Shown here: positions 1-64,000 of the stretch, one piece after another
How the letters are laid out: every line of letters starts with the position of its first letter
How positions within the stretch are numbered: position 1 is the first letter of the stretch
Source: Dyadobacter jiangsuensis
GTDB taxonomy: Bacteria > Bacteroidota > Bacteroidia > Cytophagales > Spirosomataceae
Assembly: GCF_003014695.1 (NCBI RefSeq)
Contig: NZ_PYAS01000016.1
Location: 62,001-126,000 of the forward strand
Reading direction: 5' to 3'
Length of the DNA stretch: 64,000 bases
Translations under genes and position numbers: made by a program
The notes under the pieces: generated by a model
Told to the model about the DNA's origin: nothing
The model's database searches: none
The model's input: only the letters and a program-made list of their open reading frames with translations

Positions 1-1
1 G

Positions 2-1267
2 CCCAAAGCGGCATGGCTGAATGATCTTAAATTGCGGGCTAGCTGGGGTATGACAGGTAACAACAGCTACAACGTCAGCGCCAACAACAACTTTGGTATC
101 GGACAAAATGCAGGCGATGACGGCAACTATGCGAGCCTGGCTTTCCTAGGTTTGAACAATTACATATTCAACAATTCCCTGGCTTCCGGTAAAACGGTTA
201 CACGCTTCGCAAACCCTGAGCTGACATGGGAAAAATCGAATCAGACCGATATTGGTTTCGACCTTGCTACATTCGATAACCGGCTGGTTTTCACGTTTGA
301 ATATTACAAGAAAATTACAGACGACATGTTGCTTCCTTACAGCATTCCGGCGGTTTCGGGCTTTACCTCTACGCTCAAAAACCTGGGAAAAGTACAGAAC
401 AAAGGTATCGAGCTGGCTGTTAACTACCGTGTCCGCGTAGGGAAAGTTAACCTCAGAACCAATGCTAACATTACTTTCAATCGGAACAAAGTACTGGCAA
501 TACGCGGGCAGAACGACTTCTTGTTGTACGGAAGTCAATACGGAGGCTATAACATCCAGCAAGTCGGCCGGCCGATCGGGATGATCTTCGGCTACAAGAA
601 AATCGGCATTTTCAACACCCAGAAGGAGATCAACGAATCGCCGGTACAAGAGGGTGCGGTGCCTGGTGCGATGAAGTTCGCAGATTTGCACGGAAACCCC
701 GACGGAGGTCCTGACGGAATCGTATCCTACGACACGAAAGACATGACGGAAATCGGTAACCCGAACCCCAAATTCAACTGGGCATGGACAGTAGGAGGAG
801 ATTATAAGGCATTCGATTTCAATATCTTGCTGATGGGCGCCTACAAGTTCGACGTTTACCGCAACATCGAAGCCTCGACCATGAATATGGATGGGGTATT
901 CAACGTGCTCGAAAAAGCGAAGGACCGCTGGCGTTCGCCCGAAAACCCCGGGCCAAACCCCAACGATAAGCATTCACAAGGCGGAACGGATTACTTCAAA
1001 TGGTCGCGCGAGAGTAGTGATCGTTATGTTTACGATGGCACGCATACCTGGATCAAAAACATCACGATCGGCTATACTTTCCCGAAAGTGAAAGGAGTGC
1101 TTTCCGACGCAAGGGTATTTATCAATGCAGCAAACCTGCTGATTATCACCAAGTATCCCGGCAACAACCCGGATGCAGGCGTGCGAGGCGGAACGGAGCT
1201 CAACAACGATGACGAATCGTACCCTGTTCCAAGAACCTTTTCGGCTGGTATCAAGATCAACTTCTAA
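2..1267 (+). CDS. SusC/RagA-family TonB-linked outer membrane protein, 3' part
   Basis: The reading frame is open from the window edge, so the signal peptide, carboxypeptidase-like domain and plug lie outside. What remains is most of the C-terminal half of a TonB-dependent beta-barrel. The start of the visible part reads LKLRASWGMTGNN, a hallmark of SusC barrels, and there are alternating aromatic strands and a C-terminus ending in KINF with a terminal Phe, as expected for BamA-mediated insertion. A YPVPRTFS motif just before the end is typical of the family. SusC proteins import oligosaccharides or other nutrients across the outer membrane with a SusD lid. The SusD partner starts 11 bp downstream, so the two are surely co-transcribed. 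The substrate cannot be read from the sequence. Confidence 0.95.
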   Translation, partial: PKAAWLNDLKLRASWGMTGNNSYNVSANNNFGIGQNAGDDGNYASLAFLGLNNYIFNNSLASGKTVTRFANPELTWEKSNQTDIGFDLATFDNRLVFTFEYYKKITDDMLLPYSIPAVSGFTSTLKNLGKVQNKGIELAVNYRVRVGKVNLRTNANITFNRNKVLAIRGQNDFLLYGSQYGGYNIQQVGRPIGMIFGYKKIGIFNTQKEINESPVQEGAVPGAMKFADLHGNPDGGPDGIVSYDTKDMTEIGNPNPKFNWAWTVGGDYKAFDFNILLMGAYKFDVYRNIEASTMNMDGVFNVLEKAKDRWRSPENPGPNPNDKHSQGGTDYFKWSRESSDRYVYDGTHTWIKNITIGYTFPKVKGVLSDARVFINAANLLIITKYPGNNPDAGVRGGTELNNDDESYPVPRTFSAGIKINF

Positions 1268-1278
1268 ATCGCATCAAG

Positions 1279-2787
1279 ATGAATAGAATAACAGCAGCAG
1301 GGCTTATGCTCCTCGCAACGCTCGCGTCTTCGTGCAGCGAAGACTTTCTCAACCAGTCGGATCCGACGAAGGTAGGGGTGAATTTGTTTTACAAAAATGA
1401 AGACCAGGTAAAACAGGCATTGAACGGCGTGTACGGCGGTGTACAGACGCTGACAAACACCGGGTATTTGTTCGGAGAGTTCCAGACGGACAACACCACT
1501 GTGGACCTCAACCCCGCAGATCGCGGTGGTGCGGGAAGCTGGGAAGCATTCGAATTCGGGACCGTCAACTCCGGCAACGGGGAGATCGCTAACCTCTGGA
1601 ACGGGTATTACGCCACTTTGTACAACTGCAACCTGACCCTGGAAAAGATGGTGGATGCGACGATGAGCGAAACCGGCAGAAAGGAAGTGCAAGCGCAGCT
1701 GAAATTCCTTCGGGGCTACATGTATTTCAATATGGTACAGTACTTTGGCGGCGTGATCATCGTCACCTCCACACTGTCTGTTCCGGATCCCGCATTCGAT
1801 CTGGTAAGGTCGACGGAAGCGGAAACCTGGGCGCAAATCGAGAAGGATTTGAAAGATGCCGCCGCAGGATTGCCTGAGAAATATACCGCCGCTGCGGACA
1901 AAGGTCGTGCGACCAAAGGTGCGGCGCTGAGCTTACTCGGCAAGGCGTATCTGACGCAAAAGAAATACGCCGATGCCCTGGCAACACTGAAAGAAGTAAC
2001 GAAGCTTGGCTATGCACTGAATGCGAATTATGCCGACAATTTTGACCCCGCGCCCGCCAAGAAAAACGGTATTGAATCTATCTTCGAGATTCAGTATCAG
2101 GGGGATAACGACCTCGGCGAGTGGAGCAACTTTCAGTATGTTTTTGCACCGCGGATTTCAAAAGGAGCGGTAACCGGCTATGCGGCAGGTGCAAACGGCG
2201 GGCGGAACGTGCCTACCAACGACATTATGGCGGCCTATGAAAAAGGGGATCTCCGGAAAGACATTTCCCTGAAAACCAGCTTCACGCTGGATGGAAAAGT
2301 GTATCCGGTGCCATACGTATCGAAATACAACTACCCGCATACGATCGTGAGCCGTACTAACACCAACTGGCCGGTACTGCGCTATGCCGATGTCCTACTG
2401 ATGTTGGCAGAAGCGACTAACGAGCAGTCCGGGCCGACCGCAGAAGCGCTGGGCTATCTGAACCAAGTCCGGAAACGTGCGGGACTCGAAGAACTCGCCA
2501 TTGCAGATAAGGCGGCGTTCAGGACAGCAGTTTTGAAAGAGAGGAGATTGGAACTGGCATTTGAAAACCACCGCTGGTTTGATTTGAAAAGGACCAAAAC
2601 ACCGGCTGAATGGGCGGCATTCATGAATGCGCACGGTGCGCAGGAGCGTGCGAAACCGACTGTCGACCGGGGCAATGTGCCATTTAACTCGACGGACTAC
2701 GTCTACACCGAGAATGAGTACGTTCTCCCTCTGCCGGCACCACAGATCCTGATCAACGCTAAGCTGATCCAAAACCCGGGTTATTGA
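1279..2787 (+). CDS. SusD/RagB-family outer membrane lipoprotein
   Basis: This 502-residue protein starts with a short charged segment, a hydrophobic stretch and a lipobox ending in SSC near residue 19, followed by SEDFLNQ, the usual start of mature SusD lipoproteins. The body carries the N-terminal TPR-like SusD helices and the C-terminal RagB/SusD signature (NWPVLRYADVLLMLAEA, then a YLNQVRKRAGL repeat and FENHRWFDLKR). SusD proteins sit on the cell surface and close over the SusC barrel to trap the ligand. The ATG lies 11 bp after the SusC stop, making a SusCD pair. A hairpin terminator follows, so the pair probably ends a transcript. The ligand is unknown. Confidence 0.95.
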   Translation: MNRITAAGLMLLATLASSCSEDFLNQSDPTKVGVNLFYKNEDQVKQALNGVYGGVQTLTNTGYLFGEFQTDNTTVDLNPADRGGAGSWEAFEFGTVNSGNGEIANLWNGYYATLYNCNLTLEKMVDATMSETGRKEVQAQLKFLRGYMYFNMVQYFGGVIIVTSTLSVPDPAFDLVRSTEAETWAQIEKDLKDAAAGLPEKYTAAADKGRATKGAALSLLGKAYLTQKKYADALATLKEVTKLGYALNANYADNFDPAPAKKNGIESIFEIQYQGDNDLGEWSNFQYVFAPRISKGAVTGYAAGANGGRNVPTNDIMAAYEKGDLRKDISLKTSFTLDGKVYPVPYVSKYNYPHTIVSRTNTNWPVLRYADVLLMLAEATNEQSGPTAEALGYLNQVRKRAGLEELAIADKAAFRTAVLKERRLELAFENHRWFDLKRTKTPAEWAAFMNAHGAQERAKPTVDRGNVPFNSTDYVYTENEYVLPLPAPQILINAKLIQNPGY

Positions 2788-2809
2788 TCCGTGTGAGCGA
2801 TTTGAACAT

Positions 2810-2840
2810 ACAGGAGAGACATTCCATATGCCTCTCCTGT
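2810..2840 (+). terminator. Candidate terminator after the first SusCD pair
   Basis: A perfect 9-bp inverted repeat, ACAGGAGAG and CTCTCCTGT, is separated by 13 nt and followed by TAAATTTTA. It lies 22 bp past the SusD stop. The trailing T-run is weak, so it could also act as an mRNA 3'-end stabiliser. Confidence 0.6.
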
Positions 2841-3010
2841 TAAATTTTATAACTAATCCATGAAAAATCTCGTTATAATTCTAATAGCCAATGCAGTAGC
2901 TCAATCACTATTTATATAAACCTTTTTAGAAAATCATGAATATTTATTATTCATAACAAGACAGCACAGGATACTATTCACTTCGCTGCATTTTAGTATT
3001 GTATGATTGC

Positions 3011-3032
3011 GGAATACCGCCGCAGGTATTCC
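3011..3032 (+). promoter_or_regulatory. Perfect 8-bp hairpin in the leader of the cytochrome gene
   Basis: GGAATACC and GGTATTCC pair perfectly around the 6-nt loop GCCGCA, ending 23 bp before the GTG start of the membrane cytochrome gene. It could be an operator dyad or a 5'-UTR hairpin. No T-run follows, so a terminator is less likely. Confidence 0.4.
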
Positions 3033-3055
3033 TGAACCACTAACCCCTTGAACTT

Positions 3056-5416
3056 GTGTTACTCCAAGCAACCGAAACTTTCTGGCTTTGGCAATTTTTA
3101 GGACGATTGCACCCCTTACTGGTCCATTTCCCCATTGGACTTCTCTGCATTGCATTGCTTTTTGAACTCATCGACTGGAAGCACAAATCGACCGTCCTGC
3201 GCGATGGCACGCGCATTATCACATGGGTGAGCGCGGGAAGCGCAGTGCTGGCCGTAGTGTTCGGCCTGCTACTCGCCGGCTCCGAAGATTCCAGCGGTAC
3301 CAATCTCGAAATCCACCGCTGGGCTGGAATCGCCACAATGGTGCTTTCCCTCGTTACGGTATTTACTTTGCGTTCCGGCAACAGGAGCCTGTTCCGTGGG
3401 CTGTTGCTCACCACCGTATTCGGCGTTTCATTTGCAGGCCATTACGGCGCTATGCTTACCCACGGTGAAGATTATCTCACCAGCGTACTGCCCGGCGCCG
3501 ACAAAACGGTGGAGCCGGAAGGAGAAACCGAAGCCGATTTCGTGCTGACCAACAATGGTGCATTAACCCCGGAACAAATACAGAATCTCAATGTGGAAGT
3601 CAGGACGATCCTGGCACACAACTGTTATAGCTGTCACGGCGAAGCCAAAATGAAAGGCGAGCTGCGGCTCGATAGCAAAGACGCCATTATGAAAGGCGGC
3701 GAGCACGGCGTGGTAGTTGTTCCGAATCATCCCGACAAAAGTGAGCTAATCCGCCGTATTTCATTGCCCAAAGGCCACAAGGAAGCGATGCCCACCAAAG
3801 GCAAGCGCCTGACGGAGAAGGAAGTAAAACTACTCCAATTCTGGATTGAAAAAGGTGCTCCTTGGCCCGATGGCAAAGAAAAAAGCATTTACCGTGTGGC
3901 AGATCTTGCGCCGCGTACGCCGCAGGTACCCGCCGCTACGACCGAGCTCAACAAGCCTGTGGATCTTTTTGTAAATGCATATTTCCAAAAGAATAAGGGC
4001 AGCTGGAAACCGGTAGTCGACGACCGCACTTACATTCGACGTGTTTATCTCGACATTATCGGACTGCTTCCAGCCCCGGAAAAGGTGGATGCGTTTGTAG
4101 CGGATACCCGCCCCGACAAGCGTGAATTACTTGCCAAAGAGCTCTTGTCCCAAAACGACGCCTATGCCCAGCACTGGATGACATTCTGGAACGACGCACT
4201 CCGGAACGATTACGACGGAACCGGCTACATTACCGGCGGGCGCTTCGGTATTTCGAAATGGCTTTACGCGAGTTTGCTGGATAATAAGCCCTACAACTGG
4301 TTCGTGAAAGAGCTGATCAGCCCCAATAAGGAATCCGAAGGCTTTATTAAAGGTATCAAATGGCGCGGGACGATCAATTCCAGCCAGCGCACCGAAATGC
4401 AGGCGGCCCAGAATGTAGCCCAGGTATTTTTGGGTTTAAACCTGAAATGTGCGTCCTGTCACGATAGCTTCATCAGCGATTGGAAACTGGCCGACGCTTA
4501 TGCATTTGCCAATATCTTTGCGGACACCCTGCTTGAAATCAACCGCTGCGACAAGCCTACGGGCAAAATCGCGGGAACCCGCATGCTCTACCCGGAATTG
4601 GGTGAAATCGAAGTGAATGCAAGTACTGAAAAACGCCTCCGCCAGCTGGCCGACTTCCTGGTGCAGCCGAAAGACGGAAGATTGTATCGCACGCTCGTAA
4701 ACCGCGTGTGGGCGCAGCTAATGGGCCGCGGCATTGTTGAGCCTGTGGATGCCATGGATAATTTGCCTTGGAGCCAGGACTTGCTCGACTGGCTGGCGTC
4801 CGACTTTGTGACCAATGGCTATGATGTCAAAAAGCTCATCTACACGATCGTCACCTCGAAGACCTACCAACTGCCGTCGACGTCGGTGAAAGACGCGGGC
4901 GATATGATGGCGAACGATTTCAAGTTTACCGGCATGGTACGCAGAAGGCTTACCGCCGAACAGTTCGCCGACGCGATCAGCACGAGCTTTACGCCCATGT
5001 ATGCCGACACCGCACTTGCATTGAAGAAGCTTCCGGAAGATATCCAGTCTCGGTTGCCATTCCCACGCGCGGCGTTTGTAAAGAATGACCCTTTCCTTAC
5101 TTCGCTCGGGCGCCCGAACCGCGAGACGGTGAGTACCGGCCGTACTTCCCAGGCCAACCTGCTCCAAGCATTGGAACTTACGAACGGCTCGAAATTCACG
5201 GAAACCCTCAAAGCCGGATCGAAGGTATGGAAGTCGCAATACCCGACATCGGACTCGCTCGTGACCGCACTTTACCGAAAGGCATTAGGCCGTTCCCCGG
5301 TGCCGAAGGAGCTTGCGGCAGCGAAAAAAATCCTCGGCCCAACGCCGAGCGAAGAAGGTATCCAAGACCTTGTCTGGGCGATTGCGCTGGTACCCGAGTT
5401 TCAGTTGATATATTAA
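3056..5416 (+). CDS. Planctomycete-type membrane cytochrome c protein (DUF2231-like, PSCyt1, DUF1549, DUF1553)
   Basis: A 786-residue protein. Residues 1-145 contain about four membrane helices, beginning RLHPLLVHFPIGLL as in DUF2231 proteins. A class-I-like haem site CYSCH lies at residues 190-194 (PSCyt1 type), with candidate distal Met near MPTKGKRL. DUF1549 spans about residues 300-490 and holds a second haem motif, CASCH at 465-469. DUF1553 spans about 525-760 (LVNRVWAQLMGRGIV, LIYTIVTSKTYQLPS). The family is abundant in Planctomycetes and Verrucomicrobia, also occurs in Cytophagales, and has no proven enzyme activity; electron transfer linked to polymer breakdown is the usual guess. The start is a GTG 15 bp after an in-frame stop, with no in-frame ATG nearby. 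The DUF1501 partner gene follows, the normal pairing for this family. Confidence 0.9.
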   Translation: MLLQATETFWLWQFLGRLHPLLVHFPIGLLCIALLFELIDWKHKSTVLRDGTRIITWVSAGSAVLAVVFGLLLAGSEDSSGTNLEIHRWAGIATMVLSLVTVFTLRSGNRSLFRGLLLTTVFGVSFAGHYGAMLTHGEDYLTSVLPGADKTVEPEGETEADFVLTNNGALTPEQIQNLNVEVRTILAHNCYSCHGEAKMKGELRLDSKDAIMKGGEHGVVVVPNHPDKSELIRRISLPKGHKEAMPTKGKRLTEKEVKLLQFWIEKGAPWPDGKEKSIYRVADLAPRTPQVPAATTELNKPVDLFVNAYFQKNKGSWKPVVDDRTYIRRVYLDIIGLLPAPEKVDAFVADTRPDKRELLAKELLSQNDAYAQHWMTFWNDALRNDYDGTGYITGGRFGISKWLYASLLDNKPYNWFVKELISPNKESEGFIKGIKWRGTINSSQRTEMQAAQNVAQVFLGLNLKCASCHDSFISDWKLADAYAFANIFADTLLEINRCDKPTGKIAGTRMLYPELGEIEVNASTEKRLRQLADFLVQPKDGRLYRTLVNRVWAQLMGRGIVEPVDAMDNLPWSQDLLDWLASDFVTNGYDVKKLIYTIVTSKTYQLPSTSVKDAGDMMANDFKFTGMVRRRLTAEQFADAISTSFTPMYADTALALKKLPEDIQSRLPFPRAAFVKNDPFLTSLGRPNRETVSTGRTSQANLLQALELTNGSKFTETLKAGSKVWKSQYPTSDSLVTALYRKALGRSPVPKELAAAKKILGPTPSEEGIQDLVWAIALVPEFQLIY

Positions 5417-5603
5417 ATGTATAATACAAATAATCCGTATTTAAAATATCAAATGAATAGCACTTTAAATACAGTACAAACATTTATAATGTATATAAAG
5501 AATGAAATTTTCAGTATTAATTATAAATATTAAAAGTATTTAAAGTATAAAATGCAAATAATATCAAACTCTTGACATACAATCATTTAAAATAAAATAA
5601 GAA

Positions 5604-7031
5604 ATGAATATCCAATGGAATAGGAGGGAGTTTCTGCAACGGGCCAGCGCCGCTACGATGGCTGCTTTGGCAGCGGGAGCACCCATATCAAACCTGCTTA
5701 CCTCATGCCGGGGCAAGGCAGGAGCCAATTCTTCGGCGGACACGGTGATACTTTTATGGATGGCAGGCGGCATGGCGCACACCGAAACTTTCGACCCGAA
5801 AGCCTATACGCCGTTCGAAAAAGACATGGAAGGCAACCGCGTTTTGAGCACATTCAAATCATTCCCCACCAAGCTCGACGGCATCCATTTCTCGGATGGT
5901 TTGCAATCGATAGGGCAGGTGATGGACAAAGGAACGCTGATCCGTTCGTACGTCGCGGCCGACATGGGACACATCCTTCATTCGCGTCATCAGTACCATT
6001 GGCACACCTGCTATGAGCCACCGCAAACCGTGGCCGCACCGCACATGGGTTCCTGGATCGCGAAGGAGCTCGGACCGAAAAATCCGGTCATCCCGGCGTT
6101 CATCGACATTGGTCAGCGATTCACGGTAGGTGAGGCGGAAGAGCTCAAAGCATTCCACACAGCTGGCTTTCTCGGCAACGAGTTCGGGCCGTTCTTCATT
6201 CCCGACCCCAGCCAGGGCCTCGAAAGTGTGCGGCCGCCCGTGGGCATGGACGCGAAGCGATTCGAACGCCGGAACCAGTTGTACAATGAGCTCATCAATA
6301 ACAGTCCGGTAGGAGAGTTCGGCAGCGATTACCAGCGTGAGTCGCTGAAACGATCCATGGAACAAGCCTATGCATTGCTCAATTCACCGGAATCGAAAGC
6401 GTTCGACCTCAGTACCGAGCCTAAGAAGAGCTACGACATTTACAATACCGGCCGCTTCGGGCTCGGTTGCCTGCTCGCCCGCCGGCTCACTGAACAGGGT
6501 GCACGCTTCATCAGTGTCACCACTGAGTACGAGCCATTCAAAGGTTGGGATACGCATGAAAATGGGCACACCCGCTTGCAGGATATGAAGAAACAAATCG
6601 ACGGGCCGATTGCCCAGCTCATTAAAGACCTTGATGAGAAAGGCCTGCTCGATCGTACGATGGTCGTGTTGGCGAGCGAGTTCAGCCGCGATATGATGGT
6701 GGAAGGGCGTCCTGACGCCAAAGTGAAAGAGCAGGTTGCCCAGCCCGACATTCTTTCGGATCTCAAATTCTACGGCATGCACCGCCATTTCACCGACGGT
6801 TGCTCAATGCTCATGTTCGGCGGCGGTATCAAAAAAGGGTTTGTCTACGGCAAGACTGCCGATGAACGCCCCTGCAAGACCATTGAAAATCCTGTTAAGA
6901 TCGACGGCATCCACCAAACGATCTACCACGCATTAGGTATTCCGCCGGATACCCAGTACGAAATCGAAAAGCGGCCGTTTTATACAACACCTGATGGAAA
7001 AGGCCTCGCGGTGAAAGAGCTGCTCATTTGA
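5604..7031 (+). CDS. DUF1501 domain protein with Tat-like signal
   Basis: This 475-residue protein opens with NRREFLQRASAATMAALAAG, a twin-arginine-like signal with a long small-residue hydrophobic core, then a Cys-containing stretch (LLTSCRG) that could be a lipobox. The rest fits DUF1501, a member of the alkaline phosphatase/sulfatase-fold superfamily: VILLWMAGGMAHTETFDPK, a GRFGLGCLLARRL helix, and a His-rich second half (WDTHENGH, MHRHFTDG). DUF1501 proteins are almost always encoded next to DUF1549/DUF1553 cytochromes, as here. Their reaction is unknown. A 187-bp AT-rich spacer separates it from the cytochrome gene, so it may have its own promoter, although both lie on the same strand and probably act together in the periplasm. 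Confidence 0.9.
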   Translation: MNIQWNRREFLQRASAATMAALAAGAPISNLLTSCRGKAGANSSADTVILLWMAGGMAHTETFDPKAYTPFEKDMEGNRVLSTFKSFPTKLDGIHFSDGLQSIGQVMDKGTLIRSYVAADMGHILHSRHQYHWHTCYEPPQTVAAPHMGSWIAKELGPKNPVIPAFIDIGQRFTVGEAEELKAFHTAGFLGNEFGPFFIPDPSQGLESVRPPVGMDAKRFERRNQLYNELINNSPVGEFGSDYQRESLKRSMEQAYALLNSPESKAFDLSTEPKKSYDIYNTGRFGLGCLLARRLTEQGARFISVTTEYEPFKGWDTHENGHTRLQDMKKQIDGPIAQLIKDLDEKGLLDRTMVVLASEFSRDMMVEGRPDAKVKEQVAQPDILSDLKFYGMHRHFTDGCSMLMFGGGIKKGFVYGKTADERPCKTIENPVKIDGIHQTIYHALGIPPDTQYEIEKRPFYTTPDGKGLAVKELLI

Positions 7032-7045
7032 TTTTACCTACTTGA

Positions 7046-7082
7046 TCCGCCGGAACATGCTGATAGCCAGCTTTCCGGCGGA
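7046..7082 (+). terminator. Strong hairpin after the DUF1501 gene
   Basis: TCCGCCGGAA and TTCCGGCGGA form a perfect 10-bp stem around a 17-nt loop that itself contains a GCTG/CAGC pair. It starts 15 bp after the DUF1501 stop. No clear T-run follows, so it is a terminator or 3'-end stabiliser. Confidence 0.55.
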
Positions 7083-7568
7083 CATATTTCTTACTACCTC
7101 ACCTGCCTCGTATCCTATATTGAAGACCATCGCCTTACCGCGAACGGACGGCATTCCTTTGCCATATATAAGATATATCCAAAAAACTCATGTTAATGAA
7201 ATATTAATCAAAACCAGACAGAGCAGGACAGTCTGTTCTGGCAATCGTTCTACTATTGCATAAATGTTACTTTAAGCATGAATAATTGTCTTTTATGCGT
7301 CACAAAGACATTTATTTCTTAAAGTATTTCAAAATCTTCATCAACGATAGATCTGCCAGCTTCCAGGCCTGTTTACACGCAGGGAAGCCATCCGTTTCGT
7401 GATCAGACAACACCGTTTTTTTACATACCTGAACGCTGTTTTTCCCCAATCCCGACAATTATTCACTTAAACCGATGACTATGAGAATACAAAGCTTAAC
7501 CGATTAACCCCGCTACCCGGGCGTTTCAGACAATGCTCCGGGGCCTCTGCTAATTACTAAATCTAAAA
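7083..7568. other. 486-bp intergenic leader of the second SusCD operon
   Basis: No convincing gene is seen here. The last 110 bp contain two CG-centred, partly palindromic AT-rich sites, at about 7467-7478 (TTAAACCGATGA) and 7496-7507 (TTAACCGATTAA), which resemble LacI-family operators. A long untranslated leader for the SusC gene is likely. Confidence 0.4.
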
Positions 7569-10500
7569 ATGAAGCTTATGAATCAATTTCGACAATCCCT
7601 TTATGGTGCCCGATTGAATTCGATCCTGAAACTTTCGGTGGGCCAGGCGCTCATTGGAGTTGCTTGCGGATTCAACGCGATGGCCGATAATAGTTTGAAT
7701 CTTAACCCGCTGGTGGTAAGTAGCAACATCACCGCCGACCGGACAATCAAGGGAAGGGTTACCGACGACACCGGTGAAAAACTACCGGGTGTGAGTGTGG
7801 TACTTAAAGGCACTACCATTGGAACCGTATCCGACGCGGAAGGCGTGTACTCCATCAATGTCCCTGACAGAGGCGGTGTCCTCATTTTCTCTTCCGTAGG
7901 TTTCCTTACGCAGGAAGTACCTCTGGGGGCAGCGTCTACGGTGGATATTAAACTTGCCACCGATGCCAAAGCACTTACCGAAGTGGTGGTAGTGGGCTAC
8001 GGTAGCCAGTTGAAAAAAGAAATTACCGGTGCGGTCCAAACCGTAAAAAGTGAGGAGCTGAAAGATATTCCGGTATCGCAGGTTACTCAAAAACTGCAAG
8101 GACGCCTTGCCGGTGTGCAGATCAACCAGACCACCGGTAAGCCGGGGCAAGGGATGTCGGTACGTATCCGCGGCCAGGTATCGGTAACAGCCGGTAGCGA
8201 TCCGCTTTATGTAATCGATGGCTTCCCGATCACCGGTACCATCGGCCAGATGAACCCGGATGAAATAGAGGACATTACCATTCTGAAAGATGCTGCTTCG
8301 ACTTCACTTTACGGTTCGCGGGCAGCTAATGGTGTGGTACTGATTACTACCAAACGGGGAACACCCGGCAAGATGTCTGTGAGCGTCAACGCTTATGCAG
8401 GTATTCAGAAGGTGCCAATGAGAGGACGCATCAAAATGCTGAATGCCGAAGAATTCGCACAATTCAAGAAGGAGATGTATGAGGATGAAAACAAAACGGT
8501 ACCAAAGGAATTTGAACATCCGGAGGATTACCGCGGCAAAAACAACGACTGGTACGATGCATTGCTTCGTACTGCGCCCATCCAGAGCTACAACCTGACG
8601 GTAAGCTCCAACAAAGAGAATATGCGTACATCGCTCGTAGCGGGTGTATTCAATCAGAAAGGGGTAGTGCTTAACAACAATTACAAGCGCTACTCTCTGC
8701 GGATGAATACCGAATATGATATTTCGAGCAAAGTAAAAATCGGTTTCAATGTAGCCCCTCAGTTCGTTTACGACAATACCCCGAGAACGGATGGTGACCG
8801 CGGTACGGGCGTTCTTTTTAATGCATTGCACACATGGCCGGTTATGCCTATACGCGATGCAAATGGAGAACTTACGAAATTCAACCGCTTTCCTGATGCT
8901 ACGGGTAATATCTTCGCCTACCCGAACTGGGTGCGTGCAGCGAACGAGCTTACCAATGAAACGAAGATCAACAAATTGCTGGGTAACACATACCTTCAGT
9001 ACTCGCCAATTAAGGGCCTGACACTGAAATCGACGTTGAATGTTGAGATGGAGAGTAACAAGTTCTTCTTCTTCAACCCATCGACAGCTACCAGCAATAT
9101 CAACGTTGCGATTCCGACGACAGCTGTTTCGATCCGTCAGAACTATCAGAACTTTTCATGGTTGAATGAAAACCTTGCAACATACAACCATAGCTTCAAC
9201 GAAAAGCACAATTTTGAGTTGCTGGGTGGGGTTACGCTTCAAAGATTCCGTCAGGAATTTGACCGTATTACAGCCAACACTTACACGGACGACCGCCTTC
9301 CGACTATCCAGGGTGCGATCAACATCGACCGTGGGGGCTCCTTCAACGTAAATGGTATTTCCGGTTCCAACACATTCAATGGGGCCAATGAGTGGGCATT
9401 GATGTCTTACATTTCACGTTTGACCTATAACTACAAAGGTAAATACCTGTTTACGGCTGCGTTACGTGCCGATGGTTCTTCCCGTTTCGGTGCTGATAAC
9501 CGTTGGGGTACTTTCCCCTCGGCATCCGTTGGCTGGGTTGTTTCGGATGAAAATTTCATGCAGACGATGCCAAAAGTATCTTTTGCAAAACTCCGCGCCA
9601 GTTTCGGTGTGATCGGTAACAACAACATCGGTAACTACACCCAATACGGTCTGGTTAGCAACACGATCAACATCGTCAACGGTTCGAATGTGGCAACAGG
9701 TGCAGCGGTTACTTCACTTGCTAACCGTAATCTGGGCTGGGAAACAACCAAGCAATTCGACGCAGGTCTGGACCTTGGTATGTTTAACGACCGTATCCAG
9801 TTGGTTTACGATTTCTACACAAAACGTACCACGAACCTGCTTTACGCAGTTCAGGTTCCACAGGAGTCTGGTTTTTCCAACTACAATGATAACATCGGAG
9901 AGATCAAATTCTGGGGACACGAGTTCGGCCTGACTACCCGCAACCTTGTAGGCAAACTCAAATGGACAACCAATGCCAACATTTCGTTTAACCGGAATAA
10001 GGTAATGGAATTGGCTCCCGGTATCGACCGTGTGTATGGTACATTCCATATTACGCAGGTGGGTCAGCCGTTCGGTCAATTCTACGGTCTGGTTAAGGAA
10101 GGTTTCTACATGAGTCAGGAAGAACTGGCCAATTCGCCAATCATCCCGGGTCGATCGGCTATCGGTACCATTAAGTACAAGGATATCAATGGCGATAAGC
10201 TGATCACCAACGGCGGTGACAATGATGACCGTACAATTATCGGCAGCCCCTTCCCGAAATTTACTTATGGTATCACGAACAACCTCAGCTACGGCAATTG
10301 GGATTTTTCAATCGTTGGCTCCGGTTCACAGGGTAATCAGCTTTGGGTACGCCATTTGTACAGCACAGCCAACCTCGATGGGGTATTCAATATGGTAGCA
10401 GGAGCTAAAGACCGGTTCCGTGTGAAAAACGGTCCGAATCCTGTAACGGGTAAACCCGAAGCGCAGACTGTGATAACCCCCGGTAAAGGTATGTATGGCG

Positions 10501-10823
10501 CTACGAACAATGGCGGTACTTACACCGGTGTGGAACGTGACTGGAACAGTTCGCACTTCCTCGCTAATGCTTCTTACTTTACGATCAAGAACATTACGCT
10601 GGGATACAACGTGGGCGGAATCAACAAGTTCTTCAAGTCGGCCCGCCTTTATGCCAGCGTTCAGCAAGTATATGTTTTTACAAAATATTGGGGTGGACCT
10701 AACCCGGAAACCAGCGCGCAAGGCGATGGACAGGGTGATGGTGGCAACCTGAGCCAAGGTGTGGATTTGTCCAACTATCCTGTTCCACGTACGTGGACGG
10801 TGGGTGTGAACCTGAACTTCTAG
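7569..10823 (+). CDS. SusC/RagA-family TonB-linked outer membrane protein (complete)
   Basis: A complete 1084-residue SusC. An unusually long N-terminal region (about 45 residues, with SILKLSVGQALIGVACGFNAMA as its hydrophobic part) precedes a carboxypeptidase-regulatory-like domain at roughly 60-130 (IKGRVTDDTGEKLPGVSVVL). A TEVVVVGYGSQ linker follows, then the plug with the family signature ILKDAASTSLYGSRAANGV near residues 238-256. The 22-strand barrel ends in YPVPRTWTVGVNLNF. The protein imports a nutrient with TonB-ExbBD energy. Its SusD starts 39 bp downstream. An in-frame ATG at 7578 is a possible alternative start. The context with haem proteins and sugar isomerases suggests a carbohydrate or sugar-derived ligand, but this is inference. 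Confidence 0.95.
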   Translation: MKLMNQFRQSLYGARLNSILKLSVGQALIGVACGFNAMADNSLNLNPLVVSSNITADRTIKGRVTDDTGEKLPGVSVVLKGTTIGTVSDAEGVYSINVPDRGGVLIFSSVGFLTQEVPLGAASTVDIKLATDAKALTEVVVVGYGSQLKKEITGAVQTVKSEELKDIPVSQVTQKLQGRLAGVQINQTTGKPGQGMSVRIRGQVSVTAGSDPLYVIDGFPITGTIGQMNPDEIEDITILKDAASTSLYGSRAANGVVLITTKRGTPGKMSVSVNAYAGIQKVPMRGRIKMLNAEEFAQFKKEMYEDENKTVPKEFEHPEDYRGKNNDWYDALLRTAPIQSYNLTVSSNKENMRTSLVAGVFNQKGVVLNNNYKRYSLRMNTEYDISSKVKIGFNVAPQFVYDNTPRTDGDRGTGVLFNALHTWPVMPIRDANGELTKFNRFPDATGNIFAYPNWVRAANELTNETKINKLLGNTYLQYSPIKGLTLKSTLNVEMESNKFFFFNPSTATSNINVAIPTTAVSIRQNYQNFSWLNENLATYNHSFNEKHNFELLGGVTLQRFRQEFDRITANTYTDDRLPTIQGAINIDRGGSFNVNGISGSNTFNGANEWALMSYISRLTYNYKGKYLFTAALRADGSSRFGADNRWGTFPSASVGWVVSDENFMQTMPKVSFAKLRASFGVIGNNNIGNYTQYGLVSNTINIVNGSNVATGAAVTSLANRNLGWETTKQFDAGLDLGMFNDRIQLVYDFYTKRTTNLLYAVQVPQESGFSNYNDNIGEIKFWGHEFGLTTRNLVGKLKWTTNANISFNRNKVMELAPGIDRVYGTFHITQVGQPFGQFYGLVKEGFYMSQEELANSPIIPGRSAIGTIKYKDINGDKLITNGGDNDDRTIIGSPFPKFTYGITNNLSYGNWDFSIVGSGSQGNQLWVRHLYSTANLDGVFNMVAGAKDRFRVKNGPNPVTGKPEAQTVITPGKGMYGATNNGGTYTGVERDWNSSHFLANASYFTIKNITLGYNVGGINKFFKSARLYASVQQVYVFTKYWGGPNPETSAQGDGQGDGGNLSQGVDLSNYPVPRTWTVGVNLNF

Positions 10824-10862
10824 CCCTAGCTTGTAAAACATCTCATCTTAATTCCGATAGAA

Positions 10863-12374
10863 ATGAAAACAAAATATATAGCGGCCTGGATTCTGGCAGC
10901 AGGTTTGGTGACCGGATGTGGGGATAAATTCCTGACAGTCAACCCGGAAACTGCATTGACTTCCAATAATTTTTTCACCTCCGAGAGTGATTTCAAACAA
11001 GCCGTCAACGCGGCATACGAGCCCTTCCGTCAGATGTATAACGAACGAGCCTGGGTTTTAGAAGAAATGCACTCGGACAATACGTATTACGCCCGGAACA
11101 CGCTCTACGGCGCTGTGGACCCGACAGAAAACGTAGCCGATTTCGCGGTACCTACTGCAAATGGCGTAACAGCTAACGACAACGTGCTGGTACAATACCG
11201 CCTGAATTTCAGGGTTATTGCGCGCGCCAACCAGATCCTGGCATTGATAGACGGCGTCGATTTTGACGCTGCTTCCAAAGCCAATCTCAAAGGCCAGGCA
11301 TTGTTCCTGCGTGCATTCTGCTATTTTGATCTCGTTCGCCTCTTTGGTAAAGTTCCAATGCACCTTGTTCCGGTTACTGGCCGTGATGATGCTCCGCTGC
11401 CTTTGTCCACTACCGAAGATCTCTACGCACAGATCGAAAAGGATGCGAAGGAAGCTGCTGCGGGACTTTTGGATAAGGCAACCCAGGAGGCAGGACGCGT
11501 TACTTCGGGAACTGCTAAAATGTTGCTGGCCAATCTTTATATTACCCAAAAGAAATGGCCTCAGGCTGAGACATTGCTGAAAGAAATCGTATCCGGCGGT
11601 CAGTACACATTGATGCCTGATTACAACGATGCATTCTCGACAACCAGCGGCAACAAGAACAATAAGGAGTCGCTCTTCGAGATCCAGTATATGGAGGGAT
11701 CGGCAGGGTACAACGGCAACCAGATCTACCGTTTCATTCCTTCACCGATCACAGCGCAGGAGATTGCACCCATTACCGGAACATCCAACCCGCAGGGCAC
11801 ATCCCAGGAAAGTAACAACATTCCGACGCCTGACATCATCGCTGCATATGAAACCGGTGACAAAAGAAAGGATATTTCCATCGGCTACGTGACATTGAGC
11901 GGAAGCCGGGTTACCAACAAGACGTATCCTTACATTAAAAAGTACGCCCGGACGCATTCGCTGCACAATAACACGGGTCAGAACTGGCCTGTATACCGTT
12001 ATGCAGAAACATTGCTTTTCCTTGCCGAAGCTCTGAACGAACAGGGTAAACCTGCCGATGCTGCTACCTACCTGAACCAGGTACGCACGCGCGCCGGACT
12101 GGCGGCTACGAAGGCTGCGTCGCAGGCGGATATGCGCGAGGCTATCTTCAAGGAAAGAAGGGTAGAGCTGGCTTTCGAAAACAAGCGCTGGTTCGACCTT
12201 ACCCGCACGGGACGCGTGAAAGAGATTATCGGAGCCTACGGGGCCAGAGTGAAAGCAAATCCGCAAGCTTACTACTTCCCGTCCGACGCCGTTCCGCCAA
12301 GCAATGCATTCACGGTTCTGGACGACTACTACGGTCTTCCTGCTGTTGAAGCTGCATTGACGCCACATTTCTGA
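10863..12374 (+). CDS. SusD/RagB-family outer membrane lipoprotein
   Basis: A 503-residue SusD. The signal peptide ends in LVTGCGDKFL, giving a lipidated Cys near residue 19. The family pattern is clear: FFTSESDFKQAVNAAYEPFRQ at the start of the TPR part, NWPVYRYAETLLFLAEALNE, a YLNQVRTRAGL turn and FENKRWFDLTRTG near the C-terminus. It would form the surface lid for the SusC encoded 39 bp upstream. A textbook terminator begins 18 bp after the stop, so SusC and SusD form a two-gene transcript. Identity to the first SusD in the window is limited apart from family motifs, so the two pairs probably take different ligands. Confidence 0.95.
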   Translation: MKTKYIAAWILAAGLVTGCGDKFLTVNPETALTSNNFFTSESDFKQAVNAAYEPFRQMYNERAWVLEEMHSDNTYYARNTLYGAVDPTENVADFAVPTANGVTANDNVLVQYRLNFRVIARANQILALIDGVDFDAASKANLKGQALFLRAFCYFDLVRLFGKVPMHLVPVTGRDDAPLPLSTTEDLYAQIEKDAKEAAAGLLDKATQEAGRVTSGTAKMLLANLYITQKKWPQAETLLKEIVSGGQYTLMPDYNDAFSTTSGNKNNKESLFEIQYMEGSAGYNGNQIYRFIPSPITAQEIAPITGTSNPQGTSQESNNIPTPDIIAAYETGDKRKDISIGYVTLSGSRVTNKTYPYIKKYARTHSLHNNTGQNWPVYRYAETLLFLAEALNEQGKPADAATYLNQVRTRAGLAATKAASQADMREAIFKERRVELAFENKRWFDLTRTGRVKEIIGAYGARVKANPQAYYFPSDAVPPSNAFTVLDDYYGLPAVEAALTPHF

Positions 12375-12391
12375 TGGATGTAAAAGAATGA

Positions 12392-12427
12392 AAAAAGTGC
12401 AGCAGGCGCGAGCTCGCTGCACTTTTT
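12392..12427 (+). terminator. Rho-independent terminator after the second SusCD pair
   Basis: A perfect 12-bp stem (AAAAAGTGCAGC with GCTGCACTTTTT) surrounds a 12-nt loop and ends in a T-run. It is symmetric enough to work on either strand. It closes the SusC/SusD transcript. Confidence 0.85.
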
Positions 12428-12626
12428 CCATTATATACATACTTATCAGCCCGATACCCCACAGAACAGGATAGTAGCGTGGATGTTTCAATCTAATATT
12501 GCAATATCAGATTATTTAAAGTTTTAGTTTGCTTTATTTAAGACGAAACAAATTACGTCAATCAGACACATCCCGGCGCTTCATCCTTTTTTATCAATCA
12601 TATTTACTTAAACTCTGAGCTGTAAA

Positions 12627-15323
12627 ATGTACACAAAAAAACAATGGTTAAAACTTCCGATGACGCTCGCGGTACTGCTCGCCGTAGGGGTCTTCTGTGG
12701 AGTGATGCTAAGTAACCGAACTGCCAAGCACCGTCCTCCCGGCTCAAAGGTCGACAAACTGAAACTCCCGGAAGGCTTCAAGGCCGATCATTTATACAGT
12801 GTTTCGGAAGAGAAGAACGGCTCCTGGGTGTCCATGACGTTCGACAACAAGGGAAGAATGATTACTTCCGACCAATACGGCGGACTGTACCGTCTGGTAC
12901 TGCCGGCGATCGGCTCTACCGATAAACCTCAGGTTGAAGTCCTTAAAATAGAAGGAGATACCGCGAAAGTGGCGATGGGCTATGCCCACGGCTTGCTCTA
13001 CGCATTCAATAGCCTTTACGTGATGATCAACAACCGGTCGAACGCACGCTTCCCGAAAGGCAGCGGTTTGTACCGTTTGCAGGATACCGACAACAATGAT
13101 CAATACGATAAGATCACGCTCATCAAACCGCTGACAGGCGAAGGCGAGCACGGACCGCACAGCATTGTGATGGCTCCGGATCAGAAATCGCTTTTTGTAG
13201 TAGCCGGTAACTTCACCGACCTGCCCAAAATGGATATCTACCGTTTGATGCCGAATTGGAAAAACGATAACCTTTTCCCGTTCATCAAGGATCCGCGCGG
13301 CCACGCAACTGACCGCCATGCACCGGGCGGCTGGATTGCCCATACCGATCCGGAAGGGAAAAACTGGGAATTGTACACAGCCGGTTTCCGCAACCCGTAT
13401 GATATCGCATTCAACGAAGCAGGCGATCTTTTCGCCTATGACTCGGATATGGAATGGGACTTCGGAACACCCTGGTATCGTCCTACACGTGTTTGCCATG
13501 CGGTAAGCGGTGGCGAATTCGGTTGGAGAACAGGTTCTGCCAACACGTCGCCTGCATTTGCCGATTTCCTTTCACCGGTGATGAATATCGGGCAGGGATC
13601 TCCAACGAACCTGATTTACCTGAAAGACGCCCGCTTCCCTGCGAAGTACAAAAACACTTTGCTCGCATTCGACTGGAGCTTTGGTATTGTCCACGGTTTG
13701 CACCTGAAACCGAGCGGTTCTACTTACACTGCTGATCACGAAGAGTTCCTTTCAGGAGCACCGCTTCCGTTGACCGACGGTGCAATCGGCCCTGACGGTG
13801 CGCTGTACTTCCTGACTGGGGGGCGTCGTTTGGAATCGGACCTTTACCGCGTGTATTATGGTGATTACAAAAACATTGCACCAGGATCGAATGCGGTTAC
13901 GCCAGTGATTACACCTGAGCACAAGCAACGTACAGCTATCGAAGAATACCATGTAAAGAAAGATCCGAAAGCGATCGAGCAGGCCTGGCCGTTGCTGAAA
14001 AGCCCGGATCGTTTCCTTCGTTATGCCGGTCGTTTGGCCATCGAACACCAGCCTGTGAGCCAGTGGGAAGCTAAGGTTTATGCAGAGAAGGATCCTCAGT
14101 CGATCATTTATGCGGCTATTGCATTGGGTCGCCAGGGGGATTCTACAAAAGTAGGAGGGCCGCTCTTGAAAAAACTGACGACTATCGATTACGCGAAACT
14201 TGACGACCTGAACAAACAAGCGCTTTTGCGTGCTGTGGAAGTAATCCTCTACCGCACTGGTCAGCCTGACGCCGCTACGAAAGCTGCTTTGGTTGCTTAC
14301 CTGAACCCAAAATATCCGTCTGCTAACGCATTGCAGAACAGATTCTTGGCGAAAATCCTCGTAACTATCGAGGCTCCGAAAGTGGTTGAAAAAACTCTGG
14401 CGCTCATTGCGAAAAACGAGAAGTTCGATGACAAGGACAATGAAATGGTAACCGCTTCGGCCGACCTGATCCTGCGTAACCCGCAATATGGTCTCGACCT
14501 GGCCGGTCTCCTGGAAAAGATGCCGCCGCAGCAACAGACTTTCTACGCGATCATGTTGAGCAGCGCTAAAACCGGCTGGACACCCGCTTCACGCGAGGAG
14601 TATTTCAAATGGTTCCATAAGGCATTCAGCTACCAGGGCGGACGCAGCTACATCGGCTTCATTGACAAGGCTCGTCAGCTCGCATTGAAACACGTACCAA
14701 GCGACAAAGTGGCTTATTACAACAAATTGTCTGGATCTGAGCTACTTACAGGAACAGGAAACGACCTGGTGAAGCTCTACACCCCGAAAGGACCAGGCCG
14801 TGGATGGAAAGTAGATCAGGCTGTTGAACTCGTAAAAGACAGTCTCGCTAACCGTGACTTCGAACGCGGCAAGCAAATTTTCTCCGCTGTGCTTTGTAGC
14901 CGGTGCCACACAATCCAGGGCGAAGGCGCTGACGTTGGTCCTGAGCTGACTCAGTTGGGAACCCGCTTCTCAGTAAAAGATATGCTCGAAGCGATTATCG
15001 AACCGGACAAAGCGGTATCTGACCAATATGCTTCGATCTCGTTCCAGATGAAAGACGGACAGTCGATCGTTGGCCGTGAGGTAAACCAGGATGCCAACTT
15101 TTATTATGTGTCACAAAACCCGTTCGATCCGAAAACAATCCGGAAAGTGGCCAAGAAGGATGTGGTGTCCAGCAAAATCTCTCCGGTATCCATCATGCTC
15201 CCAGGCCTGATCAACGGTTTGAACCCGAACGAACTGAGAGACTTGGTGGCTTATCTGATGGCTGGCGGTAACAAAAATAACCCGATCTATTCCGAATCCG
15301 GCGCGCCGAAAAGCGGAAAATAG
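12627..15323 (+). CDS. PVC-type haem-binding dehydrogenase-like protein (propeller, helical repeats, C-terminal CxxCH)
   Basis: An 898-residue protein. Residues 8-28 are a membrane anchor or signal. Residues about 40-410 form a beta-propeller like membrane-bound dehydrogenases of the soluble glucose dehydrogenase type (LPEGFKADHLY, HGLLYAFNSLYV, GFRNPYDIAFN, DGAIGPDGALYFL). A HEAT-like helical region follows at about 430-700. The C-terminal 150 residues are the putative haem-binding domain first defined in Planctomycetes, with CSRCH at 757-761, GADVGPELTQLG, and LPGLINGLNPNELRDLVAYL at the end. The protein should act in the periplasm or on the inner-membrane face, oxidising a substrate and passing electrons to the fused haem. 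The true substrate is unknown. It stands alone between two terminators. Confidence 0.9.
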   Translation: MYTKKQWLKLPMTLAVLLAVGVFCGVMLSNRTAKHRPPGSKVDKLKLPEGFKADHLYSVSEEKNGSWVSMTFDNKGRMITSDQYGGLYRLVLPAIGSTDKPQVEVLKIEGDTAKVAMGYAHGLLYAFNSLYVMINNRSNARFPKGSGLYRLQDTDNNDQYDKITLIKPLTGEGEHGPHSIVMAPDQKSLFVVAGNFTDLPKMDIYRLMPNWKNDNLFPFIKDPRGHATDRHAPGGWIAHTDPEGKNWELYTAGFRNPYDIAFNEAGDLFAYDSDMEWDFGTPWYRPTRVCHAVSGGEFGWRTGSANTSPAFADFLSPVMNIGQGSPTNLIYLKDARFPAKYKNTLLAFDWSFGIVHGLHLKPSGSTYTADHEEFLSGAPLPLTDGAIGPDGALYFLTGGRRLESDLYRVYYGDYKNIAPGSNAVTPVITPEHKQRTAIEEYHVKKDPKAIEQAWPLLKSPDRFLRYAGRLAIEHQPVSQWEAKVYAEKDPQSIIYAAIALGRQGDSTKVGGPLLKKLTTIDYAKLDDLNKQALLRAVEVILYRTGQPDAATKAALVAYLNPKYPSANALQNRFLAKILVTIEAPKVVEKTLALIAKNEKFDDKDNEMVTASADLILRNPQYGLDLAGLLEKMPPQQQTFYAIMLSSAKTGWTPASREEYFKWFHKAFSYQGGRSYIGFIDKARQLALKHVPSDKVAYYNKLSGSELLTGTGNDLVKLYTPKGPGRGWKVDQAVELVKDSLANRDFERGKQIFSAVLCSRCHTIQGEGADVGPELTQLGTRFSVKDMLEAIIEPDKAVSDQYASISFQMKDGQSIVGREVNQDANFYYVSQNPFDPKTIRKVAKKDVVSSKISPVSIMLPGLINGLNPNELRDLVAYLMAGGNKNNPIYSESGAPKSGK

Positions 15324-15367
15324 ATCAAACGATTTTTTGAGTAGATTATAATTAATTAAGCTTAAGA

Positions 15368-15437
15368 TAGTGGTGCTGCGTGTTGATCCTGATGCTTTCA
15401 AAGCAAAAATGGATCCGGTAGCATCACTACTTTTTTT
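15368..15437 (+). terminator. Long hairpin terminator after the haem dehydrogenase gene
   Basis: TAGTGGTGCTGC and GTAGCATCACTA pair over 12 positions with two G-T wobbles, enclosing a 38-nt loop that holds further pairing (GCTTT with AAAGC). Seven T residues follow at 15431-15437. Efficient termination is likely. Confidence 0.65.
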
Positions 15438-15568
15438 GTGGATACGGCAACGGGAAATAGAGGCAAAAGTAAAACGTATATAACAAAGCGTTCAAAGCGT
15501 GAAAAAGGGTAGGGGCTATGGCCCAAAGCAATAATTAACTTATATTATATCAGATAGTTAACTAATAA

Positions 15569-16465
15569 ATGAAGTCACTTTCAAATCGAAGAAAAGCGCT
15601 TAAAAACATGGCTGCCGCAGCTGGGTTGGGCACGTTTTCGAGCGAGCTCGCTCAGGCATTTGCTGCGTCGGAAAAAGCGCTTGGGCCGCAGCTCAACGGC
15701 AAGATTAATCACTCCGTATGCAAATGGTGTTATAGTAAAATTCCACTGGAGACGTTCGCGCAGGAATGTAAGAAGATCGGGCTGACCTCTATCGAGTTGC
15801 TTGGTCCGGAGGAATGGCCGGTGATCAAAAAGTACGGGCTTACTTGTGCATTACCCTGGGGCGAAGGACTGACCCGCAGCATTGATAAGGGGTTCAACGA
15901 CCCGAAAAACCACGAAGAGCTGATCAAAGGATTTGAAGATGTGATCCCGAAAGTGCGCGCGGCGGGTTACGACAAGATTATCTGCTTCTCCGGTAATCGC
16001 CGCGGAATGTCGGATTATGACGGCATCCGAAACTGCGCCGAAGGTATCCGCAAATTGATCCCGACTTGTGAAAAGTATAATGTGACGTTGGTGATGGAGC
16101 TTTTGAACAGTAAAGTCAATCACAAAGATTATATGTGCGACCGGACGGAGTGGGGTGCAGCCCTGTGCGAAGCGGTTGGTTCTGAGAAGTTTAAGCTACT
16201 CTACGATATCTACCACATGCAGATACAGGAAGGTGACGTGATCGCGACGATCAAAAAATACCACAAGTACATTGCGCACTATCACACGGGCGGCGTGCCG
16301 GGCCGTCATGAGATCGACGAAACCCAGGAACTTTATTATCCATCGATTATGAAAGCCATTGTAGAAACCGGCTACAAGGGATTCGTAGGGCAGGAGTTCG
16401 TGCCTAGCCGCGGCGACGATCTGGCTTCATTGAAGCAGGGGGTTACCATTTGCGATATTGCTTAG
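15569..16465 (+). CDS. Exported TIM-barrel sugar isomerase/epimerase, hydroxypyruvate-isomerase-like (copy 1)
   Basis: A 298-residue protein of the xylose-isomerase-like TIM-barrel family. The N-terminus has SNRRKALKNMAAAAGLG and a small-residue core, a Tat-like export signal. The body follows hydroxypyruvate isomerase: HSVCKWCYSKIPLETFAQ, then metal-ligand candidates Glu in VMELLN, Asp-His in LLYDIYHMQ, His in AHYHTGGVPGR and Glu in GQEFVP. The known relatives isomerise hydroxypyruvate or small keto-sugars, but an exported member with these changes may act on another sugar acid or keto-sugar in the periplasm. A close paralogue begins 24 bp downstream, so both are in one operon. Confidence in the fold is high; confidence in the substrate is low. 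Confidence 0.85.
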   Translation: MKSLSNRRKALKNMAAAAGLGTFSSELAQAFAASEKALGPQLNGKINHSVCKWCYSKIPLETFAQECKKIGLTSIELLGPEEWPVIKKYGLTCALPWGEGLTRSIDKGFNDPKNHEELIKGFEDVIPKVRAAGYDKIICFSGNRRGMSDYDGIRNCAEGIRKLIPTCEKYNVTLVMELLNSKVNHKDYMCDRTEWGAALCEAVGSEKFKLLYDIYHMQIQEGDVIATIKKYHKYIAHYHTGGVPGRHEIDETQELYYPSIMKAIVETGYKGFVGQEFVPSRGDDLASLKQGVTICDIA

Positions 16466-16489
16466 TACTGATATTCAATACTTTAGATT

Positions 16490-17365
16490 ATGTCAACCAG
16501 AAGAAACGCAATAAAAAATATAGCCGCAGGAACCGCCGCAGCCGGAGTGATGTCCATTTCGGAAGTTTTTGCAAAAACGGAATCCGTACTCGGTACTAAA
16601 CTCAATGGTAAGATCAATCACTCGGTGTGTAAATGGTGTTACGGAAAAATTCCGCTCGACACGTTCGCACAGGAATGTAAGAAAATCGGTATCACTTCCA
16701 TTGAACTCCTTGGACCAGAAGACTGGCCGACATTAAAAAAGTACGGACTCACGTGCGCGCTGCCTAACGGCGCAGGAATGGGAATCGAAAAAGGCTTCAA
16801 CGATCTGGCGCTGCACGACGAGCTCGTCAAAAGTTACGAGGACCTTTTTCCAAAACTGAAAGAAGCCGGCTACAAAACGGTCATCTGCTTTTCCGGTAAC
16901 CGTCGCGGGATGTCCGACTATGACGGTATGCGGAACTGTGCCATCGGTCTGCGCCGTCTGATGCCATCCGCTGAAAAGTACGGTATTACGATGATCATGG
17001 AATTGCTCAACAGCAAAGTCAATCACCGTGACTACATGTGTGATCATACCGCCTGGGGCGCCGGACTTTGCGAGATGGTGGGTTCCGAAAATTTCAAATT
17101 GCTTTACGACATTTACCACATGTCGATCATGGAAGGCGACGTGATCGCGACCATTAAGCAATACCACAAATACATCGGCCATTACCACACCGGCGGAGTC
17201 CCGGGCCGCAACGAAATCGACGAAGGTCAGGAGTTGTATTACCCTGCGATCATGAAAGCGATTGTTGAAACCGGGTACAAAGGATTTGTCGCGCAGGAAT
17301 TCATTCCAAAGCGCGAGCCGTTGGCTTCTTTGGCTGAATGTGTAAAGATTTGTGATATAGTCTGA
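16490..17365 (+). CDS. Exported TIM-barrel sugar isomerase/epimerase, hydroxypyruvate-isomerase-like (copy 2)
   Basis: A 291-residue paralogue of the gene just upstream. Nearly every block is shared (HSVCKWCYGKIPLDTFAQ, CFSGNRRGMSDYDGMRNC, MELLNSKVNHRDYMCD, HYHTGGVPGRNEIDE), and all metal-ligand candidates are kept: Glu in IMELLN, Asp-His in LLYDIYHMS, His in GHYHTGG and Glu in AQEFIP. The N-terminus STRRNAIKNIAAGTAAAG is again Tat-like. The main differences are in the loop after residue 80, where copy 1 has ALPWGEGLTRSID and this one ALPNGAGMGIE. That loop lies near the active site in the fold, so the two may differ in substrate. The pair is a tandem duplication within one operon, closed by a very strong hairpin. 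Confidence 0.85.
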   Translation: MSTRRNAIKNIAAGTAAAGVMSISEVFAKTESVLGTKLNGKINHSVCKWCYGKIPLDTFAQECKKIGITSIELLGPEDWPTLKKYGLTCALPNGAGMGIEKGFNDLALHDELVKSYEDLFPKLKEAGYKTVICFSGNRRGMSDYDGMRNCAIGLRRLMPSAEKYGITMIMELLNSKVNHRDYMCDHTAWGAGLCEMVGSENFKLLYDIYHMSIMEGDVIATIKQYHKYIGHYHTGGVPGRNEIDEGQELYYPAIMKAIVETGYKGFVAQEFIPKREPLASLAECVKICDIV

Positions 17366-17401
17366 TCTGAAACCGGGATACTTTCAAGGTTTTCTCTGAT
17401 A

Positions 17402-17464
17402 AATTGCCTGAAAATGCTGTTTGAAACGCTGGAAAAGCTCTCAAACAGCTATTTTCAGGCAATT
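17402..17464 (+). terminator. Exceptionally long terminator hairpin after the isomerase pair
   Basis: A 23-bp stem with a single bulged T: AATTGCCTGAAAAT plus GCTGTTTGA on the left, TCAAACAGC plus ATTTTCAGGCAATT on the right, around a 16-nt loop. A TTTTGCATTTT tract follows. It should stop transcription running rightward and possibly leftward. Confidence 0.8.
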
Positions 17465-17815
17465 TTGCATTTTATCATCCTGTTTTTTAAGCGTCGAAAA
17501 ACCCGGAAAGAAATCTCAATTTCAGCCAGTTAGCACCGAAAACAAACCGAATTAAAGCGCCTGAGATTTCAACAAAAATTCCAACCCGATATCCAGGCCA
17601 GGCTATCAAAACCTCGTCGCGATCGAAAACGTTGACCGTAGGTTGCAAGGCTAGTGCGTGGTTGCGAAGCCAAATGGGTCGCTGGTAATTCACTGTTGCG
17701 TTGTTATATAATTGTTGTATAATTTATATTATGTTAAATAGATATTCCTAAACGAACAGAGCACCAGTTTCCTGATGCTCTCTTCTATTCATGATGCGAA
17801 ACTACGCGCCATTTA
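17465..17815. other. Non-coding stretch between isomerase operon and TPR gene
   Basis: No supported gene is seen. A 68-codon frame on the - strand (17487-17693) has no recognisable domain, and its protein composition looks like chance translation. AT-rich sequence near 17700-17750 could hold the 3' end of the leftward TPR transcript. Confidence 0.4.
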
Positions 17816-19273
17816 TTATTCTTCAATACATGCAACACCTTTCGCAGCGAATTGTTCGAGAACGCCGTTCAGGTTTGTCAGGTTGTCCTTAGCCTCAGCT
17901 TCGTCCTTAGCCTGGATTGCTTTTTCAAAGTATGGTTTCGCTTTTTTGAATTTACCGCAAACACGGCCTTCAACTTCTTTACCACGCTGCTGATATTCAG
18001 TCATGTTCATGTTATCCACTTCGCCTTTCAGCTGTACCGCTTCGTTGAAGTAGAAAACACCCAGGTTGTAAAGCGCGTCGTAGTTCGTTGCGTCGATCTC
18101 CAAAGCCTTTTTGTAGTTCAACACAGCTTTGTCGCTCGCTTCTTTTTGTTTTGCTTTCGCGTCAGCAAGCTCCTTTTGCATTGCAGCTACATCTTGTCCT
18201 TTTGCAGCTTCCTGCGCAACTTTCACTTCACCTTCGAGTTTAGCAACCGCTTCGACGCTCTCCTTTTTCTTAGCAGTCACGTCTGCAAGCTGACGTTTCA
18301 GGTCCGCATTCTTAGGCTGCTTCTTGATCAACGCACCGATACGTTTTACCTCTCCGTCATACACAGCGATCTTGTCCTTTTCGGCAGCAAGACCTTTCTC
18401 CGCAGTGCTGGCAGCATTATTTCCGGAACCTACTTTGGCGTTCAGTTGCTTCACTTTGTCGGTAGCTGTTCTGTACATGTTATCATACAAAATAGCCAGG
18501 TTTACCACATTCTGGGTGTTTTTTGGATCAGCTGCTGCCAAAGCTTCAAGCTCCTGGATAGCCTGATCTTCTTTACCCGAAGCAAGCAAGATGTTCACAA
18601 CTTCCGCTTTCAGGTCTTTGTTACCCGGAGATTGTTTCAAACCGTTGTTCAAGGTTTCGATAGCCTTGTCGAAGTTGTTTTCTGAACGGTACAGCTGAGC
18701 CAGACCGTAGAAAACGCTGGGATCTTTACCGCCGTTAGCAGCATATTTCTCGAAAGAAGATTTTGCAATATCCTTTTTGTCAAGCTGTTGCGCCGCGATA
18801 CCACCATAAAGGGATGCCAAAGTATCCTTTTTGTTGATCTCCTGAGCTGCCTGGAACATTTCCAAGGCACCGCCCAGATTCTTAGCCTGGTATTTTTCTG
18901 CGCCTTGTTTTACGAAAGCATTGAAAAGCTGGGTTCCTTCTCCGCCCGCGATGATGTTAGCGGCTTCTTTCGAAGATTTACCTGGCTCCCCTTTTTTCGT
19001 AACATCCAGCTCAACAACCTTTTTGTAGGCTTCCAAAGCCGTTTTTGCTGCACTAGAATCTACTTCTGAACCTTGTAGGGCTATGTTTTCATAAAGCTTG
19101 GCGCGTTCGAGCCAGAATGAAGCCTTGGCACTTGCTTTCGGGTCACTGGCATCTTTATCGCTTTTCTCTTTGTCCTTACGAAATCCATCTACCAAAGCCT
19201 TGTTCACAGCGTCCTGCGCCATCGCAGCACAGCCGAACAGGCTAAGTGCAGAAACAAAAAACAGTTTTTTCAT
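17816..19273 (-). CDS. Exported tetratricopeptide-repeat protein
   Basis: A 485-residue protein with a Sec signal peptide (KKLFFVSALSLFGCAAMAQ; cleavage likely after AMA). At least six TPR-like helical pairs can be seen: ALEAYKKVVEL, GALEMFQAAQEIN, AKSSFEKYAANGG, AIETLNNGLKQSPGN, AIQELEALAAADP and, near the C-terminus, AVLNYKKALEIDATNYDALY. A lysine/alanine/glutamate-rich segment of about 90 residues (roughly 285-375) should form a long coiled coil. The protein is probably a periplasmic scaffold. Similar TPR proteins are common next to core genes in Bacteroidota, and no enzyme motif is present. It follows gyrA on the same strand, but 72 bp and a good promoter separate them, so it can be transcribed alone. 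Confidence 0.8.
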   Translation of the reverse strand: MKKLFFVSALSLFGCAAMAQDAVNKALVDGFRKDKEKSDKDASDPKASAKASFWLERAKLYENIALQGSEVDSSAAKTALEAYKKVVELDVTKKGEPGKSSKEAANIIAGGEGTQLFNAFVKQGAEKYQAKNLGGALEMFQAAQEINKKDTLASLYGGIAAQQLDKKDIAKSSFEKYAANGGKDPSVFYGLAQLYRSENNFDKAIETLNNGLKQSPGNKDLKAEVVNILLASGKEDQAIQELEALAAADPKNTQNVVNLAILYDNMYRTATDKVKQLNAKVGSGNNAASTAEKGLAAEKDKIAVYDGEVKRIGALIKKQPKNADLKRQLADVTAKKKESVEAVAKLEGEVKVAQEAAKGQDVAAMQKELADAKAKQKEASDKAVLNYKKALEIDATNYDALYNLGVFYFNEAVQLKGEVDNMNMTEYQQRGKEVEGRVCGKFKKAKPYFEKAIQAKDEAEAKDNLTNLNGVLEQFAAKGVACIEE

Positions 19274-19310
19274 AAATATTAACTTTGGTTGTGATTGATT
19301 GTTCGAGTTC

Positions 19311-19343
19311 TAAATATAAATCAATTAATATAATTTTTACAAA
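19311..19343 (-). promoter_or_regulatory. Candidate Bacteroidota promoter for the TPR gene
   Basis: On the - strand, TTTG at 19343-19340 and TATATTTA at 19318-19311 are 21 bp apart. This matches the Bacteroidota pattern TTTG / TAnnTTTG except for the last base. The start codon lies about 37 bp downstream. Confidence 0.4.
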
Positions 19344-19345
19344 AA

Positions 19346-21976
19346 TCATGCCTCTGCGTCGTCGGAAGGCTCTTCGTCGTCTTCCTCTTCGTCGTCGGCA
19401 ATTTCCTCATCCTCGTCCAACTCATCATCCGTAACAATTACATCTTCCGCCGAAGCACCTTCCACTTGTGCTACCGGTTTAGCAACTACGTTGCCTTCTT
19501 CATCGAGTTCTTCCTCGGCTTTTTCATCCGGGTCTTTCAGAATGCGGGTTACCGAAGTAATTTCGTCGGTGCTGTTCAGGCGGATCAGTTTCACACCCTG
19601 GGTGTTACGTCCTGCCTGGCGGATGTCGAGTACGCTCATCCGGATCGCAATACCATTGCGCGTGATGATCATCAGATCATCCTCTTCCGTTACTTCGCGG
19701 ATAGCTACCAGTTTACCCACCTTGTCGGTTGCATTCATGGTCGAAACCCCTTTACCACCACGGTTAGTAACGCGGTAACTATCAATCGCAGAGCGTTTTC
19801 CGTAACCATGTTCCGAAACTACGAGCAGCTGTGCATCCTCGCGGCTGATACAAACCATTCCGATTACCTTGTTTTCCGGATCGTTCAGGTTGATACCACG
19901 CACACCGGCAGCGGTACGGCCCATTGGTCTTACGCCTTTTTCGTTGAAACGAACCGCACGACCGGCAGCAGACGCGATCACAATATCGTTGTCACCGTTG
20001 GTCAATGCCACGTTCAGCAGGCGGTCGCCTTCATTGATTGAAATAGCGATGATACCATTCGTACGCGGACGTGAATAGGCTTCGAGCAAAGTCTTTTTAA
20101 TAGTGCCCTGCTCGGTACACATAATGAGGTAATTGTTGTTGATATAATCCTCATCCGACAATGTCTTCACATTGATCACCGAACGGATCGAATCACCGGA
20201 TTCGAGGCTGATCAGGTTTTGGATCGGGCGGCCTTTGGAAGTCTTGCTTCCTTCCGGCACCTCGTAAACCTTCATCCAGAATAGCTTACCATATTCGGTG
20301 AATATCAAGAGGTAGTTAAGCATTGTCGCGGAGAACAAGTGCTCGGTGAAATCGGTATCCTTGGTTTTCACACCGCGGGAACCAACCCCTCCCCTTGTTT
20401 GCGTACGGTATTCCGAAAGCGGCGTACGTTTGATGTAACCTTCTTTGGAAATGGTAATGAGCATTTCCTCGTCGGCGATCATATCTTCATCGCTGAATTC
20501 CTCTGCGGAGAACTCGATTTGTGTCCTGCGCTCGTCGCCGTAGCGTTCCTTAATTTCGGTCAGCTCGGTCTTGATGATTTCGTACTTGCGGTATTCGTTG
20601 GCCAGAATGTCTTTCAAGTCGGCGATCAGGAGCATAATCTCTTCATATTCCTTCACGATTTTCTCTCTTTCCAGACCGGTCAAACGTTGCAAGCGCATAT
20701 CAAGGATCGCGCGTGCCTGGATTTCCGACAGACTGAACTGCTCCATCAATCCGGTCTTCGCAGTTTCCGGGTCACGGGCTGCACGGATCAATGCGATCAC
20801 GGCGTCGAGGTTATCGAGCGCGATCAGCAAACCTTGGAGAATGTGTGCACGTTTTTCCGCTTCGCGCAATTCGTATTCCGTCCGGCGGGTAATTACCACA
20901 ATCCGGTGGTCGACGTAATGCTTGATCAGGTCTTTCAGGTTGAGCAACACCGGGCGGCCTTTTACGAGCGCCACGTTGTTTACCCCAAAAGAGGTTTGAA
21001 GCGGTGTGTATTTGAACAGGTGGTTCAAAACGATATTAGGTATAGCATCTTTTTTCAGGTCGAAAACAATGCGCATACCTTCGCGGTCCGACTCGTCGCG
21101 GATGTCGGAAATACCTTCGAGTTTCTTATCATTGATCAACGACGCGATCCGTTCAATCATCGCCGCCTTGTTGATCATATAAGGAATTTCGGTTACGATG
21201 ATCTGCTCGCGGCCGGTTTTAGAAACTTCGAACTGCGCCTTCGAACGCATGATAATGCTTCCGCGGCCGGTTTCCATGGCCGAACGAACGCCATTGTAGC
21301 CGTAAATGATACCACCCGTCGGGAAGTCAGGAGCCTTTACGTGCTCCATCAGTTCCGGGATTGTAATGTCGTTGTTGTCGATGTAAGCGAGTACCCCGTC
21401 TACCACTTCGCCCAGGTTGTGCGGCGCCATGTTGGTGGCCATACCTACCGCGATACCGGAAGACCCGTTAACGAGCAGGTTCGGGAATTTGGCCGGAAGT
21501 ACCGACGGCTCGCTCAGCGAGTCATCAAAGTTGGGTTGGAAATCAACCGTGTCCTTGTTCAGGTCGGCGAGCAACTCATCAGCAATTCTTTTCAGCCTTG
21601 CCTCCGTATAACGCATCGCTGCCGGGTTATCACCGTCGACAGACCCAAAGTTACCCTGACCATCGACGAGCGGATAGCGCAACGACCATGGCTGGGCCAT
21701 ACGCACCATCGTGTTATAGACCGATGAGTCACCGTGCGGGTGGTATTTACCCAAAACCTCCCCAACAATACGAGCCGATTTTTTATGGGACCGGTTGTAA
21801 CTTACGCCCAGATCGTCCATTCCATAAAGGACCCGTCTGTGAACGGGTTTCAGACCATCGCGAACGTCGGGCAAAGCGCGGGAGATGATAACGGACATCG
21901 AGTAATCGATGTAGGCTCCACGCATTTCATCCTCGATATTAATCGGGATAATGTTTTCACCAGAAGATTCTGCCAT
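19346..21976 (-). CDS. gyrA: DNA gyrase subunit A
   Basis: An 876-residue GyrA, the breakage-reunion subunit that with GyrB introduces negative supercoils. The catalytic region is intact: [35 protein letters not shown] (residues 79-95) and the Arg-Tyr pair at 122-123 ([10 protein letters not shown]; Tyr123 matches E. coli Tyr122). The tower and coiled-coil region carry [21 protein letters not shown]. The C-terminal pinwheel has a diverged GyrA box at about 525-531 (QTRGGVG instead of QRRGGKG), with a second TNRGGKG later. A strongly acidic tail of about 40 residues ends the protein. The position equal to E. coli Asp87 is Asn88 (codon AAC), while the Ser83 equivalent is Ser84. ParC is unlikely because pinwheel boxes are present. 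Confidence 0.98.
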
Positions 21977-22260
21977 AAACGATTAGAAAAGAATCAAAAT
22001 TTTAAGTTGGGCTAAACCGATAGATTCAATCGCCCAGCGGATTAATACAATCTTGTTGGTACTAAAAAGTCAAATTTCGCCATTTTTAAGCATTCTAACA
22101 AACTATCTTTTGTGCTATTTCGGCCCCTGGGGCGTATATGCGTGACTATCCGCGCATTACCTTTCAGAAATATCCCGGGGAAAACTAAATTGGCATCTAT
22201 CATTAAAAATCCCGTTCTTCCTGCTTATTAGCATTAGCTTAATTTTCGACAATTTCACCT

Positions 22261-23565
22261 ATGCCTTTACTATTAACCTTTATCGCGATCCTCGCCCTAA
22301 TTCTACTCATCGCCTGGCTTAAAATCGACACATTCATTTCTTTTTTACTGGTTTCCATCGCGCTCGGGCTCGCGAGCGGGCTGGAAGTGGACACGGTAAG
22401 CAAAGCCATCCAGAAAGGTGTGGGAGGGACCCTGGGCGACCTCGTACTGATTGTCGGGTTCGGGGCGATGCTAGGGAAGATGGTCGCCGACAGTGGTGCG
22501 GCCCAGCGCATTACCGATGCGCTGATCAGCCTTTTCGGTCAGAAATATATCCAGTGGGGCATGGCCCTCGCAGGGTTTGTGATAGGTATTCCATTGTTCT
22601 ATAATGCAGGTTTCGTGATCGTGATCCCGCTGATTTTCATGATCAGTGCAACCGCACGGTTACCATTATTATATATAGGTATTCCAATGTTATCCGCATT
22701 ATCGGTCGCTCACGGGTACCTCCCACCCCACCCTTCCCCGGCGGCGATTGCGAGCCAGCTGCATGCCGACTTGGGTAAGACCCTATTCTATGGGATGATC
22801 GTTTCGCTGCCAGCTATCGCGGTGGCCGGTCCTATTTTTGGAAAAACATTGAAGCGCTTCCAGCCCAAACCCGACGCCGACCTGTTCGACGTAAAACCCC
22901 GCCCTGCTTCCGAACTTCCCGGCTTGGGCATCAGCGTCGTTACCGCGTTACTACCCGTGTTTCTACTCACCACTATGTCGGGTGTCAAACGCATTTATCC
23001 CGATAACAAACTGATCGCATTGCTGGCCGAGCCCTATTTCGGAATGCTCGTTTCAGTGCTTTTTGCTGCTTACGCATTAGGTGTGAAACGTGGAATGAGT
23101 ATGAAAAAGGTGGGCAAATCCATGGAGGAAGCTTTCAAAGGCGTTTCCACCATCCTGCTGATCATCGCCGGCGCGGGTGTTTTTAAAGAAATCATGACCG
23201 CCAGCGGCGTAAGCACCTACATTGCCGAAAGCCTCAAGGGAATGGACATCTCCCCGCTCCTGCTCAGCTGGGCCATAGCCGCGGTGATCCGTGTTTGTGT
23301 GGGCTCCGCTACTGTTGCCGGACTCACCACCGTGGGTATCCTGGCGCCCCTGCTCGCAAACGCAGGCGTACCCGCGGAGCTGCTCGTACTCGCCATTGGT
23401 TCAGGCAGTTTGATGTTCTCTCACCTCAACGACGGCGGCTTCTGGCTCTTCAAGGAATACTTCAACCTGAGCATCAAAGACACGATCCTTACCTGGTCGG
23501 TAATGGAAACAATTGTGTCAATAATGGGTTTGCTGGGCGTTTTGGTATTAAATTTGTTCGTGTAG
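22261..23565 (+). CDS. GntP-family gluconate/D-amino-acid proton symporter
   Basis: A 434-residue inner-membrane permease with about twelve hydrophobic helices. Family motifs are present: GVGGTLGDLVLIVGFGAMLG, IPLFYNAGFVIVIPL, LSVAHGYLPPHPSP, VGSATVAGLTTVGIL and HLNDGGFWLFKEYF. GntP carriers move gluconate, other sugar acids or, in the DsdX branch, D-serine. Here the next genes encode a RidA-like protein, a D-threonine-aldolase-type enzyme and an M19 dipeptidase, which favours an amino-acid-type substrate. The galactonate genes elsewhere in the window leave a sugar-acid role open. It is divergent from gyrA with 284 bp between them. The start is an ATG with no better upstream candidate. Confidence 0.9.
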   Translation: MPLLLTFIAILALILLIAWLKIDTFISFLLVSIALGLASGLEVDTVSKAIQKGVGGTLGDLVLIVGFGAMLGKMVADSGAAQRITDALISLFGQKYIQWGMALAGFVIGIPLFYNAGFVIVIPLIFMISATARLPLLYIGIPMLSALSVAHGYLPPHPSPAAIASQLHADLGKTLFYGMIVSLPAIAVAGPIFGKTLKRFQPKPDADLFDVKPRPASELPGLGISVVTALLPVFLLTTMSGVKRIYPDNKLIALLAEPYFGMLVSVLFAAYALGVKRGMSMKKVGKSMEEAFKGVSTILLIIAGAGVFKEIMTASGVSTYIAESLKGMDISPLLLSWAIAAVIRVCVGSATVAGLTTVGILAPLLANAGVPAELLVLAIGSGSLMFSHLNDGGFWLFKEYFNLSIKDTILTWSVMETIVSIMGLLGVLVLNLFV

Positions 23566-23597
23566 CGAATACCACCCGTTGAAAGTCCTAGTCAATT

Positions 23598-23703
23598 CCG
23601 TCCGTTAAAACGGACGGTAATAGATTTTTTAACAATTATAGAGTATTCCGCACCCTATCTTCAATCTTTATCCTTTCGACTTGCCGTTCGTTTCAACGAA
23701 CGG
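23598..23703. repeat. Pair of 20-nt perfect palindromes (REP/BIME-like)
   Basis: The first unit, 23598-23617, has a 9-bp stem CCGTCCGTT/AACGGACGG with centre AA. The second, 23684-23703, has CCGTTCGTT/AACGAACGG with centre TC. They are 66 bp apart. The design (9-bp stem, 2-nt centre, CCGT...ACGG ends, about 85-bp start-to-start) is the same as the pair at 43688-43790. It lies between the GntP permease and RidA genes and may also affect transcription. Confidence 0.7.
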
Positions 23704-23816
23704 TCTCAGATTAGATTTATAGTTTGAGTTGGATTATAGATTAAAAGAAAGCTTTACAGAAAACAAGACTCAAAATTTAGTAAGTCAAGAAATCAAATTC
23801 AATCCACTTTATTAAT

Positions 23817-24293
23817 ATGGACAATACCCCAGAATCAAACTTCGCAGCCCTTGGCCTTAATCTTCCTCCCGCGCCGAAACCGCTGGGCGTTTACAAACCC
23901 CTGCTGATTGTCGACAAACGCTGGGTTTATGTCTCCGGCCATGGTACGGTACAGGACGACGGCAAACTGATTATCGGTCGCATCGGGAAGGACCTGAATG
24001 CAGATCAGGGTAAGCTCGCTGCGCGTCAGGTTGGTTTGGCTATTTTGTCTACACTGAAAGCCAACCTCGGCAGCCTCAACCGTGTTAAAAGAGTAATCAA
24101 AGTCCTCGGGATGGTGAACTGTACCGACGATTTTGAAAAACACCCGTTCATCATCAACGGATGCAGCGAGCTTTTCGCAAAGGTTTGGGGCGAGGAAAAC
24201 GGCATCGGAGTAAGAAGCGCCGTAGGTATGGGTACATTGCCCGACAACATCCCGGTAGAGATCGAAGCGATGTTTGAATTGGAGGAGAAGTGA
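23817..24293 (+). CDS. RidA/YjgF-family protein
   Basis: A 158-residue member of the RidA (YjgF/YER057c/UK114) family, somewhat longer than the usual 125-130. It has the subgroup opening LGLNLPPAPKPLGVYKP, then VYVSGHGTV, a helix RQVGLAILSTLKANLGSLNRV and the end block GVRSAVGMGTLPDNIPVEIE with the conserved Arg that binds the substrate carboxylate. RidA proteins hydrolyse reactive enamine/imine intermediates released by PLP enzymes. That fits the neighbour downstream, a PLP-dependent D-threonine-aldolase-type enzyme. This subgroup is less well studied than classical RidA, so deaminase activity is inferred. The downstream gene is separated by a 10-bp repeat array. Confidence 0.88.
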   Translation: MDNTPESNFAALGLNLPPAPKPLGVYKPLLIVDKRWVYVSGHGTVQDDGKLIIGRIGKDLNADQGKLAARQVGLAILSTLKANLGSLNRVKRVIKVLGMVNCTDDFEKHPFIINGCSELFAKVWGEENGIGVRSAVGMGTLPDNIPVEIEAMFELEEK

Positions 24294-24311
24294 TGAATAC
24301 CTAAAGAGTTA

Positions 24312-24457
24312 GTCAATTTCTAGTCAGGTGTTGTCAGAAAGTCATTTAATGTGTTCCTTCCACTTCCTGACAACTTCCGACAATATCTGACCAAACCTGA
24401 CGATACTTGACAACACCTGACCACACCTGACCCTACTTGACAATACCTGACCAAACT
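24312..24457. repeat. Inverted array of 10-bp repeats (locus 1)
   Basis: The left arm has GTCA-type units starting at 24312, 24323, 24333 and 24341. The right arm has TGAC-type units starting at 24368, 24378, 24388, 24398, 24408, 24418, 24428, 24438 and 24448, exactly 10 bp apart. The right-arm consensus TGACAATACC is close to the reverse complement of the left-arm unit GTCAGGTGTA. The array ends 20 bp before the next ATG. Confidence 0.85.
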
Positions 24458-24477
24458 GTCACCCAAACCTGCACCGC

Positions 24478-25590
24478 ATGTCCTGGTACCAGCTCAACAA
24501 CCCCGGAGAAGTAATATCTCCGTCGCTCCTATTCTATAAAGACCGCATCGAAAGCAACATACGGAGTATGGTCAGCATTGCCGGCTCGCCTGATCGGCTG
24601 GTTCCGCATGTCAAGACCCATAAATGCCCGGAGATCGTTGAAAAGCAGCTTTCTGCGGGCATTTCCAAGTTTAAATGCGCCACCGTTGCCGAGGCTGAGA
24701 TGGTAGCCAGCGCTGGTGCACCGTGGGTATTGATCGCCTACCAGCTCGTCGGCCCGAATATCGAGCGGCTCTTCGCACTGCGTGCGAAATTTCCGAATAC
24801 GACATTTGCGTCACTTGTGGACAACGAACAAACTGCGGCAATGCTCCATGAAGCGTCCATTTCAAAGGGACTTCGGTCGAACGTCTTTCTGGATGTCAAC
24901 AACGGTATGAACCGAACCGGCCATGCCACCGACGAAAGCCTGTTATCACTTTATCGCTATGTGAATAGCCTCGAAGGACTCGCATTTGGCGGTGTGCATA
25001 TTTACGACGGTCATATCCGCAATCCGGAATTCTCGGAGCGTAAAGCCGCTGCCGACGAAGCGTACGAAAAAGTGCTTCCGCTCCTCGATCGCATTGAAAC
25101 CGAGTGTGGATACGAACCGATGATCATCGTCGGCGGGTCACCGTCATTCACGGTACACACCCTACGGCCTGATGTCTACCTGAGCCCGGGGACGAATGTG
25201 CTTTGGGATTGGGGTTACGGCGACCGTTTCGACGGCCAGCCCTTCGAACACGCCGCACTAATCCTGACGCGTGTAGTGTCCAAACCGGCCCCTGGCATTG
25301 TCACGATAGACCTTGGCCATAAAGCCATTGCCGCCGAAAATCCAATAGAAAACCGGCTTCGTCTGCTCAACCTACCCGATTACACATTATTGGGACAAAG
25401 TGAGGAGCACGGTGTCCTGCAAGTAGGTACCGATGCCTGGGAAGCCATCCAGATCGGCGACGTTTTTTACGCACTCCCCTACCACATTTGCCCAACCGTA
25501 GCGCTGCACGATTTCGCAACGATAATCGAGGATGGTAACGTGGTGGACGAATGGCGCATCACGGCACGCAGCAGACGCATTACTATTTAG
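24478..25590 (+). CDS. D-threonine-aldolase / D-serine-dehydratase-type PLP enzyme
   Basis: A 370-residue fold-type III PLP enzyme with an alanine-racemase-like N-terminal barrel and a D-serine-dehydratase-like C-terminal domain. The block LVPHVKTHKCPE holds the Schiff-base lysine (Lys46). LDVNNGMNRTG and the phosphate-binding GGSPSF are seen later. The C-terminal LPYHICPTVALHDF gives the metal-site pair His336 and Cys338 (HxC) typical of D-threonine aldolases and eukaryotic-type D-serine dehydratases. It should cleave or deaminate D-beta-hydroxy amino acids in the cytoplasm. RidA upstream would remove the imine product, and the dipeptidase and permease would supply substrate. The gene is bracketed by two 10-bp repeat arrays. 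Aldolase versus dehydratase cannot be decided from sequence alone. Confidence 0.88.
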   Translation: MSWYQLNNPGEVISPSLLFYKDRIESNIRSMVSIAGSPDRLVPHVKTHKCPEIVEKQLSAGISKFKCATVAEAEMVASAGAPWVLIAYQLVGPNIERLFALRAKFPNTTFASLVDNEQTAAMLHEASISKGLRSNVFLDVNNGMNRTGHATDESLLSLYRYVNSLEGLAFGGVHIYDGHIRNPEFSERKAAADEAYEKVLPLLDRIETECGYEPMIIVGGSPSFTVHTLRPDVYLSPGTNVLWDWGYGDRFDGQPFEHAALILTRVVSKPAPGIVTIDLGHKAIAAENPIENRLRLLNLPDYTLLGQSEEHGVLQVGTDAWEAIQIGDVFYALPYHICPTVALHDFATIIEDGNVVDEWRITARSRRITI

Positions 25591-25606
25591 TGCCGGTTTC
25601 GTCGTT

Positions 25607-25770
25607 GTCAAGTATAGTCAAGTTCTGTCAGGTGTAGTCATTCATTGTTTCCCAAGGTTAATAAAACACCTGACAACACTTGACAACACCTGCCAACACC
25701 TGACAATACCTGACAATACTTGACCACCCCGGCAATACCTGACCATCATCTGACCATAATTGACATCCAA
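25607..25770. repeat. Inverted array of 10-bp repeats (locus 2)
   Basis: The left arm has GTCA units at 25607, 25617, 25627 and 25637. After a 30-bp spacer the right arm has TGAC-like units at 25671, 25681, 25691, 25701, 25711, 25721, 25731 (degenerate), 25740, 25751 and 25761. The last unit, TGACATCCAA, runs straight into the ATG of the dipeptidase gene at 25772. Confidence 0.85.
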
Positions 25771-25771
25771 T

Positions 25772-26842
25772 ATGTTCCTCTTCGACGCACACCTTGACCT
25801 TTCCATGAATGCCGTGGAATGGAACCGGGACCTTACCCAGGATCTGTATTCGATCCGCGACCGTGAAAAAAACCTTACCGACAAGCCGGACCGCGGCAAA
25901 GGTGTAGTGAGTTTTCCGGAAATGCGCAAAGGCAATATCGGGCTCTGTGTGGCCACGCAAATTGGCCGTTACATTAAGCCCGACAGCAAAATACCCGGCT
26001 GGCATTCACAGGCGCAGGCCTGGGCGATTACGCAGGCGCAGGTTGCCTGGTACAAGGCTATGGAAGATGCAGGCGAAATGGTGCAGATCACCGGATTAGC
26101 AGGCCTTCGGAGCCACCTGGAATTATGGCAAAATGCCGAATCGACCGAGGGCTTGCCGATCGGCTACATTCTCAGCCTCGAAGGGGCCGATTCGTTCGTA
26201 AGCCTCAAAAACCTTGAAACCGCTTACAGCTACGGCCTGCGCGCGATCGGGCCTGCGCATTATGGCCCGGGCGTGTATGCATACGGGACGGACTCGGACG
26301 CGCCCCTGAGCGAAAAAGGCAAAGACCTGCTCCGCGAAATGGATCTGCTGGATATGATCCTAGATGCGACCCATTTGTGCGACACGGCATTCTGGGAAGC
26401 CATGGACTTGTACAAAGGTCCGGTGTGGGCGAGTCATAACCTCGTTCGCGCCATTACGCCGCACAACCGCCAGTTTTCCGACGAAATGATCAAGACCCTG
26501 CTGGAACGCGACGCCGTGATCGGCATGGCGTTCGATGCTTGGATGATGATCCCCGGCTGGGTACGCGGCAAATCGACTCCGGAAAGCACCGGGCTGAAAA
26601 TCGAGCACGTCGTGCAGCATATCGACCACATTTGCCAGCTTGCGGGCAATGCATTGCACGTCGGTATCGGCTCCGACCTGGACGGTGCCTATGGTAAAGA
26701 GCAATCGCCGGGCGACCTGGATTCTATCGCGGATCTCCAAACGATCCCCGGGCTATTGGCCGCGCGGGGCTACTCTGCGAGCGATATCGAGCACATTATG
26801 TGGCGCAACTGGGTCAACTTCCTGGAAAGGAACTGGGCCTGA
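25772..26842 (+). CDS. Membrane-dipeptidase-type (M19) dipeptidase
   Basis: A 356-residue zinc peptidase of family M19. Metal ligands are visible: His7 and Asp9 in LFDAHLDLS, Glu in ILSLEGADSF, and His residues in DATHLCDTAFWE and ASHNLVRAI. HVGIGSDLDGAYG near the end carries the conserved Asp. Relatives hydrolyse dipeptides, often with a D-residue at the C-terminus, or act on beta-lactam-like substrates. It lacks a signal peptide and is probably cytoplasmic. It is the last gene of the GntP-RidA-PLP enzyme row and would release the amino acid used by the upstream enzyme. The ATG at 25772 is preferred: an in-frame TTG at 25760 lies inside the repeat array and adds nothing conserved. A strong terminator follows. 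Confidence 0.9.
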   Translation: MFLFDAHLDLSMNAVEWNRDLTQDLYSIRDREKNLTDKPDRGKGVVSFPEMRKGNIGLCVATQIGRYIKPDSKIPGWHSQAQAWAITQAQVAWYKAMEDAGEMVQITGLAGLRSHLELWQNAESTEGLPIGYILSLEGADSFVSLKNLETAYSYGLRAIGPAHYGPGVYAYGTDSDAPLSEKGKDLLREMDLLDMILDATHLCDTAFWEAMDLYKGPVWASHNLVRAITPHNRQFSDEMIKTLLERDAVIGMAFDAWMMIPGWVRGKSTPESTGLKIEHVVQHIDHICQLAGNALHVGIGSDLDGAYGKEQSPGDLDSIADLQTIPGLLAARGYSASDIEHIMWRNWVNFLERNWA

Positions 26843-26915
26843 CGGCATTAGCCTACTATTTTGCAAGAATTTATAAAATCTAATAAATTCTTAATATAGC
26901 AATAAAAGGAGTTTT

Positions 26916-26960
26916 CAAAAAAGCTTCGCAACTTGGTATCATGGTTGCGAAGCTTTTTTG
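26916..26960 (+). terminator. Rho-independent terminator after the dipeptidase gene
   Basis: A perfect 17-bp stem, CAAAAAAGCTTCGCAAC with GTTGCGAAGCTTTTTTG, surrounds an 11-nt loop. The distal arm contains a T6 run. It is symmetric and probably active in both directions. Confidence 0.9.
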
Positions 26961-27088
26961 TTTTAAACCCAAAATAAACACCCTTACTTATTTGGAATCA
27001 TTTTAAATAAGTATTAGCTTTGAATTATTAAGTCAACGATCTAAATCATGCCGGTAACATCCGGACCTTAAATTTCACGTAACGACCA

Positions 27089-27352
27089 ATGGCCAATACA
27101 TATAAAATTTTCTTTCGGACACATATCCAGGCCAGTAAATCGCTGCAAAAGCTGCACGATTGCCTGAAACAGTTGAATGTTAAACACTGGGCTTACGATT
27201 TTCAGGACTTCCTCCTGACCCTGACCTCCGAACTACCGGATTTTACCCGTATCCAGCTCGCCTTGCGGTCGGCCGGTTATGTCTGCCACTTTATCAAACT
27301 CGAAAACATGAATGAGAGCCGGTTGGATGCCAACGGCCTCAAACTCGCATAA
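27089..27352 (+). CDS. Small hypothetical protein, 87 residues
   Basis: A short protein with a clear ATG and its own downstream terminator. It contains alternating strand and helix segments (YKIFFRTHI, SLQKLHDCLKQLN, DFLLTLTSELP, FTRIQLALRSAG, VCHFIKLE), which fits a small ferredoxin-like alpha-beta fold of the kind seen in ACT- or HMA-like domains, but no binding motif is present. No family is recognised. Coding is supported by ordinary codon use, a preceding 130-bp intergenic region with room for a promoter, and the terminator 39 bp after the stop. Neighbours (dipeptidase upstream, DinB on the other strand) give no hint of its role. Confidence 0.65.
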   Translation: MANTYKIFFRTHIQASKSLQKLHDCLKQLNVKHWAYDFQDFLLTLTSELPDFTRIQLALRSAGYVCHFIKLENMNESRLDANGLKLA

Positions 27353-27390
27353 CATACTGACGTTTATCGGCTATCCACTCCCCTTTTCCT

Positions 27391-27426
27391 AAGCAGTCAT
27401 CGTTTCCCGGTGGCTGCTTTTTTTAT
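27391..27426 (+). terminator. Rho-independent terminator after the small hypothetical gene
   Basis: AAGCAGTCA pairs with TGGCTGCTT (one G-T wobble) around an 11-nt loop and is followed by a run of seven or more T residues. It supports the reality of the small gene upstream. Confidence 0.8.
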
Positions 27427-27474
27427 GCGAAAAGGCCGGCCTGGCTCTCCGCAGGCCGGCACAGGAGTAAATGG

Positions 27475-28038
27475 CTAATAAATGCCTTCGGGCACCAGGT
27501 TTCGTTTTGCCTGCTGCATATGACGTTCGTTGTGGGCGATGATGAACTGAAAAACATCTCCGATCTTCATTCGGATAAGCGGAAGGATTGATACGGGAAT
27601 GCGGATGGTGTCGAGGTCTTTATCCACTCCATCGCGCAGGAGGTGGAGCAGTTCTTCCTGCTGGCGGATAAACTCACTTACTACCTTGGCCGAATCCAGT
27701 TGTGAAGTCGGAATATGCCCTTTGAAAGCTTTGTACTTACGCTTACCAGTTTCCGGGTCCATCATTTTAATAAAATAGGCGCCCAGCCAGGTACTGGTAA
27801 AACCTTCCGCATTAGTCGGTGGCGCAACGCGGAGCTTGTCCCGCATTCGGGGCAGATAGTAGTGCCCGTAGCTGTTCAAATGGTCGAGGCATTGCGCAAT
27901 GCTCCACCCCCCGGTAGCCGATGGCTTGTTCAGGAACTCGTTATCCCTGTTCTGAAACAATGCCACTGCATCCGCAATATGTTGCTCGACCACGTCGTCG
28001 AGTCTTTCAAGTAATTCCTTCTTGTTAATGGTTTCCAT
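27475..28038 (-). CDS. DinB-family protein
   Basis: A 187-residue four-helix-bundle protein of the DinB/YfiT superfamily. The metal-site histidines are in place: His in QCLDHLNSYGHYYL and two in IAHNERHMQQAKR, with GGWSIAQCLDHL the family signature. These proteins are metal-dependent thiol-S-transferase or hydrolase-like enzymes, mostly uncharacterised, in the cytoplasm. The start is set at METINKKELLERL. An in-frame ATG 36 bp upstream (28074) would add residues not seen in the family and overlaps a likely -7 promoter box (CAACTTTGC on the - strand). The gene lies next to a Crp/Fnr regulator on the same strand with about 70 bp between them, so co-transcription is possible. Confidence 0.85.
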   Translation of the reverse strand: METINKKELLERLDDVVEQHIADAVALFQNRDNEFLNKPSATGGWSIAQCLDHLNSYGHYYLPRMRDKLRVAPPTNAEGFTSTWLGAYFIKMMDPETGKRKYKAFKGHIPTSQLDSAKVVSEFIRQQEELLHLLRDGVDKDLDTIRIPVSILPLIRMKIGDVFQFIIAHNERHMQQAKRNLVPEGIY

Positions 28039-28110
28039 GGACGTTCGATACTTTGATATTGCAAAGTTGCACATCCGGTTTTTTGAAATATTTGGTAAAA
28101 ACCAACATTT

Positions 28111-28695
28111 TCAAATCCGTACCTTATTCACCAGCTTGCTGAAATTGGTAGGATCGATGCCCAGATAATTGGCGAGGTATTTATGCGGCACGAGTTGCAG
28201 GATATGCGGGCTGCGTTTGAGCAAATTCCGAAACTTATCCTCAGAAGAAAAGCATTGTACCTCCACAAGGCGTTCGAGGATGCCCGAAAGCGTCTGCGTC
28301 ATACCCGCGCGCAGCATGCGCTCGATGGCCGGACGTTCATAAGCTACCTCCTTAAACTCCGTGTAAGGTGCTCTGATAAAGCTCGAAGGCGTAAGCGTTT
28401 CGTAGTAATACCGAGATGGTACCTCCATCATCACCGAATCGATAATGCCCCCGAACGATGGCCGGTAGGTAAATGCGATGGTGGCCTCCCGGCTCTGGTC
28501 GTCGAGATAGTAAATGCGCTGAACACCGTCGGTCACGAAGTACACGTACCGCTCGGTTTCGCCTGCGGAAGTGATGATCTCTTTCCTCCGGGCGCTGAAA
28601 GGCCTCCAAATCAGCGAGAGTGCCTCCCAATCGGACTGATCGAGCGGATGAATGGCCTGAACGACCGAATGAAGCAATTTTAGCGGTTCCTCCAT
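28111..28695 (-). CDS. Crp/Fnr-family transcriptional regulator
   Basis: A 194-residue cyclic-nucleotide-binding-fold regulator. The N-terminal beta-roll spans about residues 20-120 (SARRKEIITSAGE, RYVYFVTDGVQRIYY, SVMMEVPSRYYYE). A dimer helix is followed by a winged helix-turn-helix, LKRSPHILQLVPHKYLANYLGIDPTNFSKLVNKV, in which the recognition helix reads DPTNFSKL. The cNMP-contact Arg/Glu pair is not obvious, as in most Bacteroidota members, so the ligand is unknown. The start is set at MEEPLKLL (28695). That ATG sits in the loop of a perfect 13-bp stem-loop, which could control translation or be an autoregulatory operator. An in-frame start at 28719 is possible but overlaps the region just after the upstream trehalose gene. 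Confidence 0.85.
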   Translation of the reverse strand: MEEPLKLLHSVVQAIHPLDQSDWEALSLIWRPFSARRKEIITSAGETERYVYFVTDGVQRIYYLDDQSREATIAFTYRPSFGGIIDSVMMEVPSRYYYETLTPSSFIRAPYTEFKEVAYERPAIERMLRAGMTQTLSGILERLVEVQCFSSEDKFRNLLKRSPHILQLVPHKYLANYLGIDPTNFSKLVNKVRI

Positions 28696-28709
28696 AGAAC
28701 CGCTAAAAT
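28677..28709 (-). promoter_or_regulatory. Perfect 13-bp stem-loop enclosing the Crp/Fnr start codon
   Basis: ATTTTAGCGGTTC and GAACCGCTAAAAT pair perfectly around the 7-nt loop CTCCATA (+ strand), which contains the CAT complement of the ATG at 28695. It starts 13 bp past the stop of the trehalose gene. In RNA it would hide the start region; in DNA it is a dyad of the size bound by Crp-type dimers. Confidence 0.55.
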
Positions 28710-28722
28710 ACAAAAGCACTTG

Positions 28723-30960
28723 CTACTCCCCTACGGGTGAAACCATAAAATGCAGGAAATGGAAAACTTCGTCCTGACTTCGGATGTGATTACGCGCAGC
28801 CGAAAGGTCATCCCCGATTTTGATCGTAAAAGAGGTGTCAGGCAATGCCTCGAACATGTCTTCGTCGGTTGTATCGTCTCCGATGGCCAAAATGAAGTCG
28901 AAGTCGCTCCCCTCCGCGAACGTGCGTGTGGCCGTTCCCTTATTGAATGCGGTCTTCTTAACCTCCACTACCTTGTTTCCATCGATTACCTGCAAATTCA
29001 GTTCGGGTTGAATGTAGTTTTTGAGTTGCCATAACAGCTCCTGCGCACGGCGACTCGCATATTCTTTGTCGTCGGCGGTACGATAATGCCACGCCAACGC
29101 CGTCTCCTTTTCCTCCACAAATGCACCAGGGCAACGTTTGGCATAAATCTGCATCATCGGACGGATGCCCTCTTTCCAGTTTTCCTCGTAACCTTCATTC
29201 AATTGCCATTCACCGGAATCTTTGGCTTTGATCAACGCGCCGTGCTCCGCGATCATATGCACGGGCAGGTTGCTGAACAGTTTGTCAAGAAAATAGCGGT
29301 CGCGGCCGCTGACGATCACCACGGTATCCCGCTTGGCAATATCGGTCAGCAACTTCCGTACATCCTCGCTCATAATGGCCTTCGCCGGATCGGGAACGAT
29401 AGGCGCGAGCGTACCATCGTAATCGAAAAATAGAATCCTGTTATTGGATAATTGGTAAGCGTGCCGGATTGCGTCGATACCTTTGTTGTTCAGGAAAACC
29501 TGGCGCAAACGGTCGTGTTCTAATTCTAACATTGTCATTTGGGTAAAAAAATCACTGGTCCATGCGAACACATCATAATCGCGAATCCTTTCGCGCATGG
29601 CCTCCATTCGTTTGTTTTGCTCCTCTTCGGGCATTTCAAATGCGGTTTTGATCGCGTCCGCAATGTCCTGCCGGTCGAGCGGATTAATGATCAGAGCCTC
29701 GCCCAGCTCGGCGGCGGCACCTGCCATTTCACTTAAAATCAATACACCTAGGCCGTCCTGGCGGCTCGCCACATACTCCTTGCAAACGAGGTTCATGCCG
29801 TCGCGCACGGGCGTAATGAGCGCGACGTCGCTGGCCGTATACATGCCCACCATTTCGTGGTACGGCATTGAACGGTACTGGTATATGATCGGCTGCCAGG
29901 ATATTGTTCCAAAATCGGCATTGATCTTGCCTACCGTCTGGTCGATATCCGATTTCATCTGCTGGTATTGTTCTATCGTGTCCCGCGACGGTACCACCAC
30001 CATCACAAACGATACCTTTTCATGCCAATCGGCGTTTTGTTCGAGAAAGCGCTGGTAGCCTTGCAGGCGGTGGATAATGCCTTTGGAGTAATCGAGGCGA
30101 TCGACGGAGAAAATAATCTTCTCTTTGAGCGACTGGCGGGCGTCGGAACGTGCGGCCGTCACATCCGGATCGTCGTACGCATCATTGAATTTATCGAAAT
30201 CAATGCTGATCGGAAATGAATCGACCTTAACAATGCGGTTACCGAGGTTGATGTAATGCAATTTATTCCCCAATTCGGAGACAAGTCGCGCCGCTTTCAG
30301 AAAATATTCCACATAGTCGTTGGTATGGAAGCCCACAACATCGGCGCCCAGAATACCATCCACGATCGCCTTTCTCCAAGCCACAGGCAGCAACCTGAAT
30401 ATCTCGAAAGAGGGAAAAGGAATGTGAAAAAAGAAACCGATTTTGTTCTCCGGAAACGCCTTGCGGATCATTTGCGGAAGCAGCATCAACTGATAGTCCT
30501 GCACCCACACCACATCGCCGGGCCGGATCACTTCTTTCACCTTTTCGAAGAACAAATCATGCGCCTCGCGGTAAGCATCGAAATACACGTCGTGAAACTG
30601 TGCCAGCGAAGGGAAGTAATGGCAAAGCGGCCATATCAGGTTGTTACAGAAGCCTTCATAATAATTTTCGTTAAGCTCCTCGGGAATGAAAACCGGGTGT
30701 GCCCTGAAATTTTCATTCTCCATCGACTGCCCTTCAAGCTCCTCCGGTGTATTCTCGGAAAAACCGATCCACTGGATCTTCTGGTGGGCGTCAAAAGCCT
30801 CGTTTTGCTGATCTTTCACCAGCGAAAGCACCGCTGAAACCAGGCCGCCGGAATTTTGAAATAATCGGGACTCACTGCCTTCCCTGACCACCTTGAACGG
30901 CAATCGGTACGCGACGATAATGAGCCTCCCCGTGTTAGCTGACTGATATAAACTTTCCAT
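28723..30960 (-). CDS. Bifunctional trehalose-6-phosphate synthase / trehalose-phosphatase
   Basis: A 745-residue fusion. The N-terminal GT20 domain (OtsA, about 1-480) joins UDP-glucose and glucose-6-phosphate: RLIIVAYRLPFKV, SGGLVSAVLSLV, VWVQDYQLMLLP, FFFHIPFPSFEIFR, SVDRLDYSKGI and TPVRDGMNLVCKEYVASR. The C-terminal HAD phosphatase domain (OtsB, from about 500) has the nucleophile motif LFFDYDGTLAPI near residue 510, VVIVSGRDR, and the Mg2+ site AIGDDTTDEDMFEALP. Together they make free trehalose in the cytoplasm for osmotic or desiccation protection. The start at MESLYQS is preferred because the first conserved strand follows at once; a longer in-frame form from 30993 has no support. Crp/Fnr lies immediately downstream. 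OtsA-OtsB fusions of this kind are known in Bacteroidota. Confidence 0.95.
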   Translation of the reverse strand: MESLYQSANTGRLIIVAYRLPFKVVREGSESRLFQNSGGLVSAVLSLVKDQQNEAFDAHQKIQWIGFSENTPEELEGQSMENENFRAHPVFIPEELNENYYEGFCNNLIWPLCHYFPSLAQFHDVYFDAYREAHDLFFEKVKEVIRPGDVVWVQDYQLMLLPQMIRKAFPENKIGFFFHIPFPSFEIFRLLPVAWRKAIVDGILGADVVGFHTNDYVEYFLKAARLVSELGNKLHYINLGNRIVKVDSFPISIDFDKFNDAYDDPDVTAARSDARQSLKEKIIFSVDRLDYSKGIIHRLQGYQRFLEQNADWHEKVSFVMVVVPSRDTIEQYQQMKSDIDQTVGKINADFGTISWQPIIYQYRSMPYHEMVGMYTASDVALITPVRDGMNLVCKEYVASRQDGLGVLILSEMAGAAAELGEALIINPLDRQDIADAIKTAFEMPEEEQNKRMEAMRERIRDYDVFAWTSDFFTQMTMLELEHDRLRQVFLNNKGIDAIRHAYQLSNNRILFFDYDGTLAPIVPDPAKAIMSEDVRKLLTDIAKRDTVVIVSGRDRYFLDKLFSNLPVHMIAEHGALIKAKDSGEWQLNEGYEENWKEGIRPMMQIYAKRCPGAFVEEKETALAWHYRTADDKEYASRRAQELLWQLKNYIQPELNLQVIDGNKVVEVKKTAFNKGTATRTFAEGSDFDFILAIGDDTTDEDMFEALPDTSFTIKIGDDLSAARNHIRSQDEVFHFLHFMVSPVGE

Positions 30961-31501
30961 AATACGCCCAGAATCCCTCAAAAGCCATGCCAAAAGGGGC
31001 TTTTAAGCGGCAATTCCATCTGTGGGTACAAGAAATGCGGCGTATATTGCCATTTGGCAGATGCCAGCCACTCTATCAAAAAATGAGTGGGCCTATCAAT
31101 CCGATAAGGTTTTGCCAGAAGAAATGAATGTGTTAATTTCGCTATCGCAACCTCTTTTATCACATTACAGGAACCGGATTTTTAGGCAACTTCATTTCCG
31201 GCGCCGGTCGGGTCAACGAACGAACGGCAAGCAACCAAGTTGCTGTTTTCCATGAGTTAATGTGATAACTGACCACAAATACAGGCTTGTAAAAGCCCAA
31301 GATTAGTCAAGGACTACAATTATGTAATCGCAGATTAATGCTGTGCCACTCTTTGTTGTGGGTTGCAGGCGGCCTGTAAATGGCCGTCATTTTTTTGCCC
31401 CGCGCTTTTGCAAATCTCTCTGCCTTTCTCTTTATTTGTCTAGCAAGCTAGTAGAATAGTCCTTAACCCCGCCCCATCCCGAACAGGGAAACCGTTTCGT
31501 T
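30961..31501. other. 541-bp divergent intergenic region between trehalose and sulfatase genes
   Basis: No supported protein gene. It must hold the promoters of the leftward trehalose gene and the rightward sulfatase gene. Several hairpins occur on the + strand: AGCAAC/GTTGCT at about 31232-31246, GGCTT/AAGCC at 31284-31297, and a terminator-like hairpin at 31368-31396. CTAGC/GCTAG near 31440 is a small dyad. A small RNA or structured leader is possible. Confidence 0.4.
31368..31396 (+). terminator. Terminator-like hairpin inside the divergent region
   Basis: GGCGGCC pairs with GGCCGTC (one G-T wobble) around TGTAAAT and is followed by A plus seven T residues. No + strand gene ends upstream, so it would end a short non-coding transcript or act as an attenuator before the sulfatase gene. 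Confidence 0.5.
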
Positions 31502-33031
31502 ATGTTCCGAAATTATCCTAACCTGAGTTACACGGTCCTGATGATGTTACTGGCGTCGTCGGCCTTGTTGGTATTTCGCAAAAAAGGCCTCGCCGAAGGT
31601 GCCACCCGTCAGCCGAACGTGATCTATATACTAGCCGATGATCTCGGCTCCGGCGACCTCTCCTGCCTTAACCCCGATTCGCAAATCAACACCCCTCACC
31701 TCGACCAGCTCGCATCCAACGGGCTTGTATTTACGGACGCGCATTCGGGCTCCGCCGTGTGCACACCTACACGCTACGGGATTCTCACCGGCCGCTACGC
31801 ATTCCGTTCGCGCCTCAAAAAGGGTGTTTTGGGAGGGTATTCGACCATGCTTATCGAAAACGACCGCTTTACCGTAGCCGATCTGATGAAAAAAGTAGGC
31901 TACCGGACTGGTGTAGTCGGGAAATGGCACCTGGGACTTGATTGGGCTAAAACTGACGCATCAAAAGGCATCAATCACGCTGAATATGATGCAGATTGGA
32001 CCAAAAATGAAAACCTCGCCCTCGAAAAAGGCATAACTGCCGGCCCCAACGACCTTGGTTTCGACCACAGCTTCATAATTCCGGCCTCGCTGGATATTCC
32101 TCCTTACATTTACCTGCAAAATGGCAAGCCCACGGATCCGCATTTGACGGATATTGCGGGTAACAAAACTCCCCGCGGGGTTTTCTGGCGCGACGGCAAA
32201 GGTTCGCAGAGTTTCGATTTGCAAAAAACGCTGGATGTTTTCGGCCGGGAAGCGAAGAACTTTATCGTGAGCGCTGCCCAAAACCGCTCGAAGCCATTCT
32301 TCTTATACCTGCCATTGTCCAGCCCGCACACGCCCTGGCTACCGTCGGAAGCGCATAAGGGAAGTTCCAAGGCCGGAATTTATGGTGATTTCGTGCACCA
32401 TACCGATGCCGTCGTGGGCGCGGTCATGCATACGCTCGACAGCCTCGGTATTGCCGACAACACACTCGTCGTTTTCACTTCCGATAATGGCGCGGACTGG
32501 AAACCTGGCGACGCGGAGATCTACCCCGCTCACCGCGCGAATTACATTTACCGGGGCGAGAAATCCGATATCTGGGAAGGTGGTCACCGCGTACCGTTCA
32601 TTGTACGCTGGCCGGCGGTCGTCAAAAAAGGCGGCAAAACGGCACAAACTGTTTGCCTGACAGACCTGATGGAAACGCTCGCATCCATTACCGGGCAAAG
32701 GCTCGACCCGAATGCGGGTCAGGACAGTTTCAGCTTCTTGCCCCTGTTGCGCAACGCAGGCGACTCCGCACCTGTCAGGCCCAGCGTCATTCACCATTCC
32801 ATCGACGGCATGTTTGCTATCCGCCGGGGCAAATGGAAGTTCATAGACGGCAAGGGAAGCGGCGGATGGTCGTCGAAAGGCGAAGCCTCAGACCCGGAAG
32901 GACAGCTCTATGATATTGTAAATGATCCTTCGGAAACCGCCAACCTGTTTGAAAAGCAACCTGAAATTGCAAAGGAGCTTAAAACGCTTTTGGAAAAGCA
33001 AAAGGCACAGGGTTATACGCGTCCATTATAA
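31502..33031 (+). CDS. Type I sulfatase (arylsulfatase family)
   Basis: A 509-residue formylglycine sulfatase. After an N-terminal hydrophobic export segment (YTVLMMLLASSALLVF) come NVIYILADDLGSGDLSC, with two metal-binding Asp residues, and the sulfatase signature CTPTRYGILTGR, whose Cys87 is the residue matured to formylglycine. GKWHLGLD supplies the active-site Lys-His, and FTSDNGADW the later Asp-Asn metal ligands. The final part is the small C-terminal domain (YDIVNDPSETANLF). It removes sulfate esters, probably in the periplasm and from a sulfated glycan or steroid. Maturation needs an anSME or FGE enzyme not seen in this window. It stands alone, with a hairpin terminator at its end. 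Confidence 0.92.
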   Translation: MFRNYPNLSYTVLMMLLASSALLVFRKKGLAEGATRQPNVIYILADDLGSGDLSCLNPDSQINTPHLDQLASNGLVFTDAHSGSAVCTPTRYGILTGRYAFRSRLKKGVLGGYSTMLIENDRFTVADLMKKVGYRTGVVGKWHLGLDWAKTDASKGINHAEYDADWTKNENLALEKGITAGPNDLGFDHSFIIPASLDIPPYIYLQNGKPTDPHLTDIAGNKTPRGVFWRDGKGSQSFDLQKTLDVFGREAKNFIVSAAQNRSKPFFLYLPLSSPHTPWLPSEAHKGSSKAGIYGDFVHHTDAVVGAVMHTLDSLGIADNTLVVFTSDNGADWKPGDAEIYPAHRANYIYRGEKSDIWEGGHRVPFIVRWPAVVKKGGKTAQTVCLTDLMETLASITGQRLDPNAGQDSFSFLPLLRNAGDSAPVRPSVIHHSIDGMFAIRRGKWKFIDGKGSGGWSSKGEASDPEGQLYDIVNDPSETANLFEKQPEIAKELKTLLEKQKAQGYTRPL

Positions 33032-33064
33032 AAACCGGAGTTATAATTCCAATGCGCCGGTTTT
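33031..33064. terminator. Bidirectional terminator between sulfatase and PLDc_N gene
   Basis: AAAACCGG and CCGGTTTT form an 8-bp stem with an 18-nt loop and A- and T-rich flanks. It lies between convergent genes and touches the stop codons of both, so it probably serves both strands. Confidence 0.65.
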
Positions 33065-33291
33065 CAAAAGCCAGCTTTTTGACTTGGTGCCAGAAAATAA
33101 TAGAGTATTCCACCGGCAAAGGGGAAGCAAATGATCACGATGATCCACACGAGCTTATTGATATCCTTTTTGAAATCACTCCTGATGGCGTCGATCAATG
33201 CCCAGATGGTAATGGCAAGGGGTAGAATGATAAACAGCAACGTAAACCCGAAACTCCCCAGGCCCATAAACAGTAATATGGCTGAAATCAT
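33064..33291 (-). CDS. Small membrane protein with PLDc_N domain (copy 2)
   Basis: A 75-residue protein with two membrane helices around a short polar loop: an N-terminal helix (LGSFGFTLLFIILPLAITIW), the loop ALIDAIRSDFKKDINKLVW, and a second helix VIICFPFAGGILYYFL. This is the phospholipase-D-nuclease N-terminal family (PLDc_N), which in short stand-alone form has no catalytic site and unknown function. It is a close paralogue of the gene 12 bp upstream, sharing the ALIDAIRS and FAGGILYY/LAGGILYF blocks. The two are clearly co-transcribed and arose by tandem duplication. They may form a heteromeric membrane protein. Confidence 0.85.
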   Translation of the reverse strand: MISAILLFMGLGSFGFTLLFIILPLAITIWALIDAIRSDFKKDINKLVWIIVIICFPFAGGILYYFLAPSQKAGF

Positions 33292-33303
33292 CGGTTTTGG
33301 TTT

Positions 33304-33528
33304 TTAGGCTGCTACTTTTTGTTTGCGCGCGAGTAAAAAATAGAGTATCCCGCCGGCCAGCGGCAAACAAAGAATTACAAGAATCCAGATCAGTTTATTA
33401 ATATCCTTTACAAACTCGCTGCGGATCGCATCGATCAATGCCCAAAGTGTCAGCAGCATAGGGAGCAGCATTGCCGAAACCAATATCAATTCCATTTGGC
33501 CCAGGCCCAAAAATGCGAGAAGGTTCAT
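33304..33528 (-). CDS. Small membrane protein with PLDc_N domain (copy 1)
   Basis: A 74-residue protein of the same two-helix PLDc_N type as its downstream neighbour: a first helix (MELILVSAMLLPMLLTLW), the conserved loop ALIDAIRSEFVKDINKLIW, and a second helix ILCLPLAGGILYFLLARK ending in basic residues. The start is set at MNLLAFLG; an in-frame ATG 27 bp upstream (33555) would add a polar nonapeptide and is less likely. No enzyme motif is present. Short PLDc_N proteins are often induced by stress in other bacteria, but nothing here shows this. It begins the two-gene transcript with copy 2. Confidence 0.8.
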   Translation of the reverse strand: MNLLAFLGLGQMELILVSAMLLPMLLTLWALIDAIRSEFVKDINKLIWILVILCLPLAGGILYFLLARKQKVAA

Positions 33529-33637
33529 ATCAGAAGTAGTTATATTCTTTACCAAAATAATATAACTTCGGTTACCAACAAATGAATTTCAAAAATTGAT
33601 TTAAATTAACCCTATTCACCTCCAACCAATCACTGAA

Positions 33638-33988
33638 ATGATCCTGAAAATAATCAACGGAATTCTGATATTGATCGCTGTGTTTATGGGTCTCAAACAG
33701 GGATGGGCCATGGCCAGCGGAAAGCCGGAAATGCTCGAAATGTTCGGCAAATGGGGCTTTACCAAAACCGGCGTGATGATCAACGGAGTGGTCACGATAG
33801 CCAGCGCTCTGCTGATTTTATTTCCAAAAACATTTGTTTGGGGTAATTTCCTGATGGCTGCCACTATTTTAATGATCATTTGCTTTCACCTACTGGAAAA
33901 AGATTTGAAAGGGGTAGCCATTGAACTTCCATTTCTGTTTCTAAACCTGATCATCATTTACCTGCAACATCCTTTGGCAAATCGTTAA
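33638..33988 (+). CDS. DoxX-like four-helix membrane protein
   Basis: A 116-residue integral membrane protein with four hydrophobic helices (LKIINGILILIAVFMGL, VMINGVVTIASALLILF, WGNFLMAATILMIICFHLL, IELPFLFLNLIIIYL). The layout and the short polar connection KQGWAMASGKPEMLEMF resemble DoxX/DoxD-like proteins of Bacteroidota. Such proteins are linked loosely to thiol or quinone redox work, but for this branch no function is known. It is transcribed rightward, away from the PLDc_N pair, and ends at a bidirectional terminator shared with the convergent SDR gene. The start ATG is the only one that keeps the first helix intact. Confidence 0.7.
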   Translation: MILKIINGILILIAVFMGLKQGWAMASGKPEMLEMFGKWGFTKTGVMINGVVTIASALLILFPKTFVWGNFLMAATILMIICFHLLEKDLKGVAIELPFLFLNLIIIYLQHPLANR

Positions 33989-34019
33989 AAAGGCGGCGGA
34001 CGTTACCCGCCACCTTTTT
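33987..34019. terminator. Bidirectional terminator between DoxX-like and SDR genes
   Basis: AAAAAGGCGGCGG and CCCGCCACCTTTTT pair over 13 positions with one mismatch and a short loop. The A-run on one side and T-run on the other suit convergent genes. Confidence 0.75.
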
Positions 34020-34028
34020 AAACGAAAT

Positions 34029-34850
34029 TCAAAAATGGCTCCGCATTGCGTCCATGTAATCTTCAATGGCCATCGAATGCCGCATTTGCATTAACTGATT
34101 CCCCGTCGCCCCGATTACATTCCTGAATTGGTTGCTTTCGCGTGTCGCGAGGGTATGAATTACATTCACGATTTCCATCGGATCGTCGAGCTGATCATCG
34201 CCGGCGTGTTCCATAATAGATTGGAGTTTGTTCGTCAGTCCGTCGTATGCGGTAATTTCGGGATGGGTATTCCAGACGATGCTCTCTCTGAAATTATTCC
34301 CTTTCGACCCGCCTTGTTCGATCAGCCGCAATTCGATATTCAACGGTTTTAACTCATAGTACAGCCCTTCGATCAGTCCTTCCAGCGCGAATTTCGACAT
34401 ATTGTAAAGCGAGCCCAACGGGACCGCCGTGGTAATACCCATAAACGAACTGATATTGATAAACATCCCTCCTCCGCTTGCACGGAAATGCGGCAGAAAT
34501 GCGCGGATCACGTTAATCGGCCCCCGCGTGTTGACGGCAAACTGCCAGTCGATATCTTCCTCTTTCGCGAGTTCCAGCGCGCCGTAAGTACCCATACCCG
34601 CATTGTTCACCACCACGTCGATCTTTCCAAATGCTTCAATCGCCTGCGCGGTGGCCGCCTTCACCTGCGCGGGATCGGTCACGTCGAGTTTGAAGATCCG
34701 GATGTTGTCGTAAGCCGTCAACTCCGTTTCCTTTTCGGGTGTGCGCATCGTGGCAGCCACGTTCCAGCCGTTTTCCGCAAAATATCTGGCGGTCAATTTT
34801 CCCAGCCCGCTGCTGGTACCTGTTATGAAAATGGTCTTTTGCTCGTTCAT
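34029..34850 (-). CDS. Short-chain dehydrogenase/reductase
   Basis: A 273-residue classical SDR oxidoreductase. The NAD(P)-binding glycine motif is TGTSSGLG near residue 10, with VVNNAGMGTYG at about 80. The catalytic Ser is in INISSFMG, and the Tyr-Lys pair is YNMSK. Arg in ATMRTPEK after the second strand suggests NADP(H) preference. The substrate is not evident; relatives of this group act on small aldehydes, ketones or steroids. It is divergent from an HxlR regulator with only 88 bp between them, a layout typical of a regulator-controlled redox enzyme responding to quinones or aldehydes. The start is set at MNEQKTIFITG; an upstream in-frame ATG (34880) overlaps the promoter box. Confidence 0.9.
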   Translation of the reverse strand: MNEQKTIFITGTSSGLGKLTARYFAENGWNVAATMRTPEKETELTAYDNIRIFKLDVTDPAQVKAATAQAIEAFGKIDVVVNNAGMGTYGALELAKEEDIDWQFAVNTRGPINVIRAFLPHFRASGGGMFINISSFMGITTAVPLGSLYNMSKFALEGLIEGLYYELKPLNIELRLIEQGGSKGNNFRESIVWNTHPEITAYDGLTNKLQSIMEHAGDDQLDDPMEIVNVIHTLATRESNQFRNVIGATGNQLMQMRHSMAIEDYMDAMRSHF

Positions 34851-34877
34851 TTTAAGTAAAATTTGATTTGAATGAGA

Positions 34878-34930
34878 CAAAATTACCGGCTATTGGTATA
34901 ACTTTGTAATCAGTATCACAGAGTATACCA
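34878..34930. promoter_or_regulatory. Divergent promoters with a 7-bp dyad, SDR/HxlR
   Basis: A perfect TAnnTTTG box reads leftward at 34885-34878 (TAATTTTG, SDR gene) and another rightward at 34899-34906 (TAACTTTG, HxlR gene). An inverted repeat, TGGTATA at 34894-34900 and TATACCA at 34924-34930, overlaps the rightward promoter and is a candidate HxlR operator. Confidence 0.55.
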
Positions 34931-34938
34931 ACTACGTT

Positions 34939-35289
34939 ATGGCAAAAGCGGCATTAGTCAGGAATCAGGCCGAAGAAGTGAATGCCTTGCAGGACACGAT
35001 TTACGTCATCGGCGGCAAGTGGAAGCTGCCCATTATCAATTCGATATGCAACGGAAACAAGCGTTTCCGGGAGATCGAGCGGAGCATTCCGGGCATTACC
35101 ACGAGAATGCTTTCGAGGGAGCTGAAAGAAATGGAAATGAACAAGCTCATCAAGCGCACCGTCTACCCCGACTCGCCCGTTCTGGTGGAATACGAGTCGA
35201 CTCCGTACTGCAAAACCTTCGGAAACATCATTCTCGCGATGATCGAATGGGGCAAGGAGCACAAAAAATACATTCAGGAAGAGGCCTGA
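34939..35289 (+). CDS. HxlR-family transcriptional regulator
   Basis: A 116-residue winged-helix regulator of the HxlR family, which binds as a dimer. The opening helix and DTIYVIGGKWKLPIINSIC are the family signature (GGKWxxxI). The recognition part is RFREIERSIPGITTRMLSRELKEME, and the wing YPDSPVLVEYESTPYCKTF carries the conserved Tyr-Glu-x-T-xx-G-like end. Members sense aldehydes, quinones or disulfide stress, sometimes by a single Cys near the N-terminal helix; here Cys in SICNGNK and CKTF are candidates. The divergent SDR gene shares its short promoter region and is the likely target, together with autoregulation. Confidence 0.92.
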   Translation: MAKAALVRNQAEEVNALQDTIYVIGGKWKLPIINSICNGNKRFREIERSIPGITTRMLSRELKEMEMNKLIKRTVYPDSPVLVEYESTPYCKTFGNIILAMIEWGKEHKKYIQEEA

Positions 35290-35301
35290 AAAGCTGCAAA
35301 A

Positions 35302-35332
35302 GCAAAGCCCACCGTTGAACGATGGGCTTCGC
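35302..35332. terminator. Hairpin between convergent HxlR and STAS-like genes
   Basis: GCAAAGCCCA pairs with TGGGCTTCGC (one mismatch), with an inner CGTT/AACG pair in the loop. It lies in the 48-bp gap between two convergent stops, so a shared terminator is likely even though the T-run is short. Confidence 0.55.
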
Positions 35333-35337
35333 AAAAG

Positions 35338-35793
35338 TCAGGCAATGCTGCGTATCCACTCCTCCGCCTTTTCCGGATCCGTGAAAAAACGCTCGTTCGC
35401 ACTGCTGTAAAGCGATTCGTACTTTTCGATTTTCGTCGCGTCCTGGTGGCAATGCGCCGCGGCAACGCACCGGATGTTACGCTTGCTGGAAAGCACGAGC
35501 TGGTGGGCTTCCTCTTCAAACATCGCCACATATCCCACTTTCCAATCGTAATCCGCCAACGTCAGCGGCACGATGGTGCGGAAATGCTTATGCGCATCCA
35601 GGTTGAGGGCCGCGAAGCCATGCAGGTTCACAAAAATCCTGAACGTGCCCCCGTCCTCTACCCGGTCCAGCGCTTCGTACAGGGATTGCTCCCAGCGGAT
35701 CACATCCTCTTTCTCCAAATCGCCGCTGATATGCGTGATAATAAGCCTGTTTTCCGGCTCCCAATCGGTTTTTGCTATTTTTAAATCTGACAT
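35338..35793 (-). CDS. STAS/SpoIIAA-like protein
   Basis: A 151-residue cytoplasmic protein. The pattern of strands and helices (NRLIITHISGDLEKEDVIRWEQ, then FRIFVNLHGF, a helix with LDAHKHFR, WKVGYVAMFEE, and a C-terminal SSANERFFTDPEKAEEWIRSI) fits the SpoIIAA-like/STAS fold, where the final segment usually reads FxxxxxAxxWL. These proteins bind lipids or partners, and their roles are mostly unknown. The start is set at MSDLKIAKTDWE, where homology-like sequence begins; an in-frame ATG 84 bp upstream gives a Cys- and Val-rich N-terminus that looks non-coding. Neighbours are not informative. The fold assignment is tentative. Confidence 0.6.
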   Translation of the reverse strand: MSDLKIAKTDWEPENRLIITHISGDLEKEDVIRWEQSLYEALDRVEDGGTFRIFVNLHGFAALNLDAHKHFRTIVPLTLADYDWKVGYVAMFEEEAHQLVLSSKRNIRCVAAAHCHQDATKIEKYESLYSSANERFFTDPEKAEEWIRSIA

Positions 35794-35895
35794 TTGAATG
35801 TGGCTAACGAATATTAAACTGACGGCATAATCCGCCAGCCGGCACATTTGTTCCACGCGTCGACCAACAGCATCCATTTGTCGACAAAGTGCGCC

Positions 35896-36288
35896 TCAGG
35901 CAAGCAATCCCTTTGCGTTCAAATCGTCAAAAAGCAGCTGCGCAGCCAGTGAAACCCTCGGACGATCGGTATAACCAAGCCAGGACACTTCATCGATCTC
36001 CGCCGCGGCTTTCACCTCTCCCCTTTCGCCGGTTATGTAGCACCTGAGTCTCACGACTACACCCTCGGGCTGCCCGTGCGCCTGCGCGTGAAACTCCCCG
36101 TAATACGCCAACAAGGAAGGATCCAACCTCAGGCTGATCTCTTCATAAATCTCCCGCACCAATGTTTCTTCATCCGATTCTCCGGACTCGCGCTTGCCTC
36201 CCGGAATGTAGTAGGTGTCTCGTCCGCGGCTTCGGGCAGCGAGTATCTTTTTATTTTCAATATAAATCAGGGCCAGCTTGTCGATCAT
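35896..36288 (-). CDS. Nudix hydrolase
   Basis: A 130-residue Nudix-fold hydrolase. The Nudix box is GGKRESGESDEETLVREIYEE followed by ISL. The catalytic Glu residues of RExxEE are all present, but the usual Gly after xEEx is replaced by Ser (IS instead of xG), a mild departure. Members cleave nucleoside diphosphates linked to other groups, and the substrate is not evident. The start is at MIDKLALIYIE, the first beta-strand of the fold; a longer in-frame form to 36333 adds a Ser/Thr-rich tail that is unlikely to be real. It lies alone between a STAS-like gene and a divergently transcribed LTA-synthase-like gene. Confidence 0.88.
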   Translation of the reverse strand: MIDKLALIYIENKKILAARSRGRDTYYIPGGKRESGESDEETLVREIYEEISLRLDPSLLAYYGEFHAQAHGQPEGVVVRLRCYITGERGEVKAAAEIDEVSWLGYTDRPRVSLAAQLLFDDLNAKGLLA

Positions 36289-36430
36289 GGTGCTATTGCT
36301 TGAAATGCGGGTTTGAGAACTTATCGGGATCAAAACTACAAAATACCTTTCCCGCCTTACACTCGGAAATTCAAAAAGAATTCAGAATTCAATAGTACGT
36401 TAAGCGCCTGATACGGTACATTAGCCCAAC

Positions 36431-36457
36431 TGACACCACCTAACAAAACCTAACTAA
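36431..36457 (+). repeat. Degenerate trace of the 10-bp repeat before the LTA-synthase-like gene
   Basis: TGACACCACC, TAACAAAACC and TAACTAA follow each other at exact 10-bp steps (36431, 36441, 36451) and run into the ATG at 36458. The units resemble TGACAATACC of the three clear arrays. No obvious left arm remains. Confidence 0.4.
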
Positions 36458-38404
36458 ATGGATTCTGCCACTCAGCGAGTTGGAACACCGAGCACAGTAC
36501 GCTCAAAATCAACCTTTTTATCCCGCCCTCTGATTATTGCGCTGCTCCTGGTCTGCATTTCGATGCTAACCCGGATTACCCTGATGCTGAAAGCCGGCAA
36601 CGGCGTAGATTACAGCCTGACCAATATGCTGGGCATTTTCGGTATAGGGCTTTTCTATGATATTCTCAATTCCCTGTATTTTCTTATTCCTGTTATGTTG
36701 CTTGGCTGGGTAACACCCACCAGGTACGCCGGCAAAATGGGGTCTAAAATAGCGGCCGGGATCTTACAGTTCATCCTGGTGTTCCTGCTTTTGCTGAACG
36801 CCGTCTCCGAATGGGTATTCTGGGACGAATTTGGCTCCCGGTTCAATTTCATCGCGGTCGATTACCTGGTTTACACGCAGGAAGTGGTGGGTAATATCCG
36901 ACAATCTTACCCGGTGGAGACGATCATCGGCGTATTACTTATCCTGGCCGTGTTACTGACAATACTGGTATCGCGGCTATCCAGCCGGTTCGCCTTCGGG
37001 CCAATGCGCTTCGGAAGACGATCGCTGGTGATAGGCGCATATTTCCTGATCGTTGTAACGGTTTTTATGACGGTCGACAACAGGATTCGCCAATTTAGCC
37101 GCAATGTCTACGTCAACGAGCTGGCTGGCAACGGAATGTACGAGCTCTTTGCGGCTTACCTTAACAACGAGCTGGATTACAATCAGTTCTATATCAAACT
37201 TGATGATCAACAGGCCTCGTCGACCATACGGTCGCTGGTAAAAACGCCGGAAAGCAGGTTTACCGATAATAAACCATTCTCCATTGAGCGGGATATTGTC
37301 AATACGGGTGCTGAACTGCACAAAAACATCATCCTAATCAGCGTGGAAAGCCTCAGCGCCGATTTTCTGGGAAGCTTCGGAAATACGCAGGGCATCACAC
37401 CCTCGCTCGATTCGCTGGCCCGGCAGAGCCTGCTGTTCACCAACCTTTACGCGACGGGCACACGCACGGTCCGCGGTCTGGAAGCACTGTCGATATGCAC
37501 ACCGCCGACGCCCGGCCAATCCATCGTACGCCGGCCCCGCAACGAAGGCCTCTTCTCTATGGGTAGCGTATTACAAAACAAAGGCTATCAGACCCGGTTC
37601 ATCTACGGCGGCTACGGATACTTCGACAATATGGGCTATTTCTTCGGCCATAACAACTATAAGGTGGTCGACCGGACCGCGCTTTCGAAAAAGGACATCG
37701 ACTATGAGAACATCTGGGGCGTTGCCGACGAGAACCTTTTTGAACTGGCTGCACGTGAAATCGCCTCCGCCTCCAAGACCGGCAAGCCTGTATTCGCCCA
37801 CATCATGACCACGTCCAATCACCGTCCTTACACCTATCCCGAAGGGCGCATTGACATCCCCTCACACACGAGCCGCGAGGGCGCCGTAAAATATACCGAC
37901 TTCGCCATCGGCCAGTTCATCCGCAATGCCAGAAACCAGCCCTGGTTCAAAAACACGTTGTTTATCATTGTGGCCGACCATTGCGCATCCAGCGCCGGAA
38001 AAACCGATCTGCCGGTTAACAAATACAAAATACCATTGATGATGTACGCACCGGGATTCATCGAACCCGGCGTGATGCCAAGGCTTATGAGCCAGATCGA
38101 TATCGGGCCGACTGTGCTGGGCTTGCTTAACTTCTCCTACCGCAGCAAGTTCTTTGGTTATGACATTTTCAAACTCGAACCCGGCCGCGAGCGGGCATTT
38201 GTGAGCACCTATCAGAGCCTGGGATACATTAAACACGACTCGTTGATCGTATTAAAGCCCCAGCGAATTGCCGCTACATTCACCCCTAACTTTACCGACG
38301 GCTCCACCACTCCGGCTTCACAAAACACCCAATTGCTCGACGAAGCCATTGCCTGGTACCAGAGTGCCAGTTTTCAGTTCAGGAATGGCCTGATGAAAAA
38401 ATAG
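36458..38404 (+). CDS. LTA-synthase-like membrane sulfatase-fold phosphotransferase
   Basis: A 648-residue protein of the LtaS/YejM/OPG type. Five membrane helices occupy about residues 22-205. The extracytoplasmic domain begins with NIILISVESLSADFLGSFG, which carries the first Glu metal ligand. The nucleophile is probably Thr337 in ATGTRTVRGLEAL. Later metal ligands lie in HIMTTSNHRPY and IIVADHCAS. In Gram-positives the enzyme polymerises glycerol phosphate. In Gram-negatives relatives transfer phosphoglycerol to glycans or act on lipid A, so in this Bacteroidota a role in modifying an envelope glycan or lipid is likely. It stands alone and ends with a 16-bp hairpin that runs almost to the start of the next gene. 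Confidence 0.88.
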   Translation: MDSATQRVGTPSTVRSKSTFLSRPLIIALLLVCISMLTRITLMLKAGNGVDYSLTNMLGIFGIGLFYDILNSLYFLIPVMLLGWVTPTRYAGKMGSKIAAGILQFILVFLLLLNAVSEWVFWDEFGSRFNFIAVDYLVYTQEVVGNIRQSYPVETIIGVLLILAVLLTILVSRLSSRFAFGPMRFGRRSLVIGAYFLIVVTVFMTVDNRIRQFSRNVYVNELAGNGMYELFAAYLNNELDYNQFYIKLDDQQASSTIRSLVKTPESRFTDNKPFSIERDIVNTGAELHKNIILISVESLSADFLGSFGNTQGITPSLDSLARQSLLFTNLYATGTRTVRGLEALSICTPPTPGQSIVRRPRNEGLFSMGSVLQNKGYQTRFIYGGYGYFDNMGYFFGHNNYKVVDRTALSKKDIDYENIWGVADENLFELAAREIASASKTGKPVFAHIMTTSNHRPYTYPEGRIDIPSHTSREGAVKYTDFAIGQFIRNARNQPWFKNTLFIIVADHCASSAGKTDLPVNKYKIPLMMYAPGFIEPGVMPRLMSQIDIGPTVLGLLNFSYRSKFFGYDIFKLEPGRERAFVSTYQSLGYIKHDSLIVLKPQRIAATFTPNFTDGSTTPASQNTQLLDEAIAWYQSASFQFRNGLMKK

Positions 38405-38436
38405 TTTGGTATCTCAAAAGTATTTCAAGGTTACAT

Positions 38437-38474
38437 AGGCGTTTATATTGATATTTTCATCAACATAAACGCCT
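38437..38474 (+). terminator. 16-bp hairpin between LTA-synthase-like and DUF4932-like genes
   Basis: AGGCGTTTATATTGAT pairs with ATCAACATAAACGCCT (one G-T wobble) around a 6-nt loop. It starts 32 bp after one stop and ends 4 bp before the TTG start of the next gene. It may stop transcription or fold over the ribosome-binding region. Confidence 0.55.
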
Positions 38475-38478
38475 CGCT

Positions 38479-39897
38479 TTGAAAACCTCTGCCAAGCTCG
38501 TTGCTAAATGCTCCTTGTCGACACTCCTATGCCTATACGCACACACCTATGCGCAGGCTCAGCACGTGCGTGTTGTACACACGGGCAGTACGAGCATGGA
38601 CGTACGCGACGGTAGCGGGTTCCGAAAAGGCGGATGGGGTATTGACCCCTCGGTCCGGCCGGACGTGTACGAAACATACATTGAAGGCGAAAGTAAAAAA
38701 GTCAGCTTCATCACCGACCGCGATTCCATAACTTTCGACGTTATGCCGGGCAAAACTTATCCTTTTGCCTTCGTCCTCAACGGGAAGGATAGCGCATTTA
38801 CCGAAATCAGGGGAATCAAACTGATGCCCCGGGCGCAGTTTTCAAAAGCGTATCAGCAGGCCAACCGTGGCAAAACATTGGTTGAAATTCCGCAAATGTA
38901 CGAGCTGCTCAACGTCGTGTTCGCGTTGACCGACAAAGGGCGGACGAGCAATGGCCTTATTCCCCGCAACACCGACTATTATAGTCAGGTGATGGAGTGG
39001 TTCACGCCCTATCGTGACCAACCTGCCGTAAAAAAAATCAACACTGAACTGGCAGTTGACGGAGTTTACCATGCATTAAAAATGGACGCATATGCATTCG
39101 AGCTGAATGCGGACGGCACCATCGTTCAAAGCCCTGTTTTCGACCGCATCGGGCGCTCAAACAGTAACAGCTTACGCACCTATATTGCGGATCTACAACA
39201 GTTCGCCAAGTCGAGCCGGTTTCAGGAATTTTACAAGGCCCATCAACCATTCTACAACCAGCTTATCAAGGCCTATCGCGATTCCATCGGTGTCGCCGAA
39301 ATGCAGCGCTGGCTTGGCAAAAACTTCCCTTCGACCCGTTACGATGCATTTAAAATCATCCTGTCGCCGCTCGTAGGCAATAACCAATCCGCAAGTTTCT
39401 TTGAATCCAACGGTTTCCGGGAGGCACAGGCTCATGTCAACTTTCCCTTCCATACGCCGGAGAATACCACCGGCTGGTCGCCCGAGGCGCTTCATGTCAA
39501 AGACGGCAACATCGTATTCACCGAACTGAACCACGCGTTCATCGGCCCCGAAGGTGAAAAACCGGCTTACCGCGCCCGCATTCAAAAAGCATTCTCCGAT
39601 CTCACCATCTGGAACGATCCATCCAAACCCGCACGGGGCTACAATACCCCGCAAGCCTCTTTCGACGAATACATGAACTGGGCGCTCGTCAACCTCCGGT
39701 ATATCGACTACGCCCCCGCCGTGGAGCAAGCCAAACTCATCGCGAATGTCGAGGAGATGATGGTAAACGCCCGCGGTTTTCGGCGGTTTGCGGATTTCAA
39801 TCAGTTTTTAGTTAAAACCTACAAAGCGCGCAAAAAGGGGCAAACCGTTGCGGATTTGTACCCGGTGATTGTTGGGTGGTTTGAAGGGAATAGTTAG
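38479..39897 (+). CDS. Exported DUF4932-like protein, possible metalloprotease
   Basis: A 472-residue exported protein of unknown function. The start is a TTG at 38479, which gives a good signal peptide (KTSAKLVAKCSLSTLLCLYA...AQAQ). No in-frame ATG precedes it. Residues 20-120 look like a beta-rich domain. The remainder matches the general pattern of DUF4932 proteins of Bacteroidota, with FTELNHAFIGPEGEKP near residue 350 as a possible variant of a metalloprotease helix (E-x-x-H with an added Asn). A YYSQVMEWFTPYRDQP block lies in the middle. The family name is tentative and the activity is unproven. It follows the LTA-synthase-like gene and could be co-transcribed if the hairpin between them does not terminate. 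Confidence 0.6.
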   Translation: MKTSAKLVAKCSLSTLLCLYAHTYAQAQHVRVVHTGSTSMDVRDGSGFRKGGWGIDPSVRPDVYETYIEGESKKVSFITDRDSITFDVMPGKTYPFAFVLNGKDSAFTEIRGIKLMPRAQFSKAYQQANRGKTLVEIPQMYELLNVVFALTDKGRTSNGLIPRNTDYYSQVMEWFTPYRDQPAVKKINTELAVDGVYHALKMDAYAFELNADGTIVQSPVFDRIGRSNSNSLRTYIADLQQFAKSSRFQEFYKAHQPFYNQLIKAYRDSIGVAEMQRWLGKNFPSTRYDAFKIILSPLVGNNQSASFFESNGFREAQAHVNFPFHTPENTTGWSPEALHVKDGNIVFTELNHAFIGPEGEKPAYRARIQKAFSDLTIWNDPSKPARGYNTPQASFDEYMNWALVNLRYIDYAPAVEQAKLIANVEEMMVNARGFRRFADFNQFLVKTYKARKKGQTVADLYPVIVGWFEGNS

Positions 39898-39927
39898 CCA
39901 GTTTTGAACCTGAAAAAATCAGAAGCC

Positions 39928-40275
39928 ATGAAAAAACTCCTTACCAACGCCTCGCTTACGATCCTTTCACTGGCACTTTTCTGCTGCGAAAAGGATCCTC
40001 AGCCGGATTGCGGATGCGATGGCCCTGCGGTACTTGTGCTTAAAAACACCCGTGCGGTGCACGAAGGCGCCGGGCTATTTACTTTTACGCACCCTATTAC
40101 TCTTAATAAAACATCCGCCTGGGCCTGCGATGCGGATTCGCTTTGGGCCAAAAGCGCGAATAGCGAAGTTCCCGATTACACAATCAGCGGAAACCTAAAA
40201 AAGGAATGCTTCTTTGGACCGACACTCATGATCGTGTACCCGCCCATCGATATCACCGCGATTAAGAAGGACTAG
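39928..40275 (+). CDS. Small Cys-rich lipoprotein, hypothetical
   Basis: A 115-residue protein with KKLLTNASLTILSLALFCCEKD, a signal with a lipobox-like end; lipidation at one of the two Cys is plausible though Phe before Cys is unusual. The mature start DPQPDCGCDGPAVLVLKNT is a Bacteroidota-type motif in small surface lipoproteins. Two more Cys (AWACDAD and KECFFG) could form disulfides. No domain with a known activity is seen. The ATG at 39928 is preferred over a TTG at 39904, since the former directly begins the signal peptide. The stop overlaps that of the convergent GNAT gene by 4 bp. It lies 30 bp after the DUF4932-like gene and probably shares its transcript. Confidence 0.65.
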   Translation: MKKLLTNASLTILSLALFCCEKDPQPDCGCDGPAVLVLKNTRAVHEGAGLFTFTHPITLNKTSAWACDADSLWAKSANSEVPDYTISGNLKKECFFGPTLMIVYPPIDITAIKKD

Positions 40276-40727
40276 CCCGCGAGCACCTTCGCAAAACAGA
40301 CACTATTCTCCACTCCCACATACTGTCCGTAATTCTCCGTGCGCTGGTAACCGTTCTTCTCATAAAGCGCAATGGCTTCGGGTTGGCGTTTGCCCGTTTC
40401 GAGGACGCATTGGGCATAGCCTAGCTCATTGGCCCAGGTTTCCAGCTCCGTGAGTACGCGGGTAGCAATGCCTTTTTTGCGGCCGTCGGGTGAAACGTAC
40501 ATACGCTTTACCTCCATGGCTTCCTCACTAAAAGCCTTGATGGCGCCGCAGCCCACGGGCTCGTCGTTTTCATAGCATACCACCGCGTGTCGGATCTTGT
40601 CAATTTTGTTGAATTGAGCATAAAATCCATGATCAGCACCGTCGCGTTCGGCGAGATCGGCGTCGAGGAGTTTTACCAATGCTTTGAAATCGGGGGCGTC
40701 GGAATCGGTTCTTCTTAAAATGATCAT
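40272..40727 (-). CDS. GNAT-family N-acetyltransferase
   Basis: A 151-residue acetyltransferase of the GNAT superfamily. Strand 4 and the acetyl-CoA loop read AMEVKRMYVSPDGRKKGIATRVL, with the pyrophosphate-binding R/Q-x-x-G-x-G/A pattern as RKKGIA. The later YAQCVLETGKRQPEAIALYEKNGY is the usual C-terminal half. The acceptor is unknown; close relatives acetylate small amines. Its ATG overlaps the stop of the MFS carrier gene by 4 bp (ATGA), so it is translationally coupled to the sugar-acid operon upstream. A direct role in galactonate breakdown is not obvious; it may be a passenger. It is the last gene of the long leftward run. Confidence 0.88.
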   Translation of the reverse strand: MIILRRTDSDAPDFKALVKLLDADLAERDGADHGFYAQFNKIDKIRHAVVCYENDEPVGCGAIKAFSEEAMEVKRMYVSPDGRKKGIATRVLTELETWANELGYAQCVLETGKRQPEAIALYEKNGYQRTENYGQYVGVENSVCFAKVLAG

Positions 40728-42019
40728 TGCAATTCTTCGAGTTCTACTACTTTGGGCGTTCTGGTGAGCCAATGGATAATCAGCCACGCCACAAGATAAG
40801 TAAAACCGCAGATTGTGAAAATGATGTTGTACCCCGCCTGAATGTTCCCCGCCGCTTTGTAGCTGTCGAGCAGGCTGCCGATCAGGATCGGGAAAAGAAT
40901 ACCGCCCACGGCTCCCGCCATGCCTCCGATGCCTACGACCGAGCTAACGGCCTGTTTCGGAAACAGGTCGGACGGTAGCGTGAAAACATTCGTCGCCCAT
41001 GCCTGATGTAATGCCACTGCCAGACTAATGAGTCCAACGGCCATCCAGACGCCGCTGGAAAACTGGATCAGTATCACGGATAGTTCGCAAAATGCGAGCC
41101 CCAGCAAAACCGTCTTGCGCGCTTTGAGCGTCGGCCAGCCCCGTTTGATAAGCCAGGACGAGAGATATCCCCCACCAATGCTACCGACGGTCGTTGCGGT
41201 ATAAATCAGCATAAGTTCAAAACTCGGCTTTTTAAGGTCCAGGTTGAATGTGGAGGCGAAATAGGAAGGCAACCAGAACAGGAAGAACCAGTAGATCGGA
41301 TCGATGAGCCCTTTACCGGTAATGTAGGCCCATGTCTGCGGAAAAGTGAACAGTTTGATCCATTTAACGGGCTGCTTTTCGGCCTCGTTTTCGTCCTGCC
41401 CCTGTCCGCTCAGGATGTAATGAAGCTCCTCGGCGCTCAACCGCTTCTGCTTGACGGGAATGTCATAAAAAATGAGCCAGAAAATCAACCATACGAAACC
41501 CAGCGCGCCGGTAATCCAGAACACCTCCTGCCAGCCATAATGGCTCAGAATCCAGGGTACGAGTATCAAAGCGACCACAACGCCGATACTCGTACCGGCA
41601 TTAAATAAACCCGTTGCCAAAGCCCGTTCCTTCTTCGGGAACCACTCGGCCACCGTCTTGACTGCCGCAGGATAATTACCGGCTTCCCCTAATCCCAGCC
41701 CCACACGTGCTACCCCGAACCCGAATGCGCCGCGTGCGACCGCGTGCAGCATACCCGCGATGCTCCAGAAAATGATCGTAAACGAATACCCGGCCTTGGT
41801 ACCGATCTTGTCGATGAGCCAGCCAAAAACCAGCAAACCGACTGCATAAGCGGCCGTAAACGCCATCACAATGCGTGCGAAATCGGTTTCGGTCCAAACG
41901 AATTCTTTTTCCAGAATGGGTTTCAGGAGACCGATGATCTGCCTGTCGAGGTAATTAATGGTCGTGGCGAGAAAGAGCAGGACCACGATGATCCAGCGGT
42001 AATTCCTGATTTTACCCAT
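40724..42019 (-). CDS. MFS hexuronate/galactonate-type transporter (ACS family)
   Basis: A 431-residue major facilitator with twelve helices, of the anion:cation symporter family that includes ExuT and DgoT. The motif INYLDRQIIGLLKPIL follows the first helix, GWLIDKIGTKAG is the loop 2-3 signature, and GLGEAGNYPAAVKTVAEWFP is typical of ExuT-like carriers. It should import a hexuronate or aldonate with protons. The gene lies 3 bp after the DgoA-type aldolase and with DgoK forms a tight operon, so galactonate is the most likely substrate. Galacturonate is the main alternative, but no uronate isomerase is seen in the window. Confidence 0.92.
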   Translation of the reverse strand: MGKIRNYRWIIVVLLFLATTINYLDRQIIGLLKPILEKEFVWTETDFARIVMAFTAAYAVGLLVFGWLIDKIGTKAGYSFTIIFWSIAGMLHAVARGAFGFGVARVGLGLGEAGNYPAAVKTVAEWFPKKERALATGLFNAGTSIGVVVALILVPWILSHYGWQEVFWITGALGFVWLIFWLIFYDIPVKQKRLSAEELHYILSGQGQDENEAEKQPVKWIKLFTFPQTWAYITGKGLIDPIYWFFLFWLPSYFASTFNLDLKKPSFELMLIYTATTVGSIGGGYLSSWLIKRGWPTLKARKTVLLGLAFCELSVILIQFSSGVWMAVGLISLAVALHQAWATNVFTLPSDLFPKQAVSSVVGIGGMAGAVGGILFPILIGSLLDSYKAAGNIQAGYNIIFTICGFTYLVAWLIIHWLTRTPKVVELEELQ

Positions 42020-42022
42020 TTG

Positions 42023-42658
42023 CTAAGCGAGTTTTTGTGCGAATTGAAGGAAATGTGCTTTCAGTCCGTCCCAGTCTTTGTCCTGGATCAGTTTCTTGTC
42101 AAATAGCTGCCCTCCGATGCCTAGCCCGTTGGCACCTGCTTTCAAGAAAGCTTCCATGTTTTCCAGGCTGACCCCTCCGGTAGGAAGGAGTTTGAGCTGG
42201 TTCATCGGGGCTTTGACGTCCTTAATGTAGCCGGGCCCCAGCGCCGTCGCGGGATAGATTTTCACCATCGACGCACCCCATGACCATGCCTGGAAGATTT
42301 CCGTAGGTGTATATGCCCCCGGAAATACCGGAATACCCTTTTTCACACAGGATTTGACCACTTTTTTGCTCAAAACCGGCGTCACGATAAACTGCGCACC
42401 TGCTTCCAGCGCAGCATCCAGGTCGTCTTTGGTACAAACCGTTCCGGCGCCGATATTCAGGCCGTAATGCTCGTTTTCCAACGCATAGCGGATCATATCC
42501 GTCGCGCCGGGCGTGTTCATCGTAATTTCGACGGTCGTCAGGCCTGCCTCACGGTAAATGGGCAGGATACGCTTGACGTCCTCCGGCGATACGTTACGGA
42601 TAATACCCACCAGCGGTGCTTTATTGAACAACTCCCACGAAAATGTACGCTCACTCAT
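42023..42658 (-). CDS. dgoA: 2-dehydro-3-deoxy-phosphogalactonate (or -gluconate) aldolase
   Basis: A 211-residue class I KDPG/KDPGal aldolase, a TIM barrel forming a Schiff base. Glu in TTVEITMNTPGA is the general base, and the lysine of MVKIYPATALGPGYIK is the Schiff-base residue. Other family blocks are IGAGTVCTKDDLD, FIVTPVLS and LLPTGGVSLENMEAF. It splits the phosphorylated keto-deoxy sugar acid into pyruvate and glyceraldehyde 3-phosphate. It overlaps dgoK by 4 bp, so galactose-type substrate is inferred, although these aldolases cannot be separated from Eda by sequence alone. The next gene is a hexuronate-type carrier 3 bp away. Confidence 0.9.
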   Translation of the reverse strand: MSERTFSWELFNKAPLVGIIRNVSPEDVKRILPIYREAGLTTVEITMNTPGATDMIRYALENEHYGLNIGAGTVCTKDDLDAALEAGAQFIVTPVLSKKVVKSCVKKGIPVFPGAYTPTEIFQAWSWGASMVKIYPATALGPGYIKDVKAPMNQLKLLPTGGVSLENMEAFLKAGANGLGIGGQLFDKKLIQDKDWDGLKAHFLQFAQKLA

Positions 42659-43662
42659 AAATTTGTTTTATTCAATGTTAAATGTTGGTTCTCAAAAATC
42701 CGGATATGCCCGGTGGTAGCCGCACGGTCTACAATCTCCGACGGAATGATCGTTGCCCTGCCTGCCAGCCCCAATGTTTCAATCGCGGCTTTGTACAACT
42801 GGTACAGGTTATTTCCGCCGCAGAGCACCAGATGCGCATTCGTTTCCTTCGTCAGATCGCGGATTTCATAGCCGATCAGCAGCCCGCTCAGGAACATCCC
42901 GTTTTCCCGCTTACTTAATAAATCAAAAAGCTGGTTGGTTCTTACTGTAAATAATGCATTTAAAATATTTCCTGTGCCCGATTCGCGTATGCCCGAGCGG
43001 AATGCGGCTGCGGCTTCTTCGTTGAAATCCGACTGGTGATAATGGTCAATGGAGTCTTTGAGAATGCTCTGATTGGCCATCAGGTTGAAAACTTCACCGG
43101 TCATAAAGGTCTTGAAGTCAATCAGCCGGCCGTCACGCACGAACATGTGCTTGGAATGCGTACCGGGGAAAATGAAGATCGCGTCGCGGCCCGAAAGATC
43201 CATTGCAGCTCCGAGGCCGATCAGCTGCGTTTCTTCTCCGCGCATGACGTCATGGTCGCTCCGCACACCCGAAATCAACGTGATTTCATGGGGAAAACCC
43301 GGCTGTTCCTCATAGTACTTCATCCCCAGATGTGCCCCGTCCAGCGCAAACGGCAGGCGCGCGTAGGGCAACTCCTGCATCCCGATCGACGACGACGCCA
43401 TGCCGGAAAGCACGATGGGCACACCCCTCAGATCCAGGCCGGTTTGCTTTTTCAATGCGGAGATCTGAGTTGTGATGATCGACCGATAGTAATCACCCCG
43501 CACGATCGCACCGTCCGCATTCGCTTCCTGCCACGCATTGTACACTGCCCCGATGCCATGTGGAGACGTCACCTCTCCTACCACATCGTGATCCTTCACA
43601 TTGACCAGTCTCAACCGGAACGAAGACGTTCCCCAGTCACAACTCAGCAGGTGTTTACTCAT
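42655..43662 (-). CDS. dgoK: 2-dehydro-3-deoxygalactonokinase
   Basis: A 335-residue sugar-acid kinase of the DgoK family (ASKHA fold). It opens with LLSCDWGTSSFRLRLV, the phosphate-1 loop. Family blocks include VVLSGMASS-like IVLSGMASSSIGMQELPYA, LISGVRSDHDVMRGEETQLIG, IFIFPGTHSKHMFV and FKTFMTGEVFNLM. The C-terminal LVLCGGNNLYQLYKAAIE closes the active site. The enzyme phosphorylates 2-keto-3-deoxygalactonate with ATP. Its stop overlaps the start of the aldolase gene by 4 bp, so the two are translationally coupled. A pair of inverted palindromes lies in its promoter region (43688-43790), between it and the PQQ dehydrogenase gene upstream. Confidence 0.93.
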   Translation of the reverse strand: MSKHLLSCDWGTSSFRLRLVNVKDHDVVGEVTSPHGIGAVYNAWQEANADGAIVRGDYYRSIITTQISALKKQTGLDLRGVPIVLSGMASSSIGMQELPYARLPFALDGAHLGMKYYEEQPGFPHEITLISGVRSDHDVMRGEETQLIGLGAAMDLSGRDAIFIFPGTHSKHMFVRDGRLIDFKTFMTGEVFNLMANQSILKDSIDHYHQSDFNEEAAAAFRSGIRESGTGNILNALFTVRTNQLFDLLSKRENGMFLSGLLIGYEIRDLTKETNAHLVLCGGNNLYQLYKAAIETLGLAGRATIIPSEIVDRAATTGHIRIFENQHLTLNKTNL

Positions 43663-43687
43663 AGTTTCTTTTTTTGTTAGGTACCAT

Positions 43688-43790
43688 CCGTCGACTGAAG
43701 TCGACGGGAAAAGATTGTATTACGTCGGCAGGCATGCGAATTTGTCATTTTTATCTCCGTCAATTTCCAGCCGTCGACTTCAGTCGACGG
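43688..43790. repeat. Pair of 20-nt perfect palindromes (REP/BIME-like)
   Basis: The unit at 43688-43707 is CCGTCGACT, GA, AGTCGACGG. The unit at 43771-43790 is its exact reverse complement, with TC at the centre. They are 63 bp apart. The same design with different stem bases occurs at 23598-23703. It lies between the PQQ dehydrogenase stop and dgoK. Confidence 0.75.
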
Positions 43791-43806
43791 GACGAAAAAA
43801 AATGCG

Positions 43807-46032
43807 TCACGGCAATGCAAATGCGATATAGCTCCCACCGGGTTTCAGGCCATATCTGGTACCGCCGGCGGCGATTGCAATATATTGCTTTCCATCGACC
43901 ATATAGGTAATGGGCGTCGCAAAACCACCTGCCGGAAGCTGGTATTCCCAAACAACCTTGCCCGTTTTGGTATCGAATGCCCTTAGTTTCTCGTCGTAAG
44001 TGGCTGCTATGAAAAGCAGGCCGCCGGCAGTCACCAATGGGCCGCCGTGATTTTCGGTGCCGGTTGGCGGGAGGCCCTGTTTCGTCAGTTCGGGGTATTC
44101 GCCGAGCGTTACTTTCCACAGGTATTCGCCGGTGTTCATATCAATGGCGTTCAGCGTGCCCCAGGGCGGCTTAATGGCCGGATAGTTGTCCTGATCCCTG
44201 AACTGGACATTACCGTTGTTGACGTAAGGAGGCTGGTACGGAAAGCTGGCATTGGTTTTGAACGCGGTCGTCGTTGTTTGAGCATGAATGTCGTTCGCGG
44301 CGGGTTTAGGTTCTGTTTTTAAAAGGAAATCCAAAATTGCGGCGCGGTCTTCTTTCGAAATATGCTGGAAAGAAGGCATTCTTCCACGCCCTGTTTCGAG
44401 CAATGCACCAATCTGCTCCCGGCTCATGCGCTGGCCGACGTCTTTCAGCACAGGATAAGCCTGAGTGGCTGCGGAAGCAGCGGCGGTTTGAGAATCAGTA
44501 GCATGGCAAACCGCACAATTCGTATTGAACAAAACCTGCCCCCTTGACAATGTCTGACCGTTCTCACCACTCCGAATCTCCCCAGCGTCCCTCATTTTGA
44601 GCCACCAGAGCATATTATTGCCATTGACATACACAATTCCTTCCGGATCGGCCGCGGTACCACCCCATTCCGCACCGCCGCCGATGCCATACAGCAACCC
44701 TCCGGACAGATCAGGAGGCTGGTTTTTCGGGCCTCTATTGCTGTTGCGGAACCGGTCTAGCACGTAAGCATGCGCCTCGGGTGTGCGCGTGGTGATGTCT
44801 GCTTCGGTCAGAGTCTGATTGGCAAATCGAGCGGGTTTAACGGGCACGGGCTGCGTTGGCCAGGGCTGATCACCGGGTAGCGGCTTCGCATTCGGTACCG
44901 CCACTTCCTTCACCGGGAAAAGCGGCTTGCCCGTGTCACGATCAAACAGGAAAACGTAGCCGTCTTTGGTCGCCTGCGCAACGGCATCCACCATCTTGCC
45001 ATTTCTTTTTACCGTGATCAGGTTGGGCGGGCACGGAATATCACGATCCCAGAGGTCGTGATGAACCGTTTGAAAATGCCACACGCGCTTACCGGTTTCG
45101 GCATTCAGCGCAATCACGCAGTTGGCAAAAAGATTACTGCCTTTCCGGGCGCCGCCGTAAAAATCCACCGAAGGAGAACCTGTTCCGAGAAACACCATTC
45201 CCCGTTTTTCATCCATCACCATCCCTGCCCAGCAATTGGCGCCGCCCAGTTTCCTGTACGAGTCTTTCGACCAGGTTTCATAGCCATACTCTCCCGGCAG
45301 CGGGATCGTACGGAATACCCACGCCACTTTGCCCGTCCGCATGTCGAATGCGCGGATGTGCCCCGGCAATGCGTCTCCGCCTTCCGAAACCGACGAACCG
45401 GTAATAAGCAGGTTCTTGAAAATCACACCCGGCGTAGTGTTCCGGATATTGAACTGGTAAGGGTCGTAACCGTAATTCGCGGCATCGCCCAGGCCATCGT
45501 GAAAATCCACTTCGCCGTTTTTGCCAAAACTCTCAACCAGTTTCCCGGTTTGGGCATTCAATGCAAACAGCGATGCCCCCGCCGTAAATAAAATGCGTTT
45601 GTCATTCCCCTCCGACCAATATACCACACCGCGCGTCGGATGGAACCGCGGCCGCTTTCCTTCAAAAGGGTCAAACTTCCAAAGCTCTTTTCCCGTGGCC
45701 GCATCGATTGCAAATACCTTCAACCGCGGTGTGGTACCGTACATCACCCCATCGATCACGATCGGCTGGCATTGCATATCCATGCCGCGCTCGCCGGGTT
45801 TGTTTTCGCCGGTGTCGTACGTCCAGGCCGGTTGGAGGTTTCTCACATTATTCTTGTTGACCTGCGTCAAAGCAGAATAGCGGTTGCCTGCATTGTTGCC
45901 GCCGTACACGGGCCAGTCGGCATCCTTACCGTCGTCCGGGACGCGACCGTCCGGGACGCGGATTGCCGGTATCAGCGCGCAGAATGTTACGGCAATAAGT
46001 ATGGAGCATATGATCGGAAAACGGATCGTCAT
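43807..46032 (-). CDS. PQQ-dependent dehydrogenase with internal cytochrome c domain
   Basis: A 741-residue quinoprotein. A signal peptide (about 1-23) is followed by DADWPVYGGNNAGNRYSAL, the opening of the eight-bladed PQQ propeller. Blades show tryptophan-docking motifs such as FAIDAATGKELWKF, ALNAETGKRVWHF and AFDTKTGKVVWEYQLP. Metal and PQQ site candidates lie in GGANCWAGMV and HHDLWDRDIP. A cytochrome c domain is inserted near residues 480-580, with CAVCH in FNTNCAVCHATDS and a Met ligand in GRGRMPSFQHIS; the last propeller blades follow. It oxidises a sugar or alcohol in the periplasm and passes electrons to the haem. As it lies beside the galactonate genes, an aldose to aldonate reaction is likely. 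PQQ synthesis genes are not in the window. The linker after the signal carries a 15-bp tandem duplication (RVPDG RVPDD). Confidence 0.92.
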   Translation of the reverse strand: MTIRFPIICSILIAVTFCALIPAIRVPDGRVPDDGKDADWPVYGGNNAGNRYSALTQVNKNNVRNLQPAWTYDTGENKPGERGMDMQCQPIVIDGVMYGTTPRLKVFAIDAATGKELWKFDPFEGKRPRFHPTRGVVYWSEGNDKRILFTAGASLFALNAQTGKLVESFGKNGEVDFHDGLGDAANYGYDPYQFNIRNTTPGVIFKNLLITGSSVSEGGDALPGHIRAFDMRTGKVAWVFRTIPLPGEYGYETWSKDSYRKLGGANCWAGMVMDEKRGMVFLGTGSPSVDFYGGARKGSNLFANCVIALNAETGKRVWHFQTVHHDLWDRDIPCPPNLITVKRNGKMVDAVAQATKDGYVFLFDRDTGKPLFPVKEVAVPNAKPLPGDQPWPTQPVPVKPARFANQTLTEADITTRTPEAHAYVLDRFRNSNRGPKNQPPDLSGGLLYGIGGGAEWGGTAADPEGIVYVNGNNMLWWLKMRDAGEIRSGENGQTLSRGQVLFNTNCAVCHATDSQTAAASAATQAYPVLKDVGQRMSREQIGALLETGRGRMPSFQHISKEDRAAILDFLLKTEPKPAANDIHAQTTTTAFKTNASFPYQPPYVNNGNVQFRDQDNYPAIKPPWGTLNAIDMNTGEYLWKVTLGEYPELTKQGLPPTGTENHGGPLVTAGGLLFIAATYDEKLRAFDTKTGKVVWEYQLPAGGFATPITYMVDGKQYIAIAAGGTRYGLKPGGSYIAFALP

Positions 46033-46110
46033 AGGGTCTATAAAGGTATTTGTATTTCAAAATTGGCCCGGAAGTATTGTTGCGTTGGGTTTGCTGCTAA
46101 TTGTTGTTAC

Positions 46111-46252
46111 ATGCCTACGGCATTATCCAAATATTAGGATGCATTCTTGTTTGCTACCCATTTTACGTCGCTAACGCGACTTGATCTCGCAAGTGCCGTC
46201 AGGCACGTAACATTGGTAGAAGAACGTCCCGTTCAATCAATCCCGTAGGGAT
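46111..46252. repeat. Cluster of four short GC-rich palindromes
   Basis: ATGCC-TAC-GGCAT (46111-46123), GTCGC-TAAC-GCGAC (46167-46180), GTGCC-GTCA-GGCAC (46193-46206) and ATCCC-GTA-GGGAT (46240-46252) lie within 142 bp between the SusD and PQQ dehydrogenase genes. Each is a 5-bp stem with a 3- or 4-nt centre. The cluster is probably a dispersed REP-like repeat; a terminator role is also possible. Confidence 0.6.
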
Positions 46253-46280
46253 GCAACAACAATAACAAATCCCGTGTGCG

Positions 46281-47765
46281 CTACTGATTCAGATTCGGAT
46301 TGATGGAAGTATCCGTATAAGGCAGCGGGAACCAGTAATTAGCTTTCACGATCGGTTTGATCGGCTGCAAATCGTCGGCGCTCTTCTTGGCATTGGCTTC
46401 CTCCACCCTTTCGAGACGCACGAGGTCGAACCAGCGTGTGCGCTCGCAAGCGAATTCCCATGCGCGCTCCTGCACGACCTCGTCGGCGAACTGCGCCGCT
46501 GTCAGGCCATCACCGGGTGCTAATGCCTTAGTACCTGCCGCTCGCCCGCGCAAACGTACCTTGTTCAATGCATCGTAAGCCGCCTGGTCGGGACCGCCGG
46601 TTCCGCGGGCTTTGGCTTCGGCGTAGATCGTCAGCACATGTGGGTAACGCATCATAACAGAAGGCAGGGAAATGCTCGACGTCACGATGTTCCCTTTGAT
46701 ATACCATTTTTGGTAGTAAGGATGTTTTGTCAAACTGTTCTGCCAGGGGATTTTGGTAGCACCCAGCCCGAATTCCGTGCGGAAAGTAGCGTCCTTACGC
46801 GGTCCGGCAGGGAAATCACGGAAGAAATTCAGCTCCGCAAACATATCGTCCCATCCGCCTTCCTCACCGGGCATGGTGGTGTTCCCGTAAGTCGCATTGG
46901 CCGTACCGCTTCCACCGAGGTAACCGCTGATCTGAAATACTGCCTCCTTCGTTCCGGGCGATGCCGGGTCGTTTTCAAAAACCGCTGCGAATGTCGGCAA
47001 CAGTTCGAAGCCGTAAGTCGCTGCATTATCGATCACTTCTTTGGCTTTGGCAGCCGCCAGGTCGTATTTGTCGGTTTGTTTCAAAGGCCAGCCTGCCATC
47101 GTCAGATACACGTCGGCCAGGAACGCCTTCGCAGACCCTTTGTTTGGCCGTCCCGGATCGCGTTTTGCGTTCGGCAAATTGGTTTCCGCCACTTTCAGGT
47201 CGGCGACGATCAAATCATAGACTTCCTGCGGCGTCGATTTTTTAACCGTCAGCAAATCATCGGAATACTCCCCTGCCAGAATCAACGGGATATTGCCCCA
47301 GAAGCGCGTCAGCCAGTAGTAGGAAAACGCGCGGATGAAATGCGCCTCGCCCACGATGATATCGATCGTAGCTTTGGTACCCACTGTTTTCTGGTAATTA
47401 TTGACCACATTATTCGCTCCTTGAATGGCCTTGTAGCAACCGTTATAAACCGCATTCGAGCGCTGGTTGGTAGTCGAGACATTGAACTGGTCAAACTCCC
47501 GCCAGTCGGCCTTGTTGCTGGCGGGGTGCGTAGTAACATCGTCCGCGCCCAGCACGGCTGCATTGGCCGAGGGGTGCAAAAAGCCGTAAGTCCATTGGTT
47601 GGCGAGACCCTTATACGCCCCGGTCAATGCCGATTCGAGCCCATCCTGCGTCGAAAGCACATTCGGCCCGTACAAAAGCCCGGTCGTATCCTCATCCAGG
47701 TAATCACTGCAACCAGCTCCGGTCAGAAGCAAGCCGCTTAAAAGAAGTATGGTTATTTTTTTCAT
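46281..47765 (-). CDS. SusD/RagB-family outer membrane lipoprotein
   Basis: A 494-residue SusD. The signal ends in LLTGAGCSDYLDED, placing the lipidated Cys near residue 19. N-terminal helices include LESALTGAYKGLANQWTYGF. The RagB/SusD C-terminal motifs are VMMRYPHVLTIYAEA, ALNKVRLRGR and FACERTRWFDLVRLERV. The protein is the surface lid of the SusC encoded just upstream (80 bp). The pair sits between the DgoD-like dehydratase and the PQQ dehydrogenase in the same orientation, so its ligand is probably a galactose- or galacturonate-type glycan or its sugar acid; this is inferred from context only. Confidence 0.95.
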   Translation of the reverse strand: MKKITILLLSGLLLTGAGCSDYLDEDTTGLLYGPNVLSTQDGLESALTGAYKGLANQWTYGFLHPSANAAVLGADDVTTHPASNKADWREFDQFNVSTTNQRSNAVYNGCYKAIQGANNVVNNYQKTVGTKATIDIIVGEAHFIRAFSYYWLTRFWGNIPLILAGEYSDDLLTVKKSTPQEVYDLIVADLKVAETNLPNAKRDPGRPNKGSAKAFLADVYLTMAGWPLKQTDKYDLAAAKAKEVIDNAATYGFELLPTFAAVFENDPASPGTKEAVFQISGYLGGSGTANATYGNTTMPGEEGGWDDMFAELNFFRDFPAGPRKDATFRTEFGLGATKIPWQNSLTKHPYYQKWYIKGNIVTSSISLPSVMMRYPHVLTIYAEAKARGTGGPDQAAYDALNKVRLRGRAAGTKALAPGDGLTAAQFADEVVQERAWEFACERTRWFDLVRLERVEEANAKKSADDLQPIKPIVKANYWFPLPYTDTSINPNLNQ

Positions 47766-47823
47766 GTCTGTTGTTTAAATATTGTTTTTACTCCTACCCT
47801 GGCACGACCACCAACGATCGGTG

Positions 47824-47851
47824 GTCGGCGGTCCATGGTCCGCGGTCAGAA
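47824..47851. repeat. Short array of 7-bp GTC repeats at the SusC 3' end
   Basis: Units GTCGGCG, GTCCATG, GTCCGCG and GTCAGAA start at 47824, 47831, 47838 and 47845, exactly 7 bp apart. The stop codon of the SusC gene (47846-47848 on the - strand) lies inside the last unit. A possible partial opposing arm precedes it (CACGACCACCAACGATC). Confidence 0.65.
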
Positions 47852-50836
47852 TCCCAACGTCAACCCCACCGTATACACCTTCGCATTCGGATACGAACCT
47901 CGGTCGATACCAATCGCCGTGTCGGTGCTGGAACCTACGTTGCTCGTTTCCGGATCAGGACCAGTGTATTTGGTGATCGTAAACAGGTTCGTGGCGCTCG
48001 CGAAAACGCGGATATTGGCCTTATCCTTGAAAACCGAAGACGGCACGTTATAAGCCAGGCTCACGTTTTTCAACCTTACAAAACTTCCGTTTTCCACAAA
48101 CCGGCTCGATTGCGTAAATGGCTGGTAAGTTTTGGTAAATGCAGGAATATCCGAATCTTCATTACCCGGACGGTAGTAGTCGCGAATCTCCGTCAGCAGA
48201 AACTGGCGTGCTTCCCCGGAGCCCGACATCGCGCCTGCGCGGGTGTAGTTCAGCTTGTCCACGCCGAATGCCCCCTGGAAGAACACATTCAGTGTAAGTC
48301 CGCCATAGGTAAAGGTGTTATTCCAACCGCCGGTCAGTTTCGGGAACGCGTGGCCGACAATCTGGAAATCGTCGGTGGTGATCGCATTATCGCCGTTTAC
48401 GTCCTCATAATGCGGATCGCCGGGAACACGGCCCTGTTTGGCAGCGATGTCGGCTTCATTGGGTTTGAAAGTACCCAGGTATTTGAGGCCCCAGTAAGAG
48501 CCCAGCGGCTGACCCGGCATGAGCATAAACTCGTTGGTGATGGACATCCCGCCGCCTGCACCGGTTCCCGTTCCGAGCCGTGGTAACCCGCCGAGGCTCA
48601 CCACTTCGTTTTTCAGGGTTGACAAATTCAAATTCGTTTCCCAGCTGAATTTCCCTTTTTCGATAGGCGTACCACCAATGGCGAACTCGAACCCGCGGTT
48701 GCGGATCTCGCCTACGTTGCGCGGCTGCGTACCTCCGCCCGCGTAGTTGGGCAGCTGTACGTTCAGCAGCAGGTCGGTCGTGCTCTTGTTGAAGTAATCC
48801 GCCTCGAAATGCAATCTTCCGTTCAGGATCTCCATTTCAATACCCACGTCGGTCTGCGTGGTGGTCTCCCATTTCAGGTTCTTGTTGCCCTGGTTACCCT
48901 GGATCACCCCGGCCGTGACGCCGGTATTGTTGAAACCGACCTGCGTAGAGTTGTAGGGCGACAAGGTCGCATAAGGGTTAATAGCCTGGCTACCGGTTTT
49001 ACCCCAGCTTCCACGCAATTTCAGGTTCGAGAATACATTGAGGTTCTTGATAAACTCCTCCTCCGAAAGCCGCCACCCCAGGGCAACCGACGGGAAAATA
49101 CTGTTCCGGTTATCCTCGCTGAATTTCGACGAACCATCACGACGGATAGCCGCGGTTACCAGGTACTTGTCTTTGAATGCGTAATTCACCCTTCCGAGCA
49201 ACGAAAGCAGCGTCCATTTCGAGAAGCCCGAGCTCACGGTTGCGGCCGAGTTGCCACCGATGTTATCATAACCCAGTTGCGGGAAACGAAGCCCGTTGGC
49301 CGTGGCTGTGAAGTTCTTGTCGGTAAATTGCTGGGTTTCCAATACTGCTACCGCCGTAATCGAGTGATTTCCGAATGTACGGGTGTAGTTCAGTGCATTG
49401 GTGTTCTGCAAAGTCACCTGGTCGGCCGAGTAGCGGGTTGCATTCGGGTTATTATTCGAAAGGCGCTTGCCATTAAAGCTCTTGTTCTGCGCGTCGAGGT
49501 AGTTGATCGCGTATTGCAAGTCGAGCGACAGGCCTGTGATAGGCAGTTGGTAGCTTAGCCCGCCGATGGCGTTGATGTTCATCCGCTCGACGTCGATAGA
49601 CTTGTCGTACAAGTGATCCAGCGGACTCCTCGAAACAGAACCCGTCGGATCCGCGAATGTAGGCTGGCCGTCGGAGCCATACGCAGGCGTGGTAGGCGCC
49701 CATTGCAACGCTTCGATCAGCGCACCGCCGCCATCGGTATTATGGTTGGCTGTCTTTGCACCCGACAAATTGAGTCGCAATGCAAGGTTCTTATTGATCT
49801 GCGTGCGCAAATTGGTTCTCAAAACATACCGCTTGAAACCGCTGTTGTTCACGATCCCTTTCTGGTTTACATAGTTACCGGAGATCAGGAACGAGGTTTT
49901 CTCATTCCCGCCCGAAACCGTCACCTGATGCTGCTGACCGCTTCCCTTGCGGTAAACCAGGTCCTGCCAGTCGGTACCGCCATTCTTCTTGAAATCGTCG
50001 ATCTGGGCTTGTGTAAACGGTGCATTGGAGCCCGTGGCAGCTGCACGTGCATTGACGATCTCCGCGAATTCGCCCGCAGGAAGTATATCGAATTTCTTGA
50101 TCACGTTCGAAACGCTTCCCTGCCCTTCATAACTCACTTTAATACCCTTACTGCCTTTTTTGGTTGTGATGATAATCACCCCGTTAGCTCCCCGGCTACC
50201 GTAAATGGAAGTCGAAGCCGCATCTTTCAGCACTTGCAGCGATTCGATATCGTTGGGATTCAGCAAACTATAATTAGCTCCCACAAAACCATCGATCACA
50301 TAAAGCGGATCGTTGTTACCGAGTACCGAGTTGGCCCCACGAACACGGACCTTCGAATCCCCGCCCGGCGCGCCGTTGGACTGCGTTACCTGCACACCGG
50401 CCGCACGTCCCTGCAACACCTGATCGAGCCGGGTAATGGGCTGTTGCGAGAACTCGCGCGTCGAAACCACCGACAATGCACCGGTAACGTCGGTTTTCTT
50501 CTGGGTACCATACCCCACCACCACCAGTTCGTCCAGGCTGCGTGAGCCCTGTGCAAGTTTGATATCGATTACCGAACGGTTACCGATTTCCACCGTCTGA
50601 CTTTCATAGCCGATAAACGAAAACACCAGCGTGCCGCTTCCCGGCGCCTGGATCACATAGTTCCCCTCTCCGTCGGTTACGGTACCCTGCGAAGTACCAC
50701 TGATGAGGATACTCACGCCGGGCAGCGCTGCATTGTCCTGATCGGTCACCTTTCCGGTCACCCTGGCATTCTGGGCAAGCAAACTTCCGCCCCCCAAGCC
50801 GAGCAACACCAAGCATAAACTCAGTAATTTTCTCAT
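47846..50836 (-). CDS. SusC/RagA-family TonB-linked outer membrane protein
   Basis: A 996-residue SusC. The signal peptide (LLSLCLVLLGLGGGSLLAQN) is followed by a carboxypeptidase-regulatory-like domain at about 23-100 (VTGKVTDQDNAALPGVSIL, SGTLVFSFIGYESQTV), the SLDELVVVGYGTQKK linker and the plug with QVLKDAASTSIYGSRGANGV near residues 206-225. The barrel ends with YTVGLTLGF. It takes up a nutrient with its SusD, whose gene lies 80 bp downstream. In this intergenic and upstream DNA lie 7-bp repeat arrays. The gene is in the long leftward run that includes DgoD-like, DgoK and DgoA enzymes. No FecI/FecR-type regulator is next to it, so control probably lies with the LacI gene upstream. Confidence 0.95.
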   Translation of the reverse strand: MRKLLSLCLVLLGLGGGSLLAQNARVTGKVTDQDNAALPGVSILISGTSQGTVTDGEGNYVIQAPGSGTLVFSFIGYESQTVEIGNRSVIDIKLAQGSRSLDELVVVGYGTQKKTDVTGALSVVSTREFSQQPITRLDQVLQGRAAGVQVTQSNGAPGGDSKVRVRGANSVLGNNDPLYVIDGFVGANYSLLNPNDIESLQVLKDAASTSIYGSRGANGVIIITTKKGSKGIKVSYEGQGSVSNVIKKFDILPAGEFAEIVNARAAATGSNAPFTQAQIDDFKKNGGTDWQDLVYRKGSGQQHQVTVSGGNEKTSFLISGNYVNQKGIVNNSGFKRYVLRTNLRTQINKNLALRLNLSGAKTANHNTDGGGALIEALQWAPTTPAYGSDGQPTFADPTGSVSRSPLDHLYDKSIDVERMNINAIGGLSYQLPITGLSLDLQYAINYLDAQNKSFNGKRLSNNNPNATRYSADQVTLQNTNALNYTRTFGNHSITAVAVLETQQFTDKNFTATANGLRFPQLGYDNIGGNSAATVSSGFSKWTLLSLLGRVNYAFKDKYLVTAAIRRDGSSKFSEDNRNSIFPSVALGWRLSEEEFIKNLNVFSNLKLRGSWGKTGSQAINPYATLSPYNSTQVGFNNTGVTAGVIQGNQGNKNLKWETTTQTDVGIEMEILNGRLHFEADYFNKSTTDLLLNVQLPNYAGGGTQPRNVGEIRNRGFEFAIGGTPIEKGKFSWETNLNLSTLKNEVVSLGGLPRLGTGTGAGGGMSITNEFMLMPGQPLGSYWGLKYLGTFKPNEADIAAKQGRVPGDPHYEDVNGDNAITTDDFQIVGHAFPKLTGGWNNTFTYGGLTLNVFFQGAFGVDKLNYTRAGAMSGSGEARQFLLTEIRDYYRPGNEDSDIPAFTKTYQPFTQSSRFVENGSFVRLKNVSLAYNVPSSVFKDKANIRVFASATNLFTITKYTGPDPETSNVGSSTDTAIGIDRGSYPNAKVYTVGLTLGF

Positions 50837-50904
50837 GGAATATTTATAGTTGAACGTTATTAAATTCTATTTTATCGAAAGCATGGATGTACCGTTCCAA
50901 TATC

Positions 50905-51055
50905 GACCGCCGACGACTGACCGCCGACCGCCGATTGCTTGATTTAATCGTTAGGTTTTATCTTACTTGATTTTCAGCTGTTGCAGCCAACCGCCCCTAG
51001 CATGCGATCGGCTGTCAGCGGTCGGCCGTCGGCGGTCCATAGTCGATCGTCCACG
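50905..51055. repeat. Inverted array of 7-bp repeats between SusC and DgoD-like genes
   Basis: The left arm has GACCGCC-type units at 50905, 50912, 50919, 50926 and 50933. The right arm has GTCGGCG-type units at 51014, 51021, 51028, 51035, 51042 and 51049. The period is exactly 7 and the arms are near reverse complements. The 74-bp spacer holds a LacI-like half-palindrome TTTAATCGTTAG at about 50943-50954. Confidence 0.8.
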
Positions 51056-51084
51056 GCCATTCCGCACAGCGGTACAGTACCGCC

Positions 51085-52332
51085 CTACCAATCCACCACC
51101 GACCCATCCAGCGCGTTATAGCTCTCCGGATTCTTCCAGTCGTGGCCGATCTTGTCTTTCAAGGCATCTTCGTCGAGCTCCACACCCAGGCCGGGTTTGG
51201 TAGGCACCATCACGGTTCCGTCTTTTTGTAGTTTGAATGGTTCTTTGAGGTAGCCTTCTCCCAGCGTTACCTGCTCCTGGACAAGGAAATTCGGGACGCT
51301 GGCGGCCAGTTGGAGGCCGGTAGCGAGCGAAATCGGGCCCATCGGGTTGTGTGGGGCAATCGGAATGTAGTAGGCCTCGGCCATTCCCGCGATGATCCTG
51401 CCTTCGGTAATTCCTCCTGCATGACACAAATCCGGCTGGATAATGCTTGCAGCCCCTTTTTCGAGGATTTCGCGGAAACCCCATTTGGTAAAAATCCGCT
51501 CGCCCGTGGCGATGGGAATATGCGTGCCCCTGGCAATATCCACCAGCGTATCGACATTCTGTGCCTGGCAAGGTTCTTCCACAAAAAAGGGCTGGTATTG
51601 CTCCAATTCCTTGATCAGCACCTTGGAGGTCTGCTGCGGAACCGATCCGTGAAAATCGATCGCGATATCCATTTCCGGGCCGCCGGCCTCACGCAGCGAA
51701 GCGAAATTGTCGGAAGCATATTTAATGAACGCCTGGTTCTCGACGATGTTCGCCGGGTTCTTCTTGGCAACGCTGGTTTTGATGATCGTGTACCCTTCGG
51801 CTTTACGCTTCTTCATGTCTTCGGCGTTCGACGCGCGCCCATATATACGCACGCGGTCACGGGTGGGCCCGCCCAGGAGCTCATGCACAGGTACGCCCAG
51901 GAGCTTACCCTTGATGTCCCACAATGCCTGGTCGATGCCGCTCAATGCGCTCGTAAGGATCGGCCCGCCCCGGTAGAACGCGTGGCGATAAATGGCCTGC
52001 CAATGGTGCACCACGGCACGCGGGTCCTTGCCGACCAGGTATGGTTCCACCTCCTTAATCGCGGTCTGGATCGTCAGCGCGCGGCCTTCGAGCAGCGGCT
52101 CGCCGAGGCCCACAATGCCTGCGTCGGTGTGGATTTTGAGAAAAATCCAGCGTGGCTTTACCAAAAATGTTTCCAGCTTGGTGATCTTGACCTTTCCGTA
52201 TGCCTGAAAAGGCGTGGGATTGGCTGCATACGAAGTTTGGGGCAGCAGCATCGTGCCCGTAGCCGCAACGCCCAGGACGGATTGAATGGCCGCCCGGCGC
52301 GACAAAGTGGTAGATTTCGGGTTGGATTTCAT
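51085..52332 (-). CDS. dgoD: D-galactonate dehydratase-like enolase-superfamily enzyme, exported
   Basis: A 415-residue acid-sugar dehydratase of the enolase superfamily. The match to the known layout of E. coli DgoD is strong: VKITKLETFLVKPRWIFLKI, HAFYRGGPILTSALSGIDQA, LWDIKGKLLGVPV, IDFHGSVP with the Asp and His, FVEEP and ATGERI for the other metal ligands, IIQPDLCHAGGITE, APHNPMGP with the catalytic His, and a GSVVDW end. It removes water from galactonate to give 2-keto-3-deoxygalactonate. Unlike the enteric enzyme it has an extra N-terminus with LSRRAAIQSVLGVAATGTM, a Tat-like signal, so dehydration may occur in the periplasm. The ATG at 52332 sits 4 bp after the upstream dehydratase stop; the longer in-frame form to 52359 overlaps that gene. 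Confidence 0.9.
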   Translation of the reverse strand: MKSNPKSTTLSRRAAIQSVLGVAATGTMLLPQTSYAANPTPFQAYGKVKITKLETFLVKPRWIFLKIHTDAGIVGLGEPLLEGRALTIQTAIKEVEPYLVGKDPRAVVHHWQAIYRHAFYRGGPILTSALSGIDQALWDIKGKLLGVPVHELLGGPTRDRVRIYGRASNAEDMKKRKAEGYTIIKTSVAKKNPANIVENQAFIKYASDNFASLREAGGPEMDIAIDFHGSVPQQTSKVLIKELEQYQPFFVEEPCQAQNVDTLVDIARGTHIPIATGERIFTKWGFREILEKGAASIIQPDLCHAGGITEGRIIAGMAEAYYIPIAPHNPMGPISLATGLQLAASVPNFLVQEQVTLGEGYLKEPFKLQKDGTVMVPTKPGLGVELDEDALKDKIGHDWKNPESYNALDGSVVDW

Positions 52333-52336
52333 GGAG

Positions 52337-53578
52337 TTACCAGTTATGGATAGCGCCATCCGGACTTTTCAGGATCGGATGCGGGAATTTGGTTTTCTCT
52401 TTGACCTCCATGATGAAGGTCGCTTTTTTAGGATCAAATTTTACCCCCAGTCCGGGCGCATCGTTGAGATATAGCTTACCGTTTTTGAAATTGATAAAAT
52501 CCTCGTTGAAGTAAGGCGGCCGCTCCGGTTCGCCTCCGCCGAGCTCCATCAGCGCCCGTGCCGGACTGCTCGAACCCAATACGTGCACCAATGTGGCCGT
52601 CGCCAGCGGGCCTGTAAAATGCGGTATCATACCCACATAATGCGTTTCGCACATCGACGCCAGTTTCTTGAATTCGCTGATCCCGCCGGTGTTCGGCAAT
52701 GTGAACCGGGTGTAATCGATCCAGCGGTTCTCGATAAACTCGTTGCAATCCCAGCGATCGCCGAACTGCTCGCCTACGGCAATAGGCACCTTGGTCATCG
52801 AACGTACGGTTTTGTACACCGACGGGTTCTCCGAGCGGATAATATCCTCCACGAAATACGGTTCGAGCGATTCGAGCGCGGTACAGATCTTCAAACCGTC
52901 GGTCATATCGAAACGGGTATGCAGGTCGATGGCCCACTTACCCCCGCCGCCCACGGCTTCGTCGATTCTTTTGCAGAACTCGATCGTCTTTTTCACATTT
53001 TCGTAAAAGTCAAAAGGCTGATCGCCATTACCACCCGTCGGTCCGATACGGTACGCGCGCAGCCCGGCTTCAATGCAATCCCTGGCCCGTTCCTCTTCGG
53101 TTTTGGCTTTTGAGGCGCGGAAACCGGTGGCATAGCATTCCACGTAATCGCGGGTGGCACCGCCCAGGAGCTCGTACACCGGCACATTCAGGGCCTTGCC
53201 TTTAATGTCCCAAAGCGCCATTTCCAATGCACCCAATGCGTGCAGCTTCTCGCGCCCCGGCGGGTAAAACATCCCGCGGTACACGTTCTGCCAGATGTGT
53301 TCGATGCGGAACGGGTCCTCTCCGATCATCATCTGCGCGCATTGTTCAATCATATCCTTCGAGCCGCCCTCGCCAATGCCGATAATGCCGCCGTCGGTTT
53401 CGATCTCAACAATCCCGCGGGCCTGGTTGAACAGTGGTTTGTTGTACCCCGGCGCGGCGTAGTACCGTATTTTGGTAATCTTCATTTTGGAAGCGGCCTC
53501 GGCCTTCGCGAACGGAAAGCCCGCCGCAACGGCGGTAGTACCCAGGAAGGCGGTTTTTATAAAATTTCTTCTTCTCAT
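52337..53578 (-). CDS. Enolase-superfamily acid-sugar dehydratase, exported (subgroup unknown)
   Basis: A 413-residue mandelate-racemase/muconate-lactonizing-type enzyme. The N-terminus RRRNFIKTAFLGTTAVAAGF is Tat-like. Family blocks are MALWDIKGKALNVPVYELLGG, AIDLHTRFDMTD (Asp and His), YFVEDIIRSEN (Glu-Asp), VAVGEQFGDRW in the form AVGEQFGD, LPNTGGISEF and PHFTGPLA with the likely catalytic His. The loop pattern differs from DgoD and from the ManD group, so the acid sugar is unknown. It is 4 bp before the DgoD-like gene and clearly co-transcribed. A 10-bp repeat array begins 14 bp upstream of its ATG, and a perfect LacI-type palindrome lies about 270 bp upstream. Confidence 0.88.
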   Translation of the reverse strand: MRRRNFIKTAFLGTTAVAAGFPFAKAEAASKMKITKIRYYAAPGYNKPLFNQARGIVEIETDGGIIGIGEGGSKDMIEQCAQMMIGEDPFRIEHIWQNVYRGMFYPPGREKLHALGALEMALWDIKGKALNVPVYELLGGATRDYVECYATGFRASKAKTEEERARDCIEAGLRAYRIGPTGGNGDQPFDFYENVKKTIEFCKRIDEAVGGGGKWAIDLHTRFDMTDGLKICTALESLEPYFVEDIIRSENPSVYKTVRSMTKVPIAVGEQFGDRWDCNEFIENRWIDYTRFTLPNTGGISEFKKLASMCETHYVGMIPHFTGPLATATLVHVLGSSSPARALMELGGGEPERPPYFNEDFINFKNGKLYLNDAPGLGVKFDPKKATFIMEVKEKTKFPHPILKSPDGAIHNW

Positions 53579-53592
53579 AAATGTTTCGTTTG

Positions 53593-53822
53593 GTCTGATA
53601 TTGTCAGGTGTAGTCAGGAATAGTCAGGTGTGGTCAAGAGTTGTCAGGTGTAGTCAGGTGTAGTCAGGTGTAGTCAAGAGTTGTCAGGGAATAGTCAGGT
53701 ATGGTCATATGCGGTCATTTGTTGTAAACTTCCTACTCAGAATCGGTTGTCCGTCTCCTAACAATACTTGACAATACCTGACAATACCTGACAATGCTTG
53801 ACAATACCTGACCACCCCTGAT
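53593..53822. repeat. Inverted array of 10-bp repeats (locus 3, longest)
   Basis: The left arm starts with a GTCT unit at 53593 and GTCA units at 53603, 53613, 53623, 53633, 53643, 53653, 53663, 53673, 53683, 53694, 53704 and 53714. The right arm has TGAC units at 53769, 53779, 53789, 53799, 53809 and a degenerate one at 53819. The left consensus is GTCAGGTGTA, the right TGACAATACC. Nearly all steps are exactly 10 bp. The left arm abuts the ATG of the leftward dehydratase gene. Confidence 0.9.
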
Positions 53823-53844
53823 TACTTTTATAACCGCCTGTTCA

Positions 53845-53856
53845 TTAAACGTTTAA
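53845..53856. promoter_or_regulatory. Perfect CG-centred palindrome, candidate LacI-family operator
   Basis: TTAAACGTTTAA is a perfect 12-bp palindrome with CG at its centre, the usual LacI-family operator design. It lies 29 bp downstream of the lacI-type stop and in the promoter region of the leftward dehydratase pair, so it is a good candidate site for that regulator. Confidence 0.5.
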
Positions 53857-53885
53857 GCAATTCGAGCCAAAAAAAGCTCCCCGGA

Positions 53886-54920
53886 TCAGCCGGTAAGAGC
53901 CGGTTTGGCCTTCGAGGATTCACGGGCGATCAGTTTGGCTTCCATCAATATCTGCTTCATACTCTCCTCAGGGTTTTTCAGTTTGGTTAATAAAAACTCA
54001 ACCGCCGTTTTGCCCAGCATTTCCAAGGGCTGCTGCACGTAGGTGATCGGGCAATAATACAGGTCGAAAACTTCTGCCTGGCCGTAGCTGACGATCGCCA
54101 GATCGGATGGCACTTTGAGGCGCAGCTCATTAATGTACTTTAATGCATTGATAGCCAAACCATAAGTCGCGAAAATCATGGCATCCACGCGCTGTTCGGA
54201 TGCCAGTATTTCGTCGATGGCCGTGCGTACCTCGCTATCCATCGTTTCGAAATGCACCTCTTTCAGCCAGGAATCGTGGAACTCGATGTGGTTGTCACGC
54301 AACGCGTGCTTGTAACCCCGCACCCGCTCCTCCATATGGTACATATTCGATTTGTAGGCCATGATCCCGATCTTCGAATAGCCGCTTTGAATAAGATGAA
54401 CACCGGCGTCGTAAGAGGCTTTGTAGTTGTTAGTGGCCACAAAATCTGTCTGTATTTCGGGAAAATGGCGGTCCAGCAATACAAATGGGATATTCCGCTC
54501 TTTGAGATAATGCACCTGGTTTTCGGAACCTTCGCAGGAAACGATAATGAAGCCGTCGACCTGCCGGTTGATCAGCACATTGAGCAGATCCCACGATTTC
54601 TCGGCGTGCTCGTCGCAGCTCCCGATGATGACCGTGTAGCCATTCTTTTTCGCTTCATCTTCCACCACCCGCGCGATATTGGCGAAAAACGGGTTGGAAA
54701 TGTCGGCGATGATCAGCCCGATGGTGTAGGTCTTACCGCTTCGGAGGCTTTTGGCCAGGTGGTTGGGCTGATAGTTCAATTCCTTGGCTATCTGCCTGAT
54801 TTTCTGCGCAATGACCTCCCCCACCCTGGTTTCCTTTTCCTTACCATTGAGGACGTACGAAACCAGAGCCGTGGAGACCCCCGCTTGCTGTGCAATATCT
54901 TTGAGCGATGCTTTTTTCAT
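53886..54920 (-). CDS. LacI-family transcriptional regulator
   Basis: A 344-residue LacI/GalR regulator. The DNA-binding headpiece is at residues 4-55 (ASLKDIAQQAGVSTALVSYVLNG, then the hinge YQPNHLAKSLRSGKT). The periplasmic-binding-protein-like sensor core follows: IGLIIADISNPFFANIARV, VDGFIIVSCEGS, FVLLDRHFPE, GYSKIGIMAY and VRGYKHALRDN. It probably binds an acid sugar or its breakdown product and controls the flanking dehydratase and SusCD genes. Its ATG overlaps the stop of the ManD-like gene by 4 bp, so regulator and enzyme are translationally coupled. Perfect CG-centred palindromes at 53845 and 61472 are likely operators. Confidence 0.93.
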   Translation of the reverse strand: MKKASLKDIAQQAGVSTALVSYVLNGKEKETRVGEVIAQKIRQIAKELNYQPNHLAKSLRSGKTYTIGLIIADISNPFFANIARVVEDEAKKNGYTVIIGSCDEHAEKSWDLLNVLINRQVDGFIIVSCEGSENQVHYLKERNIPFVLLDRHFPEIQTDFVATNNYKASYDAGVHLIQSGYSKIGIMAYKSNMYHMEERVRGYKHALRDNHIEFHDSWLKEVHFETMDSEVRTAIDEILASEQRVDAMIFATYGLAINALKYINELRLKVPSDLAIVSYGQAEVFDLYYCPITYVQQPLEMLGKTAVEFLLTKLKNPEESMKQILMEAKLIARESSKAKPALTG

Positions 54921-56311
54921 GGACGTATAAGCGTACCGTCGAATTTTCTTACTTGCCAGTTCGATTTTGTACTGATGGGGAACTTGGCCGCGACCTTTTC
55001 ATCGATGTCCACCCCAATGCCCGGCACTTCGTTCACCGACATATAACCGTTCTTCATCGTCGGGCAGCCGGAGAATACTTCCAATGTTTTGTCATTGAAC
55101 TGGACCGCCTCCTGGATACCGAAGTTCCACACAGCCAGGTCGATATGGGCATGGGCCGAATGCCCTACCGGCGACACATCGCCAGGGCCATGCCAGGCTG
55201 TTTTGACATTGAACCATTCCCCGAGCCTCGCCACTTTCATGGCCGGCGTAACCCCGCCGATCTGCGACACGTGAATGCGGATGTAGTCGAACCACTGGTT
55301 GGCCATCGGTTCCAGAAACTCGTTGATATTATTGAACAGCTCGCCCATAGCCAGCGGCACCGTGGTACTCTGGCGAAGCAGTTTAAACCATTTCATGTTT
55401 TCGGGTGAAAACGGGTCTTCAATAAAGAATGGGCGGAATTCTTCAAGTTTTTTGATCATATTGATCGCATTCATCGGCTGCACACGTTCGTGGATATCAT
55501 GCAGGAGCTCCACTTCCTCCCCGCATTGCTTGCGCACGGTTTCGAACAGAATCGGGATCGCTTTCAGGTAGGCATTTTCGTTCATATAGTTGTCCGTAGC
55601 GCCCCCAAAGCCTGCCTCCTTGAAATCCGGCTTCTTGGTAGTGCTGCCTACGGCCCCGTAACCACCCTGCTGAATACGAATGTAGCGGTAACCCTGCTCC
55701 TGGATCTTCTTCACGCTCTCCACCGTTTCCTCGGGTGTGCGGCCGTTCGCATGCGTGTAACACGGCACGGCGAAACGCACTTTACCGCCCAGCAGCTGGT
55801 ACAACGGCATTCCGGCACGTTTGCCTTTGATATCCCAAAGCGCCTGATCCAGCCCGCTCAGCGCATTGTTCAGCACCGGACCGTTGCGCCAGTAAGAACT
55901 CACATAGGCGGCATGCCACATGTCTTCGATATTGTCGACGTCCCTTCCGACGCAAAATTCATTGAGATAGGTATTGATCGCCACCAGCACCACTTCGGCG
56001 CGCTGTGTGAACGTGGCACACCCAAGCCCGTACAGTCCCGGTTCGGAGGTTTCGACCTTCACGACAATGAGGTTGGAGCCCTGCGGCGCCGTGGCAATCG
56101 CGCGAACGCTTTTGATCGTCAGCGATTTCAAGCCTTTGGCGTACTGAGGCGTTTCGCGGTCGGCGGTCCGACGCTCGGCGGTCCGATGGTCGACGGTCCG
56201 ACGGTCGGCGCGCGCATTCGGAATGCCTCCAAACAAGCCCAGTATTCCCGCGGACCCGCTCAGCCCCAATGCTCTCATCGTGTCTCGACGACTCATTCCG
56301 TTCTCTTTCAT
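54917..56311 (-). CDS. ManD/RspA-like enolase-superfamily dehydratase, exported
   Basis: A 464-residue member of the mannonate-dehydratase-like (ManD/RspA) branch. Tat-like start SRRDTMRALGLSGSAGILG. Family blocks: LWDIKGKRAGMPLYQLLGG, ELLHDIHERVQP, FFIEDPFSPEN, LAMGELFNN, HVSQIGGVTPAMK, TAWHGPGDVSPVGHSAHAH and a KFDGTLIRP end. It should dehydrate D-mannonate or D-gluconate, or may be low in activity, as the RspA subgroup is. The linker after the signal (about residues 35-58) is a 5-residue repeat (ADRRT, VDHRT, AERRT, ADRET) made by 15-bp units of the GTC repeat found elsewhere between genes. The first ATG (56311) is kept, although one 15 bp in (56296) is equally good. Confidence 0.88.
   Translation of the reverse strand: MKENGMSRRDTMRALGLSGSAGILGLFGGIPNARADRRTVDHRTAERRTADRETPQYAKGLKSLTIKSVRAIATAPQGSNLIVVKVETSEPGLYGLGCATFTQRAEVVLVAINTYLNEFCVGRDVDNIEDMWHAAYVSSYWRNGPVLNNALSGLDQALWDIKGKRAGMPLYQLLGGKVRFAVPCYTHANGRTPEETVESVKKIQEQGYRYIRIQQGGYGAVGSTTKKPDFKEAGFGGATDNYMNENAYLKAIPILFETVRKQCGEEVELLHDIHERVQPMNAINMIKKLEEFRPFFIEDPFSPENMKWFKLLRQSTTVPLAMGELFNNINEFLEPMANQWFDYIRIHVSQIGGVTPAMKVARLGEWFNVKTAWHGPGDVSPVGHSAHAHIDLAVWNFGIQEAVQFNDKTLEVFSGCPTMKNGYMSVNEVPGIGVDIDEKVAAKFPISTKSNWQVRKFDGTLIRP
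56159..56210 (-). repeat. GTC repeat inside a coding sequence, 15-bp period
   Basis: GTC-type units begin at 56159, 56166, 56174 (CTC), 56181, 56189, 56196 and 56204, giving steps of 7, 8, 7, 8, 7 and 8. The 15-bp sum keeps frame and encodes the 5-residue repeat of the ManD-like protein linker. The intergenic copies have a strict 7-bp period. Confidence 0.8.
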
Positions 56312-56339
56312 TTGTATCAGGTTAAAGGTTTAAGAATAG

Positions 56340-57881
56340 TCACTTTTTGTCCCACCACATCCTTGTATTGAGGTCGTTAGGGCCCTGGCGCGCGTTGGCG
56401 TCATTTACATTCTGCAAGTTCACGACGATCTCGCTGTCGGGATAAGGCATCCGGCGGATGAAGTCTTCCTTGATTTCCGACCCGGGATAAGGGTTCTTCT
56501 TCAACGTCGGGAAGCCGCTTCTACGGAAATTGGCCCAGGATTCGTTGCCGTCCAGGAACGTAGCCACCCAATACTGGGTATTGATTTGCTCCAAAGCCTT
56601 GGCCGCATCGAGCGGGTGCGCTTTCAGGTAGGCAAGAATCGCATCTTCCTTGATGGTCGCGCTGGGGTCGTAAAGTGCCATTTGTTCCAGATTCGCCCGG
56701 ATACCTTTGGCATAATAATCGGCTGCTTCGCCCGTCACCCAGCCGCGCACGGCCGCCTCCGCGAGCAGGAGCTGCACTTGTGCGTAGGTAATGTGAAATT
56801 CCGGTGCATCGAGCTTCAATACGGTGGTCAGGTTGATTTGTGTAAAATCCCACAAGCTCACCACCCCATTTTCGGCCAGTACACTATTGATGGTCACATC
56901 GTTATACCCCATCGGCATTCCTTTCTGCACCTTTGGATCTGACGAGGCACGCTCCGGTGTTTGCTCCGGGCCGCCCTTCGCGCCTACGTACCGCACCGCG
57001 AACACGGGCAAGCGGGGATCGTTGTTTTCTTTAAGATAATTCACAAATGGCGCGGCGAGGTAGAAATTGGTCTTTTCCCGTGCCGCCAGGTGATTGGCAA
57101 TAAAGTTGTTGTAAAGCGACGTGTGGCGAATGATCGAGTTATCGGTATTGTTCTCAAAAAGCCCGCCTGCGACTGCTTTGGTCACGTAGGCTTTGGCTGT
57201 CGTCGGATCTACTTTGGAGAGGCGCATTCCAGCTCGCAGCATGAGCGAATAGCCCAGCTTTTTCCAGCGGGCCACATTGCCGCCGTAAAGAATATCGGTC
57301 GTTACAGCTGGCTGCGAGGCATCGAGCGCACCGGAGGCCTCTTCCAATTCTTTGAGAATATCCTTGTAAATGGCTTCCTGCGGATCATATTTCGGACGGA
57401 TTTCCTCGCTGATATAACCTTTCCCGGCATCGAAATACGGAATGTCGCCGTAGGTGTCGGTCAGGATCATGAATGCGTAGGCCTTCCAGATGCGGGCAGC
57501 GTGGTAGATATTTGCATTCAGCGGATCGCCCTTCGTTTGCTCGGTCACGGCCACCAGCTGCTTGATCACATTCCGGTAAAAATTAACCCAAACCAGCGGC
57601 GAGTTGGAGTTATTGAGCTGGTTGTAATTCCCTCCCGACAACGAGCTTCCATAAGGTGTAATCACCTGCTGCACAATGCCGAAGTTGTAACATAGCATAC
57701 CCAGCGTCGAAACGCCGTCGAGGTAAGTCGTAGCGATGATGGCCTTGTTCAGGATCAGGGACGGCGCCAGCGAGGTCGGATCGACTTTGTTGGTGTTGAT
57801 CTCGTCAAATCCATCGTCGCAACCGGTTATGAACGTCAGCGACAGGGCGAGCGCCAGCATATATTTGAATGTAGCTTTCAT
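56340..57881 (-). CDS. SusD-like outer membrane lipoprotein (SusD_2 type)
   Basis: A 513-residue SusD relative. The signal ends in LTFITGCDDGFDEINTNK, which gives a lipidated Cys near residue 21 and the INTNK/N-P motif typical of the SusD-like-2 branch (also called SusD/RagB superfamily with VDPTSLAPSLILNKAI). Further blocks are WKAYAFMILTDTYGDIPYF, WKKLGYSLMLRAGMRLSKVD, ITYAQVQLLLAEAAVRGW and ESWANFRRSGFPTL. It pairs with the SusC encoded 11 bp upstream and would bind its ligand on the surface. The next gene downstream is the ManD-like dehydratase 28 bp away, so uptake and acid-sugar processing are likely co-transcribed. Confidence 0.92.
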   Translation of the reverse strand: MKATFKYMLALALSLTFITGCDDGFDEINTNKVDPTSLAPSLILNKAIIATTYLDGVSTLGMLCYNFGIVQQVITPYGSSLSGGNYNQLNNSNSPLVWVNFYRNVIKQLVAVTEQTKGDPLNANIYHAARIWKAYAFMILTDTYGDIPYFDAGKGYISEEIRPKYDPQEAIYKDILKELEEASGALDASQPAVTTDILYGGNVARWKKLGYSLMLRAGMRLSKVDPTTAKAYVTKAVAGGLFENNTDNSIIRHTSLYNNFIANHLAAREKTNFYLAAPFVNYLKENNDPRLPVFAVRYVGAKGGPEQTPERASSDPKVQKGMPMGYNDVTINSVLAENGVVSLWDFTQINLTTVLKLDAPEFHITYAQVQLLLAEAAVRGWVTGEAADYYAKGIRANLEQMALYDPSATIKEDAILAYLKAHPLDAAKALEQINTQYWVATFLDGNESWANFRRSGFPTLKKNPYPGSEIKEDFIRRMPYPDSEIVVNLQNVNDANARQGPNDLNTRMWWDKK

Positions 57882-57892
57882 GGGTTCGGCGG

Positions 57893-60800
57893 TTAGAATT
57901 TTACATTGAGATTAAAACCAATGCTGCGGGTCGGCGGCAAACCTGGCCAAAAATCGAGGCCGGTAGCATTATCCGACGAGTTCAGCACTTCTTCCGGATC
58001 CATATTCTCCGTCCATTTCTTGATCACGAGCACATTGTTCGCGACAGCACTCAGGCGCAGGCCCTTCACAAACGACTTTTCAGGAAGCAGTTTGCCCAAG
58101 TCATATCCCAACGTGAGCTGGCGCAGTTTCCAGAAACCGGCGTTCTGCACAAAATCCTCGTTGATTCCCAGCGGGTTGATCGACTCGTAAAATGGCTGCA
58201 CGGCGGCCTTCGTCTGGTTCACCTCGCCGTCGGGGTTCACGCCGTTCCCGATCACATAACCTTCCGCGCGGCCCGGCAATGTGCGTTTCGACAGCCCGTG
58301 CCGCATGTAGTTGATGTTCCGCCCGGCGATCATTTTGTGGCCCAGTTTGAAATCTATCAGTGCCGAAAGCATTATGCCTTTGTAATTAAACGTATTGGTA
58401 ATACCACCAAAATACTTGGGCAATGCATTACCTACATTCATCAATGTATTGTTTCTCAAAGGCATACCGCTGTTTTTGTCGAACACCTGCCGGCCTTGCG
58501 CGTCGCGCAGGTACGTGAATGTGTAAAGCTGGCCGAGCGGCTTGCCGACCACCATATTGAGCGTCCGGCCCCCACCGCCACCGACGGTAATCACGGTATC
58601 TTTCTCCGCCAGGCCCAGTTTTAACACCTTGGAAGTGTTGTAGGACACATTGAAGCTCACATCCCAGGTAAAATCTTTGGTTTTCACCGGAGAACCCGTC
58701 AGCAACAGCTCAATACCCTTGTTCATACTCCGACCGACATTAATCAGCTGCGCAGTGTAGGAAGAAGCGTCGGAAATTTGCGCGGCAAGAATCTGATCGT
58801 CAGTGGTTTTGTGGTAGTACGTTAAATCAAAACCGAGCAGGTTGTTGAACAGCTTCATTTCCAGACCTGCCTCCGCCTCCTTAATGCGGAGCGGGCGCAG
58901 GTTTTTGTTTGGAACGACCGACGCATTGATACCGCCCACCGGCACAAGCTGGCCCGACGGATTCGGGAACGAGTTGTTATCCACGGCATAGTACAATGCA
59001 TTGGAGTACGGGTTCACGTTGTCGGAGCCCACCTGCGCGTAAGCCGCGCGGAACTTGCCGAATGAAATCCAGGCCGGCAGGTTCGGAAATGCCTGCGAGA
59101 ATATGAAGCTACCCGTTACCGACGGATAAAGGATGCTGCGATTCTGAGGGGCGAGGGTTGAAAACCAGTCGTTTCGCGCCGTTACGTTCAAGTAAATGAA
59201 CTCTTTCCAGGAAATGGTGGCAGCACCGTACAGCGAATTGATTTTTTTCTCCGAAAGGCTGTACAACGGGTTTTTGACGCGCCCGTTCATGACCGTATAC
59301 AGATTGGGCTGGATAAAATCCTGTACCGTAACGCTGTTGTAATCCATCCGTGCGTAGCGCTGGTTACCGCCAAGGGTTACGTCCAGGCCGATGTTGCCGA
59401 AATTATGGTTGCCGCCAAGAATAAAGTCGAAGTTGCGCTCGGTATTGCGGCGTACATCCTGTGTGAATGAGCCGTTTACATAACCCACCGGCGCTTTCGC
59501 GATGGGTGCATAGCCATTGGGAATGTTGTAATCCTGACTGCGCACGTAAAAATCCTGGGCACCGCGGAGTTGCAGGTAAAGCCAGTCGGTGAACTGGTAT
59601 TTCAAAGCCACATTACCGAACAGGCGGTCGCGGGAAATGTTCTCGAAATGGTGGCTGAGCGAATAGTAAGGATTATTTCGCACCAAAAACCGGGAAAACA
59701 CGAACTCATCACCGTTTGGTTTGGTCTGATTTTGCTTCAAAGCCTCGAAAGGCATGGAGTTGGCAAGGGTGAAAATGACTGTCGAAGTCGCGAAGTCCTG
59801 GGTGTCGATCTGCGGCGGATTCGTGTTCTTTTCTTTGGAATAATTGATATTACCAAAAGCGGTGAGGCGTTTTGAAATGTTCTGCGTGAACCCCAGGTTC
59901 ACCACTTTCCGGTTGAACTTGTTATTCTCGACAATACCCCGGTTATCACTGTTGGCCAGGGACAAACTGAAACCGCCGTTCGGACCATTGTTCGAAACAG
60001 TAATGGTGTTGGTCATGTTCGTTCCCGTGCGATAAAATTTCTTCACACGCCCCCGTACAGGCTCGTAAGGCCAGGTTTCGTTGTCGAACAGGATTTGAGT
60101 CATACCCGGCTCAAACTTCTCGCCGAAGCTCCACACACCCGAAGTCGGGTTCTCGGTAGTCGGTCGTTTTCCACCTTCTCCCTGGCCGTATTCGTATTGA
60201 AAATCCGTGAAATCCAGCGGCGTATCGGTTGTGAAATTGATATTATAATCGAGGCCGATGCCTTTTCCTGTGCCCCGGGTTTTGGTCGTAATCATCACTA
60301 CGCCGTCCTTGGCGCGCGAGCCGTAAAGCGCCGCCGCGGTGGCGCCTTTCAGCACCGTCATCGACTCGATATCGTCCGGGTTGATACTGGAAAGCCCGTC
60401 GCCGCCATCGGAACTGTTCGCAGCACGCGGGCCATAATCCCCCCCGCCGGCGAAGTTGGAATTATCGATCGGCACGCCGTTTACAACAATAAGCGGGTTA
60501 TTCTGCCCGCTGAACGACGATTGCCCGCGGATGCGGATCTTGGCCGTTCCTCCGGGGCCGGTCGATAATGAAGTAATATTCACACCTGCCATTTTACCCT
60601 GTAACGAGCTCATTACGTTGGGAGTACGATTGGTTGAAATCTGGTCTGCATTCACCGTCGCCGTGGCATAACCGAGCGTCTTCGCCTCCCGCTTGATACC
60701 CAGTGCGGTTACCACCACTTCCGTGAGATTCTTCGATTCCTGCACGAGCTGCACATCTATCGCAGACCGCGCACCGACTGCGATGGTTTGAGTTACATAA

Positions 60801-61027
60801 CCTATAAAAGAGAAAACAAGCGTCGCATTCGCGGGCGCATCCAGCGAATATTTGCCGTCGGCATCCGTAACGGTACCTTGTGAAGTGCCGCCGATCAGGA
60901 TATTCACGCCGGGCAAGGGTTCCTTATTCTCGCCGGTGACGGTGCCGGTAACCCGGCCTGCCTGGGCTAAAACCAGCCCGCTACACAGCGTCACAAGCAG
61001 CACGATAATCGTAAAACATTTCTTCAT
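57893..61027 (-). CDS. SusC/RagA-family TonB-linked outer membrane protein
   Basis: A 1044-residue SusC. The signal peptide begins KKCFTIIVLLVTLCSGLVLAQ, followed by the carboxypeptidase-regulatory-like domain (VTGTVTGENKEPLPGVNIL, ATLVFSFIGYVTQTI). The NLTEVVVTALGIKREAK linker is the variant seen in SusC proteins that pair with SusD-like-2 lipoproteins. The plug signature is TVLKGATAAALYGSRAKDGV, with Gly-Ala in place of Asp-Ala. The barrel ends with SIGFNLNVKF. The start is the ATG at 61027; an in-frame TTG at 61045 adds six residues only. SusD starts 11 bp downstream. A 664-bp region with CG-centred palindromes separates it from a divergent two-component system, which may control it. Confidence 0.94.
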   Translation of the reverse strand: MKKCFTIIVLLVTLCSGLVLAQAGRVTGTVTGENKEPLPGVNILIGGTSQGTVTDADGKYSLDAPANATLVFSFIGYVTQTIAVGARSAIDVQLVQESKNLTEVVVTALGIKREAKTLGYATATVNADQISTNRTPNVMSSLQGKMAGVNITSLSTGPGGTAKIRIRGQSSFSGQNNPLIVVNGVPIDNSNFAGGGDYGPRAANSSDGGDGLSSINPDDIESMTVLKGATAAALYGSRAKDGVVMITTKTRGTGKGIGLDYNINFTTDTPLDFTDFQYEYGQGEGGKRPTTENPTSGVWSFGEKFEPGMTQILFDNETWPYEPVRGRVKKFYRTGTNMTNTITVSNNGPNGGFSLSLANSDNRGIVENNKFNRKVVNLGFTQNISKRLTAFGNINYSKEKNTNPPQIDTQDFATSTVIFTLANSMPFEALKQNQTKPNGDEFVFSRFLVRNNPYYSLSHHFENISRDRLFGNVALKYQFTDWLYLQLRGAQDFYVRSQDYNIPNGYAPIAKAPVGYVNGSFTQDVRRNTERNFDFILGGNHNFGNIGLDVTLGGNQRYARMDYNSVTVQDFIQPNLYTVMNGRVKNPLYSLSEKKINSLYGAATISWKEFIYLNVTARNDWFSTLAPQNRSILYPSVTGSFIFSQAFPNLPAWISFGKFRAAYAQVGSDNVNPYSNALYYAVDNNSFPNPSGQLVPVGGINASVVPNKNLRPLRIKEAEAGLEMKLFNNLLGFDLTYYHKTTDDQILAAQISDASSYTAQLINVGRSMNKGIELLLTGSPVKTKDFTWDVSFNVSYNTSKVLKLGLAEKDTVITVGGGGGRTLNMVVGKPLGQLYTFTYLRDAQGRQVFDKNSGMPLRNNTLMNVGNALPKYFGGITNTFNYKGIMLSALIDFKLGHKMIAGRNINYMRHGLSKRTLPGRAEGYVIGNGVNPDGEVNQTKAAVQPFYESINPLGINEDFVQNAGFWKLRQLTLGYDLGKLLPEKSFVKGLRLSAVANNVLVIKKWTENMDPEEVLNSSDNATGLDFWPGLPPTRSIGFNLNVKF

Positions 61028-61691
61028 CACATCTAATTGGGTCAAAATTCAGGGTGAGTAGGAATTATGCAGAACGTACACGAAAACCGTAATTGCTTAC
61101 GGACACGAGGGCCAGGAATAGTACAAGCAAAAAAGTGTCAGGCACGGCCTAAACAACCGAACGATAGCATATATACGCAATCCAAAAAGCATCCATTGCG
61201 CTGCCGATAATACATCATCGACGCGGCTCATGCCTGAATGGCTTTAAATACAAGCTATGTTTGAACTATCTATTCAAGTTTAAACGATTAAGCAACTTAT
61301 GATACAAAATGTCGAATGGTACTGTCTTAATCAGGTTGTGCTGTGATGGTATCGGGTACTTAAAACGCTTGCCGGAACTGTGCCGGGCAGCAGGAGGAAA
61401 TATTAAGCACGTGTGTCTTTAATATTTGATACTTAATCCGCCAATAAGGAAACATTGTGTCCAAATGTAGATTTAATCGATTAAACAACAAAATTTCGAA
61501 GCAAATATTTTAACATTTTTTCTAAAAATAAGCACATAACCCGTTTTCATTACCTTCAACGCATTGCACAGCTCCAATGTATTTCAGATAATGATTCGCC
61601 CGCTTTGCGTAAAAGCGGATTAGTTCCCGACCACGGACCGTTAGATTTACCCTGAAATCCTCCTTATGGTTTTCCGATCATCCATCCTGTC
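61028..61691. other. 664-bp divergent control region with candidate LacI operators
   Basis: No supported gene. TTTAATCGATTAAA at 61472-61485 is a perfect 14-bp palindrome with CG at its centre. TTTAAACGATTAAG at about 61279-61292 is a near match. Both resemble the palindrome at 53845 near lacI. The region must hold the leftward SusC promoter and the rightward kinase promoter. Confidence 0.5.
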
Positions 61692-62897
61692 ATGACCTTT
61701 TTAAAACGTATGTTGGAACAATCCAGGCTCCCGCTGTCTGTCGGGCAGTTCTGGTGGTACTCCTTCTGCTATTGGGGCATTTTCGCGGTAATAACGTTCG
61801 GTCAGCTTATGATGCTGTGGCTTTTGAAGGAAGGGGTGGTGATGCAGCCTCACGAAATGTTCATCTGGCTGCTCGATGGCCTCTTCTGGTGGTCCACGAG
61901 TCCGCTTGTGCTGTACGCGGCCATCAAAGTACCGATCGCATTCAAGGTCCGCGAAAGTTCCTCCATTTTCAAACCGATCCTGGTCCATCTGGCGATCGTT
62001 ACTTTTCTCAATATTTTCATCAACATCCTGCATTACTATATTACCAATCCGCTCATGTACCGCGCGGTGGGCAAATCGGTGCCGCTGGAAAACTACCTGT
62101 TTTCGTTCTTCATTGCCTACACTGCAAGTTTTGGTCAATACCTGCTCCTTGTGGTGGGCTTTAACAAGGTATCCTACATTTATCGTTACCAGGAACTGAA
62201 ACAGCAGAATTTCGAGACTGAACTGCACAACGAGCAGCTGCGCGGGCAACTGGCGAATGCACAGCTGCAATCGCTGAAAATGCAGCTCAATCCGCATTTT
62301 CTTTTCAATACGCTGCATAGTGTGGTTAGCCTGATGGTTAAAAACGATATCCGCAAAGCCACACTCATGATCACCACCCTCAGCGACCTGCTGCGTGCGG
62401 TACTCGTGAACCAGTCGGCCGATTTCATTCCTTTGCAGGAGGAACTGCAACTTACCCGGCAATACCTCGACATCCAGCAAATCCGTTTCCAGGACCGTCT
62501 GAAAGTCGAATACCGCATCGATCCGGCGTCCGAACTTTACCCGGTCCCCCAGCTCATCCTGCAACCGATCGTGGAGAACTCCATTACACACGGCATTTCC
62601 GACCTTACCACCAACGCGCTCGTCCGCATTACGAGCGCCGTAACGGCCGCGGGCATGCAGGTAACGGTTTACGACAACGGCCTCGGTGCCGCATCGCGGA
62701 AATCGTCGAAAGGAATGGGACTCGGATTGCAAAATACCTTGCTGAGGCTCCAACAAGCCTACGGCGCAAACGCCCGCCTGGAATTTGACCAGCCGACTGG
62801 CGGAGGTACGGCGGTAACGCTGTTTTTTGACGGCCGACCGCCGACGGCAGACCGCCGAAAGGCCGGTACTGAGGTGGGTGCGGAAAATAGACCATAG
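61692..62897 (+). CDS. LytS/YehU-type membrane sensor histidine kinase
   Basis: A 401-residue kinase of the His_kinase (PF06580) class. Four membrane helices lie in about residues 21-160, then a coiled coil (ELKQQNFETELHNEQLRGQL). The phospho-acceptor block is MQLNPHFLFNTLHS with His202. The ATPase half has the N-box LILQPIVENSITHG (Asn296) and a G-box with GMGLGLQNTL. No extracellular sensor domain is present, so the membrane helices themselves may sense. The protein's natural end is near LFFD (about 380); the last 20 residues (GRPPTADRRKAG...) are encoded by the 7-bp GTC repeat, an extension of the reading frame into it. The partner regulator follows. Confidence 0.93.
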   Translation: MTFLKRMLEQSRLPLSVGQFWWYSFCYWGIFAVITFGQLMMLWLLKEGVVMQPHEMFIWLLDGLFWWSTSPLVLYAAIKVPIAFKVRESSSIFKPILVHLAIVTFLNIFINILHYYITNPLMYRAVGKSVPLENYLFSFFIAYTASFGQYLLLVVGFNKVSYIYRYQELKQQNFETELHNEQLRGQLANAQLQSLKMQLNPHFLFNTLHSVVSLMVKNDIRKATLMITTLSDLLRAVLVNQSADFIPLQEELQLTRQYLDIQQIRFQDRLKVEYRIDPASELYPVPQLILQPIVENSITHGISDLTTNALVRITSAVTAAGMQVTVYDNGLGAASRKSSKGMGLGLQNTLLRLQQAYGANARLEFDQPTGGGTAVTLFFDGRPPTADRRKAGTEVGAENRP

Positions 62898-62980
62898 ACC
62901 GCCGACCGCCGAAAGGCCTGCGCTGAGATGTACATAGAAGACGGACGATCGGCGGTCGGCGGTCAGTCGTCGGCGGTCAA
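62829..62980. repeat. Inverted array of 7-bp repeats between kinase and response regulator
   Basis: GACCGCC-type units start at 62829, 62836, 62843, 62850 and again at 62890, 62897, 62904; the two blocks end alike (GAAAGGCC, then CTGAG). Opposing GTC units start at 62955, 62962, 62969 and 62976. The period is 7. The kinase reading frame ends inside the array. Confidence 0.8.
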
Positions 62981-63011
62981 AACAACAATCACCAAACACC
63001 CCAAAGAAACC

Positions 63012-63779
63012 ATGAAATACCGCTGCCTGATCATCGATGACGAAATGCTGGCAAGGGACGTAATCAAGACTTTTGTACAGCATGATCATTCCATTGAAAT
63101 CACCGACGAGGCCGCCAATGGCCCGGAAGCGGTGGTGAAAATACTCCAACACCGGCCCGACGTCATTTTTCTGGATATTCAAATGCCCGAACTCGACGGT
63201 TTCGAGGTGCTGCGCGAAGTGTGGCCGCATCATCAGCCCTTCGTTGTGTTCACCACTGCATTCGACCAATATGCGCTCCGTGCCTTCGAAGTGAATGCGA
63301 TCGACTATTTGCTCAAACCCTTTGACGAAATCCGCTTCCATCAGTCGCTTGGGCGGTTGAAAGAACGGCTTAGCCAAAAGTCGCAGCCTCGGATCGAGGA
63401 ATTGGTCAATAGCCTCCTGCGCGACCAGAAGGAGGAAAACTACCTGCAAAGGCTGCTGGTTAAAGAAGCCGGTAAAATGTACCTGGTTAAAACGGACGAC
63501 ATCACGCACTTCTCGGCCGATGGCAACTACATATCCGTTTACACCGCTCAGAAAAAGATTTACACGATTTACGAGAGCCTTGGCAGCCTCGAAAACCGCC
63601 TCGACCCGGCGATCATGATCCGCGTAGGCCGCTCGAACATCGTCAATATGAACTTCATTTCCGAACTTGAAACCTACTTCAACGGGGAGTATATCATTCA
63701 TTTATCCACCGGCGAAAAAGTGAAATGGACACGTGGCTACCGCGATAATATCAAGGCTTTCATCACCAAAATGGGTTAG
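63012..63779 (+). CDS. LytTR-family response regulator
   Basis: A 255-residue response regulator. The receiver domain (1-118) has the acidic pair in LIIDDEM, the phospho-acceptor Asp55 in FLDIQMPELDG, Thr in VVFTTAFDQ and Lys102 in YLLKPFDE. The DNA-binding LytTR domain covers about 150-252 (LVKEAGKMYLVKTDDITHFSADGNYISVY, RVGRSNIVNMNFI, KWTRGYRDNIKAF). The ATG at 63012 begins the receiver exactly; an in-frame ATG 84 bp upstream (62928) would read 28 residues out of the repeat array and is rejected. With the LytS-type kinase it forms a two-component system, maybe controlling the divergent SusCD genes. Confidence 0.94.
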   Translation: MKYRCLIIDDEMLARDVIKTFVQHDHSIEITDEAANGPEAVVKILQHRPDVIFLDIQMPELDGFEVLREVWPHHQPFVVFTTAFDQYALRAFEVNAIDYLLKPFDEIRFHQSLGRLKERLSQKSQPRIEELVNSLLRDQKEENYLQRLLVKEAGKMYLVKTDDITHFSADGNYISVYTAQKKIYTIYESLGSLENRLDPAIMIRVGRSNIVNMNFISELETYFNGEYIIHLSTGEKVKWTRGYRDNIKAFITKMG

Positions 63780-63968
63780 CCTGCCGATACGGTTCACGAT
63801 TTGAAATGCACGCTTTAAATAATAAAAAGTCCAGATCAGACATTTTTCGTACCCATTTCAACGATTTCGAGTACAAATTTGTCAGACAAGATAGCTTCCT
63901 TCCCCAGGCGGGCAGCCACCGGCCGGACAGCTATCCCCGACATTTAACTCTCATTAAATCCGTTAGCC
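63780..63968. other. Intergenic DNA at the right edge
   Basis: No gene, repeat array or clear terminator is seen in this 189-bp stretch after the response regulator. It probably contains the control region of a gene starting near 63969. Confidence 0.35.
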
Positions 63969-64000
63969 ATGCTCTTCAAATCTACCACCAACCTAACCTC
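63969..64000 (+). CDS. Possible start of a gene cut by the window edge
   Basis: An ATG at 63969 opens a frame (MLFKSTTNLT) that runs off the window. Only ten codons are visible, so neither family nor reality can be judged. Confidence 0.25.
   Translation, partial: MLFKSTTNLT

Follow-up and report, generated by a model that had tools for sequence, protein, structure and literature searches.

Genomes of Dyadobacter, a genus of soil and plant bacteria, hold hundreds of matches each to arrays of short tandem units at gene ends. In the window, a 64,000-nt stretch of Dyadobacter jiangsuensis DNA (positions 62001-126000 of contig C16 in the 8.27-Mb, 47-contig genome G000), arrays of a 10-bp unit with a TGAC core face each other across a loop. 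We put at about even the chance that these elements are palindromic minisatellites, that is, non-coding repeat DNA in which inverted tandem arrays surround a loop and lie chiefly past stop codons. A more tentative proposal is that they represent a new class of repeats, in which 7-, 8- and 10-bp families invade each other's loops, dialects are genome-wide and a core is kept amid drift. If true, this class would have gene 3' ends as its habitat and would imply a trans-acting factor that makes or polices the arrays, be it a binding protein, a nuclease or a copying enzyme.

The first-pass annotation of this DNA had raised the possibility of an undescribed repeat system, and the literature search agrees with it: no description of these arrays was found in open-access PubMed Central papers, subscription papers being outside its scope. 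The D. fermentans genome paper uses the word "repeat" twice, once in "CRISPR repeats 0" and once in the title of a reference (PMC3035232). A search of the window against Rfam at gathering scores gave no match to a described RNA family.

Arrays in the window

The following arrays were located in the window:

53603-53717, minus strand: GTCA arm of the 53.6-kb element, 12 exact units (TGAC on the minus strand) in 10-bp steps with one 11-bp step
53718-53768, no strand assigned: loop of 51 nt separating the exact arms, with one degenerate unit at 53759
53769-53812, plus strand: TGAC arm of the 53.6-kb element, 5 exact units, with a degenerate unit next, at 53819
24312-24344, minus strand: GTCA arm of the second element, GTCA at 24312, 24323, 24333 and 24341
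24368-24451, plus strand: TGAC arm of the second element, 8 exact units
25607-25640, minus strand: GTCA arm of the third element, 4 exact units
25671-25764, plus strand: TGAC arm of the third element, 8 exact units with degenerate ones interspersed
36431-36458, plus strand: weak trace, one TGAC and two degenerate units ahead of an ATG (TRF score 35)
50893-51049, no strand assigned: inverted heptamer arrays, GACCGCC facing GGCGGTC, in the gap upstream of the gene at 47846-50836 (minus strand)
62825-62982, no strand assigned: inverted heptamer arrays at the junction of the predicted genes 61809-62897 and 62928-63779

At 53.6 kb, the array reported earlier is present, but against its count of 13 GTCA and 6 TGAC units there are 12 and 5 exact ones, with degenerate units (TAAC at 53759 and TGAT at 53819) flanking the TGAC arm; its spacer of about 45 bp has to be corrected to the 51 nt between the exact arms. 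That the arms could form a long imperfect hairpin is borne out by a strong predicted fold of the minus strand from 53570 to 53890 (-109 kcal/mol, z -7.75), and the 24.3-kb gap gives a predicted z of -2.07, with 7 of 200 shuffles as good. The same design had been claimed at 24312 and 25607, and two facing arms were indeed found at each; in the former (24312-24451), three chained GTCA units and a fourth, off-step GTCA face the 8 exact TGAC units. The trace claimed at 36431 exists but is weak. The heptamer arrays at 50893-51049 belong to a sister family with the two-arm design of the decamers and a 7-bp period, which is common in G000 and in some related genomes. A 15-bp repeat, CGGTCGGCGGTCCGA, was also noticed at 56157-56210, close to where the predicted minus-strand coding region 54917-56278 begins.

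The 53.6-kb element is atypical in its distance of 73 nt from the stop codon, with a palindrome, TTAAACGTTTAA (53845-53856), lying in between. The palindrome sits just past the stop codon of a LacI-family regulator gene, which is the gene upstream of the element, and is kept in several relatives; because its neighbour encodes a LacI-family regulator, it could plausibly be an operator of the gene downstream. Across the 21 genomes in which the orthologous gap was compared, including G000, its length runs from 39 bp (G033) and 47 bp (G011) up to 1278 bp (G044). Four of these orthologous loci (L229, L234, L242 and L245) have other hairpin repeats between the decamer arms or in the same gap, namely GGCTCC..GGAGCC or GCCCC..GGGGC followed by a CTGTTTCTAGAAA-like sequence. 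Since such repeats share the gap with decamers, the gap gathers several repeat types. Spread of decamer arrays by plasmids was rejected, as the 53.6-kb element matched none of 72,556 plasmid records by blastn.

Abundance, unit grammar and taxonomic spread

The unit is enriched genome-wide, as expected of a genuine repeat system. A core-only pattern of four TGAC units has 445 matches in G000 and its reversed control none; the strict four-unit pattern has 182 against 0, and a palindromic two-arm pattern has 120 per strand against 0. Chains of at least three TGAC or GTCA units at about 10-bp spacing number 103 in 640 kb sampled around arrays of G000, compared with a median of 6 over all 4-mers, reverse complements being merged.

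Three samples were used for closer analysis. The own-genome sample comprises the window and 46 regions of contigs C1-C10 chosen around about 100 listed array places, and the sample from G021, a genome on another branch of the gene tree, was drawn from the first 100 of 182 places. The named set consists of 80 loci examined from named genomes among at least 99 matches. Of these 80, 75 are from Dyadobacter, and the five others (L036, L049, L087, L094 and L108) were kept in the counts; several named loci are orthologous to one another, which makes the p-values given below optimistic. Regions of G000 match many of the named Dyadobacter loci at about 75-90% DNA identity over kilobases.

Read outward, the 661 units of the own sample follow the form TGAC-[A/C/T]-A(94%)-[C/T]-[A>T]-C(72%)-[C>A,T], with G at no more than 4% at each of the six positions outside TGAC. 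Units of G021 share TGAC and the A at position 6 (95%) with those of G000, but A predominates at their positions 9 (57%) and 10 (53%), and the share of G rises to 10-11% at three positions. Because the two genomes differ at positions 9-10 and in G content, genomes carry dialects of one decamer unit, and the scarcity of G is a trait of the G000 dialect and not of the whole family.

The expectation that close relatives would carry the arrays was confirmed, the core-only decamer pattern matching 35 of 48 Dyadobacter genomes. Among 222 genomes of the GTDB family, octamers were found in 89, heptamers in 38 and decamers in 18 (strict pattern) or 54 (loose pattern). The reversed octamer control matches in 2 of the 222; the heptamer pattern is less specific, as its reversed control also matches some genomes (in G043, 16+6 matches against 15+5 for the control; in G000, 47+51 against 0). 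Short single-arm TGAC decamers, judged by eye, occur on contigs of Planctomycetales (L087), Dictyobacter (L094), a deltaproteobacterium (L108) and Streptomyces (L049). Such single-arm decamers outside Dyadobacter are apparently independent small arrays of the same kind of unit. Viral contigs gave six single matches, seemingly short runs, none with two clear arms.

Two-arm architecture

Each arm is a tandem array of 3-26 exact units, not a single palindrome of 20-40 bp, and units follow one another head to tail at a constant period, 1493 of 1662 steps being exactly 10 bp. The arms have a fixed polarity. Among neighbouring decamer arms no more than 150 nt apart, pooled from the own, named and 20 relatives' regions, GTCA precedes TGAC in 89 pairs, the opposite order occurs in none, and 14 pairs lie on the same strand; G021 gives 10, 0 and 4. 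The earlier statement that the arm nearest the gene always reads TGAC is thus automatic and uninformative on gene direction, because a GTCA..TGAC palindrome reads alike on both strands. Pairs within the other families behave likewise (16 '+-' and no '-+' for octamers, 12 and 0 for heptamers), although octamers have a different core and a G-rich/C-rich arm polarity opposite to that of decamers.

Two functional suggestions do not generalize across these families. A 10-bp phase that would place units on one helical face is contradicted by 7- and 8-bp arrays of the same two-arm design, and a stop block in all three frames does not extend to pure GACCGCC repeats, which have no stop in any frame; octamers, moreover, use the same spots as decamers. 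A point that weighs against palindromic minisatellites is that 28 of 103 arms in the own sample have no partner of three exact units within 250 nt, and no clear remnant was seen on the partner side of these lone arms (TGAC 25 and GTCA 23, against 11.7 expected).

Exchange and nesting of repeat families

The gene trio at 23.8-26.8 kb, encoding a YjgF-family protein, a D-serine dehydratase-like protein and a peptidase M19, is matched at least partly in all 48 genomes of the genus that were searched, and its two gaps were compared by eye in 20 of the 47 relatives. Four genomes (G001, G003, G005 and G010) have tight junctions of -2 to 26 bp with no arrays. In many relatives one or both gaps carry an octamer palindrome, TGAATGAN facing TCATTCAN, directly past the stop codon; the gaps of G012, like those of the window, hold decamers, and in one gap of G043 decamer arms lie within octamer arms. 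Orthologous loci elsewhere repeat the pattern, the decamer element at L140:6015 standing opposite an octamer palindrome in a relative and that of L143 opposite a stretch with both heptamers and decamers. Depending on the species, therefore, the same intercistronic spots hold octamers or decamers.

Decamers were found combined with another family in thirteen composites. In five, both outer arms are 7- or 8-mers with decamers inside; the remaining eight are one-sided and compatible with the decamers being inside, and none is reversed. Decamers thus nest inside octamer and heptamer palindromes, and they probably arrived later than the outer arms. On a gene tree of 30 species, many of whose inner branches are weak, octamers are widespread and strict decamer numbers shift sharply between relatives.

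Growth and divergence of the arrays

Similarity between units depends on how far apart they stand in the array. At the named loci, unit identity is 0.626-0.639 at even lags and 0.523-0.554 at odd lags (random, 0.501); in the own sample it is 0.584 at lag 2 and 0.50 at lag 1 (random, 0.491). In G021, lags 4 and 8 reach 0.68 and 0.65, lags 2 and 6 reach 0.54 and 0.57, and odd lags give 0.39-0.48 (random, 0.46); identical four-unit words also occur at two G021 loci 5.6 kb apart. Because even lags exceed odd ones and four-unit words are shared, copying proceeds in blocks of 20 or 40 bp, that is, two or four units. Lag 1 alone had suggested that units were independent draws, a view overturned by the even-lag similarity. 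Of the earlier idea of a selfish slippage repeat, slippage is part of the story, in the form of two- and four-unit copying. A gradient of age outward from the loop is weak (lag-2 identity 0.587 at the loop end and 0.536 at the distal end) and was not retained.

Orthologous arms have a median identity of 0.83 (n=44), against 0.79 for unrelated arms (n=284), and array lengths differ between species, one genome per species having been compared. Hypermutation of the bases outside the core was rejected as a cause: fourfold sites in the flanks of orthologous arms are themselves drifted (identity 0.45-0.67), so ordinary drift suffices to explain the divergence. Two of 33 orthologous comparisons are instead 98-100% identical within flanks of 88-90% (L162:4365-4540 with L105, and L164:6025-6147 with L088), which looks like constraint or recent transfer and not free turnover. 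A second array in L162, 1.5 kb away, differs between species, unlike its near-identical neighbour.

The core does not share in this drift. Exact TGAC is kept in all but 100 of 1762 interior slots, a count that is biased because chains end at two degenerate slots, whereas identity between random units at non-core bases averages 0.49-0.50. Base preferences are nearly equal in 5' and 3' arms. Since TGAC-N-A stays intact while other bases drift, we infer a sequence-specific constraint on this core that operates at the DNA level or equally on the two strands. Young, homogeneous arrays exist beside old ones that have drifted but kept the core.

Placement relative to genes

Genes were called with a purpose-made hexamer-score caller, not a published one. 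By these calls, the 66 elements of the own sample comprise 46 co-directional, 14 convergent, 5 divergent and 1 coding, and the 94 elements at named loci comprise 54, 26, 3 and 1, with 10 at locus edges; G021 has 9 co-directional, 7 convergent, no divergent and 1 at an edge. The arrays are thus intergenic and not randomly placed, in line with the first-pass annotation. Array-free gaps of at least 150 bp have a convergent to divergent ratio of 11:50 (own) and 10:44 (named), relative to which arrays favour convergent over divergent gaps (Fisher p 1.4e-5 and 2e-10). Against all array-free gaps, the contrast gives p 1.7e-6 at the named loci and p 0.051 in the own sample, the latter counting against the preference.

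Among the 100 co-directional elements, 73 have the upstream stop codon within 40 nt (50 of them within 15 nt) and 40 have the downstream start codon within 40 nt. On a scale of the free gap running from stop to start, these elements lean toward the stop (median 0.16, n=94, p 3e-8), and in convergent gaps 57 of 80 element ends that face a stop codon are no more than 40 nt from it. The habitat of decamer arrays is therefore the gene end and not the start codon, and start-codon anchoring was rejected as a rule. It had been suggested by the window, where an arm was placed 0-20 bp before the ATG; the three loci in fact lie 7, 24 and 26 nt from the next start codon, so that the first falls within that range and the other two outside it.

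Alternative explanations

The strongest rival, which we regard as possible but rather doubtful, holds that the arrays are multi-site binding platforms, each decamer being a TGAC-N-A site for a DNA- or RNA-binding protein recruited to gene ends. With similar reserve, such platforms might insulate, terminate or organize transcription, the other families having proteins of their own. Intact cores in otherwise drifted units, the exact 10-bp steps (1493 of 1662), the fixed polarity of the arms and the genome-wide dialects at positions 9-10 are all consistent with this reading. It is opposed by the octamers, which use the same spots with another core and the opposite G-rich/C-rich polarity, and by the 7- and 8-bp periods, which leave one helical face; moreover, no candidate protein emerged, the search having stopped short of a whole-proteome comparison.

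Less probable still is that the arrays are selected RNA hairpins (terminators, attenuators, RNase processing sites or 3'-end stabilizers) whose folding is under selection. Placement past stop codons and in convergent gaps, the strong fold at 53.6 kb (z -7.75) with the weaker one at 24.3 kb (z -2.07), and the two-arm design retained across unit families would fit this reading. Against it, pairing does not change when the units of one arm are shuffled (mean z +0.18 over 35 elements, of which 15 are negative), and arm identity at matched ranks is random (0.474 own, 0.507 named); on these grounds unit-by-unit compensatory pairing was rejected. Arm lengths are uncorrelated (rho 0.21 and 0.20). A wobble signature was rejected, as 3' arms are slightly poorer in T than 5' arms (0.368 and 0.409, per-arm p 0.02), the opposite of what G-U pairing predicts, and T-tract terminators were rejected because, of 100 co-directional elements, 29 have a T-rich stretch after them and 30 before them. 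The proposed attenuator thus finds neither T-tract enrichment nor compensation between the arms, despite the strong fold at 53.6 kb. If the arrays act through RNA at all, the bulk hairpin and not tuned pairing would be responsible. In E. coli, REPs that lie no more than 15 nt from a stop codon reportedly stall ribosomes and lower translation (PMC12306157, in the part drawn on here); by analogy, a similar effect of decamer elements is plausible, because half of the co-directional ones lie within 15 nt of the stop.

Control of translation initiation ahead of start codons, as proposed for the TAACTGA heptamers, is very unlikely: the three window loci do lie 7-26 nt before the next start codon, but only 40 of 100 co-directional elements have a start within 40 nt, and the convergent ones (40 of 160 over two sets) face no start codon at all.

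Least credible of all is a REP/BIME family spread by RAYT, a Y1 transposase, for although the arrays are high-copy extragenic palindromes near stop codons and Y1 transposase genes are matched in 47 of 48 Dyadobacter genomes (1-11 matches each), RAYT mobilization was rejected for want of copy-number tracking (G012 has 3 RAYT matches and 162 strict decamer matches, G042 has 11 with 0 strict and 5 loose) and of adjacency (none of seven RAYT neighbourhoods, all 5 of G000 and 2 of 3 of G012, holds 7-, 8- or 10-mer arrays). Two of the five G000 neighbourhoods hold other palindromes of at least 26 nt. A GCCGTTAGGCATGTAACATTGGTAG-like repeat forms palindromes beside a RAYT gene in L257 and is present in several array-bearing gaps (L136, L146 and L072); it is likely to be a RAYT-linked REP of Dyadobacter.

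Proposed mechanism and implications

If the elements are palindromic minisatellites, their arms would grow by copying blocks of two or four units, and the 7-, 8- and 10-bp families would share one design, with octamers and decamers exchanging at the same spots and decamers nesting in other palindromes. Their near absence from divergent gaps may reflect selection that removes arrays near promoters or seeding that favours gene ends. Once transcribed, the arrays would fold into long, imperfect hairpins between cistrons and at the 3' ends of mRNAs; like REP hairpins, which can do so, these probably influence mRNA decay or the final stages of translation. Some agent that recognizes TGAC-N-A may keep the core intact, and such a factor, if it exists, would be a new sequence-specific system.

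The arrays bear on mRNA 3' ends, which have apparently been little mapped in Bacteroidota, and on the origin of palindromic tandem arrays, long palindromes usually being unstable. The family of unit at a gene junction varies by species and the two-arm layout is constant, which offers a natural experiment on what is tolerated or used past a stop codon.

Comparison with known systems

Intrinsic terminators and hairpin clusters are hairpin-forming sequences downstream of stop codons. The decamer elements resemble terminators in forming hairpins past stop codons, but they show no enrichment of T-tracts and are also found within a trio of genes whose junctions are tight in some relatives.

The TAACTGA heptamers are likewise short intergenic tandem units, of a length that is not a multiple of three and present in many copies (MacGregor 2015, PMC4679880). 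According to the portion of that paper used here, they are sporadic across phyla, including a few Bacteroidetes, and some "forward" units stop all frames; they are direct repeats, most of them a few nt ahead of a start codon, and one of 170 sets is inverted. In decamers, by comparison, inverted arms are the rule, the stop codon is nearer than the start, and the unit is 10 bp long with drifting bases.

REP and BIME elements, as described in the part of PMC12306157 consulted, are also extragenic, palindromic and of high copy number, and often lie within 15-20 nt of a stop codon. The decamer elements differ in having arms of tandem 7-, 8- or 10-bp units in place of one 20-40 bp palindrome, and no link to RAYT. 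Bacterial LSSRs and VNTRs share tandem units of 5-11 nt and probably a change of copy number by block duplication (Mrazek 2007, as cited in the portion of PMC4679880 used here), whereas in the arrays described here two inverted arms keep a fixed polarity, the units are degenerate around a constant core, and several families swap at the same spots.
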